Shown: positions 1 to 64,000 of the stretch, piece after piece
Layout: each line of letters begins with the position of its first letter
How positions within the stretch are numbered: the first letter of the stretch is position 1
Source: Halorarum salinum
GTDB lineage: Archaea > Halobacteriota > Halobacteria > Halobacteriales > Haloferacaceae
Assembly (NCBI RefSeq): GCF_013402875.1
Contig: NZ_CP058579.1
Coordinates: 1,426,001-1,490,000 of the forward strand
Direction: 5' to 3'
Length of the DNA: 64,000 nt
Notes under the pieces: generated by a model
Told to the model about the DNA's origin: nothing
Databases searched by the model: none
What the model saw: the letters and a program-made list of their open reading frames with translations, nothing else
Translations under genes and position numbers: made by a program

Positions 1-212
1 CGCGTCCCGCCCTCGCAGAAGCCGTGGTTCGGCTCGCACTCCTCGTCGAACTCCGGGGCCGCGCAGTCGACGCCGACGTACGCCTCGCCCACGCTCGGGT
101 CGATGGTGGTGAACGGGTAGGCGCCCTCCGGCACGTCGTTCATCGTGGCCGCGTTGAAGAAGCTGGATTTCCCGACCGAGGGCTTCCCGACGAGGCCGAC
201 CGTGTAGCTCAT
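1..212 (-). CDS. YchF/OBG-family GTP/ATP-binding protein (5' part only)
   Basis: Only the first 70 codons are present; the gene runs off the left edge. The start is the ATG read leftward from base 212. The protein begins MSYTVGLVGKPSVGKSSFFN, a P-loop of the OBG/YchF type (GKPSVGKSS), followed by an N-terminal segment with AYPFTTIDPSVGEAYV, the switch-I/G2 region typical of YchF-like proteins. Family members are ribosome-associated nucleotide-binding proteins. The archaeal form often carries a TGS domain at the far end, which cannot be checked here. It is divergent from the aIF2-beta gene, so a translation-linked role fits its neighbourhood. Confidence 0.85.
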   Translation of the reverse strand, partial: MSYTVGLVGKPSVGKSSFFNAATMNDVPEGAYPFTTIDPSVGEAYVGVDCAAPEFDEECEPNHGFCEGGT

Positions 213-338
213 TGGCCCGAGTCGGCGGTCGCGGTTGGAAAGGATTTCTACCCGACCGCGGCGTGGTCGTCGGTGGCACACCCCCCGGCGTTCGGCCCGC
301 ACACCGCCGGAACCGTGTGGACCGTTATCTCGGAATCC

Positions 339-345
339 CTTTAGG
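339..345 (+). promoter_or_regulatory. TATA-like box for aIF2-beta gene
   Basis: CTTTAGG lies about 26 bases before the ATG at 368, the spacing expected for a leaderless haloarchaeal transcript. No Shine-Dalgarno sequence is visible before that ATG, which agrees with leaderless initiation. Confidence 0.45.
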
Positions 346-367
346 CCGGACGCCCCTTCCCTCGTAC

Positions 368-982
368 ATGAACTACGATTCCGCGCTCGACCGAGCGTAC
401 GAGTCGCTCCCCGAGTCGCCGGCTGAGGCGGGGGACCGACTCGACGTGCCGGACCCGGAGGGACAGACCGACGGGGCGTTCACCCGCCTCACGAACCTCG
501 ACGAGATCGCCGACGCGCTCTCGCGCGACGCCGAGCACCTCCACCGCTCGATCCAGCGCGACCTCGGGACGAACGGCCAGTTCGAGAACGGCGTCGCCCG
601 TTACAACGGCTCGTTCTCGGTCGCCGACTTCGAGGGAGCCATCGACGAGTACGTCGCCGAGTTCGTCACCTGCTCGGAGTGTGGCCTCCCCGACACCGTC
701 CTGAAGAACGAGGACGGCATCGACATGCTCCGCTGTCAGGCCTGCGGGGCGTTCCGGCCGGTCGAGAAGCGCTCCGGCTCCGCGACGCGCCAGCGCGCCG
801 GCCCCGACATCGAGGAGGGGAAGACGTACGAACTGAAGATCACCGGCACCGGACGGAAGGGCGACGGCGTCGCCGAGAAGGGGAAGTTCACCATCTTCGT
901 CTCGGGCGCCCAGGAGGGCGACGTGGTGAACGCCTACGTCCACAACGTCTCGGGCACGCTCGCGTTCGCGCGGCCGGCCTGA
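368..982 (+). CDS. Translation initiation factor aIF-2 subunit beta with C-terminal TRAM domain
   Basis: 204 aa. Beta subunit of the archaeal eIF2-like factor that delivers initiator tRNA to the small ribosomal subunit. The aIF2-beta/eIF5 core occupies about residues 20-135 (LHRSIQRDLGTNGQFEN is typical) and ends in a zinc ribbon with CSECGLPDT and, 20 residues on, CQACG. A TRAM RNA-binding domain follows (about 145-204, from EEGKTYELKITGTGRKGDGV). This aIF2-beta/TRAM fusion is usual in haloarchaea. The reading frame is open back to 212, but the ATG at 368 is chosen because homologues begin there (MNYDSALDRAYESLP) and a TATA-like box sits 26 bases upstream. Confidence 0.92.
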   Translation: MNYDSALDRAYESLPESPAEAGDRLDVPDPEGQTDGAFTRLTNLDEIADALSRDAEHLHRSIQRDLGTNGQFENGVARYNGSFSVADFEGAIDEYVAEFVTCSECGLPDTVLKNEDGIDMLRCQACGAFRPVEKRSGSATRQRAGPDIEEGKTYELKITGTGRKGDGVAEKGKFTIFVSGAQEGDVVNAYVHNVSGTLAFARPA

Positions 983-1032
983 GCGTCGAACCGAAAACGT
1001 CACGGTCTCCCGTTCTATACCCTGGGAGCGAC

Positions 1033-2388
1033 GTGTTACCACGTGTCGAACGGCGGACGCTGGTGCGTGCGACGCTGGCTACGCTCGTGTTCCTCTCGGC
1101 GAGTTCGCTGTCAGTGTCCGCCTACTACGGCGTGGACACCGACCCCGACGGGACAGCGTTCACCGAGGGCGAGCGGGCGGTCGAGCCGCGAGACGGCCTC
1201 ACGGCGGTGACGACGAGCCAGTACGGCGATAACTTCCTCGTCGCGTTCGCGCCGAACGGGAGCGTGCTGTACTACGACGACCAGTACGCGGTCTACGACG
1301 AGGTGGAGCACGTGCCGGGGACGAGCGCGACGGTCGTCTACGTCGCCACCCGGAACCTCGACCGACGGGGGTGTCACGCGACGACGCGGTGTAACCGGAA
1401 CGTCATCGAGCGCGTGAACCTCTCGACAGGCGAGCGCGAGCGCCTCCACGAGCGCGTGAACCCCCGGAGCAGGAACCAGTGGCACGCCATCGACCCCATC
1501 GACGAGAATCGCGTGCTCGTCGGCGACATCGCCTACGACCGGGTGTTCGTGCTCGACACCGAGACGGGGCTCATCGAGTGGGAGTGGGAGGCCCAGCAGG
1601 AGTTCCCGCTGTCGGGCGGCGGCATCTACCCCGGCGACTGGACCCACCTCAACGACGTGGAGTACCTCGGCGACGGCCGGATGATGGTGAGCCTCCGTAA
1701 CCAGGACCAGGTGGTCTTCCTCGACGTGGAGGAGGGGCTCCGGGAGGACTGGACGCTCGGGAGCGACGACGACCACGACACCCTCTACGAGCAGCACAAC
1801 CCGCAGTACATCCCCGAGTCCGGCGGCGGACCGGCCGTGCTGGTCGCGGACTCCGAGAACAACCGGATCCTCGAGTACCGGCGCGAGGACGGCGAGTGGG
1901 AGCGAAGCTGGGAGTGGTCGGACGTCCACATGCAGTGGCCCCGGGACGCCGACAGGCTCCCGAACGGTCACACGCTCGTCGTCGACTCCAACGGCGCGAG
2001 GGTGATCGAACTCGACCGGTCGGGGGAGATCGTCTGGCAGGTCGACCTGAAGGGGGCCTACGACGTCGAGCACGTCCCGACGGGGGACGGACACGGGACG
2101 CCCGAGACCGCCGACCGCCTGGGCCTGCCGGACCGGAGCGACGGCGACGCGTCGCCGCGTGAGGCCGTCGCGGAACCGCGGAGGACGCCGAAGCGGTCGC
2201 TGACCGTCCTGAAGGCCGTCCTCCCCGGGCCGGTGCTCAACGGGCTGTTGTACGTCCTCCCGCAGTGGTTCGGCCTCGTCGAACTCGGGACGGCGCTGCT
2301 CGGGACGACGACGGCGGCCGGGTGGGGCGTGCTCGAACTCCGCTGGCTCGGCTACCGGATCCGGTCGCCGGTCGTCCGGGTCCGGTGA
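1033..2388 (+). CDS. Arylsulfotransferase (ASST)-like beta-propeller membrane protein
   Basis: 451 aa with a GTG start at 1033; the open frame extends further upstream, but an N-terminal hydrophobic segment (LVRATLATLVFLSASSLSVS) directly follows this start. The body, about residues 35-370, repeats blades with motifs such as DWTHLNDVEYL, HNPQYIPESGG and DSENNRILEYRR, as in the haloarchaeal arylsulfotransferase family. A second hydrophobic region near the C-terminus (VLNGLLYVLPQWFGLVELG) suggests a membrane anchor, leaving the propeller outside the cell. Catalytic activity is not established for archaeal members; the family name rests on similarity to bacterial sulfotransferases. It stands alone between unrelated genes. 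Confidence 0.7.
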   Translation: MLPRVERRTLVRATLATLVFLSASSLSVSAYYGVDTDPDGTAFTEGERAVEPRDGLTAVTTSQYGDNFLVAFAPNGSVLYYDDQYAVYDEVEHVPGTSATVVYVATRNLDRRGCHATTRCNRNVIERVNLSTGERERLHERVNPRSRNQWHAIDPIDENRVLVGDIAYDRVFVLDTETGLIEWEWEAQQEFPLSGGGIYPGDWTHLNDVEYLGDGRMMVSLRNQDQVVFLDVEEGLREDWTLGSDDDHDTLYEQHNPQYIPESGGGPAVLVADSENNRILEYRREDGEWERSWEWSDVHMQWPRDADRLPNGHTLVVDSNGARVIELDRSGEIVWQVDLKGAYDVEHVPTGDGHGTPETADRLGLPDRSDGDASPREAVAEPRRTPKRSLTVLKAVLPGPVLNGLLYVLPQWFGLVELGTALLGTTTAAGWGVLELRWLGYRIRSPVVRVR

Positions 2389-2505
2389 CGGCGGTCCGCC
2401 TCCCACGGAACGAACGGCCCGACTCCCGCCGCTCCGCTTCTCGCGGGTGAGAACCGACGCGCAGGATACTTCCCGCGGCGTCGGCGTTCCTCGACCGTGG
2501 CAGCG

Positions 2506-2742
2506 ATGGACCTCTCGGATGGATTCGACGTGCACGACTACCGGGCGAAGCTGAAACTGCTCCGGCAGGACGCCGGGTCGATGACCCTCGAGAACCGGGA
2601 GGACCTCGCGTGTCCGGCCTGCGACCGGCCGTTCGAGCGCCTGTTCGTCACCGACGACGACCGGGCCACGTTCGGGAGCGCGCCCGACGGACCGATCTGT
2701 CTCGCGCGCACCGCGGAGCGGCTGCTGGTGTTGACCCACTGA
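2506..2742 (+). CDS. Small conserved haloarchaeal protein (often labelled flagella cluster protein)
   Basis: 78 aa from the ATG at 2506; a GTG nine bases upstream (2497) is possible but less likely. The sequence begins MDLSDGFDVHDYRAKLKLL and holds one CPACDRPF motif near residue 37 plus a later single Cys, so a metal site is possible but incomplete. From memory, near-identical short proteins are conserved across haloarchaea and are commonly labelled flagella cluster protein. There are no archaellum genes nearby, so the label should not be taken as a function. Confidence 0.7.
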   Translation: MDLSDGFDVHDYRAKLKLLRQDAGSMTLENREDLACPACDRPFERLFVTDDDRATFGSAPDGPICLARTAERLLVLTH

Positions 2743-2838
2743 ACCCCGGATCGCCTCCGACGCGGACGGAGCCCTTCCAACGCGGACGGAGCCTCGGCTA
2801 CCGACGGCCTCTTGGCCTCGCCCGGCCACCCTCCGTCG

Positions 2839-3141
2839 ATGACGACCGCCGGGTTCGCCGACCGAGTCGCCGCCGCGGCGGGGAGCGCCGTCCGGCGGAC
2901 CGAGGTGCTGGACGGCGGCGCGGTGGGGACGGTTCGCCGGGTCGACCTCGCGTACCTCGCGTGGACGGACACCGTCGGGGAGGGCTTCCTGAACAGGTAC
3001 CGGGAGCGGAGGGAACTGGGGGACGGATGGGCGGGGCGCCGGCGGGTGTACGAGGTGGTGCCGCTGCTGGAGCACCTGCGCGTCCTCGGGGGGAGGTATC
3101 CGGGGGACCTGCGGGCGACGCTCTCGGATCTGGGGTACTGA
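2839..3141 (+). pseudogene. Internally deleted fructosamine/ketosamine-3-kinase remnant
   Basis: The 100-residue frame reads like both ends of a fructosamine kinase (family length about 290 aa) with the middle missing. Residues 1-33 resemble the family N-terminus (AVRRTEVLDGGAVGTVRRVD, the glycine-rich nucleotide-binding start). Residue 34 onward resembles the last 65 residues (YLAWTDTVGEGFLNRYRERR, then VYEVVPLLEHLRVLGGRYPG). The catalytic HGD and metal-binding regions are absent, so kinase activity is not expected. The join is in frame, near the VDL(A) at residues 33-36. It ends directly against the convergent msrB stop codon. A short functional ORF is possible but unlikely. Confidence 0.6.
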
Positions 3142-3561
3142 CTACTCCCCGTCCGCGCTCGGCTCGAAGTCCAGCGCGACCGAGTTGATGCAGAAGCGCT
3201 CGCCGGTCGGCTCCGGGCCGTCCTGGAACACGTGCCCGAGGTGGCCGTCGCAGGCGGCACACTTCACCTCGACGCGTGTCATCCCGTGGCGGGTGTCCTC
3301 CTCCAGGGTCACCGCCGACTCCTCGGCGGCGTAGAAACTGGGCCACCCGCAGGCGGCGTCGTACTTCGTCGACGAGTCGAACAGCACCGTCCCGCAGGCG
3401 GCGCAGGTGTACACCCCCTCGTCGTCGCGGTCGACGTGCTCGCCCGAGAAACGCGCCTCCGTCCCCCGCTCGCGGAGGATCCGGTACTCCTCGTCGGTGA
3501 GTCGCTCACGCCACTCCTCGTCGGTCGTCGGGAGGTCGGGCTTCGGCTCCGGTTCGCTCAT
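3142..3561 (-). CDS. msrB: Peptide-methionine (R)-S-oxide reductase MsrB
   Basis: 139 aa, full length for MsrB. It reduces the R-sulfoxide of methionine residues in oxidised proteins. Two zinc-binding CxxC pairs are visible (CAACGTVLF and CAACDGHLGHVF). The active-site region ends with GERFCINSVALDFEP, where the Cys of RFCIN is the catalytic residue. GWPSF and DGHLGHVF are signature stretches. The start is the ATG at 3561. It is convergent with the fructosamine-kinase remnant; the two stop codons abut. Confidence 0.93.
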   Translation of the reverse strand: MSEPEPKPDLPTTDEEWRERLTDEEYRILRERGTEARFSGEHVDRDDEGVYTCAACGTVLFDSSTKYDAACGWPSFYAAEESAVTLEEDTRHGMTRVEVKCAACDGHLGHVFQDGPEPTGERFCINSVALDFEPSADGE

Positions 3562-3642
3562 GTCCTCCCCTAGGCGGCGCTCACGGATACCCCTGTCCCC
3601 GCTCCGCCGGCGCGCTCGCGTCGGGTGAACGACGGGAGAGCC

Positions 3643-3650
3643 TTTTACAA
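3643..3650 (+). promoter_or_regulatory. TATA-like box for the moeA pair
   Basis: TTTTACAA is centred about 27 bases before the ATG at 3674. A small hairpin, GGGG-GCAA-CCCC, overlaps the expected transcription start (3657-3668). Confidence 0.4.
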
Positions 3651-3673
3651 CCACACGGGGGCAACCCCCACGC

Positions 3674-4891
3674 ATGAACCACGACCGAACGAGCGCCGGG
3701 TTCAAGGAGCGGACCCGAGTCGCGGACGCGCGCGAGTGCCTGCTCGCGGCGGTCTCCTGCCACGACCGGACCGAACGGCTCCCCCTCGCGGCGGCGGACG
3801 GCCGCGCCGTCGCCGGGACGGTGACCGCGCCGAACCCCGTGCCGGGCTACGACCGCGCGGCGATGGACGGGTGGGCGGTCCGCGCGGCCGACACCTTCGG
3901 CGCCTCCGGCCGGTCGCCGGCCGTCCTCCGGGCCGCCGAGGGCGAGGTCACCCCCGGGGAGGCCGTCAGGGTCCACACCGGGAGCGAGCTCCCGGCGGGC
4001 GCCGACGCCGTCCTCAAGGTCGAGGAGGCGGAGGAACTGGGCGACGAGGTGGAGGCGTTCGACGCCGTCGCCGAGGGCGAGAACGTCGGCCCGACCGGAG
4101 AGGACGTCGCGGAGGACCAGCCACTCTACGAGCCGCCCCACCGGCTCCGCCCCTCCGACCTCGGCCTGCTGAAGTCCGTCGGCCTCGACGAGGTGGAGGC
4201 GTTCGAGCGCCCCCGCGTCGCCGTCGTTCCCACGGGCGAGGAACTGGTCCAGTCGGACCCCGAGCCCGGCGAGGTCATCGAGACGAACGGGCTGACCGTC
4301 TCCCGACTCGCCGAGCGCTGGGGCGCCGAGTCGACGTACCGCGAGATCGTCACCGACGACGAGGACGCGCTCCGGGCGGCCGTCGAGCGCGACCTCGACC
4401 ACGACGTCGTCGTCACCACCGGCGGCTCCTCGGTGGGCGAGCGGGACCTGATCCCCGAGGTCGTCGCGGACCTCGGCGAGGTGCCCGTCCACGGCGTCGC
4501 GCTGAAGCCCGGCCACCCGGTCGCGCTGGGGATCGTCGAGGGGACGCCCGTGCTGATGCTCCCCGGTTACCCCGTCGCCTGCATCGTCAACGCCGTGCAG
4601 TTCCTCCGCCCCGTCGTGAAGCGGGTCGGCGGGCTCCCCGACGAGCCCCACCCCACCCGGCGGGCGACGCTGACGCGGAAGATCAGCTCCGAGCCCGGCA
4701 CGCGGACGTTCGCCCGGGTGAAACTGGCCGAGGGGTCCGACGGTCTGGAGGCCGAACCCACACGCGCGTCGGGCTCGGGCGTGCTCTCCTCGGTCGCGCT
4801 CGCGGACGGCTGGGTCGTCGTCCCGGAGTCGCGCGAGGGGCTCGACGCCGGCGAGACGGTCGACGCGGAGCTGTGGGAGGTGGACGAGTGA
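3674..4891 (+). CDS. moeA1: Molybdopterin molybdotransferase MoeA (first copy)
   Basis: 405 aa, normal MoeA length. MoeA inserts molybdenum (or tungsten) into adenylylated molybdopterin. Visible signatures: PGYDRAAMDGWAVRAADTFG (about residues 57-76), VAVVPTGEELV, VVTTGGSSVGERDLIPEV (the MPT-binding loop) and LPGYPVACIVNAVQFLRPVV. Domain IV follows and closes at EV(D)E. The start at 3674 lies 27 bases after a TATA-like box. Its stop overlaps the start of the second moeA by 4 bases (GTGA), so the two are co-transcribed and probably translationally coupled. Confidence 0.93.
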   Translation: MNHDRTSAGFKERTRVADARECLLAAVSCHDRTERLPLAAADGRAVAGTVTAPNPVPGYDRAAMDGWAVRAADTFGASGRSPAVLRAAEGEVTPGEAVRVHTGSELPAGADAVLKVEEAEELGDEVEAFDAVAEGENVGPTGEDVAEDQPLYEPPHRLRPSDLGLLKSVGLDEVEAFERPRVAVVPTGEELVQSDPEPGEVIETNGLTVSRLAERWGAESTYREIVTDDEDALRAAVERDLDHDVVVTTGGSSVGERDLIPEVVADLGEVPVHGVALKPGHPVALGIVEGTPVLMLPGYPVACIVNAVQFLRPVVKRVGGLPDEPHPTRRATLTRKISSEPGTRTFARVKLAEGSDGLEAEPTRASGSGVLSSVALADGWVVVPESREGLDAGETVDAELWEVDE

Positions 4892-6924
4892 GCGACCACG
4901 GCGGGCACGGGGACGGGGGCGACCGCCGCGGCCACGACCGCGACGACCACGAACGGGGGGACGGACACGACCACCGCGACGGCGACCACGACGACGGGCC
5001 GGGCCGCAAGGAGTTCCGCGACCTCGCCACCCCCGAGGCGGCACACGAGGCCATCGCCTCGCTCGACCTCTCGCCCGACCCCGAGCGGGTCCCGCTCCGC
5101 GAGGCGAGGGGCCGGGTGCTCGCCGAGCGGATCGACGCGGAACTGGACGTCCCGGGGTTCGACCGGGCGTCGATGGACGGCTACGCGGTCCGGGCCCGGG
5201 ACACCTTCGGCGCCGGCGAGGCCGACCCCGCGACCCTCGAACTCGCGGGCGAGGTCCACGCCGGGGCGGAGCCGACGGTGACCGTCGAGCCCGGCACCTG
5301 CGCCGAGATATCCACGGGTGCGGTGATGCCCGACGGTGCGGACGCGGTGGTGATGGTCGAGCGGACGACCGAGGCCGGGGACGGCATCGAGATCCGGACG
5401 TCGGTCGCGCCGGGCGACCACGTGATGTTCGCCGGCGCGGACGTCGCCGCCGGCGCGCGGGCGCTCGGCCCCGGAACGGAGCTGACGCCCCGCGAGATCG
5501 GCCTGCTGGCGGCGCTCGGCGCCGACGAGGTTCCCGTCCGGGGGAGGCCGACGGTGGGGGTCGTCTCCACCGGTGACGAACTCGTCCGACCGGGCGAGGA
5601 CCTCCACGGCGAGCGCGGCCAGATCTACGACGTGAACAGCGACACGATCGCCGCTGGCATCGACGAGGCGGGCGGCGAGGCCCGCCTCTACCCCCACGCG
5701 GGCGACGACTACGACGAGATGGAGCGCCTGCTCGTGGAGGCCAGCGGGGAGTGCGACCTCGTGCTCTCCTCGGGCTCTACGTCCGCGTCGGCGGTGGACG
5801 TCATCTACCGCGTCATCGAGGAGCGGGGGGACCTGCTGCTCCACGGCGTCTCCGTGAAGCCGGGCAAGCCGATGCTCGTCGGCCGCGTCGGGGAGTCGGC
5901 GTACGTCGGCCTCCCGGGCTACCCGGTGTCGGCGCTCACCATCTTCCGGACGTTCGTCGCGCCGGCGATCCGCGAGGCCGCGGGCAAGCCCGAGCCCCGG
6001 ACCGCGACCGTGACGGGGCGGATGGCGGTCCAGGAGCGTTACGCGGAGGGACGGATGCGGCTGATGCCCGTGGGGCTGGTCGAGAGCGGGCCGGGCGGCC
6101 CGGACGGTGGCGGCGAGGCCGCCGGAACCGCCGGGGGCGAGACGCTCGTCTACCCGGTCGACAAGGGGTCGGGCGCGACGACGAGCCTCGTCGAGGCCGA
6201 CGGCGTCGTGGTCGTCGACCCGGACACCGACTACCTCGCCGAGGGCGAGCCGGTCGAGGTGCAGCTGTTCTCGCCGGACGTCCGCCCACCCTCGGCGTTC
6301 GGCGCCGGCGAGGACGATCCGGCGCTCTCCCGGTTGCTCGACCGGCTGGAACGCCCGCGCTACCTCCCCGTCGGGAGCCGCGAGGGGCTCCGTCGGCTCC
6401 GCGACGGGGTACCCGACTTCGCCGTCACGGCCGGCCCCGTCGAGCGGGACGTCGAGGCGACGGACCTCGGCGGCTGGACCCGCGAGTGGGGGCTCGTCGT
6501 CCCCGACGGGAACCCCGACGGCGTGACGGGGATCGCGGACCTCGTGGATCGTGACCTCCGGTTCCTCAACCGCGATACGAACTCCGGACTCCGCGCGAGC
6601 CTCGAGGACGCCGTCGCGGGCCTGGCCGCCGAGCGCGGCGTCGAGCGGCGCGACCTCGAGGCGTCCGTCGACGGCTTCGACCGCTCGGTCCGGGCCCACG
6701 AGTCCCCGGCCAGGCGGGTGCTCGCGGGCGACGCCGACGCGGGGCTGGGGCTCCGCGCGACGGCGGGGAAACTCGGGCTCGGGTTCGTCCCGCTCGGCGA
6801 GCAGGACGTCCGCGTGCGGGCGAACCCCGACCGGACGGGCAAATCCGGGGTCGAGGAGCTGGCCGGGGCCGTCGCCGATCTGGACGACGTTCTCGCCGGG
6901 CTGACGGGGTACGGGACGGCGTAG
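4888..6924 (+). CDS. moeA2: MoeA fused to a C-terminal PBP-like domain, with His/Asp-rich leader
   Basis: 678 aa from the GTG at 4888, overlapping the moeA1 stop. Residues 1-38 are a low-complexity leader of His, Asp and Gly. The MoeA core, about residues 40-440, shows FDRASMDGYAVRARDTFG, VGVVSTGDELVRPGEDL, a variant MPT loop LSSGSTSASAVDVIYR and GLPGYPVSALTIFRTFV. About residues 470-675 form a second domain (YLPVGSREGLRRL, LRFLNRDTNSGLRASLED, GLGLRATAGKLGLGFVPLGE) of the periplasmic-binding-protein-like type found C-terminal to archaeal MoeA proteins. It has no signal peptide and so should be cytoplasmic; it may sense or hand over molybdate/tungstate. Paralogue specificity for Mo versus W is a plausible but untested reason for having two copies. 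Confidence 0.88.
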   Translation: MSDHGGHGDGGDRRGHDRDDHERGDGHDHRDGDHDDGPGRKEFRDLATPEAAHEAIASLDLSPDPERVPLREARGRVLAERIDAELDVPGFDRASMDGYAVRARDTFGAGEADPATLELAGEVHAGAEPTVTVEPGTCAEISTGAVMPDGADAVVMVERTTEAGDGIEIRTSVAPGDHVMFAGADVAAGARALGPGTELTPREIGLLAALGADEVPVRGRPTVGVVSTGDELVRPGEDLHGERGQIYDVNSDTIAAGIDEAGGEARLYPHAGDDYDEMERLLVEASGECDLVLSSGSTSASAVDVIYRVIEERGDLLLHGVSVKPGKPMLVGRVGESAYVGLPGYPVSALTIFRTFVAPAIREAAGKPEPRTATVTGRMAVQERYAEGRMRLMPVGLVESGPGGPDGGGEAAGTAGGETLVYPVDKGSGATTSLVEADGVVVVDPDTDYLAEGEPVEVQLFSPDVRPPSAFGAGEDDPALSRLLDRLERPRYLPVGSREGLRRLRDGVPDFAVTAGPVERDVEATDLGGWTREWGLVVPDGNPDGVTGIADLVDRDLRFLNRDTNSGLRASLEDAVAGLAAERGVERRDLEASVDGFDRSVRAHESPARRVLAGDADAGLGLRATAGKLGLGFVPLGEQDVRVRANPDRTGKSGVEELAGAVADLDDVLAGLTGYGTA

Positions 6925-7073
6925 GGGGATCGCCGGGACGGGTCACCGGCACGGACGGGTCGCCGGCACGGACGGTCGCCGGCACCGGCGGACCGCCACG
7001 GTCGGCGGTCCCCCGAGCGACCCGGCTCCGGCGGAGCGGGGCGCTTATCCGGTCCAGCCGCCTCACTTCTCCC

Positions 7074-7589
7074 ATGAGCGAGCTTCCCGGGCGCGTCCGC
7101 CGCGCCCTCAGGGACCACGACGCGTTCGCCGACGACGCCGGGGACGGACCCGCCGGCGGTGACGGCTACCCGGTCACGAGCACCCCGTTCGACGCCGCCG
7201 TGAGCGCCGCGGAGCGCGACGGCGGACGCATCTCGTTCGACGTGACCGTCCGGGCGCCGACGATCGACGGCGTGGCGGACGACCACGTCGCCGACGTGGT
7301 CGTCGACGGCTGGTACGGGACGTTCGAGCGCCGCATCGCCGCCATCGGCGACGTGACCGCCGCGGGCCACGACCTCGACCCGACAGTCGCGCGGGCGGAC
7401 GGGGAGGTCGTCGTCGAGGCGTCGTTCGCAGACCTCGACGAGCGCCGCGGCGTGAACGACGCCGCCGCGGTGGTGGACTTCGTGGAGGGAACGTACGTCC
7501 AGGGCGTGATCCCGGGCTACGACTACGGCGAACCGGTGACGGGGCTCATCGACCGCGCGCGGGCCGCCGGCGGGAGCGAGGGTGCCTGA
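7074..7589 (+). CDS. DUF5813-type conserved haloarchaeal protein
   Basis: 171 aa, soluble and acidic. From memory it matches the haloarchaeal DUF5813 family: a short N-terminal helix (LPGRVRRALRDHDAF), a beta-rich middle (ISFDVTVRAPTIDGV) and a conserved tail FVEGTYVQGVIPGYDYGEPV. No function is known for the family and none can be read from the sequence. The start at 7074 follows a GC-rich 150-base gap after moeA2. The next gene, a secreted protease, begins 45 bases after its stop, so co-transcription is possible but not required. Confidence 0.7.
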   Translation: MSELPGRVRRALRDHDAFADDAGDGPAGGDGYPVTSTPFDAAVSAAERDGGRISFDVTVRAPTIDGVADDHVADVVVDGWYGTFERRIAAIGDVTAAGHDLDPTVARADGEVVVEASFADLDERRGVNDAAAVVDFVEGTYVQGVIPGYDYGEPVTGLIDRARAAGGSEGA

Positions 7590-7634
7590 CCGGCGTATCA
7601 AAACGGCTTTCACTCGGGTTTTCGGAGAGCGGTC

Positions 7635-9602
7635 ATGTCACGACGGATTCGCGTCCCCTTCGTCCTTCTCCTCCTCGTGGTCGCGGCCGTGGCCCCGGTC
7701 GGCGGAGCGGCGGCGACCGGATCGTCCGACGCGGGGACCGTCGACGTCGCGGGGACGGCCGACCTCGACGGGACCGCGGACGCCGACGTCACCCCCGATA
7801 CCGCCGCCGGCATCGCCACGAACCACGGCGGCACCATCGTCCGGACGACGACGTTCTCGCTGACGCCCGGGGAACCGGGGAGCGTCGACGCGACGATGCG
7901 GTTCGACCTCCCCGACGGCGTCCCCGAACTGACCGTCGGCCCCTTCCCCGACGGGGTCACGGTCGTCGACGAGGGCGGCTTCGACCGCGAGGGCGACCGG
8001 TACGTCCGGCGCGACCACGGACGGGCAGCGCTCACGCTCCGGTTCGACCTCCCGTCGGAGCAGCTTTCGACGGCGGACGTCGGCATCGATACCGGCGACT
8101 GGGCGTACGTCAGGGTCCCCTACGTCCCGACCGAGTGGTCCTACTACGGCGACGCGCCCGCCTTCCGCGGCGACGCCGCGGTCGACGGCGAGGGGGCCGT
8201 CCAGGGCGAGTGGGCGTACCTCGGCGCGACCGAGACGACGACGCGGAGCGCCGGGGACCTCACCGTCCGATACGTGCGCGCCGCGGGGGACCCGGACGCC
8301 CCCTCCCCCGACGCGGTGTTCGCGGGCTGGAACTGGCTGGCGACCCGCCTCGGGTCCGGCGGGCGGGACCGGGTGACCGTGTTCGCGCTCCCGACGCCCG
8401 ACGCGATGGAGTGGCGGCGGTCGCCGGGGCTGGCGAGCGACGAGGACGGCGCCGCGTACGTGTTCTCCCGGGCGCCGGCGACCGGGACGGAGCCGGCGTG
8501 GTTCCACGAGTTCGTCCACCTGCTGCAGGGGCCCGAGCCGAGCGAAGGGATGGAGTGGTACCCGGAGGCGAGCGCGACCTACTACGCCCGGCTGGCCGCG
8601 CTCAACCTGGGCGCCAGCGAGTACGGGACGTTCCGCGAGGCGTCGACCGTCGAGGAGCCGAGGAACGTCCGGTTCACCCGTCGGAGCTCGTGGCGGTCGC
8701 CGACGGACTACCGCCAGGGCGCGCTCGCGCTCGGGGCGATCGACGCCACCGTCGGAGCCGCGAGCGACGGCGACCGGCGGCTCGCGGACGCCCACCGCCG
8801 TCTCCGGGACGACGACCGCCTCACGTACGACTCCTTCCGGGACGCGGCCGTCGCGGCCGGGAACGGCTCCGCCGGCGCCGAGGCCGACCGCGTCGTCGAC
8901 GCCCCCGCCCGCCACGAGTTCGTCGACGACGGACTCGCGTACGCCGACCACGCGCCGGACCGCGACCTCGACGGCGACGGGCTGGACCTCGCGACCGAGC
9001 GAGAGCACGGGACGAACCCGTTCCTCGCGGACACCGACGGCGACGGCCTCGACGACCCGGCGGAACTCGACCGCGGGAGCGACCCGCTCGCCGCGACCCG
9101 CGACGCCGACGGTAACGACGACGGGGAGGGGTCCGCGGACGAACCCGACCCGAAGACGGTCGACTCCGACGGCGACGGCCTGTCGGACGTCCGCGAGCGG
9201 GAACTCGGGACCGATCGAAAGCGGGCCGATACGGACCACGACGGCCTCGCGGACGGCGAGGAGGTCGAGGGCGTGACCGACCCCCTCGACCCCGACACGG
9301 ACGGGGACGACCTCGGCGACGGCGAGGAGCGGGAATCGGGGACCGACCCGCTCGCGGAGGACACCGACGGCGACGGGCTACCGGACGGCCACGAGGTACA
9401 CGTCGGGACCGACCCCGCCGACCCCGACACGGACGGCGACGGCGTTCCCGACGGGGAGCAGCACCGGGAGGAGTCCGAGTCGGACGGGGAGGACGTCCCG
9501 ACGTGGAGCCCCCGAGGCGTCGGCGAAATGGTCGGCGACCTCGTGGAGGACGCGCTGGAACTGCCCCGGATGGTCGCCGACGTCGTCCGGCTGCTGACGT
9601 GA
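7635..9602 (+). CDS. Secreted gluzincin-type zinc metalloprotease with calcium-binding repeats
   Basis: 655 aa. The N-terminal signal peptide is RIRVPFVLLLLVVAAVAPVG. A zinc-protease motif HEFVH lies at residues 291-295, with a Glu in WYPEAS at about 311 as the likely third ligand, placing it among HExxH gluzincin-like peptidases. From about residue 435 there are seven Asp-rich units of the DTDGDGLxDxxE form (for example DTDGDGLPDGHE), the thrombospondin type 3/EF-like calcium repeats common in haloarchaeal surface proteins. The tail is hydrophobic-amphipathic (RMVADVVRLLT) with no PGF-type sorting motif. Substrate unknown. The repeats probably bind Ca and may also act as a stalk. Confidence 0.75.
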   Translation: MSRRIRVPFVLLLLVVAAVAPVGGAAATGSSDAGTVDVAGTADLDGTADADVTPDTAAGIATNHGGTIVRTTTFSLTPGEPGSVDATMRFDLPDGVPELTVGPFPDGVTVVDEGGFDREGDRYVRRDHGRAALTLRFDLPSEQLSTADVGIDTGDWAYVRVPYVPTEWSYYGDAPAFRGDAAVDGEGAVQGEWAYLGATETTTRSAGDLTVRYVRAAGDPDAPSPDAVFAGWNWLATRLGSGGRDRVTVFALPTPDAMEWRRSPGLASDEDGAAYVFSRAPATGTEPAWFHEFVHLLQGPEPSEGMEWYPEASATYYARLAALNLGASEYGTFREASTVEEPRNVRFTRRSSWRSPTDYRQGALALGAIDATVGAASDGDRRLADAHRRLRDDDRLTYDSFRDAAVAAGNGSAGAEADRVVDAPARHEFVDDGLAYADHAPDRDLDGDGLDLATEREHGTNPFLADTDGDGLDDPAELDRGSDPLAATRDADGNDDGEGSADEPDPKTVDSDGDGLSDVRERELGTDRKRADTDHDGLADGEEVEGVTDPLDPDTDGDDLGDGEERESGTDPLAEDTDGDGLPDGHEVHVGTDPADPDTDGDGVPDGEQHREESESDGEDVPTWSPRGVGEMVGDLVEDALELPRMVADVVRLLT

Positions 9603-9755
9603 CGGTCGGTCCGGACGGCACGGGCTAGCCGTCTAGCGGGTGAGAGCGTGCCGACGCTCCGGCATCGTCCCCCGGACGTCCCCTTTCCCCGCTCGGGGTT
9701 CGGCGACGTCTCGTGACGCAACCGACTCGGGACGGTCGCCGATCGTTCGCGGACG

Positions 9756-9989
9756 TCAGTCCATCGCGATGTACGTCCGCGTGTCCTCGACGCCGTCGAT
9801 GCCCTGGATGCCCTCGGCGCTGACGGCCTTCACTTGGGCCGGCCCGTCGACGACGATCCGGGCCACGAAGTCGACGTCGCCGGCGACGATGTGGGCCTCC
9901 TCGACGCCGTCGATGGCCTCGATCTCGCCCTTCACGCGGTCCGCATCGCCGGTGTTCGCCTTCACCATGACGTAGGCGGTGACGGTCAC
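9756..9989 (-). CDS. Stand-alone RAM (Lrp/AsnC ligand-binding) domain protein
   Basis: 77 aa consisting only of an Lrp/AsnC effector-binding (RAM) domain, with no HTH. Features are TAYVMVKANTGDADRVKGEI, VEEAHIVAGDVDFVARIVV and the ending TRTYIAMD. Such stand-alone domains form dimers or decamers and bind amino acids in related proteins. It overlaps the upstream trkA-N gene by four bases (ATGA), so the two are one transcription unit. A paralogue lies divergently on the other side of trkA-N. Confidence 0.85.
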   Translation of the reverse strand: MTVTAYVMVKANTGDADRVKGEIEAIDGVEEAHIVAGDVDFVARIVVDGPAQVKAVSAEGIQGIDGVEDTRTYIAMD

Positions 9990-10687
9990 GGCTCACCTCC
10001 CGAGGTCGCGGCGGCCATCGTTCCCGCCGAGTCGTCGCCGACCAGCAGCTGCCGGACGTCGTCGAGCACGTCGAAGTCCGCGAGGACGGCGACCCTGTCG
10101 CCCGCCTCCAGCGAGTCGTCCGCCAGCGGGATGCCCATCGGCGCGTCCTTCTTGCCGAACGCGAGCAGGCGCGCCTCCGCCGGGAGCGCCACCTCGCTGA
10201 TGGTGTAGCCGTGCATCGGCGACTCCTTCCGGATGGTGAAAAGCAGCACCTGGAGGTGTTCGGCGATGTCGGCGATGGCCTGGATGTTGCCCCCCAGCAG
10301 GGCGTTCTTCGCGCCGATCGCGCCCAGCCGTTCGGGGTAGACGATCTCGTCCACCTCGTCGGCGTACTTCTGGTAGATCTCCTCGCGGTAGTCCTCGTCG
10401 ATGCGCATGACCGTTCGGCAGCCGTGGTGCTTGGCGATCATGCAGGCCGCGAAGTTGGCGTTCAGATCGCCCGTCAGCGCGCCGACCGCGTCCACGTCCC
10501 CGACGCCCGCGGCGACGAGCGTCTCCTCGCGGGAGCCGTCCCCCTCGTGGACCACGAACCCGTTCGTGCGGGCCCGCGCCGCGCGGTCGGCGTCGCGCTC
10601 GACGATGACCACCTCGTGGCCCTCCTCGCGAAGGACCCGCGCCGTGCGGAGACCGACCCGCCCGGCGCCGATGACGATGAAGCGCAT
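9986..10687 (-). CDS. TrkA-N/RCK-type NAD-binding potassium transport regulator
   Basis: 233 aa. An RCK_N Rossmann domain occupies about residues 1-125: MRFIVIGAGRVGLRTARVLR with GxGRxG, an acidic residue at the end of strand 2 (VIVERDADRA), and VGALTGDLNANFAACMIAKH. An RCK_C (TrkA_C) domain follows at about 140-220. These subunits gate K+ transporters (Trk/Ktr) or channels in response to NAD(H), ATP or related ligands. No transporter subunit gene is adjacent. The start at 10687 has a TATA-like ACAGTTATCC about 28 bases upstream. Confidence 0.85.
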   Translation of the reverse strand: MRFIVIGAGRVGLRTARVLREEGHEVVIVERDADRAARARTNGFVVHEGDGSREETLVAAGVGDVDAVGALTGDLNANFAACMIAKHHGCRTVMRIDEDYREEIYQKYADEVDEIVYPERLGAIGAKNALLGGNIQAIADIAEHLQVLLFTIRKESPMHGYTISEVALPAEARLLAFGKKDAPMGIPLADDSLEAGDRVAVLADFDVLDDVRQLLVGDDSAGTMAAATSGGEP

Positions 10688-10712
10688 GCCCCGTGCTATG
10701 ACGGCACAGGGG

Positions 10713-10747
10713 ATAACTGTACCCCCGAGCCGGGGGAAGGTTTTTGA
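10713..10747. promoter_or_regulatory. Divergent promoter pair with central inverted repeat (trkA-N / RAM gene)
   Basis: Minus-strand TATA-like GTTATC (10713-10718) serves trkA-N. Plus-strand TATA-like TTTTTGA (10741-10747) serves the RAM gene at 10770. Between them is a perfect 6-bp inverted repeat, CCCCCG-AGC-CGGGGG (10722-10736). Both genes look leaderless. The palindrome lies where a repressor could block both promoters. Confidence 0.45.
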
Positions 10748-10769
10748 CCGTGTCAAGAGATGGCATACT

Positions 10770-11003
10770 ATGGTCCACGCGTTCGTGATGGTGAAAGCCG
10801 GTGCCGGCGAGGCGGGGGCCGTGGCCCGGCGGGTCCGGGACCTCGACACCGTCACCCAGGCACACGTGGTCGCCGGCGAGTACGACGTCATCGCGGAGGT
10901 CGACGCGGAGGAGGTGTACGGCGTGCTCGACGCCGTCGCCAGCGGCATCCAGAGCCTCCCCGGCGTCACCGACACGAAGACGTACGTCTCGATGGACGAC
11001 TGA
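10770..11003 (+). CDS. Stand-alone RAM (Lrp/AsnC ligand-binding) domain protein, second copy
   Basis: 77 aa, the same length as the RAM protein at 9756-9989 and clearly paralogous: HAFVMVKAGAGEAGAVARRV against AYVMVKANTGDADRVKGEI, AHVVAGEYDVIAEVD against AHIVAGDVDFVARIV, and the endings TKTYVSMDD and TRTYIAMD. There is no HTH. The ATG at 10770 is 26 bases after a T-rich TATA-like box. It is transcribed away from trkA-N from a shared control region, which suggests both RAM proteins serve the same regulatory unit. Confidence 0.85.
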   Translation: MVHAFVMVKAGAGEAGAVARRVRDLDTVTQAHVVAGEYDVIAEVDAEEVYGVLDAVASGIQSLPGVTDTKTYVSMDD

Positions 11004-11344
11004 CGCGCGGGTATCGGGGTTCGGGCTCGCTACCGGGGGATGGGCGACTCGTCGCGCCGGAACGACCCGCTCGGACCCCCGGGTTCGAACCTCGCGAGCC
11101 GGACCGGCGTCTCGCCCCCTCGGTCGGACGCCGTGGCGCGTCGTCGCTCCCCGTCTCCGTCCGCACGGACCCCGGACGCTGTCGCGGTCCGGCCCTCGCG
11201 GCCGTTCGGGCACGCCCGCGTGTTCACCTCCCGCCGAGACGTGCTCGACCATCGTCGCCGGGGCGACCAGTTACTGCCACGCATTTATCCGTTGTGATAA
11301 CCGGGAGGGCAGTTTGAAATAGCGAGCGGGAACAGCGACGAGGG
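11004..11344. other. 341-base intergenic region
   Basis: No convincing gene; the short open frames here have no family resemblance. Near its right end is an imperfectly A/T-rich block with an inverted repeat TTATC-N6-GATAA (11285-11300), which could be part of the promoter or an operator for the membrane protein starting at 11345. A GGGAGGGC stretch at 11303-11310 is too far upstream for a normal ribosome-binding site. Confidence 0.4.
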
Positions 11345-12028
11345 ATGACGAACGATCCGCGAACCGACGGCGGCGTGGCGGTGACGACCCGCGAGGTTCA
11401 CTCGCGGCCGTACGACGTGCTGGAGGGACTGCTCCTCGGACTTCCGACCCTGTTCGTTCTCGCGCTGGTCGGGTTCGCGGCGCTCTCGCTCACGGGCACG
11501 CCCCCGGTCGCCGGCATCGCCGGCCTGTGGCTGCTGAGCATCCCCCTGGGGCTCCTGCTGGCGGTCGCCGTGCCGGTGCTGCTCTACCTCGACGCGAAGG
11601 AACTCGGCGAACACGACCTCGACTGGACGCCGAACCCCGGGCTGTACGCCGTGCTCGGCTTCCTCTTCGCCGGGCTGACGATGCTCCACTACCTGTACAA
11701 GCGACAGGAGGTCGTCCGCGACGAGGCCGGCGGCGACCGGTGGTGGCTGCTCGCTGTCGGGGCCGTCGCCGCGCCGGTGCTCCTCGGCGCGCTCGCGTCG
11801 GTCACCGGCGAGTTCGCGCTGTTCACGGCGGGGTTCGCGCTCGCGTTCCTGCTTCCCGTCGGCGTCTACAAGGACGCCGAGCACGTCCGCGGTCGCGACG
11901 CCGGGTGGGAGCCGAACCCGACGATGCAGTTCACCGTCGCGTACGTCTGTGGCTTCACCGTCCTGCTCGGCGTCCCGTACCTCGGGTACTACCTCTACAA
12001 ACGCCGCTCGAGCGTCGGCCTTCCGTAA
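11345..12028 (+). CDS. Polytopic membrane protein with internal duplication
   Basis: 227 aa with about six hydrophobic segments. Two halves repeat the same pattern: a membrane segment running into YLDAKELGEHDLDWTPNPGL and a later YLYKR (residues about 79-122), then YKDAEHVRGRDAGWEPNPT and YLYKR (about 177-222). The shared loop motif Y-x-DA-x(n)-D-x-x-W-x-PNP probably faces one side of the membrane. I do not recognise a transporter or enzyme family. The start at 11345 (MTNDPRTDGG) is preceded by GAGGG. Confidence 0.65.
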   Translation: MTNDPRTDGGVAVTTREVHSRPYDVLEGLLLGLPTLFVLALVGFAALSLTGTPPVAGIAGLWLLSIPLGLLLAVAVPVLLYLDAKELGEHDLDWTPNPGLYAVLGFLFAGLTMLHYLYKRQEVVRDEAGGDRWWLLAVGAVAAPVLLGALASVTGEFALFTAGFALAFLLPVGVYKDAEHVRGRDAGWEPNPTMQFTVAYVCGFTVLLGVPYLGYYLYKRRSSVGLP

Positions 12029-12210
12029 CGCGACCGGCCGATCGGGAACCGCTCGGTGATCGACTCCGCTCCGCCCGACGCTCCTCCGTTAGACACATCC
12101 GCGCTCGACACCCCACCGTCCGACCTCCCACCGTTCGACACCCATCCATCCGATTCACCCCGCTCGGTCCGCTCCGACAGGTCGAAGTCCGCGACCGCCC
12201 TACGGGGAGT

Positions 12211-12525
12211 ATGGTCTCGCTCCTCCCGCTCGCGCTCGCCGCCGTCGTGCTCGCGGTGCACACCCTCGTCGCGGCCGTGCTGGCGCGCTTCTTCCGCATT
12301 CGGCTGGAGACCCAGTGGGGGTGGGTGCTGTACACGCTTCTCGTCGTTCCGGTCGTGCTCACCGCGACGACGATGCTCGCGGGCGCGGTCATCCCGCCGC
12401 TGTTCGGGGACCCCGTCCTGCTCCTCGCGACCTTCGTCGGCGTCCCGCTCGCGCTCGGGTTCACCATCGACCTGCTGTACGTCCCGCCGCCCGAGGAGTA
12501 CGAACTTCCGAAGACGAGCGACTGA
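12211..12525 (+). CDS. Small membrane protein, three predicted segments
   Basis: 104 aa beginning MVSLLPLALAAVVLAVHTLV at an ATG preceded by GGGGAG (12204-12209), a plausible ribosome-binding site. Three hydrophobic stretches are visible (residues about 3-24, 35-58 and 65-92), followed by a charged tail PPPEEYELPKTSD. Short proteins of this layout are common in haloarchaea with no assigned function. The 180 bases between this gene and the preceding membrane protein contain loosely repeated TCCGAC/TTCGAC pyrimidine-rich words and no gene. Confidence 0.65.
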   Translation: MVSLLPLALAAVVLAVHTLVAAVLARFFRIRLETQWGWVLYTLLVVPVVLTATTMLAGAVIPPLFGDPVLLLATFVGVPLALGFTIDLLYVPPPEEYELPKTSD

Positions 12526-12577
12526 GGGCACGGTTCTGGACGGACACTGGGGGGCTCTCTCAGGACGAAGGAATCCG

Positions 12578-13411
12578 TCAGGGAGTCGTAGTCGCGGTGA
12601 CGTTCCCCATCACCTCGTCGGCCCAGGCCGGTCGGTCCACCGTCGTCCCGTCCACGTCGGAGACGCGGAAGCGCTGCACGTAGGTGAACTCGACCCCGTC
12701 GCGGGCCGTGTCGTAGCGGGTCGTCATCGACTCCACGACCCCCTCGGGGGTGACCGCGACCGTGAGCCGGTAGTTCCGGGCGTCGGCCCGCTCGTCGCGC
12801 TCGACCGTGCCGGCGTCGGCGGTGAGCACGTGGTAGGTCGCGTTCCCGCGGCGCTCGGTCCCGACGTACCGGAACTCCCGGGCGAGGAGCGCCGGTTCGA
12901 CCACCGACCGGCCCGTGTCGGTGAACCCGATGGCTGGCTCCGAGTCGCCCGGGAGCGTCCCGTGTTCGACGCTGCCGTTCCACTGCTCCTGCCGGACGAG
13001 CGTCTCGTTCCCGTCGCTCCAGTACGCGTAGTCCCCGACGTCGCCGAGGAACGCGGGCGCGGCCCCGTCGGTGACCAGCGAGACGGACGACCTGCTGCCG
13101 TTCTCCCGCGTCGTCGCCGTCCGGGAGACGAGCGTCGTCCCGTTCGCGGCGACGACGGTCGTGTGGACCCGGACGGCGTTCGGGCGGTCCTCGAGCGCCG
13201 CGACGTGGGCGTTCGCCAGTTCGCGGGCGTCCACCCCGTCGGCGGAGACGCCCGGCGGGTAGTCCTCGGTCGGGTCGGGCGTCGCCGTCGCCGACGGCGC
13301 GCCGGCGAGGTTCGGGTTGACGGTGCGCTGCTCGTCCGCCGGGCCGGCGAGGCCGCCACAGCCCGCGAGCACCAGCAGCAGCGCGATCGCGATGGAGGGC
13401 CGACGAATCAC
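12578..13411 (-). CDS. Haloarchaeal lipoprotein (DUF7537-like)
   Basis: 277 aa from a GTG at 13411. The N-terminus is a lipoprotein signal (RRPSIAIALLLVLAGCGG) with lipobox LAGC. A Thr/Pro/Ala-rich linker follows, then a beta-rich extracellular domain with PPGVSADGVDARELANAH near residue 55, as in a haloarchaeal lipoprotein family remembered as DUF7537. The alternating-strand fold recalls LolA/LppX-type carriers, but that is only a guess. It faces a convergent small membrane-protein gene and follows tmk on the same strand with a 107-base gap. Confidence 0.7.
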   Translation of the reverse strand: MIRRPSIAIALLLVLAGCGGLAGPADEQRTVNPNLAGAPSATATPDPTEDYPPGVSADGVDARELANAHVAALEDRPNAVRVHTTVVAANGTTLVSRTATTRENGSRSSVSLVTDGAAPAFLGDVGDYAYWSDGNETLVRQEQWNGSVEHGTLPGDSEPAIGFTDTGRSVVEPALLAREFRYVGTERRGNATYHVLTADAGTVERDERADARNYRLTVAVTPEGVVESMTTRYDTARDGVEFTYVQRFRVSDVDGTTVDRPAWADEVMGNVTATTTP

Positions 13412-13518
13412 GCCGACACCTTTCGGGGGCGGCGAGAAATACGTTCGGGGAGAGAGGGGCGTACCGGAAGTCCAGCCGTGGAGCGTCGTACCGGGGTCAG
13501 TGAGCGTCGTACCGGGGG

Positions 13519-14106
13519 TCAGTCCGCGAGGAGGTGCGCGAACGCGTCCTCCACCGAGTCGAGCACCTGCTCGGGCGACCGGGAGGCGTCGACGCGGACG
13601 AACCGGCCGGGCTCGGCGTCGACGAGTCGTTCGTAGTTCGCCCGCACCTCCGCGAGGAACTCGGCTCGTTCGAACTTGTTCGTCGCGCCCGCGCGGGCGG
13701 CGGCCGTCTCCGGGTCGAGGTCGAAGTAGATGGTGGCGTCGGGTTCGCGGGTGAACGCCTGGTGGATGCCGCGGACGTACTCGAGCGGGCGCTCGACCGA
13801 CGTGTCCGCGAGACTCGCCCCCTGGTAGGCGTACCGGGAGTCGGTGTAGCGGTCGGAGACCACGAGGTTCCCCTCGGCGAGCGCGGGTCGGACCACCCGC
13901 GAGAGGTGGTCGGCGTGGTCGGCCGTGAACAGGAACAGTTCCGCGAGCGGGTCGGCCGCCTCCTCCCCCTCCGAGCGCCGGACCGCCCGGCCGTACCACG
14001 AGTCGGTCGGCTCGTGCGTGAACGTCGCCCCGGGGTAGACGTCGTGGAGCGCCTCCCACGCGGTCGTCTTGCCGCTCCCGTCGAGCCCCTCGAGCGTGAT
14101 GAGCAT
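13519..14106 (-). CDS. tmk: Thymidylate kinase (dTMP kinase)
   Basis: 195 aa, full length. It phosphorylates dTMP to dTDP for DNA synthesis. Start [17 protein letters not shown] carries the P-loop (GLDGSGKTT). [15 protein letters not shown] is the substrate-binding region, [15 protein letters not shown] is the DR(Y/F) signature, and a lid region with Arg follows at about residues 135-150. The ATG at 14106 is the only sensible start, because the longer upstream frame lies in a repeat region. Confidence 0.93.
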
Positions 14107-14618
14107 TCGTGTCCACGGGTGTCGGTGACGGGCTTTACCGTTTGCGTGTCGCTGGCGGGTGGGCAGGATACGGCTGCCAGGGAGGTTTCGACGAGTGACG
14201 GACACGGAAGGCTCCCACGAATCTCGGCTCCCCGGTTCGGTCGGTCGTCGCGACACGGTCCTCGAAAGCCCCCGCGGCCGTCGGCCCGGTGCGGCCGCTA
14301 TCGTTCGAAAGGCGCGAAGCGCCTTTCGTGATTCTGTCAGGTTCGAGAGGAACCTTACCGCAAGCGGGAAATCCTTGATTTCCCGCACTGACGAGACGCC
14401 GAAGGCGTCTCGAACCGCGCTCCTCAGTCGCTCACTCCGTTCGCTCCTCAGTCGCTCACTCCGTTCGCTCCTTGCGGTGTTTGACGGTCCGCGCCTACGG
14501 AAGACCCGCTCCGCCCCTCTTCCGAGTTCTCGTTCGTTGCGCTCACTCCGCTGCGGCTCTTCGCCTGAATCGTCCCCGGGAAAAGCCTATGGCGCGTCTA
14601 CACGTACCACGCCCGACC
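14107..14618. other. Intergenic region holding a multi-hairpin repeat and GAAAGCCCCCGC element
   Basis: 512 bases with no supported gene. It contains the word GAAAGCCCCCGC (14264-14275, also found twice at 45 kb), the multi-hairpin element described separately (14306-14416), and two direct copies of a roughly 26-base unit beginning CTCCTCAGTCGCTC (from 14420 and 14446). The rest is skewed C/T-rich sequence. Long open frames crossing it are by-products of the repeat. Confidence 0.6.
14306..14416. repeat. Multi-hairpin repeat element, copy A
   Basis: Four perfect hairpins in a row. HP1: stem CGAAAGGCGC, loop GAA (14306-14328). HP2: stem AGGTTC, 5-base loop (14339-14355). HP3: stem GCGGGAAATC, loop CTT (14364-14386). 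HP4: stem GAGACGCC, loop GAA (14393-14411), followed by GAACC. The spacers TGATnCTGn and ACTGAC are shared with copy B at 34729-34836. HP1 is identical in both copies, whereas HP2-HP4 differ in sequence but keep pairing. Confidence 0.75.
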
Positions 14619-14771
14619 ATGTCGACCGAGCCGTGCGGCGGGTGCGGGGCGACCGTCCCGTTCGCCCAGGCCGTCCACGTCGTCGTCCACACCCGGACCG
14701 AGGAGGGTGTGGTCGACCACTACCTCTGTCGCGACTGCTACGAGGGGGAGCTGGAGCCGCTCTTCGGGTAG
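14619..14771 (+). CDS. Small zinc-finger-like protein
   Basis: 50 aa with two Cys pairs, CGGCGA near the N-terminus and CRDCYEG near the C-terminus, and the stretch VPFAQAVHVVVHTRTEEGVVDHY between them, consistent with one zinc site. The ATG at 14619 is preferred over the in-frame ATG at 14589 because related haloarchaeal mini-proteins start just before the first CxxC. Likely cytoplasmic; function unknown. Confidence 0.65.
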   Translation: MSTEPCGGCGATVPFAQAVHVVVHTRTEEGVVDHYLCRDCYEGELEPLFG

Positions 14772-14877
14772 CGCCGGGACGAACGACGGTGAGATGATTC
14801 GGGAGTGATACTCGTACGATCGCGAGTACGTTCCCGTGTCAACCGGGAATGATGAGGCGTGAACGGCGGATCTCGGC

Positions 14878-15432
14878 TCAGCGGTCGACGTCGACCGACT
14901 CCAGCACGACCTCCTCGCGCGGTTCGTCGTTCCGGCCGGTCGGCACCGAGCCGATCTCCTCGACCACGTCCATCCCGTCGACGACCTTGCCGAACACCGC
15001 GTGGCGGTCGTCGAGGTGGGGCTGGGCGCCCAGCGTGATGAAGAACTGCGAGCCGTTCGTGTTCGGGCCGGAGTTCGCCATCGAGAGGACCCCCGCGTCG
15101 TCGTGCCGGAGCTCCTCGTGGAACTCGTCGTCGAACTCGTATCCGGGGCCGCCGCGGCCGGTCCCGGTCGGGTCCCCGCCCTGGATCATGAAGTCGGAGA
15201 TGATCCGGTGGAACTGCACGCCCTCGTACAGCGGGTCGATCCGCTTCTCGCCCGACTCGGGGTCCTCCCACGCGCCGGTGCCGCGACCCACCGTCGCGGC
15301 GTCGTAGTCGTCGTCGCCCTCGGCGAGGCCGACGAAGTTCTCCACCGTCTTCGGGGCCCGGTCGGCGTACAGTTCGACCGTGATGTCGCCGTGGTTCGTG
15401 TGCAGCGTCGCCGTCGGCAGGTCGTCGCTCAT
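14878..15432 (-). CDS. Cyclophilin-type peptidyl-prolyl cis-trans isomerase
   Basis: 184 aa from the ATG at 15432, with no signal peptide, so cytoplasmic. It catalyses proline isomerisation during protein folding. The catalytic core is clear: FHRIISDFMIQGGDPTGTG (with the active-site Arg in FHRI), SMANSGPNTNGSQFFITL, and LDDRHAVFGKVVDGMDVVEE. A roughly 20-residue insertion (AEGDDDYDAATVGRGTGAWE) after the first strands is usual for haloarchaeal members. The gene stands alone. Confidence 0.93.
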   Translation of the reverse strand: MSDDLPTATLHTNHGDITVELYADRAPKTVENFVGLAEGDDDYDAATVGRGTGAWEDPESGEKRIDPLYEGVQFHRIISDFMIQGGDPTGTGRGGPGYEFDDEFHEELRHDDAGVLSMANSGPNTNGSQFFITLGAQPHLDDRHAVFGKVVDGMDVVEEIGSVPTGRNDEPREEVVLESVDVDR

Positions 15433-15675
15433 ACCCCCGACTGGGCGGGCGAGCGGGAAAAGTCGTGTCATCGGTCGGCGCCCGAGCGGACGCCCCCCAC
15501 CGGCCGGGGGTCGCCCCGGCGCCCCCGTTCGACACCCGTCGTCCGACCGTCGCGGCCGGCTCACGTCGGCACCGGGGCGTGAATCGGATGCCCCGCCCCT
15601 CGCGGGGTTCCTCCCCTCGTCCGCCCCCGTGCCGGGACCTCCACTTACAAGCCGCCGGCCCCCATCGACTCCGGT

Positions 15676-16635
15676 ATGCACACGGCCGAACCCGTCACGC
15701 TCGCCCGCCTGCCCTCGGGCGTCGAGGTCGAGACGACCGTCCACGTCTACGGCGACGGCGACCCGACGGTGTACGTCCAGGCCGCCCAGCACGGCCGGGA
15801 GATCAACGGCTCCTCCGTGCTCCGCCGCCTCCACGGGGAACTGGAGGGGGCGGAGCTAGACGGCACCCTCGTCGCCGTCCCGGTCGCGGACCCGCTCACC
15901 TTCGACCGCGTCTCCTACACGACGCCGGAGGCGTACGACGCGGTGAACCCGAACATGAACCGCTGCTGGCCGGGCGACCCCGACGGCAGCCTCCACGAGC
16001 GCATGGCCGCGGCGCTGTGGGAGTACGCCGGCGGGGCGGACTACATCGTCGACCTCCACACCGGGAGCCGGGAGATGCTCACCCATACGGTGTACCTGAA
16101 GGGCGACGAGGGCTGCCGGGAGCTCGCGGAGGCGTTCGGCACCGACCTCCTCCTCGCGGAGGCCGCCGGCGAGGACGCCGACGACGAGTGGGAGAAGCGC
16201 AGCTTCGGCGGGAAGCTCCGCGTCGCGGCGACCCGCGAGGAGATCCCCTCCATCACGCCCGAACTCGCACACAACAGGGAACTCGTCGAGGACGCCATCG
16301 GGGAGGGACTGTCGGGGATGCTCGGGGTACTGCGGTACGCCGGCCTCCTCGAGGGGGACGACGAGGGGGCGCCGGACTGGGACGGCACCCGCGCCCGGAA
16401 CCACCTCGGGCGCGTGAAGGCGAGCGACTCGGGGCTGTTCCGGGCGGCCGACGGGCTGGGGATCGGCGACGAGGTCGAGGAGGGCGAGTACGTCGGCGAG
16501 GTGTTCGACCCGACGTCCTACGAGACGCTCCAGGAGGCCCGCGCCGACCGCGCGGGAATCGTCTACTCGGTCGCGCGGGAGGCGACCGTGACGGCCGGAC
16601 AGACGCTCGTCGGCGTGGCGATCCGGCTGGACTGA
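15676..16635 (+). CDS. Succinylglutamate desuccinylase/aspartoacylase-family zinc hydrolase
   Basis: 319 aa. The AstE/AspA family removes acyl groups from amino acids with a carboxypeptidase-like zinc site. Visible are AAQHGREINGSS (zinc H and E ligands), NPNMNRCWPGDP (substrate Arg) and DYIVDLHTGSRE (third zinc ligand His). A Glu in TPELAHN is the likely general base. The C-terminal third (SGLFRAADGLGIGDEVEEGE) is a biotinyl/barrel-like domain. The ATG at 15676 has no clear Shine-Dalgarno. A second family member lies at 55503-56603. Confidence 0.85.
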   Translation: MHTAEPVTLARLPSGVEVETTVHVYGDGDPTVYVQAAQHGREINGSSVLRRLHGELEGAELDGTLVAVPVADPLTFDRVSYTTPEAYDAVNPNMNRCWPGDPDGSLHERMAAALWEYAGGADYIVDLHTGSREMLTHTVYLKGDEGCRELAEAFGTDLLLAEAAGEDADDEWEKRSFGGKLRVAATREEIPSITPELAHNRELVEDAIGEGLSGMLGVLRYAGLLEGDDEGAPDWDGTRARNHLGRVKASDSGLFRAADGLGIGDEVEEGEYVGEVFDPTSYETLQEARADRAGIVYSVAREATVTAGQTLVGVAIRLD

Positions 16636-16712
16636 ACTCCGCGTCCGGACGCGCTGCCCGGCGATCCGGCCGGCGGCGTTCGATTTCATCCGCTGGAGGC
16701 GTACTGCAGACG

Positions 16713-17297
16713 ATGAGCATCGACGACCTCGAATCGAGCGAACCGTACTCGGAGGAACTCGACATCGACCTCCGATCGGGCGACGACGGGGAACTGTTCG
16801 AGTGGTTCCTCGCGAGCCTCCCCTTCGACGGACGCATCTCGGAGGGGACCGCCAAGCGAACGTACCGCGCGTTCGAGAACCACGACCTGCTGACGCCCGG
16901 GGCGATACTGGACGCCGGGTTCGACTACCCGGTGAACCCGATGATGCGGGAGGGCGGGTACGTTCGCCACGACAATCGGCGCTCCGAGCAGGTGCTCCGC
17001 GACTGCGAGACGCTCATCGAGGAGTACGACGGGAGCCTCAACGCCCTCCACGAGGCGGCCGCGGACGCGGAGGCTCTCGAGGAGCGAATCGACGCGTTCC
17101 ACGGCGTCGGCCCGGTGACGACGAACATCTTCCTCCGGGAACTGCGACCGATCCGGGCGAAGACCGATCCCGAACCGCTCGACGTCGTTCGGGAGGCTGC
17201 AGCCCGTGCGAACGTCGATCCCGATCGGTACGACCGGAAAAGCGAGGCGTTCGTTCGGGTCGAGGCGGGACTCATCCGGCGCCGTCACGAGCACTGA
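16713..17297 (+). CDS. HhH-containing, endonuclease III-like protein
   Basis: 194 aa. The central-to-C-terminal part contains a helix-hairpin-helix, FHGVGPVTTNIFLRELRPI (about residues 128-146), which resembles the DNA-binding HhH of endonuclease III-type DNA glycosylases. The catalytic Lys/Asp and Fe-S cysteines of true Nth are not seen, so glycosylase activity is uncertain. The rest is helical (WFLASLPFDGRISEGTAKRT at about 30-50), like the helical bundle of HhH-GPD proteins. The start at 16713 is a normal ATG. Confidence 0.6.
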   Translation: MSIDDLESSEPYSEELDIDLRSGDDGELFEWFLASLPFDGRISEGTAKRTYRAFENHDLLTPGAILDAGFDYPVNPMMREGGYVRHDNRRSEQVLRDCETLIEEYDGSLNALHEAAADAEALEERIDAFHGVGPVTTNIFLRELRPIRAKTDPEPLDVVREAAARANVDPDRYDRKSEAFVRVEAGLIRRRHEH

Positions 17298-17354
17298 GCG
17301 ATCCCCCGGCGGGTCACTCTGATCGTCCGCGAAGGGACAGGGCGAACGCGGACC

Positions 17355-17876
17355 TCAGGCGGGCGACACGCTCGTTTCGCGGGGTGACCGCGAGAGCAAC
17401 GCCGCCGTCGCCCCGCCGGCCAGAACCCCGACGACGAGCATGTACGCGAGGAACCCCCCGTACCAGTCGACGCCGAACAGCGTCGGTCCCCACGAGACGG
17501 CCGCCTCCAGCGACGCGCCGGCCGCCTGGGTCACCAGCGCGAACACGAGCGCGGCCATCCAGCCGCCGATGAGGACCCGACACACCTCCCGCCACCCGTG
17601 GGCGGTGAGGCCCTTCGCCACGGCGGCGCCGACCGCGAGCGGGACGTAGAGGAAGGCGGCGCCGAGCAGCACCGGAACGCGGGCCGCCTCCGCGCCGAGT
17701 CCGCCGACGCCCCCGACCACGGTGAAGGCGCCGACCAGCCCCAGGACGCCGACGAGCGCGCGCTCGTGGCCGATCCGCCGGCCGAGCACGTACGCCGAGA
17801 GCGCGAGGAGCACCACCGCGGCGCTGGCCGCGAGGAAGAACAGGCCGTAGACGTTCGCGGTGGCGACCTCGCCCAC
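17355..17876 (-). CDS. Five-segment membrane protein
   Basis: 173 aa from a GTG at 17876 (VGEVATANVYGLFFLA). Five hydrophobic stretches cover most of the chain, separated by short loops, with the sequence SWGPTLFGVDWYGG in the last loop. No family is recognised. It lies 53 bases downstream of the TrpD-like gene on the same strand, so it could be co-transcribed with it. The longer upstream frame is a shadow of that gene. Confidence 0.55.
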   Translation of the reverse strand: MGEVATANVYGLFFLAASAAVVLLALSAYVLGRRIGHERALVGVLGLVGAFTVVGGVGGLGAEAARVPVLLGAAFLYVPLAVGAAVAKGLTAHGWREVCRVLIGGWMAALVFALVTQAAGASLEAAVSWGPTLFGVDWYGGFLAYMLVVGVLAGGATAALLSRSPRETSVSPA

Positions 17877-17929
17877 ACGTGCCCTCGTCCCCGCATCCGA
17901 AATAAACCCTCCGTGCCGAATATCAGCCG

Positions 17930-19006
17930 TTAGAACGCCCGCAGGTCCGAGAGCACCGCGGCGGCGCTCCCGTCGTCGATCGCCTCCCGGGCGACATCGA
18001 GCCCCTCCTCCAGATCCGCGACGTCCTCCCGGGCGTAGACGCGGAACGCGGCGTTGAGCGCCACCGCGTCGCGCCAGTGGTCCGTCCGGTCGCCCGAGAC
18101 GACCTCCTCGGCGATGCGGGCCGAATCCGCCGCCACGTCCTCGACCTCGAGGTCGGCCTCCTCGAAGTCCATGCCGAACTCGGGCGTCTCTATCTCGTAG
18201 TCCGTGAACGCCGCGTCGTCGCCCTCGCCCGCGTTCCACTCGGCCACCTTGGTGTACCCCGGTCGGATGTCGTCGTACCCCTCCATCCCCTGGAACATGA
18301 TGACGCGGCGGAGGTCGTGGAACTCCGAGCGCTCGAACGTGTCCACCACCTTCTTCGCGAACGCGAGGTGGTAGAACGAGCCCAGGTGGACGTCGGCGCC
18401 GGCGGGGTTCGCGAGCGTCTCGACGGTGTTCACGAACGTCCGGACGCCCATCGCGTCCCGGCGCTCCCACAGCGCGTGGACGTCGGGGTTGAACGACGGC
18501 TGGTAGTAGAAGCCGAACCCCGCCTCGTCGACCATGTCGGCCGACTCCGCGGGGTCGAGTTCGGTCCGCACGTCGAGTTCGTCGAGGACGTGCTTGTACG
18601 CGTCCTGCTTCTGGGTCGGCACGCGGTCGCCCGAGTGGACGACGACCGGCGTGCCCGCGCCGGCGGCGACGATGCCCGCGGCGACGCCGAGGAGGGCCGT
18701 GTCGCCCTTGCCGTCGTAGTTCGCGCCGCAGTCGACCGGGTCGGCGTCGGGCTCGGCGTACTCGACGCGCGAGCACATCTCGTCGACGTAGGCCGCCAGT
18801 TCCTCCGGGTCGTTGCGCTTCCAGCGGTTCGCCAGCCAGAACGCCCCGAGGGTGGTGTCGTCGGGTTCGCCCGCGAAGATGCGCCGCAACGCCTCGGTCG
18901 CCTGCTCGCGGGTCATGTCGTCGGCGGACTTCGGGCCGGAGCCGCAGACCTCCGTCATGAGGCGCTTGAGGGGCCACTCCCCGAACTCCTCGGTCGCTTG
19001 TGCCAT
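17930..19006 (-). CDS. Anthranilate phosphoribosyltransferase-like (TrpD-family) protein
   Basis: 358 aa. The nucleoside phosphorylase/phosphoribosyltransferase fold is clear: a helical N-terminus (REQATEALRRIFAGEPDDTT), then DCGANYDGKGDTALLGVAAG and VVVHSGDRVPTQKQDAYKHV. Typical TrpD PRPP-binding residues (GTGGD, NxS, KHGNR) are replaced by variants, so this is probably a TrpD2-type paralogue rather than the tryptophan enzyme. TrpD2 proteins in bacteria bind nucleic acid. No other trp gene is nearby. Confidence 0.75.
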   Translation of the reverse strand: MAQATEEFGEWPLKRLMTEVCGSGPKSADDMTREQATEALRRIFAGEPDDTTLGAFWLANRWKRNDPEELAAYVDEMCSRVEYAEPDADPVDCGANYDGKGDTALLGVAAGIVAAGAGTPVVVHSGDRVPTQKQDAYKHVLDELDVRTELDPAESADMVDEAGFGFYYQPSFNPDVHALWERRDAMGVRTFVNTVETLANPAGADVHLGSFYHLAFAKKVVDTFERSEFHDLRRVIMFQGMEGYDDIRPGYTKVAEWNAGEGDDAAFTDYEIETPEFGMDFEEADLEVEDVAADSARIAEEVVSGDRTDHWRDAVALNAAFRVYAREDVADLEEGLDVAREAIDDGSAAAVLSDLRAF

Positions 19007-19185
19007 GTCGCCGGCTTCGCCCCGTCGGCGCAAAAACGTCCCGTTCGCCCGTGGGAGGTGGACGGACGGTCGGTTACTGGAGTGCGCGTCCCGCCATCCC
19101 GGGTCGGGGACGCCGTCAGGTCCCTCGCGAACCGTCATCTGGTGGATGGGAGGGTTCTTCTCCGGTTCGAGAGAAGGGCCGGCAC

Positions 19186-19611
19186 GTGCCACGCTCCGTT
19201 CCGACAGTGCTCGTGCTGTCGCTGGTGTTGCTCGTCGGCTGTTCCGAACCACTTTCGTCTCAATCGCCGGCAGCGACGACGTCCTCCCCGACGGTCGAGC
19301 GTGACACGTTCGGCACCGGCGGCGTCTTCCGGGTCGCCGACGCGAACACGGCGGTCCCCTCGAGGGACGCGGCGGCGCTCCTCCGATCGGCGCGGTCGAA
19401 CGGGTCCGTCGACGAACCGGACTCGGCGCGGTTCTCGTACGTTCCGCCCGACGACGTCGACGCCGCGGGAGCGATCCGGGGCGAGATCCATCGGGTCCCC
19501 GCGAACGCGACGCCCTATCACTTCCCGTCCGCCACCGAGACGGGCGCTCACAGAACGGTCATCGTCCCGGAAACGGGCCACATCTACCGTGCCTTCGTCG
19601 GGGCGTGCTGA
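19186..19611 (+). CDS. Small lipoprotein of unknown function
   Basis: 141 aa from a GTG at 19186. The signal peptide PTVLVLSLVLLVGC ends in a lipobox LVGC, so the mature chain is probably lipid-anchored outside the cell. It contains FRVADANTAVPSRDAAALLR and ends GHIYRAFVGAC; the terminal Cys is notable. The ribosome-binding site GGGCCGG is weak. No family recognised. It sits alone between the TrpD-like gene (divergent) and ahbAB. Confidence 0.6.
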   Translation: MPRSVPTVLVLSLVLLVGCSEPLSSQSPAATTSSPTVERDTFGTGGVFRVADANTAVPSRDAAALLRSARSNGSVDEPDSARFSYVPPDDVDAAGAIRGEIHRVPANATPYHFPSATETGAHRTVIVPETGHIYRAFVGAC

Positions 19612-19697
19612 TGGTACCGGTTCGTCCCGGCGTTCGTCCCCCTTTCCGGTCGTTTCACTCCGAAACCTGTAGGTAGGCCGACCCCTAACCACGGACA

Positions 19698-20741
19698 ATG
19701 AGCGCGCTGGAGGGCGGGGACTGGCGCGAGGGCCTCGACGGGGTCGACGCCCGTCTCGTCGACGACTACCAGAGCGGCTTCCCGGTCGCCGAGCGGCCGT
19801 TCCGCGTCGTCGCCGGGGACCTCGGAATCGGGGAGGACGAGGTCGTCGAGCGCGTCCGCCGCCTGCGCGACCGGGGTGTCTTCCGGCGCTTCGGCGCCGT
19901 GCTCAACCCTCCGGTCATCGGCTCCTCCACGCTGGCGGCGGTGCGGGCGCCCGAGGATCGCTTCGCGGAGGTGGCCGAGGTCGTCAACGGCTACCGGCAG
20001 GTGAACCACAACTACCGGCGCGACCACGAGTGGAACGTGTGGTTCGTCGTGACCGCGGGCGACCGGGCGCGCCGGGACGAGATTCTCGCCGAAATCGAGG
20101 CGGAGACGGGGTGTGACGTGCTGCACCTCCCGATGCTGACCGACTTCTACATCGACCTGGAGTTCCCGGTGTTCAACGACGACTCGTTCGCGCGGGAGTC
20201 CATCGAGCACACCGAGGCGTCCGCGACGCGCATCTCCGAGGACGCCGCGGGCGACCTGTCGGACCTCGACGCGCGACTGCTGCTGGAGATACAGGACGGG
20301 TTCCCCCTCTCGGCCACGCCGTACCGCGACGTGGCCGGGGCGGTGGACGCCGACGTGGACGACGTGCTCGCCGCGGTCGAGCGCCTGCGCGAGCGGGGCT
20401 GCATCAAGCGCATCGGCTGCGTCGTGAACCACCTCGTCACCGGGTTCCGGAACAACTGCATGGTCGTCTGGGACGTGCCGGACGACCGCCTGGACGAACT
20501 CGGCGAGCGCGCCGGCGAACTCCCGTACGTGACGCTGTGTTACCACCGGCCGCGCCGACCCGAACAGGGCTGGGAGTACAACCTGTTCACGATGGTCCAC
20601 GGCCGGGAGGCGGAGGCGGTGGACGCGAAGGTCGACGAACTGGCCGCCGACTACCTCCCGTTCGAGCACGAGCGGCTCTACTCGACGGAGACGCTGAAGC
20701 AGACGGGCGCGCGGTACGAGGATCTGGTCGGTTCGGAGTAG
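19698..20741 (+). CDS. ahbAB: Fused siroheme decarboxylase AhbA-AhbB
   Basis: 347 aa made of two Lrp/AsnC-like modules (HTH plus ferredoxin-fold) in tandem, residues about 10-170 and 185-340. Signatures include RRFGAVLNPPVIGSSTLA and NHNYRRDHEWNVWFVVTA in the first half, and CIKRIGCVVNHLVTGFRNN and YHRPRRPEQGWEYNLFTMVH in the second. In the alternative haem pathway AhbA and AhbB form a heterodimer that decarboxylates sirohaem to didecarboxysirohaem; the conserved His and Arg residues above belong to its substrate site. Here both subunits are one chain, as in other haloarchaea. No other haem gene is adjacent. Confidence 0.88.
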   Translation: MSALEGGDWREGLDGVDARLVDDYQSGFPVAERPFRVVAGDLGIGEDEVVERVRRLRDRGVFRRFGAVLNPPVIGSSTLAAVRAPEDRFAEVAEVVNGYRQVNHNYRRDHEWNVWFVVTAGDRARRDEILAEIEAETGCDVLHLPMLTDFYIDLEFPVFNDDSFARESIEHTEASATRISEDAAGDLSDLDARLLLEIQDGFPLSATPYRDVAGAVDADVDDVLAAVERLRERGCIKRIGCVVNHLVTGFRNNCMVVWDVPDDRLDELGERAGELPYVTLCYHRPRRPEQGWEYNLFTMVHGREAEAVDAKVDELAADYLPFEHERLYSTETLKQTGARYEDLVGSE

Positions 20742-20835
20742 AGCGCTCGTCGTTGTTGATCCCAAAACGATGTTAGAACGCCCATGTCGTATGGAAAGCC
20801 GGATTCAGGACGACAGAACGAAACCACGCCCGATC

Positions 20836-21975
20836 CTAGAGACCGGGTTCGGCCTCGATTTGCTGTTTCACACACCAATCGTATAGCTCCCCCCGAAGGT
20901 CATCGGACGTTTCACCGAACAGTTTGCCGAGACGCCAACCCAGGTTCTCCCACGTGAGGCGTTCGAGGGCGTCCTCCATATCCGTCCCAGCTACGGCTTT
21001 GTTCCAGCCCGCGTTGAATCGACCACGACGACGATTCGATTTCGGATCGACGACACGGATATCGTCGTCAAACGTCAGACCGCCAGTCGACCGATCCCTC
21101 GGCGCTTCCCCGGGCGTGATGTCCTCTTCAGGGGTGGTCGGACGCCGTTGGCGTCGGCTATCGGCCCCGTCTCCCTGTCCTCCATCCGGCGTAAACATCA
21201 CTTCGAGCGGCGAATGATCGGAGAGATCATCGAACTGGTGGAGATATTCCGCCGTGGTCGCGTCAAGTGACTCGCTGGCGAACACGTGATCGAACCGCCG
21301 ACGCCATTCCCTGCCTTGGTTTCTGGTCACGAAGCTGTAGGCATCGTCACCGTAGCCGTTGACCTCGCGGTAGGCATCGGTGAGGTCGTGGTTCGCGAGA
21401 CCGACGATGACGTTACGTTCAGCCTCGACCCACCGATCGTCGCTGCCCCAGACCGTAACCTCGCCATCGTCGCTCTCGGTTTTCGGAGAGTTGAAATCGC
21501 CGCAGAGAAATCGAAAGTTCGGTGGATCGTCCTCTGCTAGCCGGTCGTAGATCCCTTCGAACATTTCGACCTTCGTCTCCCCATACTGACTGCCCGGGAG
21601 CAGATGGACGGAATGGCCCTCGATTCGGCCGATAGGAGCATGAAATACCGCGGAGAGCGCCTGATGCTGTGCCGGCATCCGGAACGTCTCCGGCGGGAGC
21701 ACCCGAAACGGCCAGTGACTCGCGAACGCAATGCCCGATGTGTTGTTGGGGTCATCGGATCGAAACTCGTGGCTGTGTGCAGCGTACTCGAAGCCGTGTT
21801 CTCGCAGGAGTTGACGCGCTCTCCGGCTTGCTTTGACGCCGACTTCTTGGAGGGCGACGATGTCCGGGTCGCATTCTCGGAGGCCGGTCAGTTGCTCCCT
21901 CAGGTTTTCGATCGACGAACGATTGACGTTCCAACTGATCAGTCGTACTTCTGGGTCGGGTTCCGGGTCAGTCAT
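20836..21975 (-). CDS. Endonuclease/exonuclease/phosphatase (EEP)-fold nuclease with C-terminal extension
   Basis: 379 aa from the ATG at 21975. The EEP catalytic set is complete: WNVNRSSIENL, DIVALQEVG, CGDFNSPKTES, RRRFDHVFASESL and DDLSDHSPLEVMF. This suits an ExoIII-like nuclease or phosphatase. After a low-complexity linker, the last 45 residues (LERLTWENLGWRLGKLFGE, then LYDWCVKQQIEAE) form a separate small helical module that I recall at the C-termini of other haloarchaeal proteins. The gene is visibly less GC-rich than its neighbours and uses more A/T-ending codons, suggesting later acquisition. Confidence 0.8.
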   Translation of the reverse strand: MTDPEPDPEVRLISWNVNRSSIENLREQLTGLRECDPDIVALQEVGVKASRRARQLLREHGFEYAAHSHEFRSDDPNNTSGIAFASHWPFRVLPPETFRMPAQHQALSAVFHAPIGRIEGHSVHLLPGSQYGETKVEMFEGIYDRLAEDDPPNFRFLCGDFNSPKTESDDGEVTVWGSDDRWVEAERNVIVGLANHDLTDAYREVNGYGDDAYSFVTRNQGREWRRRFDHVFASESLDATTAEYLHQFDDLSDHSPLEVMFTPDGGQGDGADSRRQRRPTTPEEDITPGEAPRDRSTGGLTFDDDIRVVDPKSNRRRGRFNAGWNKAVAGTDMEDALERLTWENLGWRLGKLFGETSDDLRGELYDWCVKQQIEAEPGL

Positions 21976-22256
21976 GGATTTTGTCGGCTCTCCGAGCGAA
22001 TTTGGTGCGCTCGTTACCTTATGGTTCCTTGGTACGATCCGTCTGTTGATTCGAAGAAGGCATCGTCCGAATCGCCACCGAATGACCGGATTCTCGATGG
22101 ATGAATGGGACACCGACACCGGTCAAAGAATCCGGGAGAGCACGAGGACATCGTTCCGTCGCCAGGACGTTCGCCTCCACGGAATCAAATCCCACATCGA
22201 ACCCAACCGATGGCGACCGACAGACGAAAGACGACCCGCCGACAACGACGCCCAAG

Positions 22257-22598
22257 ATGAGCGACCTGGAGGCCGAGGTCCGGACCGCCAGCGACTACGG
22301 GGGGGAGGGGCCGCCCGTCGAGGAGAAGCCGTACAAGATCGTCTTCGAGGCGAACGCCTGCTTCGGCGCCGGCAAGTGCGCCGAGGTCGCCGACAACTGG
22401 GAGATGGACCTTGACTCCGGCATGGCCCGGCCGAAGTCCTACTACGTCGCGGAGGAGGACCTCGAGGAGAACCTCCGCGCCGCCAAGGTGTGTCCCGCGA
22501 AGAAGGACGTCGGCTGCATCCACGTCGTCGACCGCCGCACCGACGAGGAACTGGCGCCGGACCCGCACGGGGACGGCACCCTGAGCGTGGACTGGTGA
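22257..22598 (+). CDS. Ferredoxin ([3Fe-4S]/[4Fe-4S] type)
   Basis: 113 aa. An electron carrier with cluster cysteines in ANACFGAGKCAEVADNWEMD and KVCPAKKDVGCIHVVD, a single-cluster layout rather than the plant-type 2Fe-2S ferredoxin of haloarchaea. The N-terminal 20 residues are acidic. The start ATG at 22257 follows a lower-GC upstream stretch that belongs to the EEP island. It overlaps the next gene by one base (TGATG), so the two are translationally coupled. The redox partner is not evident. Confidence 0.8.
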   Translation: MSDLEAEVRTASDYGGEGPPVEEKPYKIVFEANACFGAGKCAEVADNWEMDLDSGMARPKSYYVAEEDLEENLRAAKVCPAKKDVGCIHVVDRRTDEELAPDPHGDGTLSVDW

Positions 22599-23110
22599 TG
22601 GACCGTCGCCGCCGGCGCGCCGAGGACCGCACGGGGTTCGACGACACCACGAACTACCTGACGCTGGCGCTGGCGAAACTGGTCCCCCGCTCGGTCGCCC
22701 GCCGCGCCGTCTCCGTCGCGGTGTGGACCGACCGCGACGAGTACGAACCCGGCGAGCCGGTCGAGATCACCGTCGAGTTCCACAACCGGCTCCCGGTCCC
22801 GGTCGAGGTCCCGACGCCGCGGCGGCGACGGTGGGGCTGGACCGTCGACGGCCTGCTCGAGGCGACCGACGAGCGCCGCTACGTCCGGGGCGAGCCCGCG
22901 ACGTTCGCGTTCCGCGCCGGCGAGCGGAAGCGCGTCACGACCGCCTGGAACGGCCGCGTTCGCCGGTCGAGCGACGACGACATGGACCGCTCCGAGCCCG
23001 CGGGCGCCGGAGAACACACGATAACGGCGTTCCTGGCCACCCGGACCGACGACCCGCCCGCCGACGAGACGACCGTCCGGTTCGTCCGTTCGCGCCGCTC
23101 GGAGTCGTAG
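22598..23110 (+). CDS. Conserved protein with predicted beta-sandwich domain
   Basis: 170 aa, starting at the ATG overlapping the ferredoxin stop. The middle reads as an Ig-like or inhibitor-like beta-sandwich: VAVWTDRDEYEPGEPVEITV, then EFHNRLPVPVEVPTP, and GEHTITAFLATRTDD near the end. The N-terminus is Arg-rich (MDRRRRRAEDRTGFDD). There is no signal peptide. Coupling to the ferredoxin gene suggests a joint role, but I cannot name it. Confidence 0.6.
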   Translation: MDRRRRRAEDRTGFDDTTNYLTLALAKLVPRSVARRAVSVAVWTDRDEYEPGEPVEITVEFHNRLPVPVEVPTPRRRRWGWTVDGLLEATDERRYVRGEPATFAFRAGERKRVTTAWNGRVRRSSDDDMDRSEPAGAGEHTITAFLATRTDDPPADETTVRFVRSRRSES

Positions 23111-23172
23111 CGCGACGGCCGGAACCGCCGACGTCGGCTCCGGGTCGCCGGCGCGAACTCCGCTCCGGAGAA

Positions 23173-24540
23173 TCAGTCGCCCGTGCCGGCCGCCTCGCCC
23201 GGCACCCGCTCCGTCGCCTCGGCCGCGTCCCCGGTCGCCAGCGCGGCCTCCCGGTTCAGGTGGCAGGCCGCGTAGTGGCGATCGTCGCCGTGGACGGGGG
23301 GAACCTCGTACGCCGGCTCCTCCCGCGCGCAGACGCTCTTCTCGGCGAACTCCTCCCGAAGCAACCGCTCGGCCCGGTCCCACTCGCCCTCCGTGATGGA
23401 GCCGACGGCCTCCGAGACGATCCGGCCGGCCTCCCCGTCCGGCTCCCCGTCCCGGAAGTACCGCCGTTCGATCTCGGCGCGGCTGGTCGTCTCGAACTCG
23501 CGACGGCGCACGCCCCGCGAGAACGCGACGACGTTCCGCCACTCGGCCTCGCCCATGTCGTACTCCGACGGCTGGATGAGCTCCGGACACCGCGTCCGGA
23601 ACCGGCAGCCGGACGGCGGGTCGAGGGGCGAGGGGACGTCGCCGTGCAGGACCGCCGAGCGGCCGCCCGAACGCGGGTCCGGCACCGGGATGGCGTCGAG
23701 CAGCGCCTGCGTGTAGGGGTGCTGGGGGTTCTCGAACAGCTCCTCCTTGTCGGCGAGTTCGACCATCTGGCCCAGGTACATCACGGCCACGCGGTCGGAG
23801 ATGTGGCGGATGACCGAGAGGTCGTGGGCGATGAACAGGTAGGTGAGGTCGAACTCCTCCTGGAGCCGCTCCATCGTGTTCAGCACCTGCGCCTGGATGG
23901 AGACGTCCAGCGCCGACACCGGCTCGTCACAGACGATGAAGTCCGGGTTGACCGACAGCGCCCGCGCGAGGTTGATGCGCTGGCGCTGGCCGCCCGAGAA
24001 CGCGTGCGGGTGGCGGTTGTAGTGTTGCGGGTCGAGCCCGACCTTCTCGAGCAGTTCCTTCGCGCGGGCCTCCCGGCCCTCGTCGTCGAGCATGTCGTGG
24101 GCCTTCATCGGCTCCTCGACGATCCGACCCACCTTCATCCGGGGGTCGAGCGAGGACTGCGGGTCCTGGAAGATCATCTGCATGTCCTTGCGCTTCCGCC
24201 GGAGCGGCTCGCCCGACAGCCCCGCGAGGTCCTCGCCCTGGAAGTAGACGCTCCCGTCGGTCGGCTCCAGCAGCCGGAGGACCGTCCGCGCGAGCGTCGA
24301 CTTCCCGCAGCCGGACTCGCCGACGAGCCCGAGCGTCTCGCCCCGCTTGATGTCGAAACTGACGTCCTCGACCGCCCGGACCCGACGGGAGGACCGGTGG
24401 ACGAACGGGAACTCGCCGTCGACGCTGACGCCGCCGAACATCCCCTCGTCGTCCTCGAAGTACTTGCAGAGCCCGCGGACCTCCAGCAGCGGGTCCTCGA
24501 CCCCGGCCGACGCCCCGTCGGCGCCGACGCGCTCACTCAT
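23173..24540 (-). CDS. dppF: Dipeptide/oligopeptide ABC transporter ATP-binding protein (DppF/OppF type)
   Basis: 455 aa. Walker [11 protein letters not shown], signature [16 protein letters not shown], Walker [13 protein letters not shown] and the oligopeptide C-terminal motif [13 protein letters not shown] are all present. It is longer than bacterial DppF because of an acidic C-terminal extension with further Cys/His (DRHYAACHL). An insertion after residue 35 ([20 protein letters not shown]) is typical of archaeal members. The ATG at 24540 overlaps the dppD stop by 8 bases; a GTG nine bases upstream is a weaker option. It energises the importer as one half of the ATPase dimer. Confidence 0.9.
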
Positions 24541-25657
24541 CGCTCCCACCCCCGATCTGGGTGAGCCCGGCGCGGAACCCGCCGGACGCCTCCTCCTCGA
24601 GCGGCCTGCTCCCGTCGTAGCCCACGTCGAATGCGTCGTGCATCACGCAGGCTGCGGCGTGTGACGGCTCGCCGGGGTCGCTCACGTCCCGCGGCTCGGG
24701 GTGGAACTCAGTGCAGACCTCCCGGGCCTCGGGACAGCGCGGGTGGAACCGACAGCCCGACGGCGGGTTGATCGCCTCGGGCATCACCCCCCGGATCGGC
24801 TCCAGCTCCTCGACGGTCTCGTCGGGGCGGGGCATCGAGTCGAGCAGCGCCCGCGTGTACGGGTGCTTGGTGTCGTAGAACAGCTCGTCGACCGGCGCCT
24901 GCTCGATGATCTCCCCGAGGTACATCACGTTGACGCGGTCGCAGATCTCGGCGACGACGCTCATGTCGTGGGTGACCCAGACGAACGCGGTGTCGTACTT
25001 CTCCTGGAGGTCGCTCACGAGTTCGAGGATCTGGCCCTCGACGGTGACGTCGAGGGCGGTCGTCGGCTCGTCGGCGATGATGAGGTCCGGCTGGCACGCC
25101 AGCGCCATCGCGATGAGGACGCGCTGGCGCATCCCGCCCGAGAACTGGTGGGGGTACTCGTCGTAGCGTGCCTCCGGGTCCGGGATGCCGACCTCCCGGA
25201 GCATGTCGATCGCCTCCTCCTTTGCCGCGGCCTCGTCCAGGTCCCGGTTGAGTTCGATGAACTCCCTGAGCTGTCCCCCGACGGTGAAGACCGGGTTCAG
25301 CGACTCCATCGGGTCCTGGAAGATGATGGCGATCTCGGTCCCCCGGATCTCCCGGCGCATCTCCTCCTCGGAGAGCATCCCGTCGCTCGGCCGGGGCTCG
25401 CCGGAGGCGTCCTCCTCGAGGCCGAACAGCGTCCGGCCCTTGAACGTGATCTCGCCGTCGACGATCTCGCCGGGGCTGTCGACGAGCCTGAGGATGCTCG
25501 AGGTGGCGACGGACTTGCCGGCCCCGGACTCGCCGACGAGCCCGACGATCTCGCCCTCGTGGACGTCGAAGGAGACGCCGTCGACGGCCCGCACGGTGCC
25601 CTCTTCGGTGAAGAACTGCGTCTTGAGGTTCTCGACGCTGAGTAGTGGTTCGCTCAT
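24533..25657 (-). CDS. dppD: Dipeptide/oligopeptide ABC transporter ATP-binding protein (DppD/OppD type)
   Basis: 374 aa. Walker [14 protein letters not shown], signature [16 protein letters not shown], Walker [13 protein letters not shown] and the C-terminal oligopeptide motif [19 protein letters not shown] with its cysteines. It pairs with DppF to drive peptide import. It starts one base after the dppC stop codon and its own 3' end overlaps dppF, so translation of the operon is tightly coupled. Confidence 0.92.
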
Positions 25658-25658
25658 G

Positions 25659-26636
25659 TCAGTTGTTGATGCGTGGATCGAGTGCGTCCTGGAGCCCGTC
25701 GCCGAGGATGTTGAAGCCGATCACGGTGATCAGGATGGCGAGCCCGGGGAAGATGCTGAACGTCGGCGCAGGCAGCATGTAGTTCCGTGACGCCGAGAGC
25801 ATCTGTCCCCACGACGGCGTCGGCGGCTGGGCCCCGAACCCGAGGAACGACAGGCCGGCGACGATGATGATGCTCACGCCGATCTGCAGGGTCGCCTGCA
25901 CGAGCACCGGCGCGAAGCTGTTCGGAATGATGTGCCGCAGGATGACGTTCCGGTCCTTCACCCCGGCGGCGCGTGCCGCCTCGACGTAGTCCTCCTCGCG
26001 GACGGAGACGACCCGCGAGCGGATGAGCCGGTTGAACACGGGGATGGCGGCGATGCCGACCCCGATCATCGCGAACGTCAGGTCGCGGCCGAACGCGGTC
26101 ATGAACGCGATGACGAGCACGAGGAACGGGATGGCGTACACCGTCTCCGTCATCCGCTGGAGCACGTCGTCGATCCAGCCGCCGTAGTAGCCCGAGACCG
26201 CGCCGACGAGCGTCCCGCCGACCATGCCGATGGCGGTCGCGATGAACCCGACCGTGATGGCGATCCGGGTGCCGTAGATCGTCCGCGTGAGGATGTCCCG
26301 CCCCCGATGGTCGGTGCCGAGCGGGTGCGCGAGGACCCCCTCGCCGTACTGGTTCTCCATCCCGATCGGCGGGAGGAGCCTGGTCACGGTGTCGGGGTCC
26401 TGTTCGGGGTGGTACAGCACCGCGTTCCCGATCGCGTAGTCGAGCAGGTAGTAGTCGACGGACGCGAACACGGCCACGAACGTGATGACGCCGACGATGC
26501 CCATGCCGATGCGGGCGGACGTGTCGCGCGCGACCTGCTTCAGCGTGTACGAGAGGCCGACCCGCGACTCGACCGCGTTCGGTCCCCCCTGTTCGTCATC
26601 CGTGCGTTCGTCGACTTCCTGTGTGTTCGTCGCCAT
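25659..26636 (-). CDS. dppC: Dipeptide/oligopeptide ABC transporter permease (DppC/OppC type)
   Basis: 325 aa integral membrane protein with about six segments. The cytoplasmic EAA loop that docks the ATPase is EAARAAGVKDRNVILRHIIP (about residues 218-237). The long N-terminal tail before the first segment (to about residue 40) is acidic and Gln/Thr-rich. The region LAHPLGTDHRGRDILTR is a hallmark of DppC-type permeases. Start and dppB stop share a base. Confidence 0.92.
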   Translation of the reverse strand: MATNTQEVDERTDDEQGGPNAVESRVGLSYTLKQVARDTSARIGMGIVGVITFVAVFASVDYYLLDYAIGNAVLYHPEQDPDTVTRLLPPIGMENQYGEGVLAHPLGTDHRGRDILTRTIYGTRIAITVGFIATAIGMVGGTLVGAVSGYYGGWIDDVLQRMTETVYAIPFLVLVIAFMTAFGRDLTFAMIGVGIAAIPVFNRLIRSRVVSVREEDYVEAARAAGVKDRNVILRHIIPNSFAPVLVQATLQIGVSIIIVAGLSFLGFGAQPPTPSWGQMLSASRNYMLPAPTFSIFPGLAILITVIGFNILGDGLQDALDPRINN

Positions 26637-27631
26637 TATTTGTCACCGTACGTGACGCGCGGGTCGATGTACGCGTACGCGATGTCCGTGATGATGACGC
26701 CAACCACGTAGGCGAGCCCGAACATGAACGTCGTGCCCATGATGAGCTCGTAGTCCTGATTGTTGATGCCGGTGATGATGAGTCGACCCATCCCCTGTAT
26801 CTCGAACACCGTCTCGGTCAGCACCGCGCCCCCGAGCGCCGTCGACAGCCCGAGGCCGATGATGGTGATGACCGGAAGCTGTGCGACCTGGAACGCGTGT
26901 TTGCGGACGATGGTCGACTCGGGAACGCCGTAGGCGCGCGCGAGCTTCACGTATTCGCCCTGCAGGGAGTCGACCATCGACGACCGCTCGATGCGGGTGA
27001 TCTGTGCCATCTGGAGCGTCCCCAGCGCGACCATCGGGAGGATGAGGTGGTGGATCGACGTGAGGAGCACGCCGAGCCGCGTCGAGGCCCCCCGGACGTC
27101 GATCGGGTCGGCCCACGGCAACACCAGCCCGCGTGCGGGGAACACGTCGAGGTGGAAGCCGAAGACGATGATGAGCACCAGCCCGATCCAGAACGACGGC
27201 GTCGACACGCCGACCAACGAGACGATCCGCGAGAGGTGGTCCGTGGGCTCGTTGCGCCGCTTCGCCGAGAGCACGCCGAGCGGGACGGCGGTTGCGATGG
27301 CGAACGCGAACGACGAGAGCATGAGCAGCAGCGTCACCGGGAGCACGCGGACGATCGTCTCGAGCACCGGGCGGTCGTAGTAGAGGCTGTAGCCCAGGTC
27401 GCCGGTGAAGACGCCGGCCATGTACGAGAAGTAGCGCTCGTGGAGCGGCCGGTCGAGCCCGTACTTGGCCCTGATCATCTCGACCTGCTCCTGTGCCGGC
27501 GTGGGACCGAGCATGATGCTGACTGGGTCCCCGGGGATCTGGTTAGCCAGGAAGAACGTGATCGTGATGATCCCGACGAGCACCGGGACCGCCTGGACGA
27601 ACCGCCAGAACGTGTACCGTAGTAGGCTCAC
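26636..27631 (-). CDS. dppB: Dipeptide/oligopeptide ABC transporter permease (DppB/OppB type)
   Basis: 331 aa from a GTG at 27631 (VSLLRYTFWRFVQAVPVLVG). Six membrane segments; NQIPGDPVSIMLGPT and the EAA-type loop RAYGVPESTIVRKHAFQVAQ are family marks. The Shine-Dalgarno is GAGGGGTGA, seven bases before the start. This start region is the last of several near-identical 35-base repeats described separately. It forms the translocation channel with DppC. Confidence 0.92.
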   Translation of the reverse strand: MSLLRYTFWRFVQAVPVLVGIITITFFLANQIPGDPVSIMLGPTPAQEQVEMIRAKYGLDRPLHERYFSYMAGVFTGDLGYSLYYDRPVLETIVRVLPVTLLLMLSSFAFAIATAVPLGVLSAKRRNEPTDHLSRIVSLVGVSTPSFWIGLVLIIVFGFHLDVFPARGLVLPWADPIDVRGASTRLGVLLTSIHHLILPMVALGTLQMAQITRIERSSMVDSLQGEYVKLARAYGVPESTIVRKHAFQVAQLPVITIIGLGLSTALGGAVLTETVFEIQGMGRLIITGINNQDYELIMGTTFMFGLAYVVGVIITDIAYAYIDPRVTYGDK

Positions 27632-27635
27632 TGAC

Positions 27636-27752
27636 GTTCACCCCTCGCTGGTCGTGGTCGGCTCACCGAGGTTCACCCCTCGCTGATCGTAGTAGGTTCA
27701 CTGAAACTCACCCCTTGCTGGTCGTGATTGGCTCACTGGAACTCACCCCTCG
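27636..27752. repeat. 35-bp tandem repeats reiterating the dppB ribosome-binding site and start
   Basis: Three full 35-base units (27636-27670, 27671-27705, 27706-27740) and a partial fourth (27741-27752). On the minus strand each unit carries GTGARCC followed 3' by AGGGGTGA, the same words that form the dppB start codon and Shine-Dalgarno. The dppB start itself (27614-27635) matches the opposite half-unit. Units differ at a handful of positions. Because 35 is not a multiple of three, each copied GTG lies in a different frame. Confidence 0.8.
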
Positions 27753-27777
27753 TCGGACCGTGTAGGGTCGTCCGACG
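27751..27777 (-). terminator. Hairpin between substrate-binding and permease genes
   Basis: Perfect 8-bp stem CGTCGGAC/GTCCGACG with an 11-base loop, 75 bases after the stop of the substrate-binding-protein gene. It could stabilise the upstream mRNA 3' end or reduce read-through, a common way to make more binding protein than permease. There is no strong T-tract after it on the minus strand, so true termination is unsure. Confidence 0.4.
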
Positions 27778-27852
27778 CGTTTCCGGACGTGACACGGAAA
27801 TCGTACCTGTACGTAAATCGCTGGCTCATTGATAAAGAAGTCGGTCGCGGGT

Positions 27853-29457
27853 TTACTGGACCGAGACGTTGTTGTTGTCGGTGAAGATCTGGACGTTCGT
27901 GGAGGCCGCGTGCGCGTGGAAGTCCTCCACGCTGGAGCTGATGCCGTAGGAGTTCATCAGGTTGTACGCCGGGATGTGGACGCGCTCCTCGAGGAGCGTC
28001 GTCGTCGCCTCGGTGTACAGCTGCTGGCGCTCCTCCCGGTCGGCCGACTCGCGGGCCCGGGTCAGCTTCTGGGACGCCTCGTCGTAGCCGTGGAAGGTGC
28101 CGTTCGTCACGCCCTCGACCTCCTGGGAGAGCAGGTGGTAGGCGAACGAGTCGGGGTCGGGACTGCCGGACCATCCGAGCGTGTACATGTTGAAGTCCGA
28201 CTCGGTACCGCTCTGGTAGGCCTCGGTGAAGGTCCCCCAGTCGAGGCGCTGGACCTGGACGTTCTCGAAGCCGGCGTTCTGGAGGCCGTCGCCGATGGAG
28301 ACGCCGATCTGCTCGCGCATGTCGTCCGGCGGGACGATGATGCGCCAGTCGTAGTCCATGCTCACGCCCGCCTCCTCGAACAGCGCCTGTGCCTCCTCGA
28401 GGTTCTGGTCGTGCGTGATCGAGCCCCACTCCTCGAGCGGGAACTCCCAGTCCTCGGCCAGCGTCGTCGGGTACGGGCTGACCTGCCGGACGCCCGCCGG
28501 TTCGACGAAGTTCGAGACGGCCTGGTCCATCGAGAAGCAGTAGTCGACCGCCTCACGCACGAGCGGGTCGGTGGTCGGCCCCTCGCCGCAGTTGAACGCG
28601 AGGTAGAAGTAGCCGATCCCGGGCTCCTCGACGATGCTCGCCCCGTCCATGCCCTCGACGGTCTCGTACATCTGGGGCGGGACGGTCTCGATGATGTCGT
28701 TGTCGCCCTGTTCGAGGCTCGTGACGCGGGTCGTCTGCTCCTCGATCGGGTCGAACTCGATCCCCGCGACGTTCGGCGTCCCGGCCTCGTCGGCGTCCCA
28801 GTAGTCGTCCCAGCGTTCGAGCGTGGCGTAGTCTTCCTGCTCCCACTCGACGAGCTGGAACGGGCCCGACCCGGTCGGGTCCGTGTTGTACGCGTCGCGG
28901 TCCTCGGTCCGGACCGACTCGTTCACGACGTTGCGCACCATCGTCGTCGTGAACGCGCCGTAGGGGTACGCGAGGTCGAACTGGACGGTCGTCTCGTCGA
29001 CTGCCTCCGCGGAGTCGATCATGTCGAGCTCCGCGGCGTTCTCCGTCTCCTCCTCGACGGGGGCGAGGAACGTGTGGACCACGTCGCTCGCGGTCACTGC
29101 GTCGCCGTTCCAGAACTCCGCGCCCTCGCGGAGCGGAACGACGAACCGCGTGCCGTCGCGCTCGACCTCGGGCTGGTCGGCGGCCAGCTTGGGCTGGACG
29201 TTGAGCCCCAGGTCGTACTCGTACAGTCCGTCGTAGATCTGACCCGCCACCTGGGCGGAGGGAACGTCGTTCAGGACGACTGGGTCTAGGTCCAAGGGGC
29301 CCTTCACCTGGCCGTAGTACAGCGTCCCACCCGAGTCGCCGCCGCCGCCCCCGCCGAGGGGGCCGGTACAGCCGGCGAGGCTCAGCGCCGCCCCGGCGCT
29401 GAGGCCCTTCAGCACGCTACGTCGGTCGAGACCGTGGTTCCGTGTTTCGTTAGTCAT
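27853..29457 (-). CDS. Dipeptide/oligopeptide ABC transporter substrate-binding lipoprotein (SBP_bac_5)
   Basis: 534 aa. A twin-arginine lipoprotein signal (DRRSVLKGLSAGAAL, then lipobox SLAGC) directs the folded protein to the outer membrane face, as is usual in haloarchaea. A Gly/Ser linker precedes the family-5 binding fold, which shows GDAVTASDVVHTFLAP, YAYGAFTTT-like loops and DEAGTPNVAGIEFDPI. It captures peptides or related ligands for DppBCDF. It is the first gene of the operon; a 221-base gap with a hairpin and tandem repeats separates it from dppB. Ligand specificity cannot be read from sequence. Confidence 0.9.
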   Translation of the reverse strand: MTNETRNHGLDRRSVLKGLSAGAALSLAGCTGPLGGGGGGDSGGTLYYGQVKGPLDLDPVVLNDVPSAQVAGQIYDGLYEYDLGLNVQPKLAADQPEVERDGTRFVVPLREGAEFWNGDAVTASDVVHTFLAPVEEETENAAELDMIDSAEAVDETTVQFDLAYPYGAFTTTMVRNVVNESVRTEDRDAYNTDPTGSGPFQLVEWEQEDYATLERWDDYWDADEAGTPNVAGIEFDPIEEQTTRVTSLEQGDNDIIETVPPQMYETVEGMDGASIVEEPGIGYFYLAFNCGEGPTTDPLVREAVDYCFSMDQAVSNFVEPAGVRQVSPYPTTLAEDWEFPLEEWGSITHDQNLEEAQALFEEAGVSMDYDWRIIVPPDDMREQIGVSIGDGLQNAGFENVQVQRLDWGTFTEAYQSGTESDFNMYTLGWSGSPDPDSFAYHLLSQEVEGVTNGTFHGYDEASQKLTRARESADREERQQLYTEATTTLLEERVHIPAYNLMNSYGISSSVEDFHAHAASTNVQIFTDNNNVSVQ

Positions 29458-29500
29458 GGGTTATAGTTACACACCGAGCTAGGCTCCGATTTCCAGTCCC

Positions 29501-29520
29501 GTCCTAAAAGCATATCGAAA
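29501..29520 (-). promoter_or_regulatory. Candidate promoter of the peptide ABC operon
   Basis: Read on the minus strand, TTTCGATATG (BRE-like) is followed by CTTTTAGGAC (TATA-like). The expected start site is about 26 bases on, giving a short leader before the ATG at 29457. A second A/T-rich block further upstream (29560-29575) is an alternative. Confidence 0.35.
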
Positions 29521-29717
29521 CTGCCCTCGTTCCGTTGCGGACCGGTCACGAACTCGCCTATTATCGAAAGTTTGCGTGGTGAACCGGTATAGAATCACAA
29601 ACATTCGTTATTAAGGGCGGCCTGCAAGCGCATCCGGTATCCGAACGGCGTTTTCTTCCGGTACCTGCAAAAATTACGGGCGGCGGGACGCGGTCACGGA
29701 CGGTCGAGGCGGCCGCA

Positions 29718-29730
29718 TCGAAAGTAGTTT
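29718..29730 (+). promoter_or_regulatory. tRNA-Leu promoter (BRE plus TATA-like box)
   Basis: TCGAAAG followed by TAGTTT, centred about 29 bases upstream of the first base of the tRNA at 29757, as expected for a haloarchaeal promoter with a start site just before the mature tRNA. Confidence 0.5.
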
Positions 29731-29756
29731 CCCGGCCGTCGATGTATCGGCGGTGC

Positions 29757-29841
29757 GCGAGGGTGGCTGAGCCAGGCCAAAAGCGGCGGACTTAAGATCC
29801 GCTCCCGTAGGGGTTCATGGGTTCGAATCCCATCCCTCGCA
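29757..29841 (+). tRNA. tRNA-Leu (anticodon UAA)
   Basis: 85 nt. The acceptor stem GCGAGGG/CCCTCGC has discriminator A and no encoded CCA. The anticodon stem GCGGA/TCCGC encloses loop CTTAAGA with anticodon TAA at 29793-29795, reading UUA and UUG. A long variable arm (CTCCCGTAGGGGTTC region) marks a class II tRNA, and the T loop is GGTTCGAATCC-like. No intron. Confidence 0.95.
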
Positions 29842-30039
29842 GATCTTCCGAACGAAGCGGGGGGCGAGAGGGGCGGACGACGGCCCGGCGTCGTTCGAAC
29901 CACCCCCGAAGTTTCGCGAACGGCGGCTGGACCGAACGGCCTCACGTCGCGGACGCGAGTCGGCACCGACGTCCCGCCTTCGCCGGCGGGCTTGATACGC
30001 AGGCCCACCCCTTTTCGGCGGTAGCGGCCAACGTCCCCC

Positions 30040-30627
30040 ATGCCGACCCACGTGAGCCCGGAACAGGTCCGCCGCTGGATCGACGACGGCGCCGTCCGGG
30101 AGGTGACCGAGCACGACGACGAGGCGACCGAGTTCAACTTCGAACTGACCCTCTCCCGCCTGCCCGTACACGTCATCAAGGAGGAGACGTGGGGGCCGCT
30201 CCGCGTCGTCGGGAAGACCGGGTTCGACGCGGACCGGGTGCGGGCGCTCCTGCGCGACGACGACGACCGACAGATACTGCTCCAGCGGCTCGGGCCGATG
30301 CTCGCGGCGACGCCCGGGTTCTACACGTTCCTCGACGGGGAGGGAAACGGCTGCGCGTTCCGGAACGCAGAATCGATGCAGACCGAGTACCGGATCTACC
30401 CGGACGAGGCGAGCCAGCAGGCGCTGATGGACGGCCTGATGGCGACCGCCTCGGGGATGCGGTACGTCCGGAATACCCTCGCCGCGATGCTCCCGAACCG
30501 GGTACCCGCCGAGACCGAGGCGAACCTGGACGCGGTCGTCGAGGACGAATCGGACCGGGACGAATCGACTCGGGACGACTCGGCCGAGGATGCGGCGGCC
30601 GAGGACGAGGCGGGCGAGGAGGGGTGA
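30040..30627 (+). CDS. Conserved acidic protein of unknown function
   Basis: 195 aa. The N-terminal 135 residues look globular (VSPEQVRRWIDDGAVREVTE, FNFELTLSRLPVHVIKEETW, LLQRLGPMLAATPGFYTFLD) and may form an alpha/beta sandwich of the secretion-chaperone/DUF2299 kind, but I do not claim membership. The last 40 residues are a low-complexity Asp/Glu/Ser tail. The ATG at 30040 follows CCCC-rich sequence with no Shine-Dalgarno, so it is probably leaderless. Confidence 0.6.
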   Translation: MPTHVSPEQVRRWIDDGAVREVTEHDDEATEFNFELTLSRLPVHVIKEETWGPLRVVGKTGFDADRVRALLRDDDDRQILLQRLGPMLAATPGFYTFLDGEGNGCAFRNAESMQTEYRIYPDEASQQALMDGLMATASGMRYVRNTLAAMLPNRVPAETEANLDAVVEDESDRDESTRDDSAEDAAAEDEAGEEG

Positions 30628-30729
30628 GGACGCGGCGATCGGGACGGACGCGCGGTCGACGCTCACGGCTCCGGTGCCCGGCAGGCGCCGCCACAAGATT
30701 GACGGTCCTGGTAATTAGATGTAATTACA

Positions 30730-30918
30730 ATGCTCCCCGCGGACGCCCCGACCCGTGCCGACGCGCTGCTCGTCGTCATCGGCGCGTCGCTCGCGGTCGC
30801 GCTGGCGACGGCGCACGTCACTCCCCTCCCGTTCGCGCTCGCGGCAGGGGTGGGGGTCGCCTTCGCCGGGGTCGCGATGCTCGACGGGCTGATCGTCAAC
30901 CCGCCGAACGACGGGTGA
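30730..30918 (+). CDS. Small two-segment membrane protein
   Basis: 62 aa: MLPADAPTRADALLVVIGAS begins it, with two hydrophobic segments (about residues 11-31 and 33-55) and a short polar tail NPPNDG. The upstream sequence TGGTAATTAGATGTAATTACAATG is markedly A/T-rich and includes an inverted repeat, GTAATTA...TAATTAC (30709-30728), next to the start: a likely promoter/operator. Function unknown. Confidence 0.6.
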   Translation: MLPADAPTRADALLVVIGASLAVALATAHVTPLPFALAAGVGVAFAGVAMLDGLIVNPPNDG

Positions 30919-31050
30919 GCGGCGAGGAACGTCGTCTACTCGACGGCCCAACCTCCGAAGAACGCGGTTGCTTCGAACGTGGAAACGAAGGGGCGGCACG
31001 CACCGCGAAAGAGTGGTGCGGTGCGGTACCGCCCCGAATTGGTCCCCGCT

Positions 31051-31078
31051 GACGCTTCGGCCCTCCAGACGAAGCGTC
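31051..31078. terminator. Hairpin between convergent genes
   Basis: Perfect 9-bp stem GACGCTTCG/CGAAGCGTC with a 10-base loop, located in the 298-base gap between a plus-strand small membrane-protein gene and the minus-strand monooxygenase. It could serve both transcripts. The rest of the gap holds no gene. Confidence 0.4.
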
Positions 31079-31216
31079 GCCTGAAACCAGTACCCCGACG
31101 TACTTAACGATGGCGCCGACGGCGGGAACCCCCGCGGCCAACTCCCCGCCGGTTGTGTGTTTTCTACGCGAGAGCGTCCGCCGTGTGGGCGACGGACCCG
31201 TCGATTCCCCGGCCGT

Positions 31217-32575
31217 TCACCGTCGGCCCGGGTGGTCGACCGGGAGGCGCGGTCCGGCGCCGAACAGTCGCTCGCGGAGCGTGTCCCCCCGCGGTTCCTC
31301 CGGAAGGAGTCCCCGCTCGCGGAGCACCGGGGAGACGAGGTCGACGAAGTCGTCGAGGCTCCCGGTGCGGACGACCTCCTTCACGTTGAACCCGTCCACG
31401 CCGACCTCGCGGAACCAGTGCTCCAGTTCGTCCGCGACCTCCTCCGGCGTGCCGACGACGACCGGGGAGGTCGTCCCGAGTCCGGAGAACTCCGCGACCT
31501 CGCGGACGGTCCACTCCCGGTCCGGGTCCGCCCTCGTGAAGGCGTTCATCGTCCCCTGGATGGCGTCGGTCTCGATGTGCTCGATCCGCCGGTCGGGGTC
31601 CAGCTCCGAGAGGTCCACGTCGAGAAACCCCGAGAGGAGCGCGAGCGACGCCTCGACGTCGACGTGCTCGACGAGCGCCTCGTACTTCGCCTCGGCGGCC
31701 TCCGCGGTCTCGCCGACGACCGGGACGATGCCGGGGAAGAACGCGAGCGAGTCGGGGTCGCGACCGAGGGCGGCCGCCCGGTCGCGCAGGTCGTCCACGT
31801 ACTCCAGCACGCCGCGCTCCGTCGGCTGCGAGCAGAAGACGGCCTCGGCGTTGGCGGCCGCGAAGTCCCGCCCGCGGTCGGACGACCCGGCCTGGAAGAC
31901 GACCGGGGTCCGCTGGGGGGACGGCTCGCAGCCGTGCGGTCCGGGAACGTCGAAGAACTCGCCCTCGTGGTCGATGGCGCGGACCCTGTCGGGCTCCGTG
32001 TAGACGCCGCGCTCGGCGTCGCGGACGACCGCGTCCCCGTCCCAGGAGTCCTCCCACAGCCGATAGCAGACCTCCAGGAACTCGTCGGCGCGGTCGTATC
32101 TGGTCGCCTTGTCCATGCGCCCGTCGAGCCCGAGGTTCGCCGCCGCGGATTCGAGGTAGGAGGTGACGACGTTGAACGCGACCCTGCCGTCCGTGAGGTG
32201 GTCGAGCGTCGAGAACTCGCGGGCGAGCTGGTACGGGTGCGTGTAGGTGGTCGAGCGCGTGACGGCGAAGCCCAGGTCCTCGGTCACCTCGGCCATCGCC
32301 GGCACGAGGTAGCTCGGGTCGTTCGAGGGCGTCTGGATGCCCTTCCGGATCGCCGTCTCGCGGTCGCCGCCGAACACGTCGTACACCCCGCGCACGTCCG
32401 CGAAGAACACCGAGTCGAAGCCGCCCCGTTCGGCGGTCCGGGCCACGTCGGTCCAGTACTCCCGGTCGGTGTAGCGGTGCGACCGGTCGCCGGGGTACGT
32501 CCAGGACCCGGGCGAGACGTGCTCGACCGAGTTCATGGTGAACAGGTTGAGATGGAGACGATCGTTCGCGCTCAC
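31217..32575 (-). CDS. NtaA/SnaA/DszA-family FMN-dependent monooxygenase
   Basis: 452 aa from a GTG at 32575. A luciferase-like TIM-barrel flavin monooxygenase. Visible family stretches are LHLNLFTMNSVEHVSPGSW, ERGGFDSVFFADVRGVYDVF, TTYTHPYQLAREFSTLDHLT, GRVAFNVVTSYLESAAANLG and TPVVFQAGSSDRGRDFAA. Members oxidise substrates such as nitrilotriacetate, pristinamycin or sulfur heterocycles using FMNH2 from a partner reductase. The substrate is unknown here, and no reductase gene is adjacent. It is divergent from a dicarboxylate symporter, 193 bases apart. Confidence 0.85.
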   Translation of the reverse strand: MSANDRLHLNLFTMNSVEHVSPGSWTYPGDRSHRYTDREYWTDVARTAERGGFDSVFFADVRGVYDVFGGDRETAIRKGIQTPSNDPSYLVPAMAEVTEDLGFAVTRSTTYTHPYQLAREFSTLDHLTDGRVAFNVVTSYLESAAANLGLDGRMDKATRYDRADEFLEVCYRLWEDSWDGDAVVRDAERGVYTEPDRVRAIDHEGEFFDVPGPHGCEPSPQRTPVVFQAGSSDRGRDFAAANAEAVFCSQPTERGVLEYVDDLRDRAAALGRDPDSLAFFPGIVPVVGETAEAAEAKYEALVEHVDVEASLALLSGFLDVDLSELDPDRRIEHIETDAIQGTMNAFTRADPDREWTVREVAEFSGLGTTSPVVVGTPEEVADELEHWFREVGVDGFNVKEVVRTGSLDDFVDLVSPVLRERGLLPEEPRGDTLRERLFGAGPRLPVDHPGRR

Positions 32576-32735
32576 GTCCTCCCGTCGACGTCGACGCGGG
32601 TAAGCCCCCGCGGAATCGGCCGTCCATGCCGTGACTGTGGCGGAGCGTGGGCGGGCCATGAGACGAGCGCGCGGCCGACGTCGGACGGGCGAGGCGGCGT
32701 CCGAGACGCCGGCAAGCGAGCGCAGTGCCCACCCA

Positions 32736-32743
32736 TTTTTAAG
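32736..32743 (+). promoter_or_regulatory. TATA-like box of the symporter gene
   Basis: TTTTTAAG lies about 29 bases before the ATG at 32769, preceded by CCCACCCA. It fits a leaderless or very short-leader transcript. Confidence 0.45.
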
Positions 32744-32768
32744 TTCCTCAGCGATAAGTCGGAACGGA

Positions 32769-34079
32769 ATGTCAACCAGCCCCACTCGCGGGTACTGGCA
32801 GCGGTACCGTTCGATCCCGATCGTCTACCGGATCGGTGCGGCGTTCGTGCTCGGCTCGCTGTTCGGACTGCTCGTCGGGCAGCCGGCGACCCGACTCCAG
32901 CCCCTGGGGGACCTGTTCGTCAGGCTGCTGAGCATGCTCATCATCCCCATCGTCGTGTTCACGCTGGTGATGGGGGCCAGACGCCTCACCCCGAGCAACC
33001 TCGGGAAGATCGGCGGGCAGGTCGTCGTGCTGTACGCGATCACCTCCGCCGTCGCGGTCGCCATCGGCCTGGCGGTCGCGAACCTCATCAACCCCGGGAG
33101 CGGGCTCCAGCTCGGCGACGCCGAGGCGCAGACCGCCGAGGCGCCCGACATCGTCGAGGTGTTCCTCGGCATCGTGCCGGAGAACCCCATCGGCGCGATG
33201 GCGAGCGGGGACGTGCTCCCGACCATCTTCTTCGCGGTCGTGTTCGGGCTGGCGCTCGCGCTGGTCGAGCAGACGACCGACAGGGAGGACATCCGCAACG
33301 GCGTGGAGGCGTTCTACGACCTCGCGGAGGCGGGCGCCGAGGCGATGTTCAAGGTCGTCTGGGGCGTGATGGAGTACGGCGTCATCGGCGTGTTCGCGCT
33401 GATGGCGGCCGTGTTCGGCGAGGCCGGCGCCGACGCGCTCGTGCCGTTCGCGCTGCTCATCGTCACGCTCGCGCTGGCGGTGACGCTCCACATCGCAGTC
33501 GTCCACCTCGGCGGCATCGTCGCGCTGCTGGTCGGACAGTCGCCGATGGGCTTCCTCCGGGGCGCCCGGGACGCGCTCATCACCGCGCTCAGCATCCGCT
33601 CGTCCAGCGGGACGCTCCCGGTGACGATGTCGAACGCCGACGAGAACCTCCAGGTCGAGGAGGAGGTGTACAGCTTCTCGCTCCCGCTCGGCGCGACCAT
33701 CAACATGGACGGAACCGCGCTGTACCAGGGGGTAGCGGCGATATTTGCCGCTAACTTGGTCGGCGTCCAGCTCGGGCTCGCCGAGCAGTTCACCGTCGTC
33801 GCGGTCGCCGTGCTGGCGAGCGTCGGCGCGGCCGGCGTCCCCGGCACGGGGCTCATCATGCTGACGCTCGTGTTGACCCAGCTCGGACTCCCGCTGGAGG
33901 TCGTCGGCTTCGTCGCCGGCGTCGACCCCATCCTCGACCGGATGCGGACGATGACGAACATCAGCGGCGACCTCGCCGTGACGACGCTCGTCGCCAAGTG
34001 GAACGACGCCGTGGACTTCACGGGCGGGACGTGGGTCCCCGGCGGCGGGACCGAGGGGGTCGCCGCCGCGGACGACTAG
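32769..34079 (+). CDS. Dicarboxylate/amino acid:cation symporter (DAACS, GltP/GltT type)
   Basis: 436 aa polytopic membrane protein. Family hallmarks are in place: the HP1 serine motif SIRSSSGTLPVTM, LPLGATINMDGTALYQGVAA (NMDGT, TM7) and the HP2 region ASVGAAGVPGTGLIMLTLVL. These bind the substrate carboxylates and Na+ or H+. Typical substrates are glutamate, aspartate or C4-dicarboxylates. The ATG at 32769 is preferred over an upstream in-frame start because it is next to a TATA-like box and starts the family's N-terminus. Confidence 0.9.
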   Translation: MSTSPTRGYWQRYRSIPIVYRIGAAFVLGSLFGLLVGQPATRLQPLGDLFVRLLSMLIIPIVVFTLVMGARRLTPSNLGKIGGQVVVLYAITSAVAVAIGLAVANLINPGSGLQLGDAEAQTAEAPDIVEVFLGIVPENPIGAMASGDVLPTIFFAVVFGLALALVEQTTDREDIRNGVEAFYDLAEAGAEAMFKVVWGVMEYGVIGVFALMAAVFGEAGADALVPFALLIVTLALAVTLHIAVVHLGGIVALLVGQSPMGFLRGARDALITALSIRSSSGTLPVTMSNADENLQVEEEVYSFSLPLGATINMDGTALYQGVAAIFAANLVGVQLGLAEQFTVVAVAVLASVGAAGVPGTGLIMLTLVLTQLGLPLEVVGFVAGVDPILDRMRTMTNISGDLAVTTLVAKWNDAVDFTGGTWVPGGGTEGVAAADD

Positions 34080-34180
34080 GGCGAGTAGCCGGCGAACTGA
34101 CGGGACCGGCCCGTCGGGAGTTTCGAATCGCTTTCTCGACCGAGGATCGGTCAGGCTCGCGCACGGTCGACGGGCATCGG

Positions 34181-34486
34181 TCAGCCTTCCACGGGCCGGA
34201 GTCGGTCAACTGCCGTTCGCGCTCCACCGGACAGGCCGACGAGGAGTGTCGATAGCAGGAGGACGTAGATCAGGAACCAAGCGTAGTAACCGACGAGACG
34301 GACGAGGAAGCTGCCGCCCCATCGTGGATCGAGTTCGAAGAAGACGTGAAAGACGACGCGGAACACCGGGTCCAGCGGCTTTCCGATGGGATAGCTCAGC
34401 ACGTTGAAGATCCACAGCCCGACGAGTACCCCGGCGACGAGTAGGACGCGTCTGATGGGAAGGCTTCGCGTCCCTCCTGAGTTCAT
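34181..34486 (-). CDS. Small membrane protein, lower GC
   Basis: 101 aa with two or three hydrophobic segments (RRVLLVAGVLVGLWIFNVLS; GYYAWFLIYVLLLSTLLVGL) and the linker PLDPVFRVVFHVFFELDPRW. Codon use is visibly less GC-rich than in flanking genes, as in the neighbouring repeat region, hinting at a recently gained or relaxed segment. No family recognised. Confidence 0.55.
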   Translation of the reverse strand: MNSGGTRSLPIRRVLLVAGVLVGLWIFNVLSYPIGKPLDPVFRVVFHVFFELDPRWGGSFLVRLVGYYAWFLIYVLLLSTLLVGLSGGARTAVDRLRPVEG

Positions 34487-34728
34487 GTTCGACGGGGGTC
34501 ACCCGATATGAAGTGTCTTGTGGGATCGTTGCAGCACGTCGAAAAGTGCCAGGTGGCCAGATGATGTTTTAAACGGATCTGAGCGTATCGCTCTCGGCCT
34601 CCTGTTTCACTCGGCGCGCGGCGGCCGCGCTCCGCGCGGCCGCCCGTGCGAGGGACGAGCACCGTAGTGGAGTGAGCGGAGCGAACGGAACGAGAAGCAC
34701 GGTGGCTGCTCACGCGAGCGGAGTCGTT

Positions 34729-34836
34729 CGAAAGGCGCGAAGCGCCTTTCGTGATGCTGCCAGATTCCGCAGGAATCTGGCCGCTGACGGGAACTCCCCG
34801 AGTTCCCGTACTGACGAAAATCTTCGATTTTCGAAC
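34729..34836. repeat. Multi-hairpin repeat element, copy B
   Basis: Same architecture as 14306-14416. HP1: stem CGAAAGGCGC, loop GAA, identical (34729-34751). HP2: stem CAGATTCC, loop GCA (34761-34779). HP3: stem CGGGAACTC, loop CCC (34788-34808). HP4: stem CGAAAATC, loop TTC (34815-34833). Spacers TGATGCTGC and TACTGAC match copy A closely. The stems of HP2-HP4 differ from copy A on both sides in step. Confidence 0.75.
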
Positions 34837-35084
34837 CACGAGGGTGAGTTCCGAGGTACGGGAGGGTGAGGCTGCGGTGCGGCGGGCGGCCCCTTTCGGG
34901 AACTGCTCCCCGACGACTGTCCCGATTCCGGAGCCAATCGATACAGGGCTTTCGAGGACTGCTCCACGATGACTTGTTCAGTTCCGGGGTCATACGCGAC
35001 GAGTACGTCCCAGCCGTCCTCCGTCCCGTCGCCGACCCCGATTCGGACGAACCGAAACTACCGTTCCACGGCAACGCGGCGGGG

Positions 35085-35102
35085 CGAACAACCCATTTAA
35101 GC
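35085..35102 (+). promoter_or_regulatory. BRE/TATA-like promoter of the dgcN-dgcA-like pair
   Basis: CGAACAACCC followed by ATTTAAGC, the latter centred about 27 bases before the ATG at 35126. It predicts a leaderless transcript. Confidence 0.5.
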
Positions 35103-35125
35103 CCGCCGTGGCCCTTCCCCCGGAC

Positions 35126-36148
35126 ATGAGCGAACGGGTCGTCGTCCTCGCCCACGAGAAGTTCCCCGACCGGTCGAAGACCGCCAACGGCATCCTCAGG
35201 TACGGCGACCGGGAGGTCGTCGCCGTGCTCGACCGCGACCGAGCGGGCGAGCGCGTCCGCGACCACCTCCCGGACGTCCAGGACGCGCCAATCGTCGAGT
35301 CGTTCGGCGACGTCGACGGACCCGTCGACGAGTTCGTCGTCGGCATCGCGCCCATCGGCGGCGGCTTCGACGAGTCCTGGCGGCCGGACGTGCGGGCGGC
35401 CATCGAGGCCGGCTGCGACGTGACCGCCGGGCTCCACTACTTCCTGAACGAGGACGAGGAGTTCGCGACGCTCGCGGCCGAACGCGGGGTCACCCTGACG
35501 GACGTCCGGAAGCCCCACGAGGGGCTCACCGTGAGCGGCGCGCGCTCGGGCGAGGTGAGCGCCGACGTCGTGCTGACGGTCGGCACCGACTGCTCGGTCG
35601 GGAAGATGACCGCGACGATGGAGCTCGCGGACGCGGCCGAGGCGGCCGGCATCGACGCCTGCGTGATCCCCACGGGCCAGACCGGCATCATGGTCGAGGG
35701 GTGGGGGAACCCGGTCGACCGCGTCGTGTCGGACTTCACCGCCGGCGCCGTCGAGGAGATGATCCTCGAGAAGGGCGACGAGCACGACCTGCTGATCGTC
35801 GAGGGGCAGGCGAGCATCGTCCACCCGGCCTACTCGGCGGTCACCTGCGGCATCCTCCACGGCGCGATGCCCGACCGGCTGGTGCTGTGTCACGAGGCAG
35901 GACGCGAGGTCGTCCACGGCTACGAGGGGTTCGACCTGCCGCCCCTCGCGGAGTACGTCGACCTGTACGAGTCGCTCGCGGCGCCCGTCGAGGAGGCCGA
36001 GGTCGTCGGCGGCGCGCTGAACACGTCCGGGGTCGAGAACGACGCCGACGCGGAGGCCGCGGTCGCGGAGTTCGGCGAGGCCATCGACGCGCCGGCCGCG
36101 GACCTCGTCCGGTTCGGCGCCGCGGACCTCGTGGAGGCGATCCGGTGA
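35126..36148 (+). CDS. dgcN: DUF1611 protein, DgcN-like (D-glutamate N-acetyltransferase candidate)
   Basis: 340 aa. DUF1611 family: a Rossmann-like N-terminal domain (about 1-130) and a P-loop-like C-terminal domain with TVGTDCSVGKMTATMELADA (about residues 152-171) and PTGQTGIMVEGWGNPVDRVV. In marine bacteria and some haloarchaea the DUF1611 protein DgcN N-acetylates D-glutamate and the adjacent enolase-family DgcA racemises it. The overlap with just such an enolase gene supports this assignment. Older annotations call it an NAD-dependent epimerase or ATP-binding protein. Function inferred from context and family. Confidence 0.75.
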   Translation: MSERVVVLAHEKFPDRSKTANGILRYGDREVVAVLDRDRAGERVRDHLPDVQDAPIVESFGDVDGPVDEFVVGIAPIGGGFDESWRPDVRAAIEAGCDVTAGLHYFLNEDEEFATLAAERGVTLTDVRKPHEGLTVSGARSGEVSADVVLTVGTDCSVGKMTATMELADAAEAAGIDACVIPTGQTGIMVEGWGNPVDRVVSDFTAGAVEEMILEKGDEHDLLIVEGQASIVHPAYSAVTCGILHGAMPDRLVLCHEAGREVVHGYEGFDLPPLAEYVDLYESLAAPVEEAEVVGGALNTSGVENDADAEAAVAEFGEAIDAPAADLVRFGAADLVEAIR

Positions 36149-37185
36149 CGCTGTCGACCTCCTTCGAGCGGGTGTCGCTCCCGCTCGAACACGACTTCAC
36201 CATCTCGCGGGGGACACAGACCGAGGCCGAGAACGTGATCGTCCAGATCGAGGACGAAGGGGGGACGACCGGCGTCGGCGCCGCCGCGCCGTCGGCACAC
36301 TACGGCGAGACGGCCGACACCGTCGAGGCCGTGCTCCCGGACCTGCTCGCCGCCGTCGAGTCGGTCGACGACCCGCACGCGCTCGCCGAGGTCGAGCGCC
36401 GGACCCGCGAGGTGGTCGAGGACAACCCCGCCGCGCGCTGTGCGGTCAGCATCGCCCTGCACGACCTCGCCGCGAAGCGGCTCGGCGTCCCGCTCCACCG
36501 CCTCTGGGGGCTCGACCCGACGGACGTCCCGGAGAGTTCGTTCACAATCGGGCTGGACGAAATCGGAACGATGCGGGAGAAGACCCGTGAGGCGGTGGCG
36601 GCGGGCTACGGGACGCTGAAGCTGAAGCTCGGCACCGACCGCGACCGGGAGGTCGTCGAGGCGGTCCGCGAGGAGGCGCCCGACGCGACGATCCGCGTGG
36701 ACGCGAACGAGGCGTGGACGGCCCGCGAGACGGTGGCGAACAGCCGCTGGCTGGCCGACCTGGGCGTGGAGTTCATCGAACAGCCGGTTCCGGCCTCGGA
36801 CCCCGAGGGGCTGAAGTTCGCCTACGAGCGCTCGGAACTCCCCGTCGCGGCCGACGAATCCTGCGTCACGCTCGCGGACGTCCCCCGGATCGCGGATCGG
36901 TGTGACGTCGCGAACCTGAAGCTGATGAAGTGCGGCGGCCTGCTGGAGGCGAAACGGATGGTCCACGCGGCGCGGGCCCACGGGCTGGAGGTGATGCTCG
37001 GCTGCATGATCGAGTCGAACGCCGTCATCGCCGCCGGCTGCCAGCTCGCGCCGCTGCTCGACTACGCCGACCTCGACGGGAGCCTGCTGCTCGCCGAGGA
37101 CCCGTTCGACGGCGTCGCCATGCCGGCCGGGGAGATCGACCTGGCGGGGCAGACGCGGAACGGGACGGGCGCGGTCGAGAACTGA
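36145..37185 (+). CDS. dgcA: Enolase-superfamily dipeptide epimerase, DgcA-like (N-acetyl-D-glutamate racemase candidate)
   Basis: 346 aa from a GTG overlapping the dgcN stop (GTGA). The muconate-lactonizing/epimerase subgroup is recognised by the KxK motif TLKLKLGTDR (about residues 155-164), metal ligands in IRVDANEAWT, EFIEQPVP and VAADESC, and the second base lysine in NLKLMKCGG. Family members include L-Ala-D/L-Glu epimerase. Pairing with the DUF1611 protein suggests the N-acetyl-D-glutamate racemase role; L-Ala-D/L-Glu epimerase is the alternative. Confidence 0.82.
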   Translation: MTLSTSFERVSLPLEHDFTISRGTQTEAENVIVQIEDEGGTTGVGAAAPSAHYGETADTVEAVLPDLLAAVESVDDPHALAEVERRTREVVEDNPAARCAVSIALHDLAAKRLGVPLHRLWGLDPTDVPESSFTIGLDEIGTMREKTREAVAAGYGTLKLKLGTDRDREVVEAVREEAPDATIRVDANEAWTARETVANSRWLADLGVEFIEQPVPASDPEGLKFAYERSELPVAADESCVTLADVPRIADRCDVANLKLMKCGGLLEAKRMVHAARAHGLEVMLGCMIESNAVIAAGCQLAPLLDYADLDGSLLLAEDPFDGVAMPAGEIDLAGQTRNGTGAVEN

Positions 37186-37273
37186 GCGCGGACGGGCCCG
37201 GAGCGGTTCGAGGCTCGGGGGTTCGAGCGGATCGGACGATCAGAACGGGTCCGCAATCGGAGCCGCTCGGGAA

Positions 37274-37951
37274 TCAGAGCAGGTCGGGAAGCTCCGCCAG
37301 CGACCCCAGTCGGTGGTCCGGTTGAGGGTCCCCCGCGTTCGGGGGCCGCGAGTCCGCTTCGTGCGGGATCCACGCCGACGTGAGTCCGAGGTCGTTCGCC
37401 GGTCGAACGTCCTTCCGGAGGGAGTCACCGACCTTCAGCGTCCGTTCCGGCGCCGCGTCGAGCGCGGAGAGCGCCCGCTCGAGCGGCTCCGGATGGGGTT
37501 TCACGTGGTCGACGTCGCTCCCGTAGACGACGGCGTCGAACGCGTCGACGAGGCCCACGGCCGACAGTTTTACCGCGTGGGTCCGCTCCCGCCCGTTCGT
37601 CACCGCGCCGAGCGCGTACTCGTCCGACAGTTCGTGGACCACCTCCGCGCCCGGCAGCGGCGACACCGCGGCGTGGTCGAGCGCGTCGTCGTACGCCCGT
37701 GCGAGCGCCGTCGCGTCCGGGTCGACCCCGGCGTCGTCCCCCGCGACCCGGAAGATCCGGGCGAGGTACGCGAACTCGTCGGTCGATTCGGTGCCCGAAC
37801 GGGCGACGCGCTCTGCGGCCGTCTCGAACTCGTCCGCGGAGCAGAACCCGTCGACCGACGCGGCCTCGAACGTCCGGGCGAGCACCTCCTCCGTCGTCCG
37901 GTCGTGCGCCAGGAGCGTCAGGTCGACGTCGAACAGGACCGCGTCGTACAC
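37274..37951 (-). CDS. HAD-superfamily hydrolase
   Basis: 225 aa from a GTG at 37951. HAD motifs: I, LFDVDLTLLAHD (nucleophile Asp in DVDLT); II, GAVTNGRERTHAVK; III, KPHPEPLE; IV, KVGDSLRKDVRPANDLG. It has a helical cap (residues about 15-85) of subclass I and is probably a small-molecule phosphatase. Note DVDLT in place of the usual DxDGT. Its start is four bases from the stop of the inositol-monophosphatase-like gene, so they form one operon. Confidence 0.85.
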   Translation of the reverse strand: MYDAVLFDVDLTLLAHDRTTEEVLARTFEAASVDGFCSADEFETAAERVARSGTESTDEFAYLARIFRVAGDDAGVDPDATALARAYDDALDHAAVSPLPGAEVVHELSDEYALGAVTNGRERTHAVKLSAVGLVDAFDAVVYGSDVDHVKPHPEPLERALSALDAAPERTLKVGDSLRKDVRPANDLGLTSAWIPHEADSRPPNAGDPQPDHRLGSLAELPDLL

Positions 37952-37955
37952 GGGA

Positions 37956-38792
37956 TCATCCCTCGCTCGGTTCGGCTCCGGCGTCGGCCGTCGTCCCGGG
38001 ATCGACCGCGCCCGCCGCGATGTCCGCGAGCGAGCCGGCGAGCTCCGGCGTTCGACCCGCGACGTACCACTCCTCGCCCCGCTCGATCACGAGTCCCGCC
38101 TCCCCCGCGAGGAGTTCGCCGAACAGCTGTTCCTCCTCGTCGGGCCGGTAGCAGAGCGCGCCGTCCAGCGCCCCGCGGGCCAGCAGCCCCCAGTGGACGG
38201 TCGGGCTCCAGCTCTCGAGGCGTCGCTTGCAGGCGTCCTCGACCCCCTCGTTCAGCACCCGCGAGACCGCCGCACGTTCCTCGTGGAGTTTGACATCGTG
38301 GCCGACGACGGACATCACCGTCGCCTCGGGGACCGCCGCGCGGGACCCCCCCTCGTCCGGTTCGTTCGTCGCCAGCGGCCGGCCGTTGTACCGGACTCCG
38401 TCCGACCGGCGCGCCACGTACAGGTCGTCTGCGACGGGGACGTACGCGACGCCGAGTTCGGTGGTCCCGGCGCGCTCGACGGCGACCGCCGCGGCGAACG
38501 ACGGGAGCCCCGACTCGAAGTTGTTCGTCCCGTCGAGGGGGTCGATCACCCAGCGCCAGTCCGCGCTCCCCCCGTGGTGGCCCGACTCCTCGGCGTCGAG
38601 CTCGTGGGTCGGGAACCGGTCGGTCACCACGTCGAGCATCGCCGACTCGGACTCCCGGTCGGCGCTGGACTTGACGTCGTGCTCGAACCGCTCCACGGTC
38701 GTGTCGCCGGTCTCGAAGGCGACGCGGAGCCGCCGTCCGCCGGCGAGACACGCCTCGATCGCCGTCCGCTCGACCGCGTCGCGCTCGCTCAC
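37956..38792 (-). CDS. Inositol monophosphatase-family phosphatase
   Basis: 278 aa from a GTG at 38792. The lithium-sensitive phosphatase fold has DAEESGHHGG (metal-binding Glu), WVIDPLDGTNNFESGLPSFA (the DPxDGTxN core) and a C-terminal stretch in place of the usual WDxAAG (VHWGLLARGALDGALCYR then EEEQLFGELLAGEAG). The second motif is degenerate, so the substrate may differ from inositol phosphate or fructose bisphosphate. Co-operonic with the HAD gene that follows. Confidence 0.8.
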   Translation of the reverse strand: MSERDAVERTAIEACLAGGRRLRVAFETGDTTVERFEHDVKSSADRESESAMLDVVTDRFPTHELDAEESGHHGGSADWRWVIDPLDGTNNFESGLPSFAAAVAVERAGTTELGVAYVPVADDLYVARRSDGVRYNGRPLATNEPDEGGSRAAVPEATVMSVVGHDVKLHEERAAVSRVLNEGVEDACKRRLESWSPTVHWGLLARGALDGALCYRPDEEEQLFGELLAGEAGLVIERGEEWYVAGRTPELAGSLADIAAGAVDPGTTADAGAEPSEG

Positions 38793-38944
38793 GGGCCGGT
38801 CGCCTCCGGGGCGCGGTCGGCCGGGTCCGTTCGGCGGTCGCGGGCGTCCCCGCCGACGCGGGGACGTCCTTCCTGGAGGGGGGGTCCGTTGGTCACGAGG
38901 GACTGGTCACCCCCGGCCGGTTTAGTGGTTCGGGGTGCGGTCGG

Positions 38945-39979
38945 CTACTCCCACTCGACCTCCTGGACCCGGTCGGTGTCGCGCAGGATGAACGGGCCGA
39001 TGGAGAGGGTGTGTTTCGTCACCGTCGCGATGCGGAGCACGTACGCCAGCAGCACCATGAACGGGACGATCGCCACGGTCGCCGCCAGCGTGACGACGAG
39101 CGGGAGGAGCTGGACCCCGGCGAGGACGACCGACAGCCGGGTGGTGTCGACGAACGCGACCATCACGCCGGAGACGACGAGCGCGGGGACGGCGGCCCCG
39201 AGCACCGCGCGGGAGAGGCCGATGAGCTCCCACTGGAAGTAGAGCGTCTTGAAGTGCTCCCGGGCGGGCCCGAACAGTTCGAGCGTCTTGACCAGGCTCT
39301 CGAGGGAGTCCCGCGCGCCGTCCGACAGCTCCTCGTCGTACCGCTCGCCGATGTACCGTGCCGAGAACAGTTTCCAGGAGTAGTTGAAGTCGACCGCGGC
39401 CGAGACGACCTCGAACTGGCCGAACTCGGCCCCGTCGAGTTCGCTCGTGACCTGGTCGGCGTTCTCGGTGATGCTGTTCTCGAGGTCTGCCACCTCCGCG
39501 ACGAGGTCCTCGTCGGCGGAGTCGGCGACCGCGTCGCGGAACTCCTCGGCCCGCCGTCCGGCGATCTCCACGAGCCCCCGGAGGAGCTGTGCGGGACGGG
39601 CCGGGCTGACCGGCGAGCCGAGGACGTCGGCCACGTCCTCGCGGAACTCCATGGCGCCCTGCATCCGCTCGCGCTGGTCGCCGACGGCGCCGAGCTCCTG
39701 GGAGAGGACGAGCTGGTTCAGCGTGAGCACGAGCGTGACGCCGGTGATCGTCGCCGTGGTGAGCGCCTGGAACAGCGTGTCCACGGAGTCGCCCGAGCGG
39801 ATGGACGACATCACGTGGGGTAGCCCGTAGCCGGCGGCGAGGAACCCGAGGAACACGAGCGCGACGAACGCGCCGGTGACGAGCCATCTATCGGCCTCGA
39901 GCATGAACCAGAGCTTCCACCTGGACTCGGGAACGCGCCCGCGGAGGGTGTCGCTGGGCGCGTCGTCGCCGTCGGACAT
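38945..39979 (-). CDS. Haloarchaeal multi-pass membrane protein
   Basis: 344 aa from the ATG at 39979. Four or five hydrophobic segments: two near residues 28-50 and 70-95, two or three in 240-330 (AVPALVVSGVMVAFV, LLPLVVTLAATVAIVPFMVL). A long soluble, acidic region lies between them (residues 100-235, including QRERMQGAMEFREDVADVLG). I recognise no transporter family; similar proteins are conserved hypotheticals in haloarchaea. It lies 152 bases from the phosphatase operon and is followed upstream by the PspA-like gene. Confidence 0.65.
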   Translation of the reverse strand: MSDGDDAPSDTLRGRVPESRWKLWFMLEADRWLVTGAFVALVFLGFLAAGYGLPHVMSSIRSGDSVDTLFQALTTATITGVTLVLTLNQLVLSQELGAVGDQRERMQGAMEFREDVADVLGSPVSPARPAQLLRGLVEIAGRRAEEFRDAVADSADEDLVAEVADLENSITENADQVTSELDGAEFGQFEVVSAAVDFNYSWKLFSARYIGERYDEELSDGARDSLESLVKTLELFGPAREHFKTLYFQWELIGLSRAVLGAAVPALVVSGVMVAFVDTTRLSVVLAGVQLLPLVVTLAATVAIVPFMVLLAYVLRIATVTKHTLSIGPFILRDTDRVQEVEWE

Positions 39980-40097
39980 ACGTCGGTAGTCGTCGGCGAC
40001 CGGCAAAAACGTCCGGCCGGCGACGGCGCGGGCGACCCGCTCCACGGGCGGCTCCCCGTCCCTACCGCGTCTCACCCCGGGAGGCGAGTCGCCCGGG

Positions 40098-40925
40098 TTA
40101 GGAGGACTCGTCCTCCTCGTTCCGTAGCTCCTCGAGTTCCGCCTCGACCTCCTCGTCGGCGGGTTCGACGTCGCCGTCGGCCGCGACCGACTCCCGGCCG
40201 TCCGCTTCGGCCTCCGGTTCCGCGTCGCCCTTGCCGAGTTCGGCCTTCAGCGTGTCCAGTTCGGCGTCGACCTCCCGGTCGGTGCGCCCCGACGAGAGCT
40301 CGCGGTCGATGGCGTCCTCGTCCGAGAGCGCGTCCTCGAACGCGCCGGTCTCCTCCAGTTCGTCCATCGCCTGCGAGCGGGCCTCCATCTCCTCGGTGCG
40401 CTCCTCGGCGCGCTCGATGGACCGGCTCACGTCGGCCATCTCGTCGCCGACGCCGGTCATCGCCTCCGAGACGCGCGAGGACGCCTCGGCGGCCTCGTAG
40501 CGCGCCTTCATCGTCTCCTTCTTCGTCCGGAACTCGTCGATGCGGTTCTGCAGTTCGTCCTTCTTCTCGACGAGCTGGTCCTGGGTGTTCTGGAGGTCGG
40601 CGATCTGGCCCTCGAGGTCCTCGATCTGGTTCATCTTGGACTTCTTCTTCTCGAGCGCGCGCCGCGCGAGGTCCTCGCGGTCCTGCTGGACCGCCTCGCG
40701 GGCCTGCTCGTTGTGCTTCTCGACGTTCTCCTCCAGGCGGCGCTTCTGGATCTCCAGGCGCTTCTTCTGGGTCGTCAGGTCCGCGATGCCCTGTTTCACC
40801 TGCTGGAGTTCGTCGCGCATCTGCTCGTAGCTGTAATCGAGCGTCTCGGTCGGGTCCTCCGCCCGGTTCAGGATCGCGTTGAACTTCGAGCGGATGACGT
40901 AGGACGCACGAGAGAGGATTCCCAT
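40098..40925 (-). CDS. PspA/Vipp1 (IM30)-family membrane-stress protein
   Basis: 275 aa. Almost entirely coiled coil from residue 25 to about 200: MGILSRASYVIRSKFNAILN, then heptads through KKRLEIQKRRLEENVEKHNE and AEASSRVSEAMTGVGDEMAD. Family members polymerise on membranes and repair leaks. The N-terminal amphipathic helix that binds lipid is visible. The tail (about 215-275) is acidic and low-complexity, a haloarchaeal elaboration. No psp regulator is adjacent. The start at 40925 is preferred to a longer frame. Confidence 0.85.
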   Translation of the reverse strand: MGILSRASYVIRSKFNAILNRAEDPTETLDYSYEQMRDELQQVKQGIADLTTQKKRLEIQKRRLEENVEKHNEQAREAVQQDREDLARRALEKKKSKMNQIEDLEGQIADLQNTQDQLVEKKDELQNRIDEFRTKKETMKARYEAAEASSRVSEAMTGVGDEMADVSRSIERAEERTEEMEARSQAMDELEETGAFEDALSDEDAIDRELSSGRTDREVDAELDTLKAELGKGDAEPEAEADGRESVAADGDVEPADEEVEAELEELRNEEDESS

Positions 40926-41013
40926 GGTCGGCTTTGGCGAGTGCGCCGTATAAATCTCACCCGGGTTACGAATCGTCGCCACCGTTTTCGCGCGCCGAGT
41001 CCGAGTCGTGACC

Positions 41014-41763
41014 ATGACCGACGGCGACGACGGGGCGGGTGGCGGCTCCGGGACGGGAGACGACTCCACGGCGGACGGCGACCCCGCGGCCGACGGCGAC
41101 CCCGCGGCCGACGGCGGCACCGTCTCCGACGGCGAAACCGTGCTGGTTCCGGGCGGGCGCGACGTGCGGGCGACGCTCGACGTGGCCCCCGGGGCCGCAA
41201 CTGCGGGACGCGAGCACGACGCCTGCGTGGTCGCCTGCCCGCCCCACCCCCAGCACCGGGGGAACCGGGGCGACGCGCGCCTCCGGGCCGTCGGCGACGC
41301 GCTGACCGACCGCGGGGTCGACTGTCTCCGGTTCGACTACGGCGACTGGGACGGGGGCCGGGGCGAACTCGTCGACGCGCGCAACGCGGTCGGCTGGGCG
41401 CGCGAGCGGTACGACGCGGTCGGGCTGTTCGGCTTCAGCTTCGGGGGCTGTATCGCGCTGAACGCCGCGGCCGGGACCGGCGCCGCCGCCGACGCGGCCC
41501 CCGGCGTCGCCGCCGTCAGCGTGCTCTCGCCGGCCCGGCGGCTCCCCGCGGACCTCGACTCGGTCGCGGCGCTGGACGACATCGACTGTCCGGTACAGGT
41601 CGTGTACGGCGCCCGCGACGACACGGTGGACTGGGAGCCGACCGTCGAGCGCGCCCGCGAACTCGGCCACGAGGTGGTCGAGTTCGCGGCGGACCACTTC
41701 TACGTCGGGCGGGCGGGGAGGGTCGGCGAGACGGTCGGCGGGTGGCTAGCCGAGCGGGTCTGA
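41014..41763 (+). CDS. Alpha/beta hydrolase
   Basis: 249 aa from the ATG at 41014 (GTG at 41008 is an alternative). The first 35 residues are a Gly/Asp-rich tail (with the near-repeat DGDPAADGDPAADGG). The fold follows: VVACPPHPQHRGNRGDARL (oxyanion region), nucleophile elbow GLFGFSFGGCIAL with Ser in GFSFG, acid in VVYGARDDTVDW and His in FAADHFYVGRAG. This is the dienelactone-hydrolase/acylpeptidase-like type. Substrate unknown. It converges with the next gene, overlapping by 18 bases. Confidence 0.78.
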   Translation: MTDGDDGAGGGSGTGDDSTADGDPAADGDPAADGGTVSDGETVLVPGGRDVRATLDVAPGAATAGREHDACVVACPPHPQHRGNRGDARLRAVGDALTDRGVDCLRFDYGDWDGGRGELVDARNAVGWARERYDAVGLFGFSFGGCIALNAAAGTGAAADAAPGVAAVSVLSPARRLPADLDSVAALDDIDCPVQVVYGARDDTVDWEPTVERARELGHEVVEFAADHFYVGRAGRVGETVGGWLAERV

Positions 41764-42156
41764 CCGCCCGGACTCGCGGTAGCCGACCGCCAGCCAGACT
41801 GCGGCCGAGGCGAGGCCGGCCGCCACGACGAACCCCCAGAAGGCGGCCCACGCGGCCGACCCGAGGGATCCGCCCGGGAGGAGGACGGCCGCGCCGACGG
41901 CGGCCGCGACGACGAACGGCGCGAGGAACGGGAGGTCGCTCCACGCGCCCCCGGCGTCGCGGTACTCGACGGCGTACCTCCACACGTTGCCGGCCGTGAA
42001 TCGGAACAGGACGACGGCGAGGAGGCTATAGAGGCCGGCCGTGAACGCCGCGCCGGCCGTCGGCGACTCGGCGCGCGCGAGCGACAGGCCGCCGGCGACG
42101 AGGAAGAGGGCGAGCAGGAGGGCGTGTCGGGGGCGAAACCGGCCGTGGAGGGACAT
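41746..42156 (-). CDS. Small membrane protein, four predicted segments
   Basis: 136 aa beginning MSLHGRFRPRHALLLALFLV. About four hydrophobic segments (13-28, 36-52, 75-95, 100-124). Its 3' end overlaps the convergent alpha/beta hydrolase by 18 bases. No family recognised. It lies 44 bases after the transcription factor S gene on the same strand, so read-through from that unit is likely. Confidence 0.6.
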   Translation of the reverse strand: MSLHGRFRPRHALLLALFLVAGGLSLARAESPTAGAAFTAGLYSLLAVVLFRFTAGNVWRYAVEYRDAGGAWSDLPFLAPFVVAAAVGAAVLLPGGSLGSAAWAAFWGFVVAAGLASAAVWLAVGYRESGRSDPLG

Positions 42157-42200
42157 GGGAGAGTCGACTCGGGGGCGGGGTAAATGCGTACCGGGGCCGC

Positions 42201-42524
42201 TCAGTTGTACTCCCGCCACCGATACCCGCACTCCTTGCACTTGAAGAAGCGCGTCGGCGGTTCGTCCGCGGCCCCGGTCTGTTTGATGGTGTACCACGCG
42301 ACCCCGTGGCCGCACTTCTCGCAGGTCACGTCGTTCGAGGTCGGCTTCCCCTCGAAGTTCGCGCCCTCCTCCGTCTCGATCACGTCGTCCTCGCTCTGCT
42401 CCTCGGTCGAGACGAACCGGGAGGCGAGGTCCTCGTCGCGTTCCTCCGCGTGGCCACACGAGGTACAGACCATGACGCCGTCCTCGGAGACCATCATCGA
42501 ACCGCACTCCTCACAGAACTGCAT
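42201..42524 (-). CDS. tfs: Transcription elongation/cleavage factor TFS
   Basis: 107 aa. Archaeal TFIIS/RPC11-like factor that stimulates RNA cleavage in backtracked RNA polymerase. N-terminal zinc ribbon: CEECGSMMV and CTSCGHAEE. C-terminal zinc ribbon: CEKCGHGVAWYTIKQTGAAD continuing to FKCKECGYRW. The acidic hairpin AADEPPTRFF supplies the catalytic Asp-Glu pair. All eight Cys are present. It is read from the ATG at 42524 and follows the upstream gene after 31 bases. Confidence 0.95.
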   Translation of the reverse strand: MQFCEECGSMMVSEDGVMVCTSCGHAEERDEDLASRFVSTEEQSEDDVIETEEGANFEGKPTSNDVTCEKCGHGVAWYTIKQTGAADEPPTRFFKCKECGYRWREYN

Positions 42525-42555
42525 CGCACGACGGTAGCCGCCCCGGGCGGATAAA

Positions 42556-43167
42556 TCAGGGGCCCTCGAAGCCCGGCGGGCCGTCCCCGGCGGCCATCGG
42601 GCAGCCCCGGACCCGGAACCGGTCGGCGTCGACCAGTTCCACGATGTCGGTTCCCTCGTGGCCGCAGGCCACCTCCGGCGGCGCCGAGAGGTACGGGCAC
42701 CGCTGACAGTACTCGCGCTTGTTCACGACGTGTTCGGGGCGCTCGTCGGCGTCGTCGACGGGTTCCGCCCCGGCGTCCGACTCCGCCCCCTCTCCCGGTC
42801 CCGCCCCGCCGTCGGCCCCCGGGTCGCCGTCCGCGTCGGAGAGCGACTCCCAGAGCGCGTCGCGGTCGACCTCGGACACCTCGACCCGCTCGAACGGGTC
42901 GTCCTCAGTCCCCTTCCGCCGTCGGTTCCGGGTCTCCGCCGCGAGGCCGGCGAAGGGGGCGTCCGGACCTCCGCCGTCGGAGGGAGCGTCGGGGTCCACG
43001 CCGTCGATCGTGGGGGCCGCGTTCGGGCGGGGGTCGTCCGGGCCGGCGGTCGGGGGGGAACCGTCCCGGTCGGCGTCCTCGGCGTCCGTCCGATCGGAGC
43101 CGGTTCCGTCCGCGAAGGGGTTCCGGACCTCGGGGGCGTCCTCGTCCCCTGACTCGTCCTCAGCCAT
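42556..43167 (-). CDS. Acidic linker protein with C-terminal Cys-rich motif
   Basis: 203 aa. Residues 1-140 are largely disordered (Asp, Gly, Pro, Ala), with the short ordered block FERVEVSEVDRDALWESLSD. The C-terminal 60 residues hold a likely zinc site: YCQRCPYLSAPPEVACGHEG and, later, VRGCPMAAGDG. It overlaps the next upstream coiled-coil/zinc-ribbon gene by 8 bases and lies 31 bases from tfs, so it is co-expressed. Unknown function; it may bind nucleic acid or the upstream protein. Confidence 0.6.
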   Translation of the reverse strand: MAEDESGDEDAPEVRNPFADGTGSDRTDAEDADRDGSPPTAGPDDPRPNAAPTIDGVDPDAPSDGGGPDAPFAGLAAETRNRRRKGTEDDPFERVEVSEVDRDALWESLSDADGDPGADGGAGPGEGAESDAGAEPVDDADERPEHVVNKREYCQRCPYLSAPPEVACGHEGTDIVELVDADRFRVRGCPMAAGDGPPGFEGP

Positions 43168-43993
43168 CCTCGAAGATGTCCTCCGGGCCGGGTTCCTCGG
43201 CCGTGTCGCCCTCCAGGGCGGGCCGGCGTCCGACCGTCAGCGTCGCCGAACCGAAGAAGCCCGCGGGGGGTTCGACCTCCTCGAACGTGCCGCCGCAGGT
43301 GGGACACTCGGGCGCCGACAGCAGGCCGAGCCGTACCGGCGAACTGCAGGCGCCACACGTCGCCGTCCCGACGCCGAGTCGGTTCGCCTCGTCCTTCAGC
43401 TCCGCCGCGGCGCGCGCGCGCGCCTCGCGCGCCTCCAGGTTCCCGAGCCTCGTCCGGACCGTCGCGAGCACCGAGGCGAGCGTGTCGGCCTTCACCTCCA
43501 GGTCCTCGGCGGCGTCGGTGAGGTACCCCAGCACCTCCTCGTAGTTGGCGAACCCCTCCTCGAACGTCGATTCGAGCGCGTCGAGGTCCGCCCTGAGGTC
43601 CTCCACGTCGTCCCCGAGGACCTCCGCCGTCTCGGCGGACCGGCGGAGGTCGGGATGGTCGTGGTCCGCGTCGGCCTTCCCGTCGGTCTCGCGTTTCACC
43701 TGGACGATGCGGCTCCGCACGTCGTCGATCATCGCCTCGAGGTGGTCCTCGACGGCGGCGACCCGGTCGTCCAGGTCCCCGACCGCTGCGTCGAAGCCGG
43801 CGAGGCTTCCGCCCGCCTCCTCGCTCCCGTCGCCGCCGACCGGCGGGAGTTCGCCCCCGTGCTCGCTGAGGAGGCGGTAGGCGGTCGTCGCCCTGGCGAG
43901 CACCTCCGCCTGCGTGCGGCCGGTCTCCGCCGCGCGGGAGCCCACCCACTCGCGGAGTTCGTCCGGCAACCCCTCTACCTGTTCCCCGGCCAT
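43160..43993 (-). CDS. Coiled-coil protein with zinc ribbon
   Basis: 277 aa. The N-terminus (EGLPDELREWVGSRAAETGR) is helical and resembles a short DNA-binding or dimerisation helix of the CopG/RHH kind. Residues 75-205 are coiled coil (DLDDRVAAVEDHLEAMIDDV, EDLRADLDALESTFEEG). A zinc ribbon follows with CGACSSPVRLG and CPTCGGTFEEV (about 214-238). It overlaps the gene for the acidic linker protein. The ATG at 43993 lies 134 bases after the RAD55-like stop codon. Confidence 0.65.
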   Translation of the reverse strand: MAGEQVEGLPDELREWVGSRAAETGRTQAEVLARATTAYRLLSEHGGELPPVGGDGSEEAGGSLAGFDAAVGDLDDRVAAVEDHLEAMIDDVRSRIVQVKRETDGKADADHDHPDLRRSAETAEVLGDDVEDLRADLDALESTFEEGFANYEEVLGYLTDAAEDLEVKADTLASVLATVRTRLGNLEAREARARAAAELKDEANRLGVGTATCGACSSPVRLGLLSAPECPTCGGTFEEVEPPAGFFGSATLTVGRRPALEGDTAEEPGPEDIFEDG

Positions 43994-44127
43994 CTACCGG
44001 ACCCTCTTCGGTGGCACACTTAAGGATATGGTCGTGTCCGGACGCTGTCGCGTTCGCGGTCGGCGCGGCCGGGGACGGATGGGTCGACCGTCCCGCCGCG
44101 CGACGCCGGGGCGGTGTCGACGCGGGG

Positions 44128-44964
44128 TCACCTGATCTTCCGCACGTCGCTGATGTCCAGCCCGCCCTCGTGGATCTCCGTCTCGAAGCGGACGACGTTC
44201 TCCGCCTCGAGTTGGGAGAGCACGCCACGGAACTCCCGCACGACCATCGTCCGGGCGCGCTTGGAACCGCCTGTCTCCCAGTCGAACTGGAACGTGCCGT
44301 CGCTCGCGTCGACGAGCTGGCCGAGCTGCCGATCGTCGATCGTGTCGGTGTTCGCGAGCACGAGCAGCAGCCCGCCCCAGGAGTGGGCCGCCTTCCCCAG
44401 CCCGCGGACCAGCATCGCCACGTCCTCCCACGTCACCTCCCCGCCGCGGGCGCCGATGAGATCGGTCACCGAGTCGACGACGACGAGGTTACCGGGCGCG
44501 TGCTCGGTGAGATACTCGCCGAGCGCCGTCAGCACGCCGTCGCGGCTCGCCCCCTTCCCGAGGTCCCGCAACGAGGTCGCCTCGCCCGCGTACCACTCGC
44601 GGGGGATCGAGGAGAGCTGGAAGTACTCCGGGGAGAAGTCCGCGAACCGCATCGGCCCCACGACGGCGTCGACGACGTCGTCGGCCATCGTGTAGCCGAG
44701 TTCGCGCTCGACGTACTCCTCGCCGGCCGTGAAGGAGATGTAGTGGGTCTCCTCCGGGAGGACGGCCTCGTCGTCGAGGTCGCCGTAGTAGAGGTCGAAC
44801 AGCTCCGGGTCCGCCTCCGCGAGCGTGTTCATCGCCGCGCAGGTGTAGACGAACTCGCGGGCGCCGGCGCCGGATTCGCCGGCGACGAGCACGGCGTTCC
44901 CCGCCGGGGCCCCGCCGCCGAGCACGGAGTCCAGTTGCGCCACGCCGAACGGTAGGCGAGCCAT
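44128..44964 (-). CDS. RAD55-family (RecA/KaiC-like) ATPase
   Basis: 278 aa from the ATG at 44964; an ATG three codons upstream (44973) is possible. The RecA fold has a degenerate Walker A (AGESGAGAREFVYT, where the lysine of GKT is replaced) and a Walker B stretch NLVVVDSVTDLIG. Such inactive-looking RAD55/KaiC relatives in haloarchaea are thought to be signalling adaptors rather than recombinases. The intergenic 420 bases upstream contain repeated GAAAGCCCCCGC words. Confidence 0.75.
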   Translation of the reverse strand: MARLPFGVAQLDSVLGGGAPAGNAVLVAGESGAGAREFVYTCAAMNTLAEADPELFDLYYGDLDDEAVLPEETHYISFTAGEEYVERELGYTMADDVVDAVVGPMRFADFSPEYFQLSSIPREWYAGEATSLRDLGKGASRDGVLTALGEYLTEHAPGNLVVVDSVTDLIGARGGEVTWEDVAMLVRGLGKAAHSWGGLLLVLANTDTIDDRQLGQLVDASDGTFQFDWETGGSKRARTMVVREFRGVLSQLEAENVVRFETEIHEGGLDISDVRKIR

Positions 44965-44973
44965 ACCCGGCAT

Positions 44974-45394
44974 GTCGGGGGCGGGCGCTTAGTCGTTGTG
45001 CTGCGACCCGTCGGTTCGGCGCTCGGGACCTCGTCCGAAACCGGTTCCTCCGACAGGTACCCGCCGAAGGCGGACGGGACGTCCGTGAAAGCCCCCGCAG
45101 TTCTCGACCTGTGGGCCGACGTGGCGGTCGCGAGGCAGTTCCCGAAAGCCCCCGCGGCGCTTGACTCGGTGCGGCCGCCGCGTTCCTCGACTCGCTTCGT
45201 TCGTCCGCGGTGCTCGGCGGTCCGCGCCTTCGTCCAGCGCCGTGGCCCCTTTCAGTCCCGCCCGTGGCCGGCTTGGAGAGTCGCTGTCCACGGCTGGTTA
45301 GACATCGTCACCCGTGGCCGATCAGAAGTCGTCGCGTGCAGTCGGTCGGACGGCGTCGATCGCGGTGGTCCGGCGGCCGTCGCCGGTCGGGAAC
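44974..45394. repeat. Intergenic region with direct GAAAGCCCCCGC elements
   Basis: 421 bases without a gene. The word GAAAGCCCCCGC occurs at 45087-45098 and 45144-45155, 57 bases apart, and once more at 14264-14275 next to repeat copy A. A C/T-rich tract CGTCCGCGGTGCTCGG follows, ending at CCCCTTTCAGTCCCGCCC. I recall similar intergenic blocks in other haloarchaea but cannot give their role. Confidence 0.45.
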
Positions 45395-46480
45395 TCAGAA
45401 GCCGGCGCCCGTCGAAACCTCGGCGCCCTCGTTCCGCGCGCGGACGACCGAGGCGTCGCCCTCCACGCCGGCCGCGTCCAGGGCGCGTTCGCCGGCGTCG
45501 AGGGCCGCGTCGGCGTGGTCGACGTCGGTGACGCCGTAGACCGTCGGGCCCCAGGAGGACTGCCCGGCGCCGAACACCGCGGGTGAGCCGTCGAGGGCGG
45601 CGACGAGTTCGCCCACCGGCGGGCGGTAGACGCCCCCCTGCTCGTCGGCGAACCAGGCGCCGTTGAGCCGACCGACCTCGGCGACGGCGTCGCCGAACCG
45701 CTCGACCGACTCCTCGGCGATCGCGGGGAGCAGGCGCCGCTGGACGACGCCCGCGACGCGGTCGGCCACCCCGGGGTCGGCGTCCTCGACGACCGCCCGC
45801 ATCGAGTCGTCCTCCGCGCCGTCCGCCCGCCCCGGTTCGGCGTCCGGGACCACGAGCAGGAACCGCCAGTCGTCGGGGACGTCGTGGTGGGCCGCGACGG
45901 GCGGGACCGTCCAGTCCCCGTCGGCCGGCCGGTCGGTGGTGAACCGCGCGGTCGGGTGGCCCGCGTCGAGGACGAAGCCGCCGTCCTCGAACGCGGCGAC
46001 GCCGACCCCGGAGCGCCCGCCGCGTCCCAGCGCCGGCGCCCGCTCGCGGACGCGCGGGTCGCGGTCGTACGCTCGGGCGACGCCGGCCAGCACCGCGAGC
46101 GAGAGCTGCGTCCCGCTCCCGAGCCCCATGTGTCGCGGGAGCGTCCGCTCCACCTCGATCCTGGCGCCCGGAACGTCGAGGAGCGAACTGACCCGCTCGG
46201 CGTACCGCCGGGCGATCGCGTGGTCGCAGACGACGTCGGCGGCGGGAGCGGCGGTCAGGCGGACGTGGGGGCCGTCGACGCCGACGCCGGCCGCGCCGTA
46301 GAGCCGCCCGTGCGCGAGGCTGAGGTTGCCGAATCCGAAGTGGAGGCGCGCGCCGGTCTCCACCCGGACGGCGTCGGGGCTGCCGGGGAGCCCCTCGGCG
46401 CCCGCGCGGTCGGCGACGTCGTCGGCGTCGGCGGTCACGGGTCGGAGGTCGTCCCCCCTCGTGCCTGTCGGTTTCGACAC
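45395..46480 (-). CDS. Beta-ribofuranosylaminobenzene 5'-phosphate synthase-like GHMP-family protein
   Basis: 361 aa from a GTG at 46480; internal starts cannot be excluded because residues 1-35 are low-complexity. The GHMP glycine-rich motif is LPRHMGLGSGTQLSLAVLAG (about residues 114-133). Other features are TGARLHFGFGNLSLAHGRLY near residue 43 and GAGQSSWGPTVYGVTDVDHA near the C-terminus. In methanogens this family makes the methanopterin precursor. Haloarchaea do not use methanopterin, so its real product here is unknown. Confidence 0.75.
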   Translation of the reverse strand: MSKPTGTRGDDLRPVTADADDVADRAGAEGLPGSPDAVRVETGARLHFGFGNLSLAHGRLYGAAGVGVDGPHVRLTAAPAADVVCDHAIARRYAERVSSLLDVPGARIEVERTLPRHMGLGSGTQLSLAVLAGVARAYDRDPRVRERAPALGRGGRSGVGVAAFEDGGFVLDAGHPTARFTTDRPADGDWTVPPVAAHHDVPDDWRFLLVVPDAEPGRADGAEDDSMRAVVEDADPGVADRVAGVVQRRLLPAIAEESVERFGDAVAEVGRLNGAWFADEQGGVYRPPVGELVAALDGSPAVFGAGQSSWGPTVYGVTDVDHADAALDAGERALDAAGVEGDASVVRARNEGAEVSTGAGF

Positions 46481-46572
46481 CGGCGGATTCGGACGCTACC
46501 GGGTCCCCGCGCGTGGGGCCCGCGCTGCCGACTGCAAAGCACTTTGGGCGTTGACACCCTCGTGGTAACCAG

Positions 46573-47229
46573 ATGGTATACGATGCGATCGTGTTCGACA
46601 ACGACGGCGTGCTCGTCGGGCGGACGAGCTACGACGTCCTCCACGGGGCCGCGTGGGACGCCTTCGACGCGCTCTCGGTAGCGGACCCGGACCCCGAACA
46701 CGTCGAGTCGATGGTGATCGGCGTCACCCCGAAGCAGGTCGAGTCGGTCTGTGCGACCTACGACCTCACGCCGGGGGAGTTCTGGGCGATCCGCGATCGG
46801 ACCGCGTTCGAGGCCCAGCGCCGGGAGGTCCGCGCCGGTCGGAAGGACCTGTACGAGGACGTCGAGGCGCTCCGCGACATCGCCGCGCCGCTCGGCATCG
46901 TCTCCTCGAACCAGCAGGAGACGGTCGACTTCCTGCTCGACCACTTCGGCGTCGCCGACCTCTTCGGGACCGCCTACGGCCGGGAGCCGACCGTCGAGAG
47001 CCTGACTCACAAGAAGCCGAACAGCCACTACCTCGAGCGCGCGCTCGCGGACCTGGACGCCGAGACGGCGCTGTTCGTCGGCGACAACGAGACCGACGTC
47101 GAGGCGGCCCACAACGCCGGCGTCGACTCGGCGTTCATCCGTCGGCCGCACCGCGAGGACCACGACCTGTCCGTCTCGCCCACCTACGACGTGCGTGACC
47201 TCCACGACGTCGTCGCGCTCTGCCGGTGA
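46573..47229 (+). CDS. HAD-superfamily phosphatase (phosphoglycolate phosphatase-like)
   Basis: 218 aa. Motif I IVFDNDGVLVGRT, motif II GIVSSNQQETVD, motif III KKPNSHYLERA and motif IV ALFVGDNETDVEAAHNAG, with a helical cap at residues 15-85. Motif I Asp, then Asn-Asp (DNDG), is normal for the family. The ATG at 46573 is preceded by AACCAG with no strong Shine-Dalgarno. It is divergent from the GHMP gene, with 92 bases between start codons, so a shared control region is likely. Confidence 0.85.
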   Translation: MVYDAIVFDNDGVLVGRTSYDVLHGAAWDAFDALSVADPDPEHVESMVIGVTPKQVESVCATYDLTPGEFWAIRDRTAFEAQRREVRAGRKDLYEDVEALRDIAAPLGIVSSNQQETVDFLLDHFGVADLFGTAYGREPTVESLTHKKPNSHYLERALADLDAETALFVGDNETDVEAAHNAGVDSAFIRRPHREDHDLSVSPTYDVRDLHDVVALCR

Positions 47230-47341
47230 CCGACGGCGGCCGGCCGGAGCCGGTTCCGTGCCGGACCCACACCGCCCGTTCCGGCGTTCGATCCGACGAC
47301 CGACCGCGGGCTTTTTCGACCGTCCACCCATAGCGAAAGCC

Positions 47342-47698
47342 ATGTCGACACTGCGCGAGGCGCTCCGGGACCTCCCCGCGGCGGTGTTCGCCGACCTGCT
47401 CGAGGGCGAGGAGCGCTACCTCCTCGTCGTCGACCTCCCCGGGGCGACCGCCGAGACGACCGAAGTGACCGTCGAAGGCGGGCGCCTCCGTGTCGAGGCC
47501 CGCCGCGAGAAGGACGCCCCCCAGGGGTTCGAGTACCTGCGCGAGGACCGCGAACTGTTCCTCGACGCCGACCTCCCGCTCCCGCCGGACGCGACCGACG
47601 AGGGCGCCGAGGCGTCGATGGACCGCGGCGTCCTCGAGGTCAGCCTCCCCAAGCGGGCGGCCGCGGTCGACCGAACCATCCCCGTCACGGACGCGTAG
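47342..47698 (+). CDS. Hsp20/alpha-crystallin-type small heat-shock protein
   Basis: 118 aa, short for the family. The crystallin domain runs from about 20 to 105: YLLVVDLPGATAETTEVTVE, GGRLRVEARREKDAP and GVLEVSLPKRAAAVD (the conserved GVLxxxLPK near the end). Members bind unfolding proteins as oligomers. A TATA-like CTTTTTCGA (47311-47319) lies about 27 bases before the ATG, so leaderless and likely heat-inducible. The UbiB-kinase gene starts seven bases after its stop. Confidence 0.85.
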   Translation: MSTLREALRDLPAAVFADLLEGEERYLLVVDLPGATAETTEVTVEGGRLRVEARREKDAPQGFEYLREDRELFLDADLPLPPDATDEGAEASMDRGVLEVSLPKRAAAVDRTIPVTDA

Positions 47699-47704
47699 GG
47701 CGGG

Positions 47705-49564
47705 GTGGTGACGCTGGTCTCCCCCCGCGCGTACCGGCGCTTCCCGCTCGTCGTCTATCGCTTCCTCCCGCTCATCGTCGCTTACGCACGCGACCGCCGG
47801 CGCTTCCTCCTGTTCGGCGGGTCGCGGGACGTCACGCCCGGGACGCGCCGCGAACGGGCCGAGGTGCTGCTCGACACGCTGCTCACCCTCGGGCCGACGT
47901 TCATCAAGCTCGGCCAGATCCTCTCGACCCGGCCGGACGTGCTCCCGCCCGAGTACATCGACGTGCTCTCGACGCTCCAAGACGAGGTCCCCCCGGCTCC
48001 CTGGCCCGAGTCGAGGGCGGTGCTGGAGGCCGAACTCGGCCCCGTCGAGGGAACCTTCGACGAGTTCGACACCGACCCCATCTCCGGGGCCAGCCTCGGA
48101 CAGGTGTACGTCGCGACCTACGAGGGCCAGCGCGTCGCCGTGAAGGTCCGCCGGCCGGGCGTCGAGACGCTGGTGAACGCGGACCTGCGGATCATCAAGT
48201 GGTCGCTCCCGCTGCTCTCCCGGTTCGTCGGCGAGGGACAGGCGTTCTCGCTGGAGAACCTCGCCGAGGAGTTCGACCGGACCATCAACCAGGAGATGGA
48301 CTACGAGCGCGAGCGGGCGATGCTCGAGACCATCCGCGGCAACTTCGAGGGCGAGGATCGGATCGTCATCCCCCGCACGATCCCCGCCGCCTCCGGCCCC
48401 ACCGTGCTGACGATGGAGTACCGGCCGGGCACGAAGATCAGCGACGTGGCCGCGCTCGAGTCGAAGGGCATCGACCGGACCGCCCTCGCGCGGACCGTCC
48501 AGGAGGCGTACCTCCGGATGATCATCGACGACGGCACCTTCCACGCCGACCCCCACCCCGGGAACCTCTCGGTGACCGACGACGGCAGGGTCATCTTCTA
48601 CGACTTCGGCATGTCGGGTCACGTCGACCCGTACGTCCAGGACCGCATCGTCGACTTCTACGTCGCCATCGCGAACCGGGACATCGACGGCATCCTCGAC
48701 GCGCTGGTGGCGATGGGGACGCTCTCACCCGACGCCGACCGCGCGGTGATGGCGGAGGTGATGGAACTGGCCATCGCCGACGTGCGCGGGGAGGACATCG
48801 AGCAGTACCGCGTCCAGCAGGTGATAGAGCAGGTGGAGTCGACCATCTACGACTTCCCGCTTCGACTCCCCCAGAACATGGCGCTCGTCCTCCGCGTGGC
48901 GACGGTCGTCGAGGGGGTCTGCGTCACGCTCGACCCGGACTTCGACTTCATCGAGGTCGCCACCGACTACCTCCGGGAGGAGGGCTACCTGGAGGAGACC
49001 GCCGAGCGGTTCGTCCGCGACGCGGCCGACCAGGTCCACGAAACGGCACGGGCCGCCCTGACGGTCCCGCCCAAACTCGACTCGGCGCTCGATAGCCTCC
49101 GCCGCGAGGATCTGACGGTGAACGTCACGCTGACCGACGACAGCCGCATCATCGACCGACTGGCGAAGCGGCTCGCCTACTCGATCCTCACCGCGGTCGG
49201 CCTGCTGTCGGCCGCGATCGTCTACTCCTTCGGCGACACCCGCGTCCAGACGTACCTGGCGATCGCCATCGTCGGGCTCACGCTCCCCATGGCGTTCTTC
49301 CTCCACCGGTCGTTCCGAACGAAGCGGCGTGGCATCCAGGCGAGCCCGCAGTTCACCCGGCAGAGCATGCGGCGCCGGCAGCGGGAGCGCGGCGAGACGG
49401 CGGCGGCCGGCGCCTCCGGGGCGGGTTCGGGGACGGTCGGGTCCGCCACCGGGACGTCAGGCGTGGAGGGGTCCACGGGGACGTCCGGGGTCGGCGACTC
49501 CACGGGGTCGCCGGGGGCGGCCGACTCCCCCGACCACGGCGACGTCGACGGGGAGGGGCCCTAG
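47705..49564 (+). CDS. ABC1/AarF/UbiB-family atypical protein kinase
   Basis: 619 aa. Markers are the KxGQ motif TFIKLGQILSTRPDVLPPEY (about residues 63-82), the Ala/Gly-rich loop GASLGQVYVATYEGQRVAVK, catalytic FHADPHPGNL and IFYDFGMSG. Two C-terminal membrane segments (about 500-545) anchor it, and a Gly/Ser/Thr-rich tail follows. UbiB-like proteins support quinone or isoprenoid metabolism. The start is GTG at 47705 or 47708. It follows the Hsp20 gene closely, and its stop shares CTAG with the convergent hydrolase. Confidence 0.88.
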   Translation: MVTLVSPRAYRRFPLVVYRFLPLIVAYARDRRRFLLFGGSRDVTPGTRRERAEVLLDTLLTLGPTFIKLGQILSTRPDVLPPEYIDVLSTLQDEVPPAPWPESRAVLEAELGPVEGTFDEFDTDPISGASLGQVYVATYEGQRVAVKVRRPGVETLVNADLRIIKWSLPLLSRFVGEGQAFSLENLAEEFDRTINQEMDYERERAMLETIRGNFEGEDRIVIPRTIPAASGPTVLTMEYRPGTKISDVAALESKGIDRTALARTVQEAYLRMIIDDGTFHADPHPGNLSVTDDGRVIFYDFGMSGHVDPYVQDRIVDFYVAIANRDIDGILDALVAMGTLSPDADRAVMAEVMELAIADVRGEDIEQYRVQQVIEQVESTIYDFPLRLPQNMALVLRVATVVEGVCVTLDPDFDFIEVATDYLREEGYLEETAERFVRDAADQVHETARAALTVPPKLDSALDSLRREDLTVNVTLTDDSRIIDRLAKRLAYSILTAVGLLSAAIVYSFGDTRVQTYLAIAIVGLTLPMAFFLHRSFRTKRRGIQASPQFTRQSMRRRQRERGETAAAGASGAGSGTVGSATGTSGVEGSTGTSGVGDSTGSPGAADSPDHGDVDGEGP

Positions 49565-50505
49565 CCGAGCTCGTCCAGGATCAGGTCGGCGACCCGGACC
49601 GGCTGTTCGTGCTGGACCCAGTGGGTCGCCTCGTCGACGTGCGAAAAGCGGCCGTCGACGCAGTAGCTCAGGCTGTCGTGTGCCATCAGGCGCCGCAGGA
49701 ACCGGTCGCCGGCCCCCCACACGATCCGCGTGGGTACCGTGACCTCCGGGTCCGACGGTCGGGGCCGTTCCCGGGCCGCCGCCCGGTACCAGTTCAGCAT
49801 CGCGGTGAACGCGCCCGGTCGCGACCAGGCCGCCCGGTACCGGTCGAAGTCGGCCGCCGAGAACGTCCCGGGCATCGACGACTCCCGCATCAGCCACGTC
49901 GGCAGGCGCCAGTTCAGCGCCCTGCTCGCGCGTTCCGGGAGGACGGGAAGCTGGAAGAACGCGGCGTACGAGGAGCGGAGCAGCTGTTCGGGGTCGCTCC
50001 GGAGGGTCTCGCGGAAGACGGTCGGGTGCGGAGCGTTCGCGGCGACGAACGTCGAGAGCCGCTCCGGGTGCCGCAGCGCGACCCACCAGCCGACGACGCC
50101 GCCCCAGTCGTGACCGACCAGCGCCGCGGTCTCCCGGCCGTGGGCGTCGATGAAGCCGAGCACGTCGGCCGTCAGGTGCTCGATGCGGTAGTCGCGAACG
50201 GCCTCCGGCTTCTCGCTGCGGTTGTAGCCGCGCTGGTCGGGGACGACCACGCGGTAGCCGGCCTCCGCGAGCGGTCGGATCTGGTGGCGCCAGCCGTACC
50301 AGAACTCCGGGAAGCCGTGGAGGAGAAGCACCAGATCGCCGTCCGCCGGGCCGGCCTCGACGACGTGGAACCGCCGGCCGTTCGCCTCGACGTAGCGCGC
50401 CTCGCCGGGCACCTCCGGGGGGAGGTCGTCGGTCGCGTCGACCGCGACGCCGGCACCGTCCGGGTCCGAAGGGTCCACACCGGCCTCGTCGCTCGCGGGG
50501 GACAT
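49561..50505 (-). CDS. Alpha/beta hydrolase, epoxide hydrolase/haloalkane dehalogenase type
   Basis: 314 aa from the ATG at 50505 (GTG at 50514 is the alternative). HGFPEFWYGWRHQI is the oxyanion motif, nucleophile ALVGHDWGGVVGWW places Asp in GHDWG as the nucleophile, and DRFLRRLMAHDSL with SHVDEATHWVQHEQP supplies the acid and base residues. The lid region sits between about 150 and 230. An Asp nucleophile suggests epoxide hydrolase or dehalogenase chemistry rather than a Ser esterase. Its final four bases overlap the UbiB-kinase stop. Confidence 0.85.
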   Translation of the reverse strand: MSPASDEAGVDPSDPDGAGVAVDATDDLPPEVPGEARYVEANGRRFHVVEAGPADGDLVLLLHGFPEFWYGWRHQIRPLAEAGYRVVVPDQRGYNRSEKPEAVRDYRIEHLTADVLGFIDAHGRETAALVGHDWGGVVGWWVALRHPERLSTFVAANAPHPTVFRETLRSDPEQLLRSSYAAFFQLPVLPERASRALNWRLPTWLMRESSMPGTFSAADFDRYRAAWSRPGAFTAMLNWYRAAARERPRPSDPEVTVPTRIVWGAGDRFLRRLMAHDSLSYCVDGRFSHVDEATHWVQHEQPVRVADLILDELG

Positions 50506-50613
50506 GCGACCCACTACCGCCGCCCGCGGCGAAAACGTACCGGCCGATTCACCCCGGAAGACGGCGGCTCGCCGGGCGCGACCGGGGCGGGGCCGACGGG
50601 AGCGTTCCCCGGC

Positions 50614-50967
50614 TCAGCCGTCCCGCCCCCGCACCGCGCTCCACACCGCGGTCGCGCCGAGCAGCGCGGCGGGGAGCATCGGGAGGACGAGCATCGCCGC
50701 GAGGAAGCCGAAGCCGAGTTCGCCGGGCGTCGCCGGTCGGAGGTAGATGACTCCCGGGATCACGAGGAACGCGAGGACGACGACCCCGACGAGCACCCAG
50801 CCCGCGCGGCCGAGGCCCTCTCCCGTGTCGTCCGCCGGAGGCCGGCCGCGTGCGTCCGTCCGCTCGTCCCACTGGCCCTCCGGGCGGTGGACGTACCCCT
50901 CGTCGACGCCGTTCGCATCGCTGCCGCCCGCGCCGTCCACTCCGGCGGTTCCGGATTCAGAGCTCAC
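50614..50967 (-). CDS. Small membrane protein with acidic N-terminal tail
   Basis: 117 aa from a GTG at 50967. An acidic, Gly-rich tail of about 50 residues is followed by two hydrophobic segments (AGWVLVGVVVLAFLVIPGVI; FGFLAAMLVLPMLPAALLG) and a short basic end. It overlaps the 3' end of the alcohol dehydrogenase gene by 11 bases, indicating co-transcription. No family recognised. Confidence 0.6.
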   Translation of the reverse strand: MSSESGTAGVDGAGGSDANGVDEGYVHRPEGQWDERTDARGRPPADDTGEGLGRAGWVLVGVVVLAFLVIPGVIYLRPATPGELGFGFLAAMLVLPMLPAALLGATAVWSAVRGRDG

Positions 50968-51997
50968 TGTCGGGTCTCACCACCACCTTCCCAAAGCCCT
51001 CACGGTTCTCCAGCATCTCGTGGGCCCGCGCGGCCTCGGACATCGGGAGCACGTCGCGAACCCGCGGCTCGAACGTCCCGTCCCAGACGAGTTCGAGCAC
51101 GTCGTCCACCTCGCCGGGCGTCGCCATCGTCGAACCGATGACCGAGAGCTGGTTCCAGAAGATGCGGTTGATGTCCGTCTCGGGGGTGCCGCCGGTGGTC
51201 GCCCCGCAGGTGACGACGCGGCCGCCCTTCGCGAGCGATCTCAGCGAGTCGTGCCACGTCGCCGCCCCGACGTGGTCGACGACCATGTCGACGCCGCGCC
51301 GGCCGGTGTGCTCGCGGATCTCGTCGGCGAAGTCCTCGTCCTCGTAGTCGACGACGTGGTCGGCGCCGCACTCCTCCGCGTAGCGGAGTTTCTCCTCGCT
51401 GGATGCGGTGGCGTACACCTCCGCACCCGCGAAGTCGGCGATCTGGACCGCCGCGTGGCCCACGCCGCCGGACGCGCCGAGCACGAGCACCTTCTCGCCC
51501 GGCGAGAGGTCGCCCCGCGAGAGCAGCATCCGCCAGGCCGTCTGGAAGACGAGCGAGGCCGACCCGGCCGTCTCCCAGTCGACGTGGTCGGGCACCGGAA
51601 CGAGGTTGTCCTCGGGCACCGCGGCGAGCTCGGAGTGGACGCCGCGCTGGTGCTCGCCGATGATGCTGTAGCGGACGCACATCGACTCCTCGCCGTCCCG
51701 GCAGAACTCGCAGACGCCACAGGAGACGCCCGCGCTGACGGCGACGTGGTCGCCCTCCTCGAAGCGGGTGACGCCCGCGCCGACCTCCCGCACGACGCCC
51801 GCCCCGTCGCTGCCGGGGACGTGTGGCATCTCCAGGTCGACGCCCGGCAGCCCCCGCCGGGTCCAGACGTCCAGGTGGTTCAGCGCGCCGGCCTTCACGT
51901 CCACGAGCGCCTCGTCGCGACCGGGTTCCGGGTCGGGGAACTCGTCGTACTCGATGACGTCGCGGTCGCCGTGCCGGGCGAACTGGACTGCCTTCAT
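50957..51997 (-). CDS. Zinc-dependent alcohol dehydrogenase / quinone oxidoreductase family protein
   Basis: 346 aa. An MDR protein with a catalytic GroES-like domain (PHVPGSDGAGVVREVGAG; a structural zinc loop CGVCEFCRDGEESMC with four Cys) and a Rossmann domain (VLVLGASGGVGHAAVQIADF, then VYATASSEEKLRYAEECGAD). Residues in LNHLDVWTRRGLPG occupy the catalytic position, where a typical ADH has Cys. The ATG at 51997 follows the TATA-like GGGTTTTGTTCC (minus strand, about 52020-52031). Substrate unknown. Confidence 0.85.
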   Translation of the reverse strand: MKAVQFARHGDRDVIEYDEFPDPEPGRDEALVDVKAGALNHLDVWTRRGLPGVDLEMPHVPGSDGAGVVREVGAGVTRFEEGDHVAVSAGVSCGVCEFCRDGEESMCVRYSIIGEHQRGVHSELAAVPEDNLVPVPDHVDWETAGSASLVFQTAWRMLLSRGDLSPGEKVLVLGASGGVGHAAVQIADFAGAEVYATASSEEKLRYAEECGADHVVDYEDEDFADEIREHTGRRGVDMVVDHVGAATWHDSLRSLAKGGRVVTCGATTGGTPETDINRIFWNQLSVIGSTMATPGEVDDVLELVWDGTFEPRVRDVLPMSEAARAHEMLENREGFGKVVVRPDSEL

Positions 51998-52268
51998 GGC
52001 TCGGACTGGCACGGCCGGGAACAAAACCCTACCCCCCGCGCCGGGATGGTCGGTCGGCGGGGGACGACGTCGGCGCGAAGGCGCGGGGGGACGGGCACCC
52101 GTGTCGATCGGTCGGTGGAGGGCCGTCGTCGCGGGCCTGCGGAGGAACGCTCTCCCGCGGCAGTCATCACTTCACCGACCGGGAAGCGTCCCGCCGCGCG
52201 GGAACCCGCCCGTCGCGGCGGGGACGGAACGGAACACAAATGACCGTGGCCCGAAACGGACCTCCCGA

Positions 52269-53087
52269 ATGTCGTCCCCCGACGCGGCCGAGGTCGCCCC
52301 GGTGCTCGCCAGGCGGCGCGAGTGCCTCCGGGCGCTGACGGACGGACCGGTCCGCAAACGCGACCTCGTCGACTCGCTGGACATGCCGCGCACCACGCTC
52401 GACCGCGCGGTGCGGGAGTTGACGGAGGCCGGCCTGGTAGAGCGCGTTTCCGGCGCGGTACGCGCGACCGGGTTCGGCCGCGAGGCGCTCGCGGCGGCCG
52501 ACGAGTACAGGGACACGCTCGACGGGCTGGCGGACGCGTCGCCCCTCCTCGACGCGCTTCCCGCCGCCACCCCGCTGGGCGCCGCGTTCCTCCGCGGCGC
52601 GAGGGTCAGCGTCGCGACCCCGCCTGCGCCCGACCGGGTCGTCGACGACCTGTTCGACTCCGTGGCCGACGCGGACTCCGTTCGCGGCGTCGCGCCGGCC
52701 GCGCTCGCCGGCCACATGGCGTCGTTCCGCGAACACGCGAGTTCGGACGGGGCGGTGCCCGAACTGCACGTGACGCCCGCCGTCCTCCGGCAGGTCGTGG
52801 AGGTCCGCGGCGGGGCGGCCGTCGAATCGCTCCGGCGCGGCGAACTCGACCTCCTGAGCGGCCCCGTCCCGTTCGACTTCGGGCTCTGGCTCGCGGACGA
52901 CGCGGAGGCCGGCGTCGTCGTCTACACCGACACCGGGATCCGGGGCGTCGCGGTGAACGACGCCGGGGAGGCGCTCGCGTGGGCCCGCGAGCAGTACGAA
53001 CGCGTCGCCGAGCGTGGCGAGGCAGTCGCCCCCGAGCACGTCGCCGACATGCTCGACGAGGATCGGCACGGCGCTTCCCCGGAGTGA
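52269..53087 (+). CDS. Winged-helix transcriptional regulator
   Basis: 272 aa. N-terminal MarR/TrmB-like winged HTH (about residues 13-70: RKRDLVDSLDMPRTTLDRAV is the recognition region, RELTEAGLVERVSGAVRATG the wing). The remaining 190 residues are a ligand- or partner-binding domain (SVATPPAPDRVVDDLFDSVA, ELHVTPAVLRQVVEVRGGAA) of the archaeal HTH_10/DUF1724-like kind. Targets are unknown. It lies alone, 270 bases from the divergent dehydrogenase gene, which it may control. Confidence 0.78.
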   Translation: MSSPDAAEVAPVLARRRECLRALTDGPVRKRDLVDSLDMPRTTLDRAVRELTEAGLVERVSGAVRATGFGREALAAADEYRDTLDGLADASPLLDALPAATPLGAAFLRGARVSVATPPAPDRVVDDLFDSVADADSVRGVAPAALAGHMASFREHASSDGAVPELHVTPAVLRQVVEVRGGAAVESLRRGELDLLSGPVPFDFGLWLADDAEAGVVVYTDTGIRGVAVNDAGEALAWAREQYERVAERGEAVAPEHVADMLDEDRHGASPE

Positions 53088-53133
53088 TCGACCGACGCGT
53101 CGCTTTTTGTGCGCCCCTCACCAACGGCGAGCC

Positions 53134-53718
53134 ATGAGCGACCACGGGGGCCACGGCCACCACGACGGCCACGATGACGACGACCACGGCCACGACCACC
53201 ACGATCACGGCCACGACCACCACCACGGCCACGACCTCGAAACCGTGGGCTACGCGGTCGTGACCGTCTCCTCCTCGCGGTCGATCGAGGACGACCCCGC
53301 CGGCGACGCGATCGTCGCTGCCGTCGAGGACGCCGGCGACGAACTCGTCACGCGCGAACTCGTCCGGGACGACTACGACGGGGTGCAGGGGGCGATCAAC
53401 AACCTCGTCGACCGCGACGACGTGGACTGCGTCGTCACCACGGGCGGGACGGGCGTGACGCCCGACGACGTCACCGTCGAGGCGGTCGACCCGCTGTTCG
53501 ACAAGCGGCTCCCGGGCTTCGGCGAACTGTTCCGGGCCATGTCCCGGGAGGAGATCGGCACGATGGTCGTCGCGACCCGCGCGACGGCCGGCGTCGCGGA
53601 CGGCGTCCCGGTGTTCTGTCTCCCCGGCAGCGAGAACGCCGCCCTGCTGGGGGCCGAGGGGATCATCGCGCCGGAGGCTCCCCACCTCGCGGGGCTGGCG
53701 AGCCGGGACGAAGACTGA
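53134..53718 (+). CDS. moaB: Molybdenum cofactor biosynthesis protein MoaB/MogA with His-rich leader
   Basis: 194 aa. The first 34 residues are almost only His, Asp and Gly ([17 protein letters not shown]...), like the MoeA2 leader at 4888. The MoaB fold follows: [40 protein letters not shown] (MPT-binding TGGTG), [18 protein letters not shown] and [13 protein letters not shown]. It adenylylates molybdopterin. The TATA-like CTTTTTGT is about 28 bases before the ATG. Confidence 0.92.
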
Positions 53719-53802
53719 CCGGGCGACCCTCGACCCCGTCAGGACCCCCCACGCTCCCGGAAACATGGACAGCTTCATTTGTCCGTCCGGCACAGTCGTG
53801 AT

Positions 53803-54381
53803 ATGTTGATCACCGTCTCCGGCCCGCCCGGCAGCGGGAAGAGCACCACCGCCGCGTCGCTCGCTGAAGCCTTCGGGCTCGACCACGTCTCCGGCGGCGA
53901 CATCTTCCGCGAACTCGCGGCAGAGAACGGCATGACGCCCGTCGAGTTCAACGAGCTCGCCGAGGAGGACGAGGCGATCGACCGCGACCTGGACCGCCGG
54001 CTCCGCGAGGTCGCCCTCGAGCGCGACGACGTGCTGCTCGAGTCCAGGCTCGCGGGCTGGCTCGCGGCCGAACACGCCGACCTCCGCATCTGGCTCGACG
54101 CGCCGCTCTCGGTCCGCTGTGAACGCATCGCCGACCGCGAGGGCAAGCCGCTCGACCAGGTTCGCGAGGAGACCGAGCGCCGGGAGCGGAGCGAGGCGAA
54201 GCGGTACGAGGAGTACTACAACGTCCGCATCGACGACCTGACCATCTACGACATCTCCTACAACACCGCGCGCTGGTCCGCGGAGGGCGTGCTGGGGATG
54301 TTGACGACGGCCGTCGACTCCTACGACCCGAACACCGACGAGGGGAAGACGCCGGTCGTCGGCGTCGAGTACGACTTCTGA
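53803..54381 (+). CDS. cmk: Cytidylate kinase (CMP/dCMP kinase), archaeal type
   Basis: 192 aa. P-loop [54 protein letters not shown]-like substrate region, and the lid [20 protein letters not shown]. The DIYNSxTARWS-like C-terminal stretch ([15 protein letters not shown]) is typical of archaeal Cmk. It makes CDP/dCDP. The ATG at 53803 is chosen over 53779 because it begins at the P-loop strand. cbf5 follows after six bases, so the two form an operon. Confidence 0.92.
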
Positions 54382-54387
54382 CCGCAC

Positions 54388-55278
54388 ATGCGCCCCGCCC
54401 CCGAGAACCGGACCGTCGACGAACTCCTCGAGTTCGGCGTCGTGAACCTCGACAAACCCGCCGGCCCCTCCGCCCACCAGGTGAGCGCCTGGGTCCGGGA
54501 CGTGGCCGGCGTCGAGCGCGCCGCGCACGCGGGGACGCTGGACCCGAAGGTGACGGGCTGTCTGCCGGTCCTGCTCGGGGACGCGACCAGGCTCGCGCGG
54601 GCGTTCCTCGAGGGAACCAAGGAGTACGTCGCGGTGCTCGAACTCCACGGTCGCGCCCCGGCCGACCTCGAGGCCGTCCTCGCCGAGTTCGAGGGGGAAC
54701 TGTACCAGAAACCGCCGCGCAAGTCCGCGGTCGCCCGTCGGCTCCGCACCCGCGAGGTGTACGACCTCGACGTGCTCGACCGGACCGACCGGAAGGTGCT
54801 CCTCCGGATCCGCTGCGAGTCGGGGACCTACGTCCGGAAGCTGTGTCACGACGTCGGGCTGGCGCTCGGGACCGGCGGGCACATGGGCCACCTCCGCCGG
54901 ACCGCGACGGACCCGTTCGACGACCGCGACCTCCACACCCTGCAGGACCTCGTGGACGGGCTGGCGTACGAACGTGAGGACGGCGACGAGCGCCTGCTCC
55001 GCGAGGTCCTCGCGCCAGCGGAACGGGCGCTCACCCACCTCCCGCGGATCACCGTCGCCGACAGCGCCGCCGCCGAGATCGCCAACGGCGCCCCGGTGTA
55101 CGCCCCCGGCGTCGTCGGCGTGAGCGGGCCGGAGGACGCCCCGGACGCCGAACCCGACGAGGGCGACCTGCTGGTCTGCTACACGGCGGACGGATCGGCC
55201 GTCTGTCTCGGCGCGCTCGTCGGCGACCCGGACGCCGAGGCCGGCGAGGTCGTCTCGCTCGAACGGGTGCTCGTCTAA
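54388..55278 (+). CDS. cbf5: RNA-guided pseudouridine synthase Cbf5 (TruB family) with PUA domain
   Basis: 296 aa. Catalytic subunit of archaeal H/ACA RNPs, also able to modify tRNA U55. VNLDKPAGPSAHQVSAWVRD opens the TruB fold. The catalytic Asp is in HAGTLDPKVTGCLPV, followed by EGTKEYVAVLELHGRA, YQKPPRKSAVARRLRTREVY and RCESGTYVRKLCHDVG. The PUA domain occupies about residues 215-296. It is shorter than methanogen or eukaryotic Cbf5, as usual in haloarchaea. It starts six bases after cmk. Confidence 0.93.
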   Translation: MRPAPENRTVDELLEFGVVNLDKPAGPSAHQVSAWVRDVAGVERAAHAGTLDPKVTGCLPVLLGDATRLARAFLEGTKEYVAVLELHGRAPADLEAVLAEFEGELYQKPPRKSAVARRLRTREVYDLDVLDRTDRKVLLRIRCESGTYVRKLCHDVGLALGTGGHMGHLRRTATDPFDDRDLHTLQDLVDGLAYEREDGDERLLREVLAPAERALTHLPRITVADSAAAEIANGAPVYAPGVVGVSGPEDAPDAEPDEGDLLVCYTADGSAVCLGALVGDPDAEAGEVVSLERVLV

Positions 55279-55502
55279 CGAACCTCTTTTGCGGGGTCCT
55301 CCTCGCTCGGGCAGCCCCCTACCGCCCTCGTTCGTCGAACTCCCGCCAAAACCGTTCACGCCCAAACGTCGCTCGCTCGGTCGCTCCGCTCCTTCGCTCG
55401 CGGTACGACTGTTGCAGGTACCGGGCCCGCGCACTCGTCCCACGAAACAGTACGGACTGCCGCCGAACGGGACTTTTTCCCCGCCGCTCGCGAGTCGCGG
55501 GT

Positions 55503-56603
55503 ATGACCGATACCATCGAGGTCGGCACCGCGAGCGCGGCGCCCGGCGAGGTCGCGGACGGGTGGCTCCCCGTGGCGGGCCTCCCGACCGGCGGCGAGGA
55601 ACGGCTCCCGGTCACGGTCGTGAACGGCGCCGAGGCGGGGCCGACGCTGTGGGTCACGGGCGGCGTCCACGGCGACGAGGCCACCGGCGTCGCGGTCGCA
55701 CAGGACGTCGCGCGGACCGCCCGGGACCTCGCGGGCGACCTGGCCGGCGCCGTGGTCGTCGTCCCGGTCGCCAGTCCGGCGGGCCTGCGGCGCAACGAGC
55801 GCACCACCTACTACGGCGACGACGACCCGAACCGCTACTTCCCGGACGTCGAGCGGGAGTCGGCACGCCCGCCCGAGACGCAGGAGCGCGTCGACACGCG
55901 CCTGTTCGAGGCGCTCGCCGACTCGGCGGACCTGCTCGTCGACCTCCACACCGCAGGCGTCGGCTCCGTGCCGTTCGCCATCCGCGACCGGGTGCTGTAC
56001 GGCGAGGGGCGGACCGAACCCGGGGCCGAGGACCTCGCCGCCGACCTCGACAGGCTGGTCGAGGCGTTCGGCCTGCCCGTGCTCACCGAGTACCCCGCCG
56101 AGGAGTACCTGGAGGAGTCGCTCCAGCGCTCGACGGCCGGCGCGGCGCTCAACACCGCCGGGATCCCGGCGTTCACCGCCGAACTCGGCGGCCACGGCGT
56201 CGTCGAGGAGGACGCCCGGGCGGCCGGCGTCGCGGGGACGCTCGCCGTCGCCGCGGAGTTCGGCCTGCTGGATTCGGTCCCGGCGGACGTCGGGGAACCG
56301 GGGGCGGGCGTGCCGGGCGCCCCGGTCGAGTTCCCCGTCCGGCGCTTCGTCGGCCCGCACGCCGAGTCCGCGGGGCTGGTGCGCCACCGCGTCGAGGCCG
56401 GTGACGCGGTCGAATCGGGCGAGGTCGTCGCGGACGTGGTGTCGCCCCACGGCGAGGTGCTGGAACGGGTGGAGTCCGAGCACGACGGCTACGTCGTCGG
56501 GCGGCGCGAGGGGCTGGCCGTCTACGAGGGCCAGGCGGTGGCGAGCATGGCGGTCCGGGACGACGGCGACCTGGTGGTCCCGCGCGAGGACGACGGGGAG
56601 TGA
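55503..56603 (+). CDS. Succinylglutamate desuccinylase/aspartoacylase-family zinc hydrolase (second copy)
   Basis: 366 aa. The zinc motif VTGGVHGDEATGVAVAQDVA supplies H and E, TYYGDDDPNRYFPDVE the substrate Arg region, and LLVDLHTAGVGSVPFAIRD the third zinc His. The Glu in FTAELGGHGVVE is the likely base. A C-terminal barrel-sandwich domain (GDAVESGEVVADVVSPHGEV) resembles those in deacylases of this family. It is more distant from the copy at 15676 than the shared fold implies. The preceding 220 bases are C/T-rich with no gene. Confidence 0.85.
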   Translation: MTDTIEVGTASAAPGEVADGWLPVAGLPTGGEERLPVTVVNGAEAGPTLWVTGGVHGDEATGVAVAQDVARTARDLAGDLAGAVVVVPVASPAGLRRNERTTYYGDDDPNRYFPDVERESARPPETQERVDTRLFEALADSADLLVDLHTAGVGSVPFAIRDRVLYGEGRTEPGAEDLAADLDRLVEAFGLPVLTEYPAEEYLEESLQRSTAGAALNTAGIPAFTAELGGHGVVEEDARAAGVAGTLAVAAEFGLLDSVPADVGEPGAGVPGAPVEFPVRRFVGPHAESAGLVRHRVEAGDAVESGEVVADVVSPHGEVLERVESEHDGYVVGRREGLAVYEGQAVASMAVRDDGDLVVPREDDGE

Positions 56604-56674
56604 GTCGGCGACCCGGAGCGGAACGGGGGCGGAAGGCTCGGAGTCGGCCGACGGCGGGTCGGCCGAAACGAAGC

Positions 56675-56680
56675 GCTTAA
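56675..56680 (+). promoter_or_regulatory. tRNA-Pro TATA-like box
   Basis: CGAAACG then GCTTAA; the latter is about 28 bases before the tRNA 5' end at 56708, allowing a start site just upstream of the mature RNA. Confidence 0.45.
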
Positions 56681-56707
56681 CCCCCGCGCTCGGTTTTGGA
56701 CGGATGC

Positions 56708-56778
56708 GGGACCGTAGGGTAGTGGTATCCTCTGCCGATGGGGTCGGTAGGACCTGAGTTCGAATCTCGGCGGTCCCA
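56708..56778 (+). tRNA. tRNA-Pro (anticodon GGG)
   Basis: 71 nt. The acceptor stem GGGACCG/CGGTCCC has discriminator A and no encoded CCA. The anticodon stem TGCCG/CGGTA (one G-U pair) has loop ATGGGGT with anticodon GGG at 56740-56742, reading CCC and CCU. T stem CTGAG/CTCGG with loop TTCGAAT. No intron seen. Confidence 0.93.
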
Positions 56779-56876
56779 CTCCACTTCTGACCGGAATCGT
56801 CCGTATAGGTGTAACCGTCGCCCGACGGTGCGGAGGTCGGGGCATGAACACCCCTCTCGCGTTAGAGGGGTCGAAT

Positions 56877-56990
56877 AGTACCTGCCGGCACTGTAGCTCC
56901 CACGTCTCCGAGGGCTTCAGGCGCGTCTTCGCAGCCGCCAGGGGCGTGCGCACCGCCGCCCGAACTGGGTCAGGAGCGAGCGGTTCGTCC
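56877..56990 (+). pseudogene. Degraded DUF7563-like zinc-motif remnant
   Basis: In one frame, STCRHCSSHVSEGFRRVFA resembles the start of short haloarchaeal DUF7563-type proteins (consensus like TCQNCGSHVSxxFxRVFxD). The second CxxC motif expected about 12 residues on is missing; after a one-base shift the next frame gives GACAPPPELGQERAV, resembling the family's HACPxCxxxxGIxEV with its Cys partly lost. No start codon remains at the proper position. Read as a decayed copy; coordinates approximate. Confidence 0.4.
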
Positions 56991-57195
56991 CCGTCATCGC
57001 CGTCCGCACTGACGATCCGGAACTCCGACGCCTCGTGCTCCGAGTGGGACTCTCGAGTATCGGTCGGACCGGTCGCGTCCGTTCCGAGCGGGTCGCGGTG
57101 TACCCGCCACGGGGTCCCGACCGGAACCGTCCCTCGGAGGGGACGGAACGGGACGGTAACGACCGTTCGACCCCCGTCGGACGCCAATTTTCAGC

Positions 57196-57212
57196 GTTAC
57201 ATACGGTGTAAC
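57196..57212. promoter_or_regulatory. Inverted repeat GTTACA-tacgg-TGTAAC
   Basis: A perfect 6-bp palindrome with a 5-base spacer in an A/T-richer stretch, about 140 bases before the channel gene start. The form suits a dimeric regulator's operator. No cognate regulator is suggested by neighbours. Confidence 0.35.
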
Positions 57213-57352
57213 AGCTGGTTAGTAGGTTCTGATGATGGGCGACGGGACCCCCTCGACGGGCGGTCACAGCGGACCGGACCCCGATGAACAAGTCCACGTT
57301 ACCGGTTCTCGGTACTTTCTAACTAACTTCGTCGGCGACTTTCACCGACGTG

Positions 57353-58117
57353 ATGCTCGCTACAACGTTACAGGGTCAGGTCGTTCAGGTGTCCGTGCCG
57401 GAGTTCCTCCAGGAGACGGTCGCGGGGATCGTCGCGTTCCTGCCGCGGCTGGTCGGGGCGCTCGCGATCCTCCTGATCGGCTGGGTCCTCGGCGTCGCCG
57501 TCGGCAAGGCGGTCCGGACGCTGGCCGATCGCGTCGAGATCGACCGCATGGTGCTCGAAACGCCGCTCGGACGGATGATGGGCGGGAGCGAGGACGCCGT
57601 CTCGAACGCGTTCGGGACGATCGGGAAGTGGTTCGTCTACGCCGTCTCGATCCTGGCGGCCGCGAACGTGCTGGCGATCCCGCTGCTCTCACAGTGGATC
57701 GGGACGGCCGTCTCGTACCTCCCGGCGTTCATCGCCGGCCTGCTGGTGATCACCATCGGGTTCGTCGTCGCGGACTTCATCGGCGACGCCATCACGCGGA
57801 CCCGTGCGGCGACCCAGACGGCGTACACGTCGTGGTTCGCGTCGGGAACCCGGATGTTCCTGTACTTCACTGCCATCGTCATCGGTCTGGACACGATGGG
57901 GATCGACGTCGGCATCCTCTACACGTTCGCCAACGCGGCCGCGTGGGGGCTCGCGGCCGCCATCGCGCTCGGGGCCGGCCTCGCGTTCGGCTGGGGCGGA
58001 CACAACTACGTCCAGGAGAACATCGACGACTGGGCGGGGCGGGCGTCCTCGGCGTCGCCCGGGCCCCGGGGCCCGGCCCACGCCGACGGCGGCGAGGGAG
58101 AAACCACCGACGACTGA
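57353..58117 (+). CDS. Mechanosensitive-channel-like TM-helix-repeat protein
   Basis: 254 aa from the ATG at 57353 (GTG at 57350 also possible). Four to five membrane segments carry the conserved TM-helix repeat twice: PRLVGALAILLIGWVLGVAV with GKAVRTLADRVEID (about 27-65), and YLPAFIAGLLVITIGFVVAD followed by FIGDAITRTR (about 120-155). The third pair ends in AAIALGAGLAFGWGG. Such proteins resemble the membrane part of MscS but lack the cytoplasmic vestibule. Probably an osmotic valve or ion pore. Confidence 0.78.
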   Translation: MLATTLQGQVVQVSVPEFLQETVAGIVAFLPRLVGALAILLIGWVLGVAVGKAVRTLADRVEIDRMVLETPLGRMMGGSEDAVSNAFGTIGKWFVYAVSILAAANVLAIPLLSQWIGTAVSYLPAFIAGLLVITIGFVVADFIGDAITRTRAATQTAYTSWFASGTRMFLYFTAIVIGLDTMGIDVGILYTFANAAAWGLAAAIALGAGLAFGWGGHNYVQENIDDWAGRASSASPGPRGPAHADGGEGETTDD

Positions 58118-58429
58118 CCCCTCGATGGTCGGGACTGGCTCTTCGTACGCCCGTTCCCCGGGGAAACTCCGGGTGGGTCGCACGGGTCCAGATGACGACG
58201 TCCTGCGTGGACGACGGCTACCCACGGTAGCGCACCGGCGCCCGGCGCGACGAACGGGAACCACCGGCGGGTGCCACGGTGGATCGGAACTACCCACGAT
58301 TGCCACGGTGGACTAGAGCCGCCCGCAACTGACTGCGACCGTGGAGCGGACCGACCGTCGCCGGTTCCGCCGGACGTCGCCCCGCCCGTGTGCCGTCACG
58401 CTCCCGGGCGAACGTCCACCGCCCCGGGA
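58118..58429. other. 312-base gap between convergent genes with short repeats
   Basis: Between the stops of two convergent genes. It holds two 12-base direct copies of TGCCACGGTGGA (58272-58283 and 58301-58312) and two of CTACCCACG (58218-58226 and 58290-58298), interleaved. No gene seen. The repeats may derive from a decayed coding region or a local duplication. Confidence 0.45.
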
Positions 58430-59629
58430 TCACCCGCCGGCCCACCCGTCCCCGAACCGACCGGTGAGCACCTCCGCGTTCTGGATCAACACCGTCCCGA
58501 GGATGCTCATCACGAGCACGTAGCCGACCGTGAACGCCGGGATCACCGACTGGAGCGTCCCGGTCCCGGAGCCGGCGGCCAGCGCGGCGATGATCAGCGA
58601 GAACTCGCCCCGGGGGACCATCCCGACCCCGACCCGGAGCGACCGCGTCGCGTCCAGCCCGTACAAGCGGCCCGAGAGGGTCCCGCTCACCAGCTTTCCG
58701 GCCGTCGTCACCACGAGCGCCGCGACCAGCAACCACGCCACGTTCGCCAGCAGCGTGACGTCGGTCGTCAGCCCGATGGCGAAGAAGAACACCGCGGCGA
58801 AGAAGTCCCGTGCCGGGGCGACCACGTTCTCGATCCGTTCGGTGTGGTCGGTGGAGCTGAACGCGGTGCCGACGAAGAACGCCGCGACCGCCTCGCTCAG
58901 CCCAGCGGTCAGCGCCGCACCCGCGACGAGCGTCGTGGCGCCGAGCACCCGGAGCAGGAACAGTTCGTCCGAGTCGACGCTGAACAGTCGTTCGATGGCC
59001 CCGGAGCCGTACCAGGCGACGAGCGCGAGCGCGCCGAGGAAGCCGAACGCGGCCCCGACCGAGGCGGCCGCCTCGGTCACCGACCCGCCGCCGAACGCGA
59101 CCGCCGACAGCAGCGCCAGGTAGACCGCGATGAGGATGTCCTCGAACACGAGCGTCCCGAGGATGGGGCCGCTCTCGGGGTTGGCGACCCAGCCGTTGTC
59201 GATGAGCGACTTCGTGATGACCGCGCTCGAGGAGATGTAGACGATGCCGGCGAGGAACAGCGTCTCGACGACCGAGAAGCCGAACGCGAACCCGAGGACC
59301 AGCCCGAGCCCGAAGTTCACCGCGAAGTCGACGCTCCCGATCTTGGCGATGCGGATCCGGTCGGCCAGCAACTGGCCGACGCTGAACTCCAGTCCGAGGA
59401 AGAAGAGGAGGAAGACGATGCCGAGCTCCGCAACGGCGTCGATGAACTCGCCGTGATCGACGAGCGTCAGCGAAACGCCCGCGACCGAGGAGGGCTCGTT
59501 CGGGCCGACGAGGATCCCGACGAGGATGTACGCGGGGATGACCGAGAGGCCGACGCGGTAGGCGAGCGCGCCCGCCAGCGCGACGGCCGTGAGCGCGATG
59601 CCGATCTCGAGGAGGAGCTCCCCCGCCAT
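58430..59629 (-). CDS. CPA2-family cation:proton antiporter (KhtU-like)
   Basis: 399 aa, about 12 membrane segments. CPA2 Kef-type features: IPAYILVGILVGP near residue 31, GIVFLLFFLGLEFSV and SSSAVITKSLIDNG (discontinuous helix), LVFEDILIAVYLALLSAV (ion-site region) and GVGMVPRGEFSLIIAALAAG. It lacks the long cytoplasmic KTN domain of KefB/C. A TrkA_C-type regulatory subunit is encoded six bases upstream, as in Bacillus KhtT-KhtU. It probably expels K+ (or Na+) in exchange for H+. Confidence 0.88.
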   Translation of the reverse strand: MAGELLLEIGIALTAVALAGALAYRVGLSVIPAYILVGILVGPNEPSSVAGVSLTLVDHGEFIDAVAELGIVFLLFFLGLEFSVGQLLADRIRIAKIGSVDFAVNFGLGLVLGFAFGFSVVETLFLAGIVYISSSAVITKSLIDNGWVANPESGPILGTLVFEDILIAVYLALLSAVAFGGGSVTEAAASVGAAFGFLGALALVAWYGSGAIERLFSVDSDELFLLRVLGATTLVAGAALTAGLSEAVAAFFVGTAFSSTDHTERIENVVAPARDFFAAVFFFAIGLTTDVTLLANVAWLLVAALVVTTAGKLVSGTLSGRLYGLDATRSLRVGVGMVPRGEFSLIIAALAAGSGTGTLQSVIPAFTVGYVLVMSILGTVLIQNAEVLTGRFGDGWAGG

Positions 59630-59635
59630 CCGGGG

Positions 59636-60220
59636 TCAGGCGTCCTCCGCGGTCCCGCCCTCCCCCGGCCCGTCGCTCGCCTCGTCCCCCGTGTCCCCCT
59701 CCGTCGACCCGTCTCCCTCCCCGCCGTCCCCCGTGTTCGCGTTCTCGCGAAGCAGTTCCGCGAACGCCTGCTGTTCCTCGCGCGTCCCGAGCGAGACGAG
59801 CGTGTCGCCGGCCTCGATGGTGACGTCCGGCTTCGGGTTCGCGATCGTCTCCTCGCCGCGCTGGATCGCGACGACCGACACCCCGGTCCGGTTCCGGACG
59901 TTCGCCTCCTGGAGCGTCTCGCCGACGACCGGCGAGTCCTCGCCGATCTCGACCCACTCGATGATCGACTCCCCGAGCGGGACCTGGATGTCGTCCATCT
60001 CGACCGGCTGGAAGTACGCGCCCTCCAGGATCGAGCCGAGCTGTCGCGCCCGCTTCCCGGTGAGCCCGAACAGCTTCTCGCTGTCCTCGTTCGGGCCGGG
60101 GCGGAGGTACACCTCCCGCTTGCCGTCGTGGTGGATGAGCACGATCAGGCGTTCGTCCCCGTCGAGTTCCAGTTCGAACTTGTGGCCGACGCCGGGAACC
60201 TCGGCCTCGTAGATGGTCAT
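59636..60220 (-). CDS. TrkA_C (RCK_C)-domain regulatory subunit (KhtT-like)
   Basis: 194 aa. The N-terminus (MTIYEAEVPGVGHKFELELD) has the KhtT-type GxGxKF opening. The RCK_C domain occupies about 85-160 (IEWVEIGEDSPVVGETLQEA; VVAIQRGEETIANPKPDVTI; AGDTLVSLGTREEQQAFAEL), and the tail is Gly/Glu/Asp-rich. KhtT binds c-di-AMP in bacteria and gates the adjacent antiporter. It is the first gene of a two-gene minus-strand operon. Confidence 0.88.
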   Translation of the reverse strand: MTIYEAEVPGVGHKFELELDGDERLIVLIHHDGKREVYLRPGPNEDSEKLFGLTGKRARQLGSILEGAYFQPVEMDDIQVPLGESIIEWVEIGEDSPVVGETLQEANVRNRTGVSVVAIQRGEETIANPKPDVTIEAGDTLVSLGTREEQQAFAELLRENANTGDGGEGDGSTEGDTGDEASDGPGEGGTAEDA

Positions 60221-60344
60221 GTCCCCCGAAACGGGCCCCGCGTAGTATAATCATCGGCCCGACCGGAACCTCCGGCCGGCGGCGTCCCGTGGGAGCCGGC
60301 GGAGGTGGTGAGGTGACGGGGCCCGGCAGGGACCGGCGGTCGAC

Positions 60345-60348
60345 TTAT
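60345..60348 (+). promoter_or_regulatory. TATA-like box of the UbiA/lycopene-cyclase fusion gene
   Basis: GACTTATCC has TTAT centred about 26 bases before the ATG at 60373, so leaderless. A 5-bp palindrome GCGTG-CGAAATC-CACGC (60356-60372) spans the transcription start and could be an operator. Confidence 0.45.
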
Positions 60349-60372
60349 CCTCCAAGCGTGCGAAATCCACGC

Positions 60373-61563
60373 ATGGCAGTCGCCCGCCACGGGAGCGGAC
60401 CGGCGGCGACGGTCCGCGCGTTCGCCTCCCAGGTCCACCCCGTGTTCATGCTCCCGCCGCTCGCGTCGTCGCTGTTCGGCGCCGCGCTCGCGGGCGCGTT
60501 CGACCCGCGCGTGGCGCTGGTCCACGCCGGGGCGATGTTCTTCGCCGTCTACACCGCCCACGTGAAGGACGGCTACGTCGACTTCTACGGCCGGGGCGAG
60601 GACGACGACCACCCGATGACCGAGCGGGGCTGTCGGCTCGGACTCGTCGGCGCCGGCGTCGGCTTCCTCGCCTGCCTCGCGTGGCTGTTCGCGGTCGCGG
60701 GCCCGCTCGCGGCGCTGGTCACGCTCCCCACCTGGTTCGTCGGCTTCCTGCACGCCCCGCAACTCGACACGAACCCCGTGACGACGACGCTCGGCTACCC
60801 GACCGGCATCTCGCTTTGCGTCCTCGGCGGCTACGTCGCCCAGACCGGCGCCGTGGCCCTCCGACCGCTCGCGCTCGCCGCCGTGTTCCTCGTCGTCCTC
60901 GCGGGCGTGAAGGTCGTCGACGACTCGCAGGACTACGACTACGACGCCTCCATCGACAAGCGCACCGTCGCGGTCTCGCTCGGTCGCCGGCGCGCACGGA
61001 CGCTGGCGTACGCCCTGCTGGGCGCGGGGCTGTTCGCGGTCGTCCCGCTCGCCGTCGCGGGCGTCGTGCCGCCGAGCGCGCCGGCCGCGAGCCTCGTCTA
61101 CGCCGTCGTGGTCGCGCTGGCGTACCCCGCCGACGCGGAGACGGCGACGATGCTGCTGATCCGCGGGGCGTACCTCTTCCTCGCCGGCCTGCTCGTCGCG
61201 ACGTTCTTCACCCCGCTCGCCGGGTACGGACTCCCGGACGTCACCGTCCTGGGGCCGTACACGTACCTCGCCACGGAGGTCGTCTTCGGCGCCGTCGCGC
61301 TCGCGCTGCTCGCCCGGCAGGGCCGGGGGGCGCTGTGGCGTGCCGGGAGGACCGTCGCCGTGCTGTACCCCGTCGCGTACGTCTGGGACTGGTACACGCT
61401 CGAGGTGGGGGTGTTCTCCATTCCGATGCGGACGGGGGTCGAACTGGTAGGGATCCCGCTGGAGGAGCATGTCTTCATGGTGGTCGTGCCGGCGCTGGTG
61501 CTGGGGATCCACGAGACGGTGAACGGGGGAGCAGGCGGCGAGTCCCCTTCGGGCGCGGACTGA
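60373..61563 (+). CDS. UbiA-type prenyltransferase fused to a lycopene-cyclase (CarR-like) domain
   Basis: 396 aa. N-terminal UbiA domain (about 1-275): first Asp-rich motif DGYVDFYGRGEDDDHP (about 58-75), second DDSQDYDYDASIDKRT (about 184-199) and about eight membrane segments. The C-terminal hundred residues match a single lycopene-cyclase/CarR domain: AYVWDWYTLEVGVFSIPMRT, then GIPLEEHVFMVVVPALVLG (the conserved PLEE). Canonical archaeal lycopene cyclase has two such domains. A role in carotenoid C50 or cyclic end-group formation is likely, but the exact reaction is unknown. Confidence 0.8.
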   Translation: MAVARHGSGPAATVRAFASQVHPVFMLPPLASSLFGAALAGAFDPRVALVHAGAMFFAVYTAHVKDGYVDFYGRGEDDDHPMTERGCRLGLVGAGVGFLACLAWLFAVAGPLAALVTLPTWFVGFLHAPQLDTNPVTTTLGYPTGISLCVLGGYVAQTGAVALRPLALAAVFLVVLAGVKVVDDSQDYDYDASIDKRTVAVSLGRRRARTLAYALLGAGLFAVVPLAVAGVVPPSAPAASLVYAVVVALAYPADAETATMLLIRGAYLFLAGLLVATFFTPLAGYGLPDVTVLGPYTYLATEVVFGAVALALLARQGRGALWRAGRTVAVLYPVAYVWDWYTLEVGVFSIPMRTGVELVGIPLEEHVFMVVVPALVLGIHETVNGGAGGESPSGAD

Positions 61564-61628
61564 ACCGGTCCGAAGGCCCCGGTTTCGGACCCCCGGATTA
61601 CTTGTCACGTCCCCCTCGACGGGCACTC

Positions 61629-62171
61629 ATGCCCGGCCCGACGTTCCTCTCCGGCGACCGGACCACCCTCCACCCGGCGACCGAGGACGACCTTCCCTTC
61701 CTCCTCGAGAACGAGAACGACGAGCGCGTCAGGCGAACCCGCAGCGGCGCCCTGCCGACCGCGGCCGGGGAGTTCCGTCCGCGACTCGGCGGGACGACCG
61801 GCCGGTCGGACGACACGCTCGTCCTGCTCGTCGTCGCGGACGGGGACCCCGTCGGCCTCGTGTACCTGATCCGCGAGCGGCCGAACGACGACACGTTCCG
61901 CCGCGCGGAGCTGGCCTACTGGATCGCGCCCGACGAGTGGGGGAACGGGTACGCGACCGACGCCTCGCGCGCCGTCCTGGCTCACGGCTTCGACGCGATC
62001 GGGCTCCACAAGGTCACCGCGACCGCGTTCGAGCACAACCCCGCGTCCCGGCGGGTGCTGGAGAAGGCGGGGTTCGAGGGGGAGGGCGTCCACCGCGCGG
62101 AGGCGTACGTCGACGGCGAGTGGCGGGACATCCACCGCTACGGCCTGCTGGCCGGGGAGTTCGACGGGTGA
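61629..62171 (+). CDS. GNAT-family N-acetyltransferase (RimJ/RimL-like)
   Basis: 180 aa. RimJ/RimL/Acetyltransf_3 type: a beta-strand start LHPATEDDLPFLLENENDER, then AELAYWIAPDEWGNGYATDA (acetyl-CoA loop, about residues 97-116), KVTATAFEHNPASRRVLEKA and a terminal GFEGEGVHRAEAYVDGEW. It transfers acetyl groups to an N-terminus, amino acid or ribosomal protein; the target is not given by neighbours. The upstream gap is 65 bases after the UbiA fusion gene, on the same strand. Confidence 0.87.
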   Translation: MPGPTFLSGDRTTLHPATEDDLPFLLENENDERVRRTRSGALPTAAGEFRPRLGGTTGRSDDTLVLLVVADGDPVGLVYLIRERPNDDTFRRAELAYWIAPDEWGNGYATDASRAVLAHGFDAIGLHKVTATAFEHNPASRRVLEKAGFEGEGVHRAEAYVDGEWRDIHRYGLLAGEFDG

Positions 62172-62192
62172 GGGGTCCGTCGACGACCGACC

Positions 62193-63971
62193 TCAGTCCC
62201 GCTTCGCCTTCGGATTCGTCACGGCTCCGTTAGCGGCGCTCCCGAAGTCCCGGGCGTACTTCGCCAGCACGCCGCCCGTGTACGCGGGTTCCCGGGGCTC
62301 CCACGCGCCCGCCCGCCGCTCCAGTTTCTCGTCGTCCACGTCCACCGACAGCTCCCGGTTCGGGATGTCGACGGTCACCGTGTCGCCGTCCTCCACGAGG
62401 CCGATGGGGCCGCCCTCGGCCGCCTCGGGTGCGACGTGGCCGACCATCGGCCCCCGGGTCGCCCCCGAGAAGCGGCCGTCGGTGAGCAGCGCCACGTCGT
62501 CCTCGTGGCCTGCGCCGACGACCGCGGCCGTGACGCCGAGCATCTCGCGCATCCCCGGTCCGCCGCGGGGCCCCTCGTTCCGGATGACGAGCACGTCGCC
62601 CGACTCGATGTCGCCCGACTGGACGTACGCCATCGCCTCCTCCTCGTCCTCGAACACGCGCGCGGGGCCCTCGTGGTGGAACGCGTCGTCGCCGGTGACC
62701 TTCAGCACCGCGCCGTCGGGCGCGAGGTTCCCCGTGAGGACCTTGATCGCGCCCTCCTCCTGGTACGGCTCGTCGACGGTGTAGAGGAAGTCCGCCTCGA
62801 TGGAATCGTCTTCGGGGAGCGCGCCGCGCTCCTCGAGATGGGCGAGTTCCTCGGCGATCGTGCGGCCGGTGACGGTCATCGCGTCGCCGTGGAGGTAGCC
62901 GCCCGCGAGCAGGCGCCGCATCACGACCGGGACGCCGCCGACCTCGTGGAGGTCGAGCATGACGCGCGTGCCCCCGGGTTGGAGGTTGGCGATCTTGGGG
63001 GTCCGGCGGGAGATCTCGTCGAACTCCTCGATCGAGAGGTCGACGTCGGCCTCCGCCGCGAGCGCGAGCAGGTGGAGCACCGCGTTGGTCGACCCGCCCA
63101 TCGCCACCTGCACTGCGATGGCGTTCTCGAACGACTCGCGGCTGACGACGTCCGAGGGGCGGCGATCCTGCTCGACGCACTCCAGCGCGAGTTCGCCCGC
63201 GCGGCGCGCGACGTCGAGCCGTTCCTCGGACTCGGCGGGCGGGGAGGCGGCCCCCAGCGGCGCGAGCCCGAGCGCCTCGGAGATGGAGGCCATCGTGTTC
63301 GCGGTGAACATCCCGCCACAGGAGCCCGCGCCGGGGCAGGCGTGCCGCTCCAGATCGTCGAGTTCCTCGGCGGACATCTCGCCCTCTGCGTAGGTGCCGA
63401 CGCCCTCGAAGACGTTCTGGACGGTGACGTCCCGCCCCTCGTGCTCGCCGGGCATGATCGAACCGCCGTAGAGGAACACGGAGGGGAGGTCGGTCCGGAC
63501 GGCCGCCATCATCATCCCGGGGAGGTTCTTGTCACAGCCCGCGACCGTCACCAGCGCGTCCACGCGCTCGCCGAACGAGACGAGTTCGACGGAGTCGGCG
63601 ATGACCTCCCGCGAGATGAGGCTGGCCTTCATCCCCTCGGTTCCCATCGAGATGGCGTCCGAGATGGTGACGGTGCCGAACTCGACGGGCATCCCGCCGG
63701 CGTTCTCGATCCCCTCGCGGGCGGCCCCCGCGACGTCGTCGAGGTGGACGTTGCAGGGGGTGACGTCCGCGGCGGGGTTCGGGATGGCGACCATCGGCGA
63801 GGAGAGGTCGCGGTCGTCGTAGCCCATCGCGCGGAACATCGCGCGGTGGGGCGCGCGCTCGGCCCCGGCGGTGACCTCGTGGCTCGGGAGCTCCTCCGAC
63901 TTGTCCCCGGCGAACCGCTCCTCGTCGTGTGCTCCGTCCGGTTCGCGGTCCGGGGCCTGCTGGTTGCTCAT
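62193..63971 (-). CDS. ilvD: Dihydroxy-acid dehydratase
   Basis: 592 aa, full length. It dehydrates 2,3-dihydroxy acids in valine, isoleucine and leucine synthesis, using an Fe-S cluster. Cluster Cys: [20 protein letters not shown] and [56 protein letters not shown] and [20 protein letters not shown] are family blocks. The N-terminus has about 25 extra acidic residues. The start at 63971 is the ATG of [13 protein letters not shown]. It is convergent with the GNAT gene, 21 bases apart; no other ilv gene is in the window. Confidence 0.95.
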
Positions 63972-64000
63972 GGAGGCTGGTCGGTACGGACCCGCATAAA

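Follow-up and report, generated by a model that had tools for sequence, protein, structure and literature searches.

Which molecule is conserved when a repeat changes the letters of its hairpins and keeps them paired? The question is raised by two distant copies of a four-hairpin repeat in a 64,000-nt stretch of DNA (hereafter the window), which is contained in the 4.26-Mb genome of Halorarum salinum. The initial annotation had read the paired differences between these copies as compensatory change under selection on a structure, either RNA or extruded DNA. Inspection of the sequence reproduced the coordinates, hairpin order and spacer words given there for both copies, which proved to be members of a larger family. 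The description as a four-hairpin repeat stands; the modular nesting of hairpin pairs and the insertion-like behaviour were not visible from two copies. The family apparently consists of tiny mobile DNA elements, present almost throughout the haloarchaea, which keep their folded shape and not their letters.

Two covariance models were used, R1 built from 11 four-hairpin copies and R2 from 8 two-hairpin copies. Copy 1 (14301-14416, forward strand; R1 match 119 bits, E 9.9e-30), delimited by its sequence and by comparison of filled with empty sites, is made up of an outer doublet, HP1 and HP4, and a nested inner doublet, HP2 and HP3; its right end is AACC|GCG, not AACCA|CG. The hairpins of copy 1 are HP1 (14306-14328, 10 bp, loop GAA), the core of HP2 (14339-14355, 6 bp, loop GAGAG), HP3 (14364-14386, 10 bp, loop CTT) and HP4 (14392-14412, 9 bp, loop GAA), all on the forward strand. 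Copy 2, on the same strand (34724-34838, TCGTT...AACCA; R1 match 137 bits, E 2e-34), has HP1 (34729-34751, 10 bp, loop GAA), HP2 (34759-34781, 10 bp, loop GCA, of the GNA type), HP3 (34787-34809, 10 bp, loop CCC, which is GGG in copies L005 and L006) and HP4 (34815-34833, 8 bp, loop TTC). As claimed, HP1 is the same in both copies (CGAAAGGCGC.gaa.GCGCCTTTCG). The claim that the other stems differ and still pair perfectly holds for HP3 and HP4, but HP2 of copy 1 is short: 6 perfectly paired bp enclose a 5-nt loop (AGGTTC.gagag.GAACCT), a decayed version of the hairpin in other copies, against 10 bp and a 3-nt loop in copy 2. When folded as DNA, both copies on both strands gave z-scores of -6.6 to -9.7, and none of 200 shuffled sequences folded equally well. 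The 10.3 kb of intergenic DNA in the window holds eight perfect triloop hairpins of at least 8 bp, seven of them within the two copies. The sole other strong intergenic triloop hairpin of the window, an 11-bp perfect hairpin with a TCC loop (34620-34644), lies just upstream of copy 2. At 62808-62862 R2 gave a weak match, which was dropped because inspection showed no recognisable unit there.

Collection of further copies revealed how the repeat is assembled. The basic unit, of about 60 nt, is TCGTT-HP1-TGATGA-HP4-AACCA, or GTCGTT-HP1-TGATGA-HP4-AACCAC with its flanking letters, and its ends form a short, imperfect inverted pair (TCGTTCGA / TGGTTCGA). The four-hairpin form is this unit with a second doublet, HP2-HP3, placed at TGATG^A, so that the linker reads TGATG|CTG-HP2-CNGCTGA-HP3-TACTG|ACGA, and six-hairpin forms from other genera (L052, L056, L057) carry two inner doublets; element sizes range from about 60 to 118 nt. 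Of 100 anchored chains, 75 carry two hairpins, 21 four, three six and one three, which indicates that the hairpins occur in pairs. Low-GC genomes have a more symmetric unit (GTCGTY-HP-TGATCA-HP-RACGAC). Further doublet families with other linker words were also seen (L055, L058, L272, L293, L284, L289), for example GTCC-HP-TGTGCGA-HP-CAACG and CAAAATCTT-HP-GACCTC-HP-TTAGCTTCGATG; the latter is found with and without an inserted inner doublet (L284 versus L289), a difference which shows that nesting is general.

The Halorarum salinum genome contains eight strong four-hairpin copies and about a dozen two-hairpin copies (R1 and R2). R1 has matches in 110 of the 148 family genomes, and R2 in 254 of the 293 Halobacteriales genomes and 77 of the 87 genera, per-genome counts in these large searches being at-least values. 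A phylum-wide sample of 295 genomes yielded 51 with a match, every one of them from Halobacteriales. Copies were collected with genus-seeded models and anchor words, so conservation is inflated within the anchors and not in flanks, tips or loops. The HP1 half is also present in intergenic DNA of Haladaptatus plasmids. A search of a viral collection gave no exact match to the element, and a pattern scan of genome contigs, from which haloarchaeal records were apparently left out, returned only unrelated bacterial chance matches. No description of this hairpin-doublet family was found in the open-access literature searched, which is not proof of its absence; the text of RepRanger (PMC12306157) does not mention haloarchaea.

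Alignment A1 has 97.3% of its cells paired, a share that falls to 26-51% if partners are displaced by one to three columns, and two-sided changes occur in 11 pairs. Among 98 two-hairpin units, with 23 distinct HP1 stems and 19 distinct HP4 stems, 1781 of 1807 pairs (98.6%) are Watson-Crick, although the copies share ancestry and pair counts are not independent events. Pairing extends to 96-97% of positions in distinct stems of fixed length, compared with 77-81% in shuffled stems. The words GTT/CGA, TGATGA and AACCA are conserved in nearly all of 96 distinct copies, and the feet of the stems are nearly fixed, while the tips vary in sequence and length, several tips being common to HP1 and HP4. 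The initial annotation had named stem-breaking changes in more copies as what would refute it; the further copies leave the stems intact, and in their number they support selection on, or active maintenance of, the structure. However, the compensation is not simply site by site: copies swap entire tips and stem lengths, and near-identical copies carry loops that are exact reverse complements of one another. In the Halorarum salinum genome itself, a loop changes from ACA to TGT with unchanged stems (L149/L152); two exact flips distinguish L039 from L041, TCC becomes GGA in L147/L153 and in L244/L245, and GTT becomes AAC in L211/L213. Other loop substitutions are also common in more distant pairs.

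Exchange of tips together with loop flips is what hairpin inversion or template switching leaves behind; such a process can by itself also perfect the arms, so that covariation need not accrue by single compensating mutations. Mutation might even account for the whole structure, with template switching perfecting arms and flipping loops, ordinary recombination spreading the copies, and neither selection nor dedicated mobility involved. The exact flips, the symmetric changes in arm length and the shared pool of stem tips agree with such an origin, which we nevertheless consider unlikely, since it leaves unexplained the linker and end words fixed across the order, the loop preference and the exact empty joins described below.

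Of the two molecules left open by the initial annotation, RNA or extruded DNA, the evidence favours DNA. A structured RNA, namely an sRNA or UTR element whose hairpins act after transcription and whose compensatory changes keep RNA pairing, would fit the strong stem covariation; the hairpins fold as RNA too, and elements that directly follow stop codons contain related inner doublets. Several properties of the family argue against it and make it very improbable. Each of the 58 copies checked in the genus is intergenic (genes called by a codon-usage script); the neighbouring genes may be divergent, convergent or tandem, the copies point either way with no consistent orientation to them, and the unit often matches the model on both strands at one place. 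Selection on RNA pairing should tolerate G.U, yet among mismatches in the 98 two-hairpin units G.T (n = 9) is not commoner than A.C (n = 8). Loops occur in both senses: 149 of 191 are GNA or its reverse complement TNC (GNA 61, TNC 88), compared with 8 of 115 triloop hairpins in coding regions and 22 of 167 in shuffled intergenic DNA, and 184 of the 191 are closed by a C-G pair. Inner-hairpin loops are less often GNA or TNC (24 of 54). No Rfam family matched the element at gathering score, the only match in the window being a tRNA. Thus, intergenic location without an orientation rule, strand symmetry, lack of a wobble excess, GNA/TNC loops and loop flips together point to a structure that acts as DNA, not RNA.

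DNA mini-hairpins with GNA loops are described as extraordinarily stable, GCGAAGC melting at 78 C (PMC4686876). The similar numbers of GNA and TNC loops fit a duplex that extrudes on either strand, and the GNA loops may be linked to hairpin stability in vivo at high salt. The property conserved in the family is that its DNA can form C(GNA)G-type mini-hairpins, with words and feet fixed and with tips and loop sense free as long as the arms pair.

Two specific RNA candidates were also rejected. The GTGATGA linker resembles the C box (RUGAUGA) of C/D box sRNAs, but the D box CTGA is missing from the consensus two-hairpin unit. Intrinsic terminators were dismissed because divergent genes flank 13 of the 25 four-hairpin copies and the unit is not trailed by a T tract; intergenic terminators of Haloferax are T stretches (PMC7237163). 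Protein-coding meaning was rejected as well. The forward frame (...SRTDE) is open in both window copies, as had been noted, but in only 7 of the 11 four-hairpin copies, being closed in the other four, and 10 of the 11 keep the reverse -1 frame open, so openness simply comes with palindromes rich in GC. On two annotated Haladaptatus plasmids, no annotated gene covers the element match.

Conservation stops sharply at the ends of the unit. For 119 filled flanks, empty joins were sought elsewhere in the collected loci as 24-mers across the ends TCGTT...AACCA with at most two mismatches, and exact joins were found for 27. In an offset control on two-hairpin copies with at most one mismatch, the exact boundary gave 10 joins, one-base slides gave 4, 7 and 2, and nearly all other offsets gave 0-2. 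The joins show neither duplication nor loss, and most target sites read (C/G)(T/A)G^CG within intergenic repeats that are rich in GC; because most empty sites are low-complexity repeats of this kind, some joins may be due to chance, though the offset control is clean. Copy 1 itself splits a host repeat, whose left part (CGAAAGCCCCCGCGG...GGTGCGGCCGCT) lies at 14263-14300 on the forward strand, as revealed by alignment to 45135-45190 and by empty-site comparison; the same host repeat occurs on the forward strand at 45143-45262 in empty form, without the hairpin element. These comparisons suggest that the unit is mobile, and filled and empty pairs would fit insertion and precise loss alike. The host repeat belongs to a wider haloarchaeal repeat, CGAAAGCCCCCGCGGC(T)GTCGGCTCGGTGCGGCCGC ... 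TGCGGTGCTTGACGGTCCGCGCC ... GGCCCCTTTCAGTCCCACC, whose outer parts are complementary and inside which many units sit. The word GTGGGACTGAAAG in it resembles the end of haloarchaeal CRISPR repeats.

Occupancy also differs between congeners. Copy 1 is flanked by divergent genes for tmk and a small zinc protein, a pair conserved in congener G002, where about 340 bp of the tmk locus including the element are missing. At an orthologous convergent gene pair in two congeners (L200 at G000:C1:477397 and L216 at G001:C1:3151851), one element has two hairpins and the other four, and their orientation is opposite, which suggests that orientation or occupancy turns over in place. A few sites common to congeners indicate that some copies are old. 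The family could instead mark chromosomal landmarks, DNA sites for a host architectural or recombination protein that are selected for the cell and not selfish, like the BIME sites for gyrase or IHF. Linker words conserved across the order, exclusively intergenic location and strand symmetry would all suit such a role. Positions and hairpin numbers that differ between congeners, widely varying copy number, presence on Haladaptatus plasmids and nested doublets with exact junctions speak against it, and we regard it as a distinctly improbable explanation.

Comparison with known systems narrows the assignment. In REPINs the replicative unit is a hairpin doublet with compensatory changes (PMC3116915). 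REPINs and BIMEs, like the haloarchaeal unit, are extragenic, dispersed and clustered doublets of small palindromes with compensatory changes and without their own gene (PMC3116915, PMC3733652), and the even hairpin numbers and the intergenic position of all 58 copies agree with this pattern. Doublet excision was seen for REPINs (PMC3116915, PMC3733652), whereas the evidence here consists of comparative empty joins. REPINs and BIMEs carry a GTAG tag and are associated with a RAYT, while the haloarchaeal unit has no GTAG tag and the genus no RAYT-type enzyme (PMC3733652); neither GTAG nor CGTC foot tags were found, CGTC-like feet occurring only in the low-GC genome G007. Furthermore, REP palindromes are conserved in sequence, whereas the haloarchaeal stem tips vary freely and loops flip, and the haloarchaeal doublets differ from REPINs in nesting inside one another and in being archaeal and order-wide. 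CGTC-tagged REPs likewise form dimers of short palindromes for which no dedicated transposase is known, but they have A-T feet and 4-5-nt loops instead of C-G feet and 3-nt loops (PMC3733652), and the phyla given for them in that study are all bacterial.

The SMRs of Haloquadratum walsbyi share several traits with the unit, being haloarchaeal, too short for a transposase, bounded by inverted ends, free of target duplication and, like our unit, prone to sit in other repeats or palindromes (PMC3119063). They measure 80-110 bp and were reported in one species, while the outer unit here is about 60 bp with short, imperfect ends (PMC3119063). The absence of a transposase, the inverted ends and the joins without target duplication are found in our family too; the SMRs (HqIRS40-43/55) were compared by description only, and possible relatives were seen in low-GC genomes. 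PATEs also resemble the unit, since in their terminal-only form two near-terminal palindromes are fused into about 52 bp, again without target duplication, but they lack inverted ends and derive from IS605-type ends (PMC3119063), and our hairpins are absent at most TnpB loci examined. In the absence of tag and RAYT, and given the traits shared with SMRs and PATEs, we classify the family as miniature palindromic mobile DNA and not as a REPIN.

Taken together, the feature is probably a haloarchaeal miniature mobile DNA element of hairpin doublets, REPIN/SMR-like and moved by a putative hairpin-recognising enzyme. By analogy with RAYTs, which are thought to move REPINs, a putative trans-acting enzyme would move the doublet as single-stranded or cruciform DNA, and it may recognise the shape of the doublet together with its linker and end words. 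At the palindromes, loop flips and perfect arms would result from hairpin inversion or template switching. A resident IS200/RAYT enzyme was rejected, as PF01797 (the Y1 transposase domain of IS200 and RAYT enzymes) was absent from all three genomes of the genus, with a positive control in Haloferax volcanii. As for TnpB ends, TnpB is nearly absent in the genus, and of the 30 TnpB loci taken from relatives only a few have related hairpins nearby, as scattered matches. More tentatively, and with less than even confidence, the elements could belong to a haloarchaeal transposition system, non-Y1/RAYT in at least this genus, with an enzyme that recognises the hairpin doublets mainly by shape and so allows stem sequence to drift freely; several related families of doublets would then enter each other as well as host repeats, and would have spread order-wide.

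If the mobile-element interpretation is true, the family is an archaeal, order-wide counterpart of REPINs that keeps structure and not sequence and lacks the transposase to which REPIN movement is ascribed. With the natural loop flips and the GNA/TNC preference, extrusion of DNA hairpins in living cells becomes directly testable in genetically tractable haloarchaea. The family also calls for caution, because near-perfect stem covariation, the usual proof of a structured RNA, can originate at the DNA level.

A separate element was observed right after stop codons, AACCTCTTTTGCGGGGG...CCCCGCAAAACCCGTTCATG, oriented with the upstream gene and followed by doublets resembling HP2-HP3. It was found in G000:C1 at 832180, 457469, 1529203, 3529892, 1667044, 2432447 and 2361325 and in G002 at G002:C1:1768474 (L228-L230, L232-L235, L246), and looks like a 3'UTR or terminator element with inner doublets inserted after ATG.
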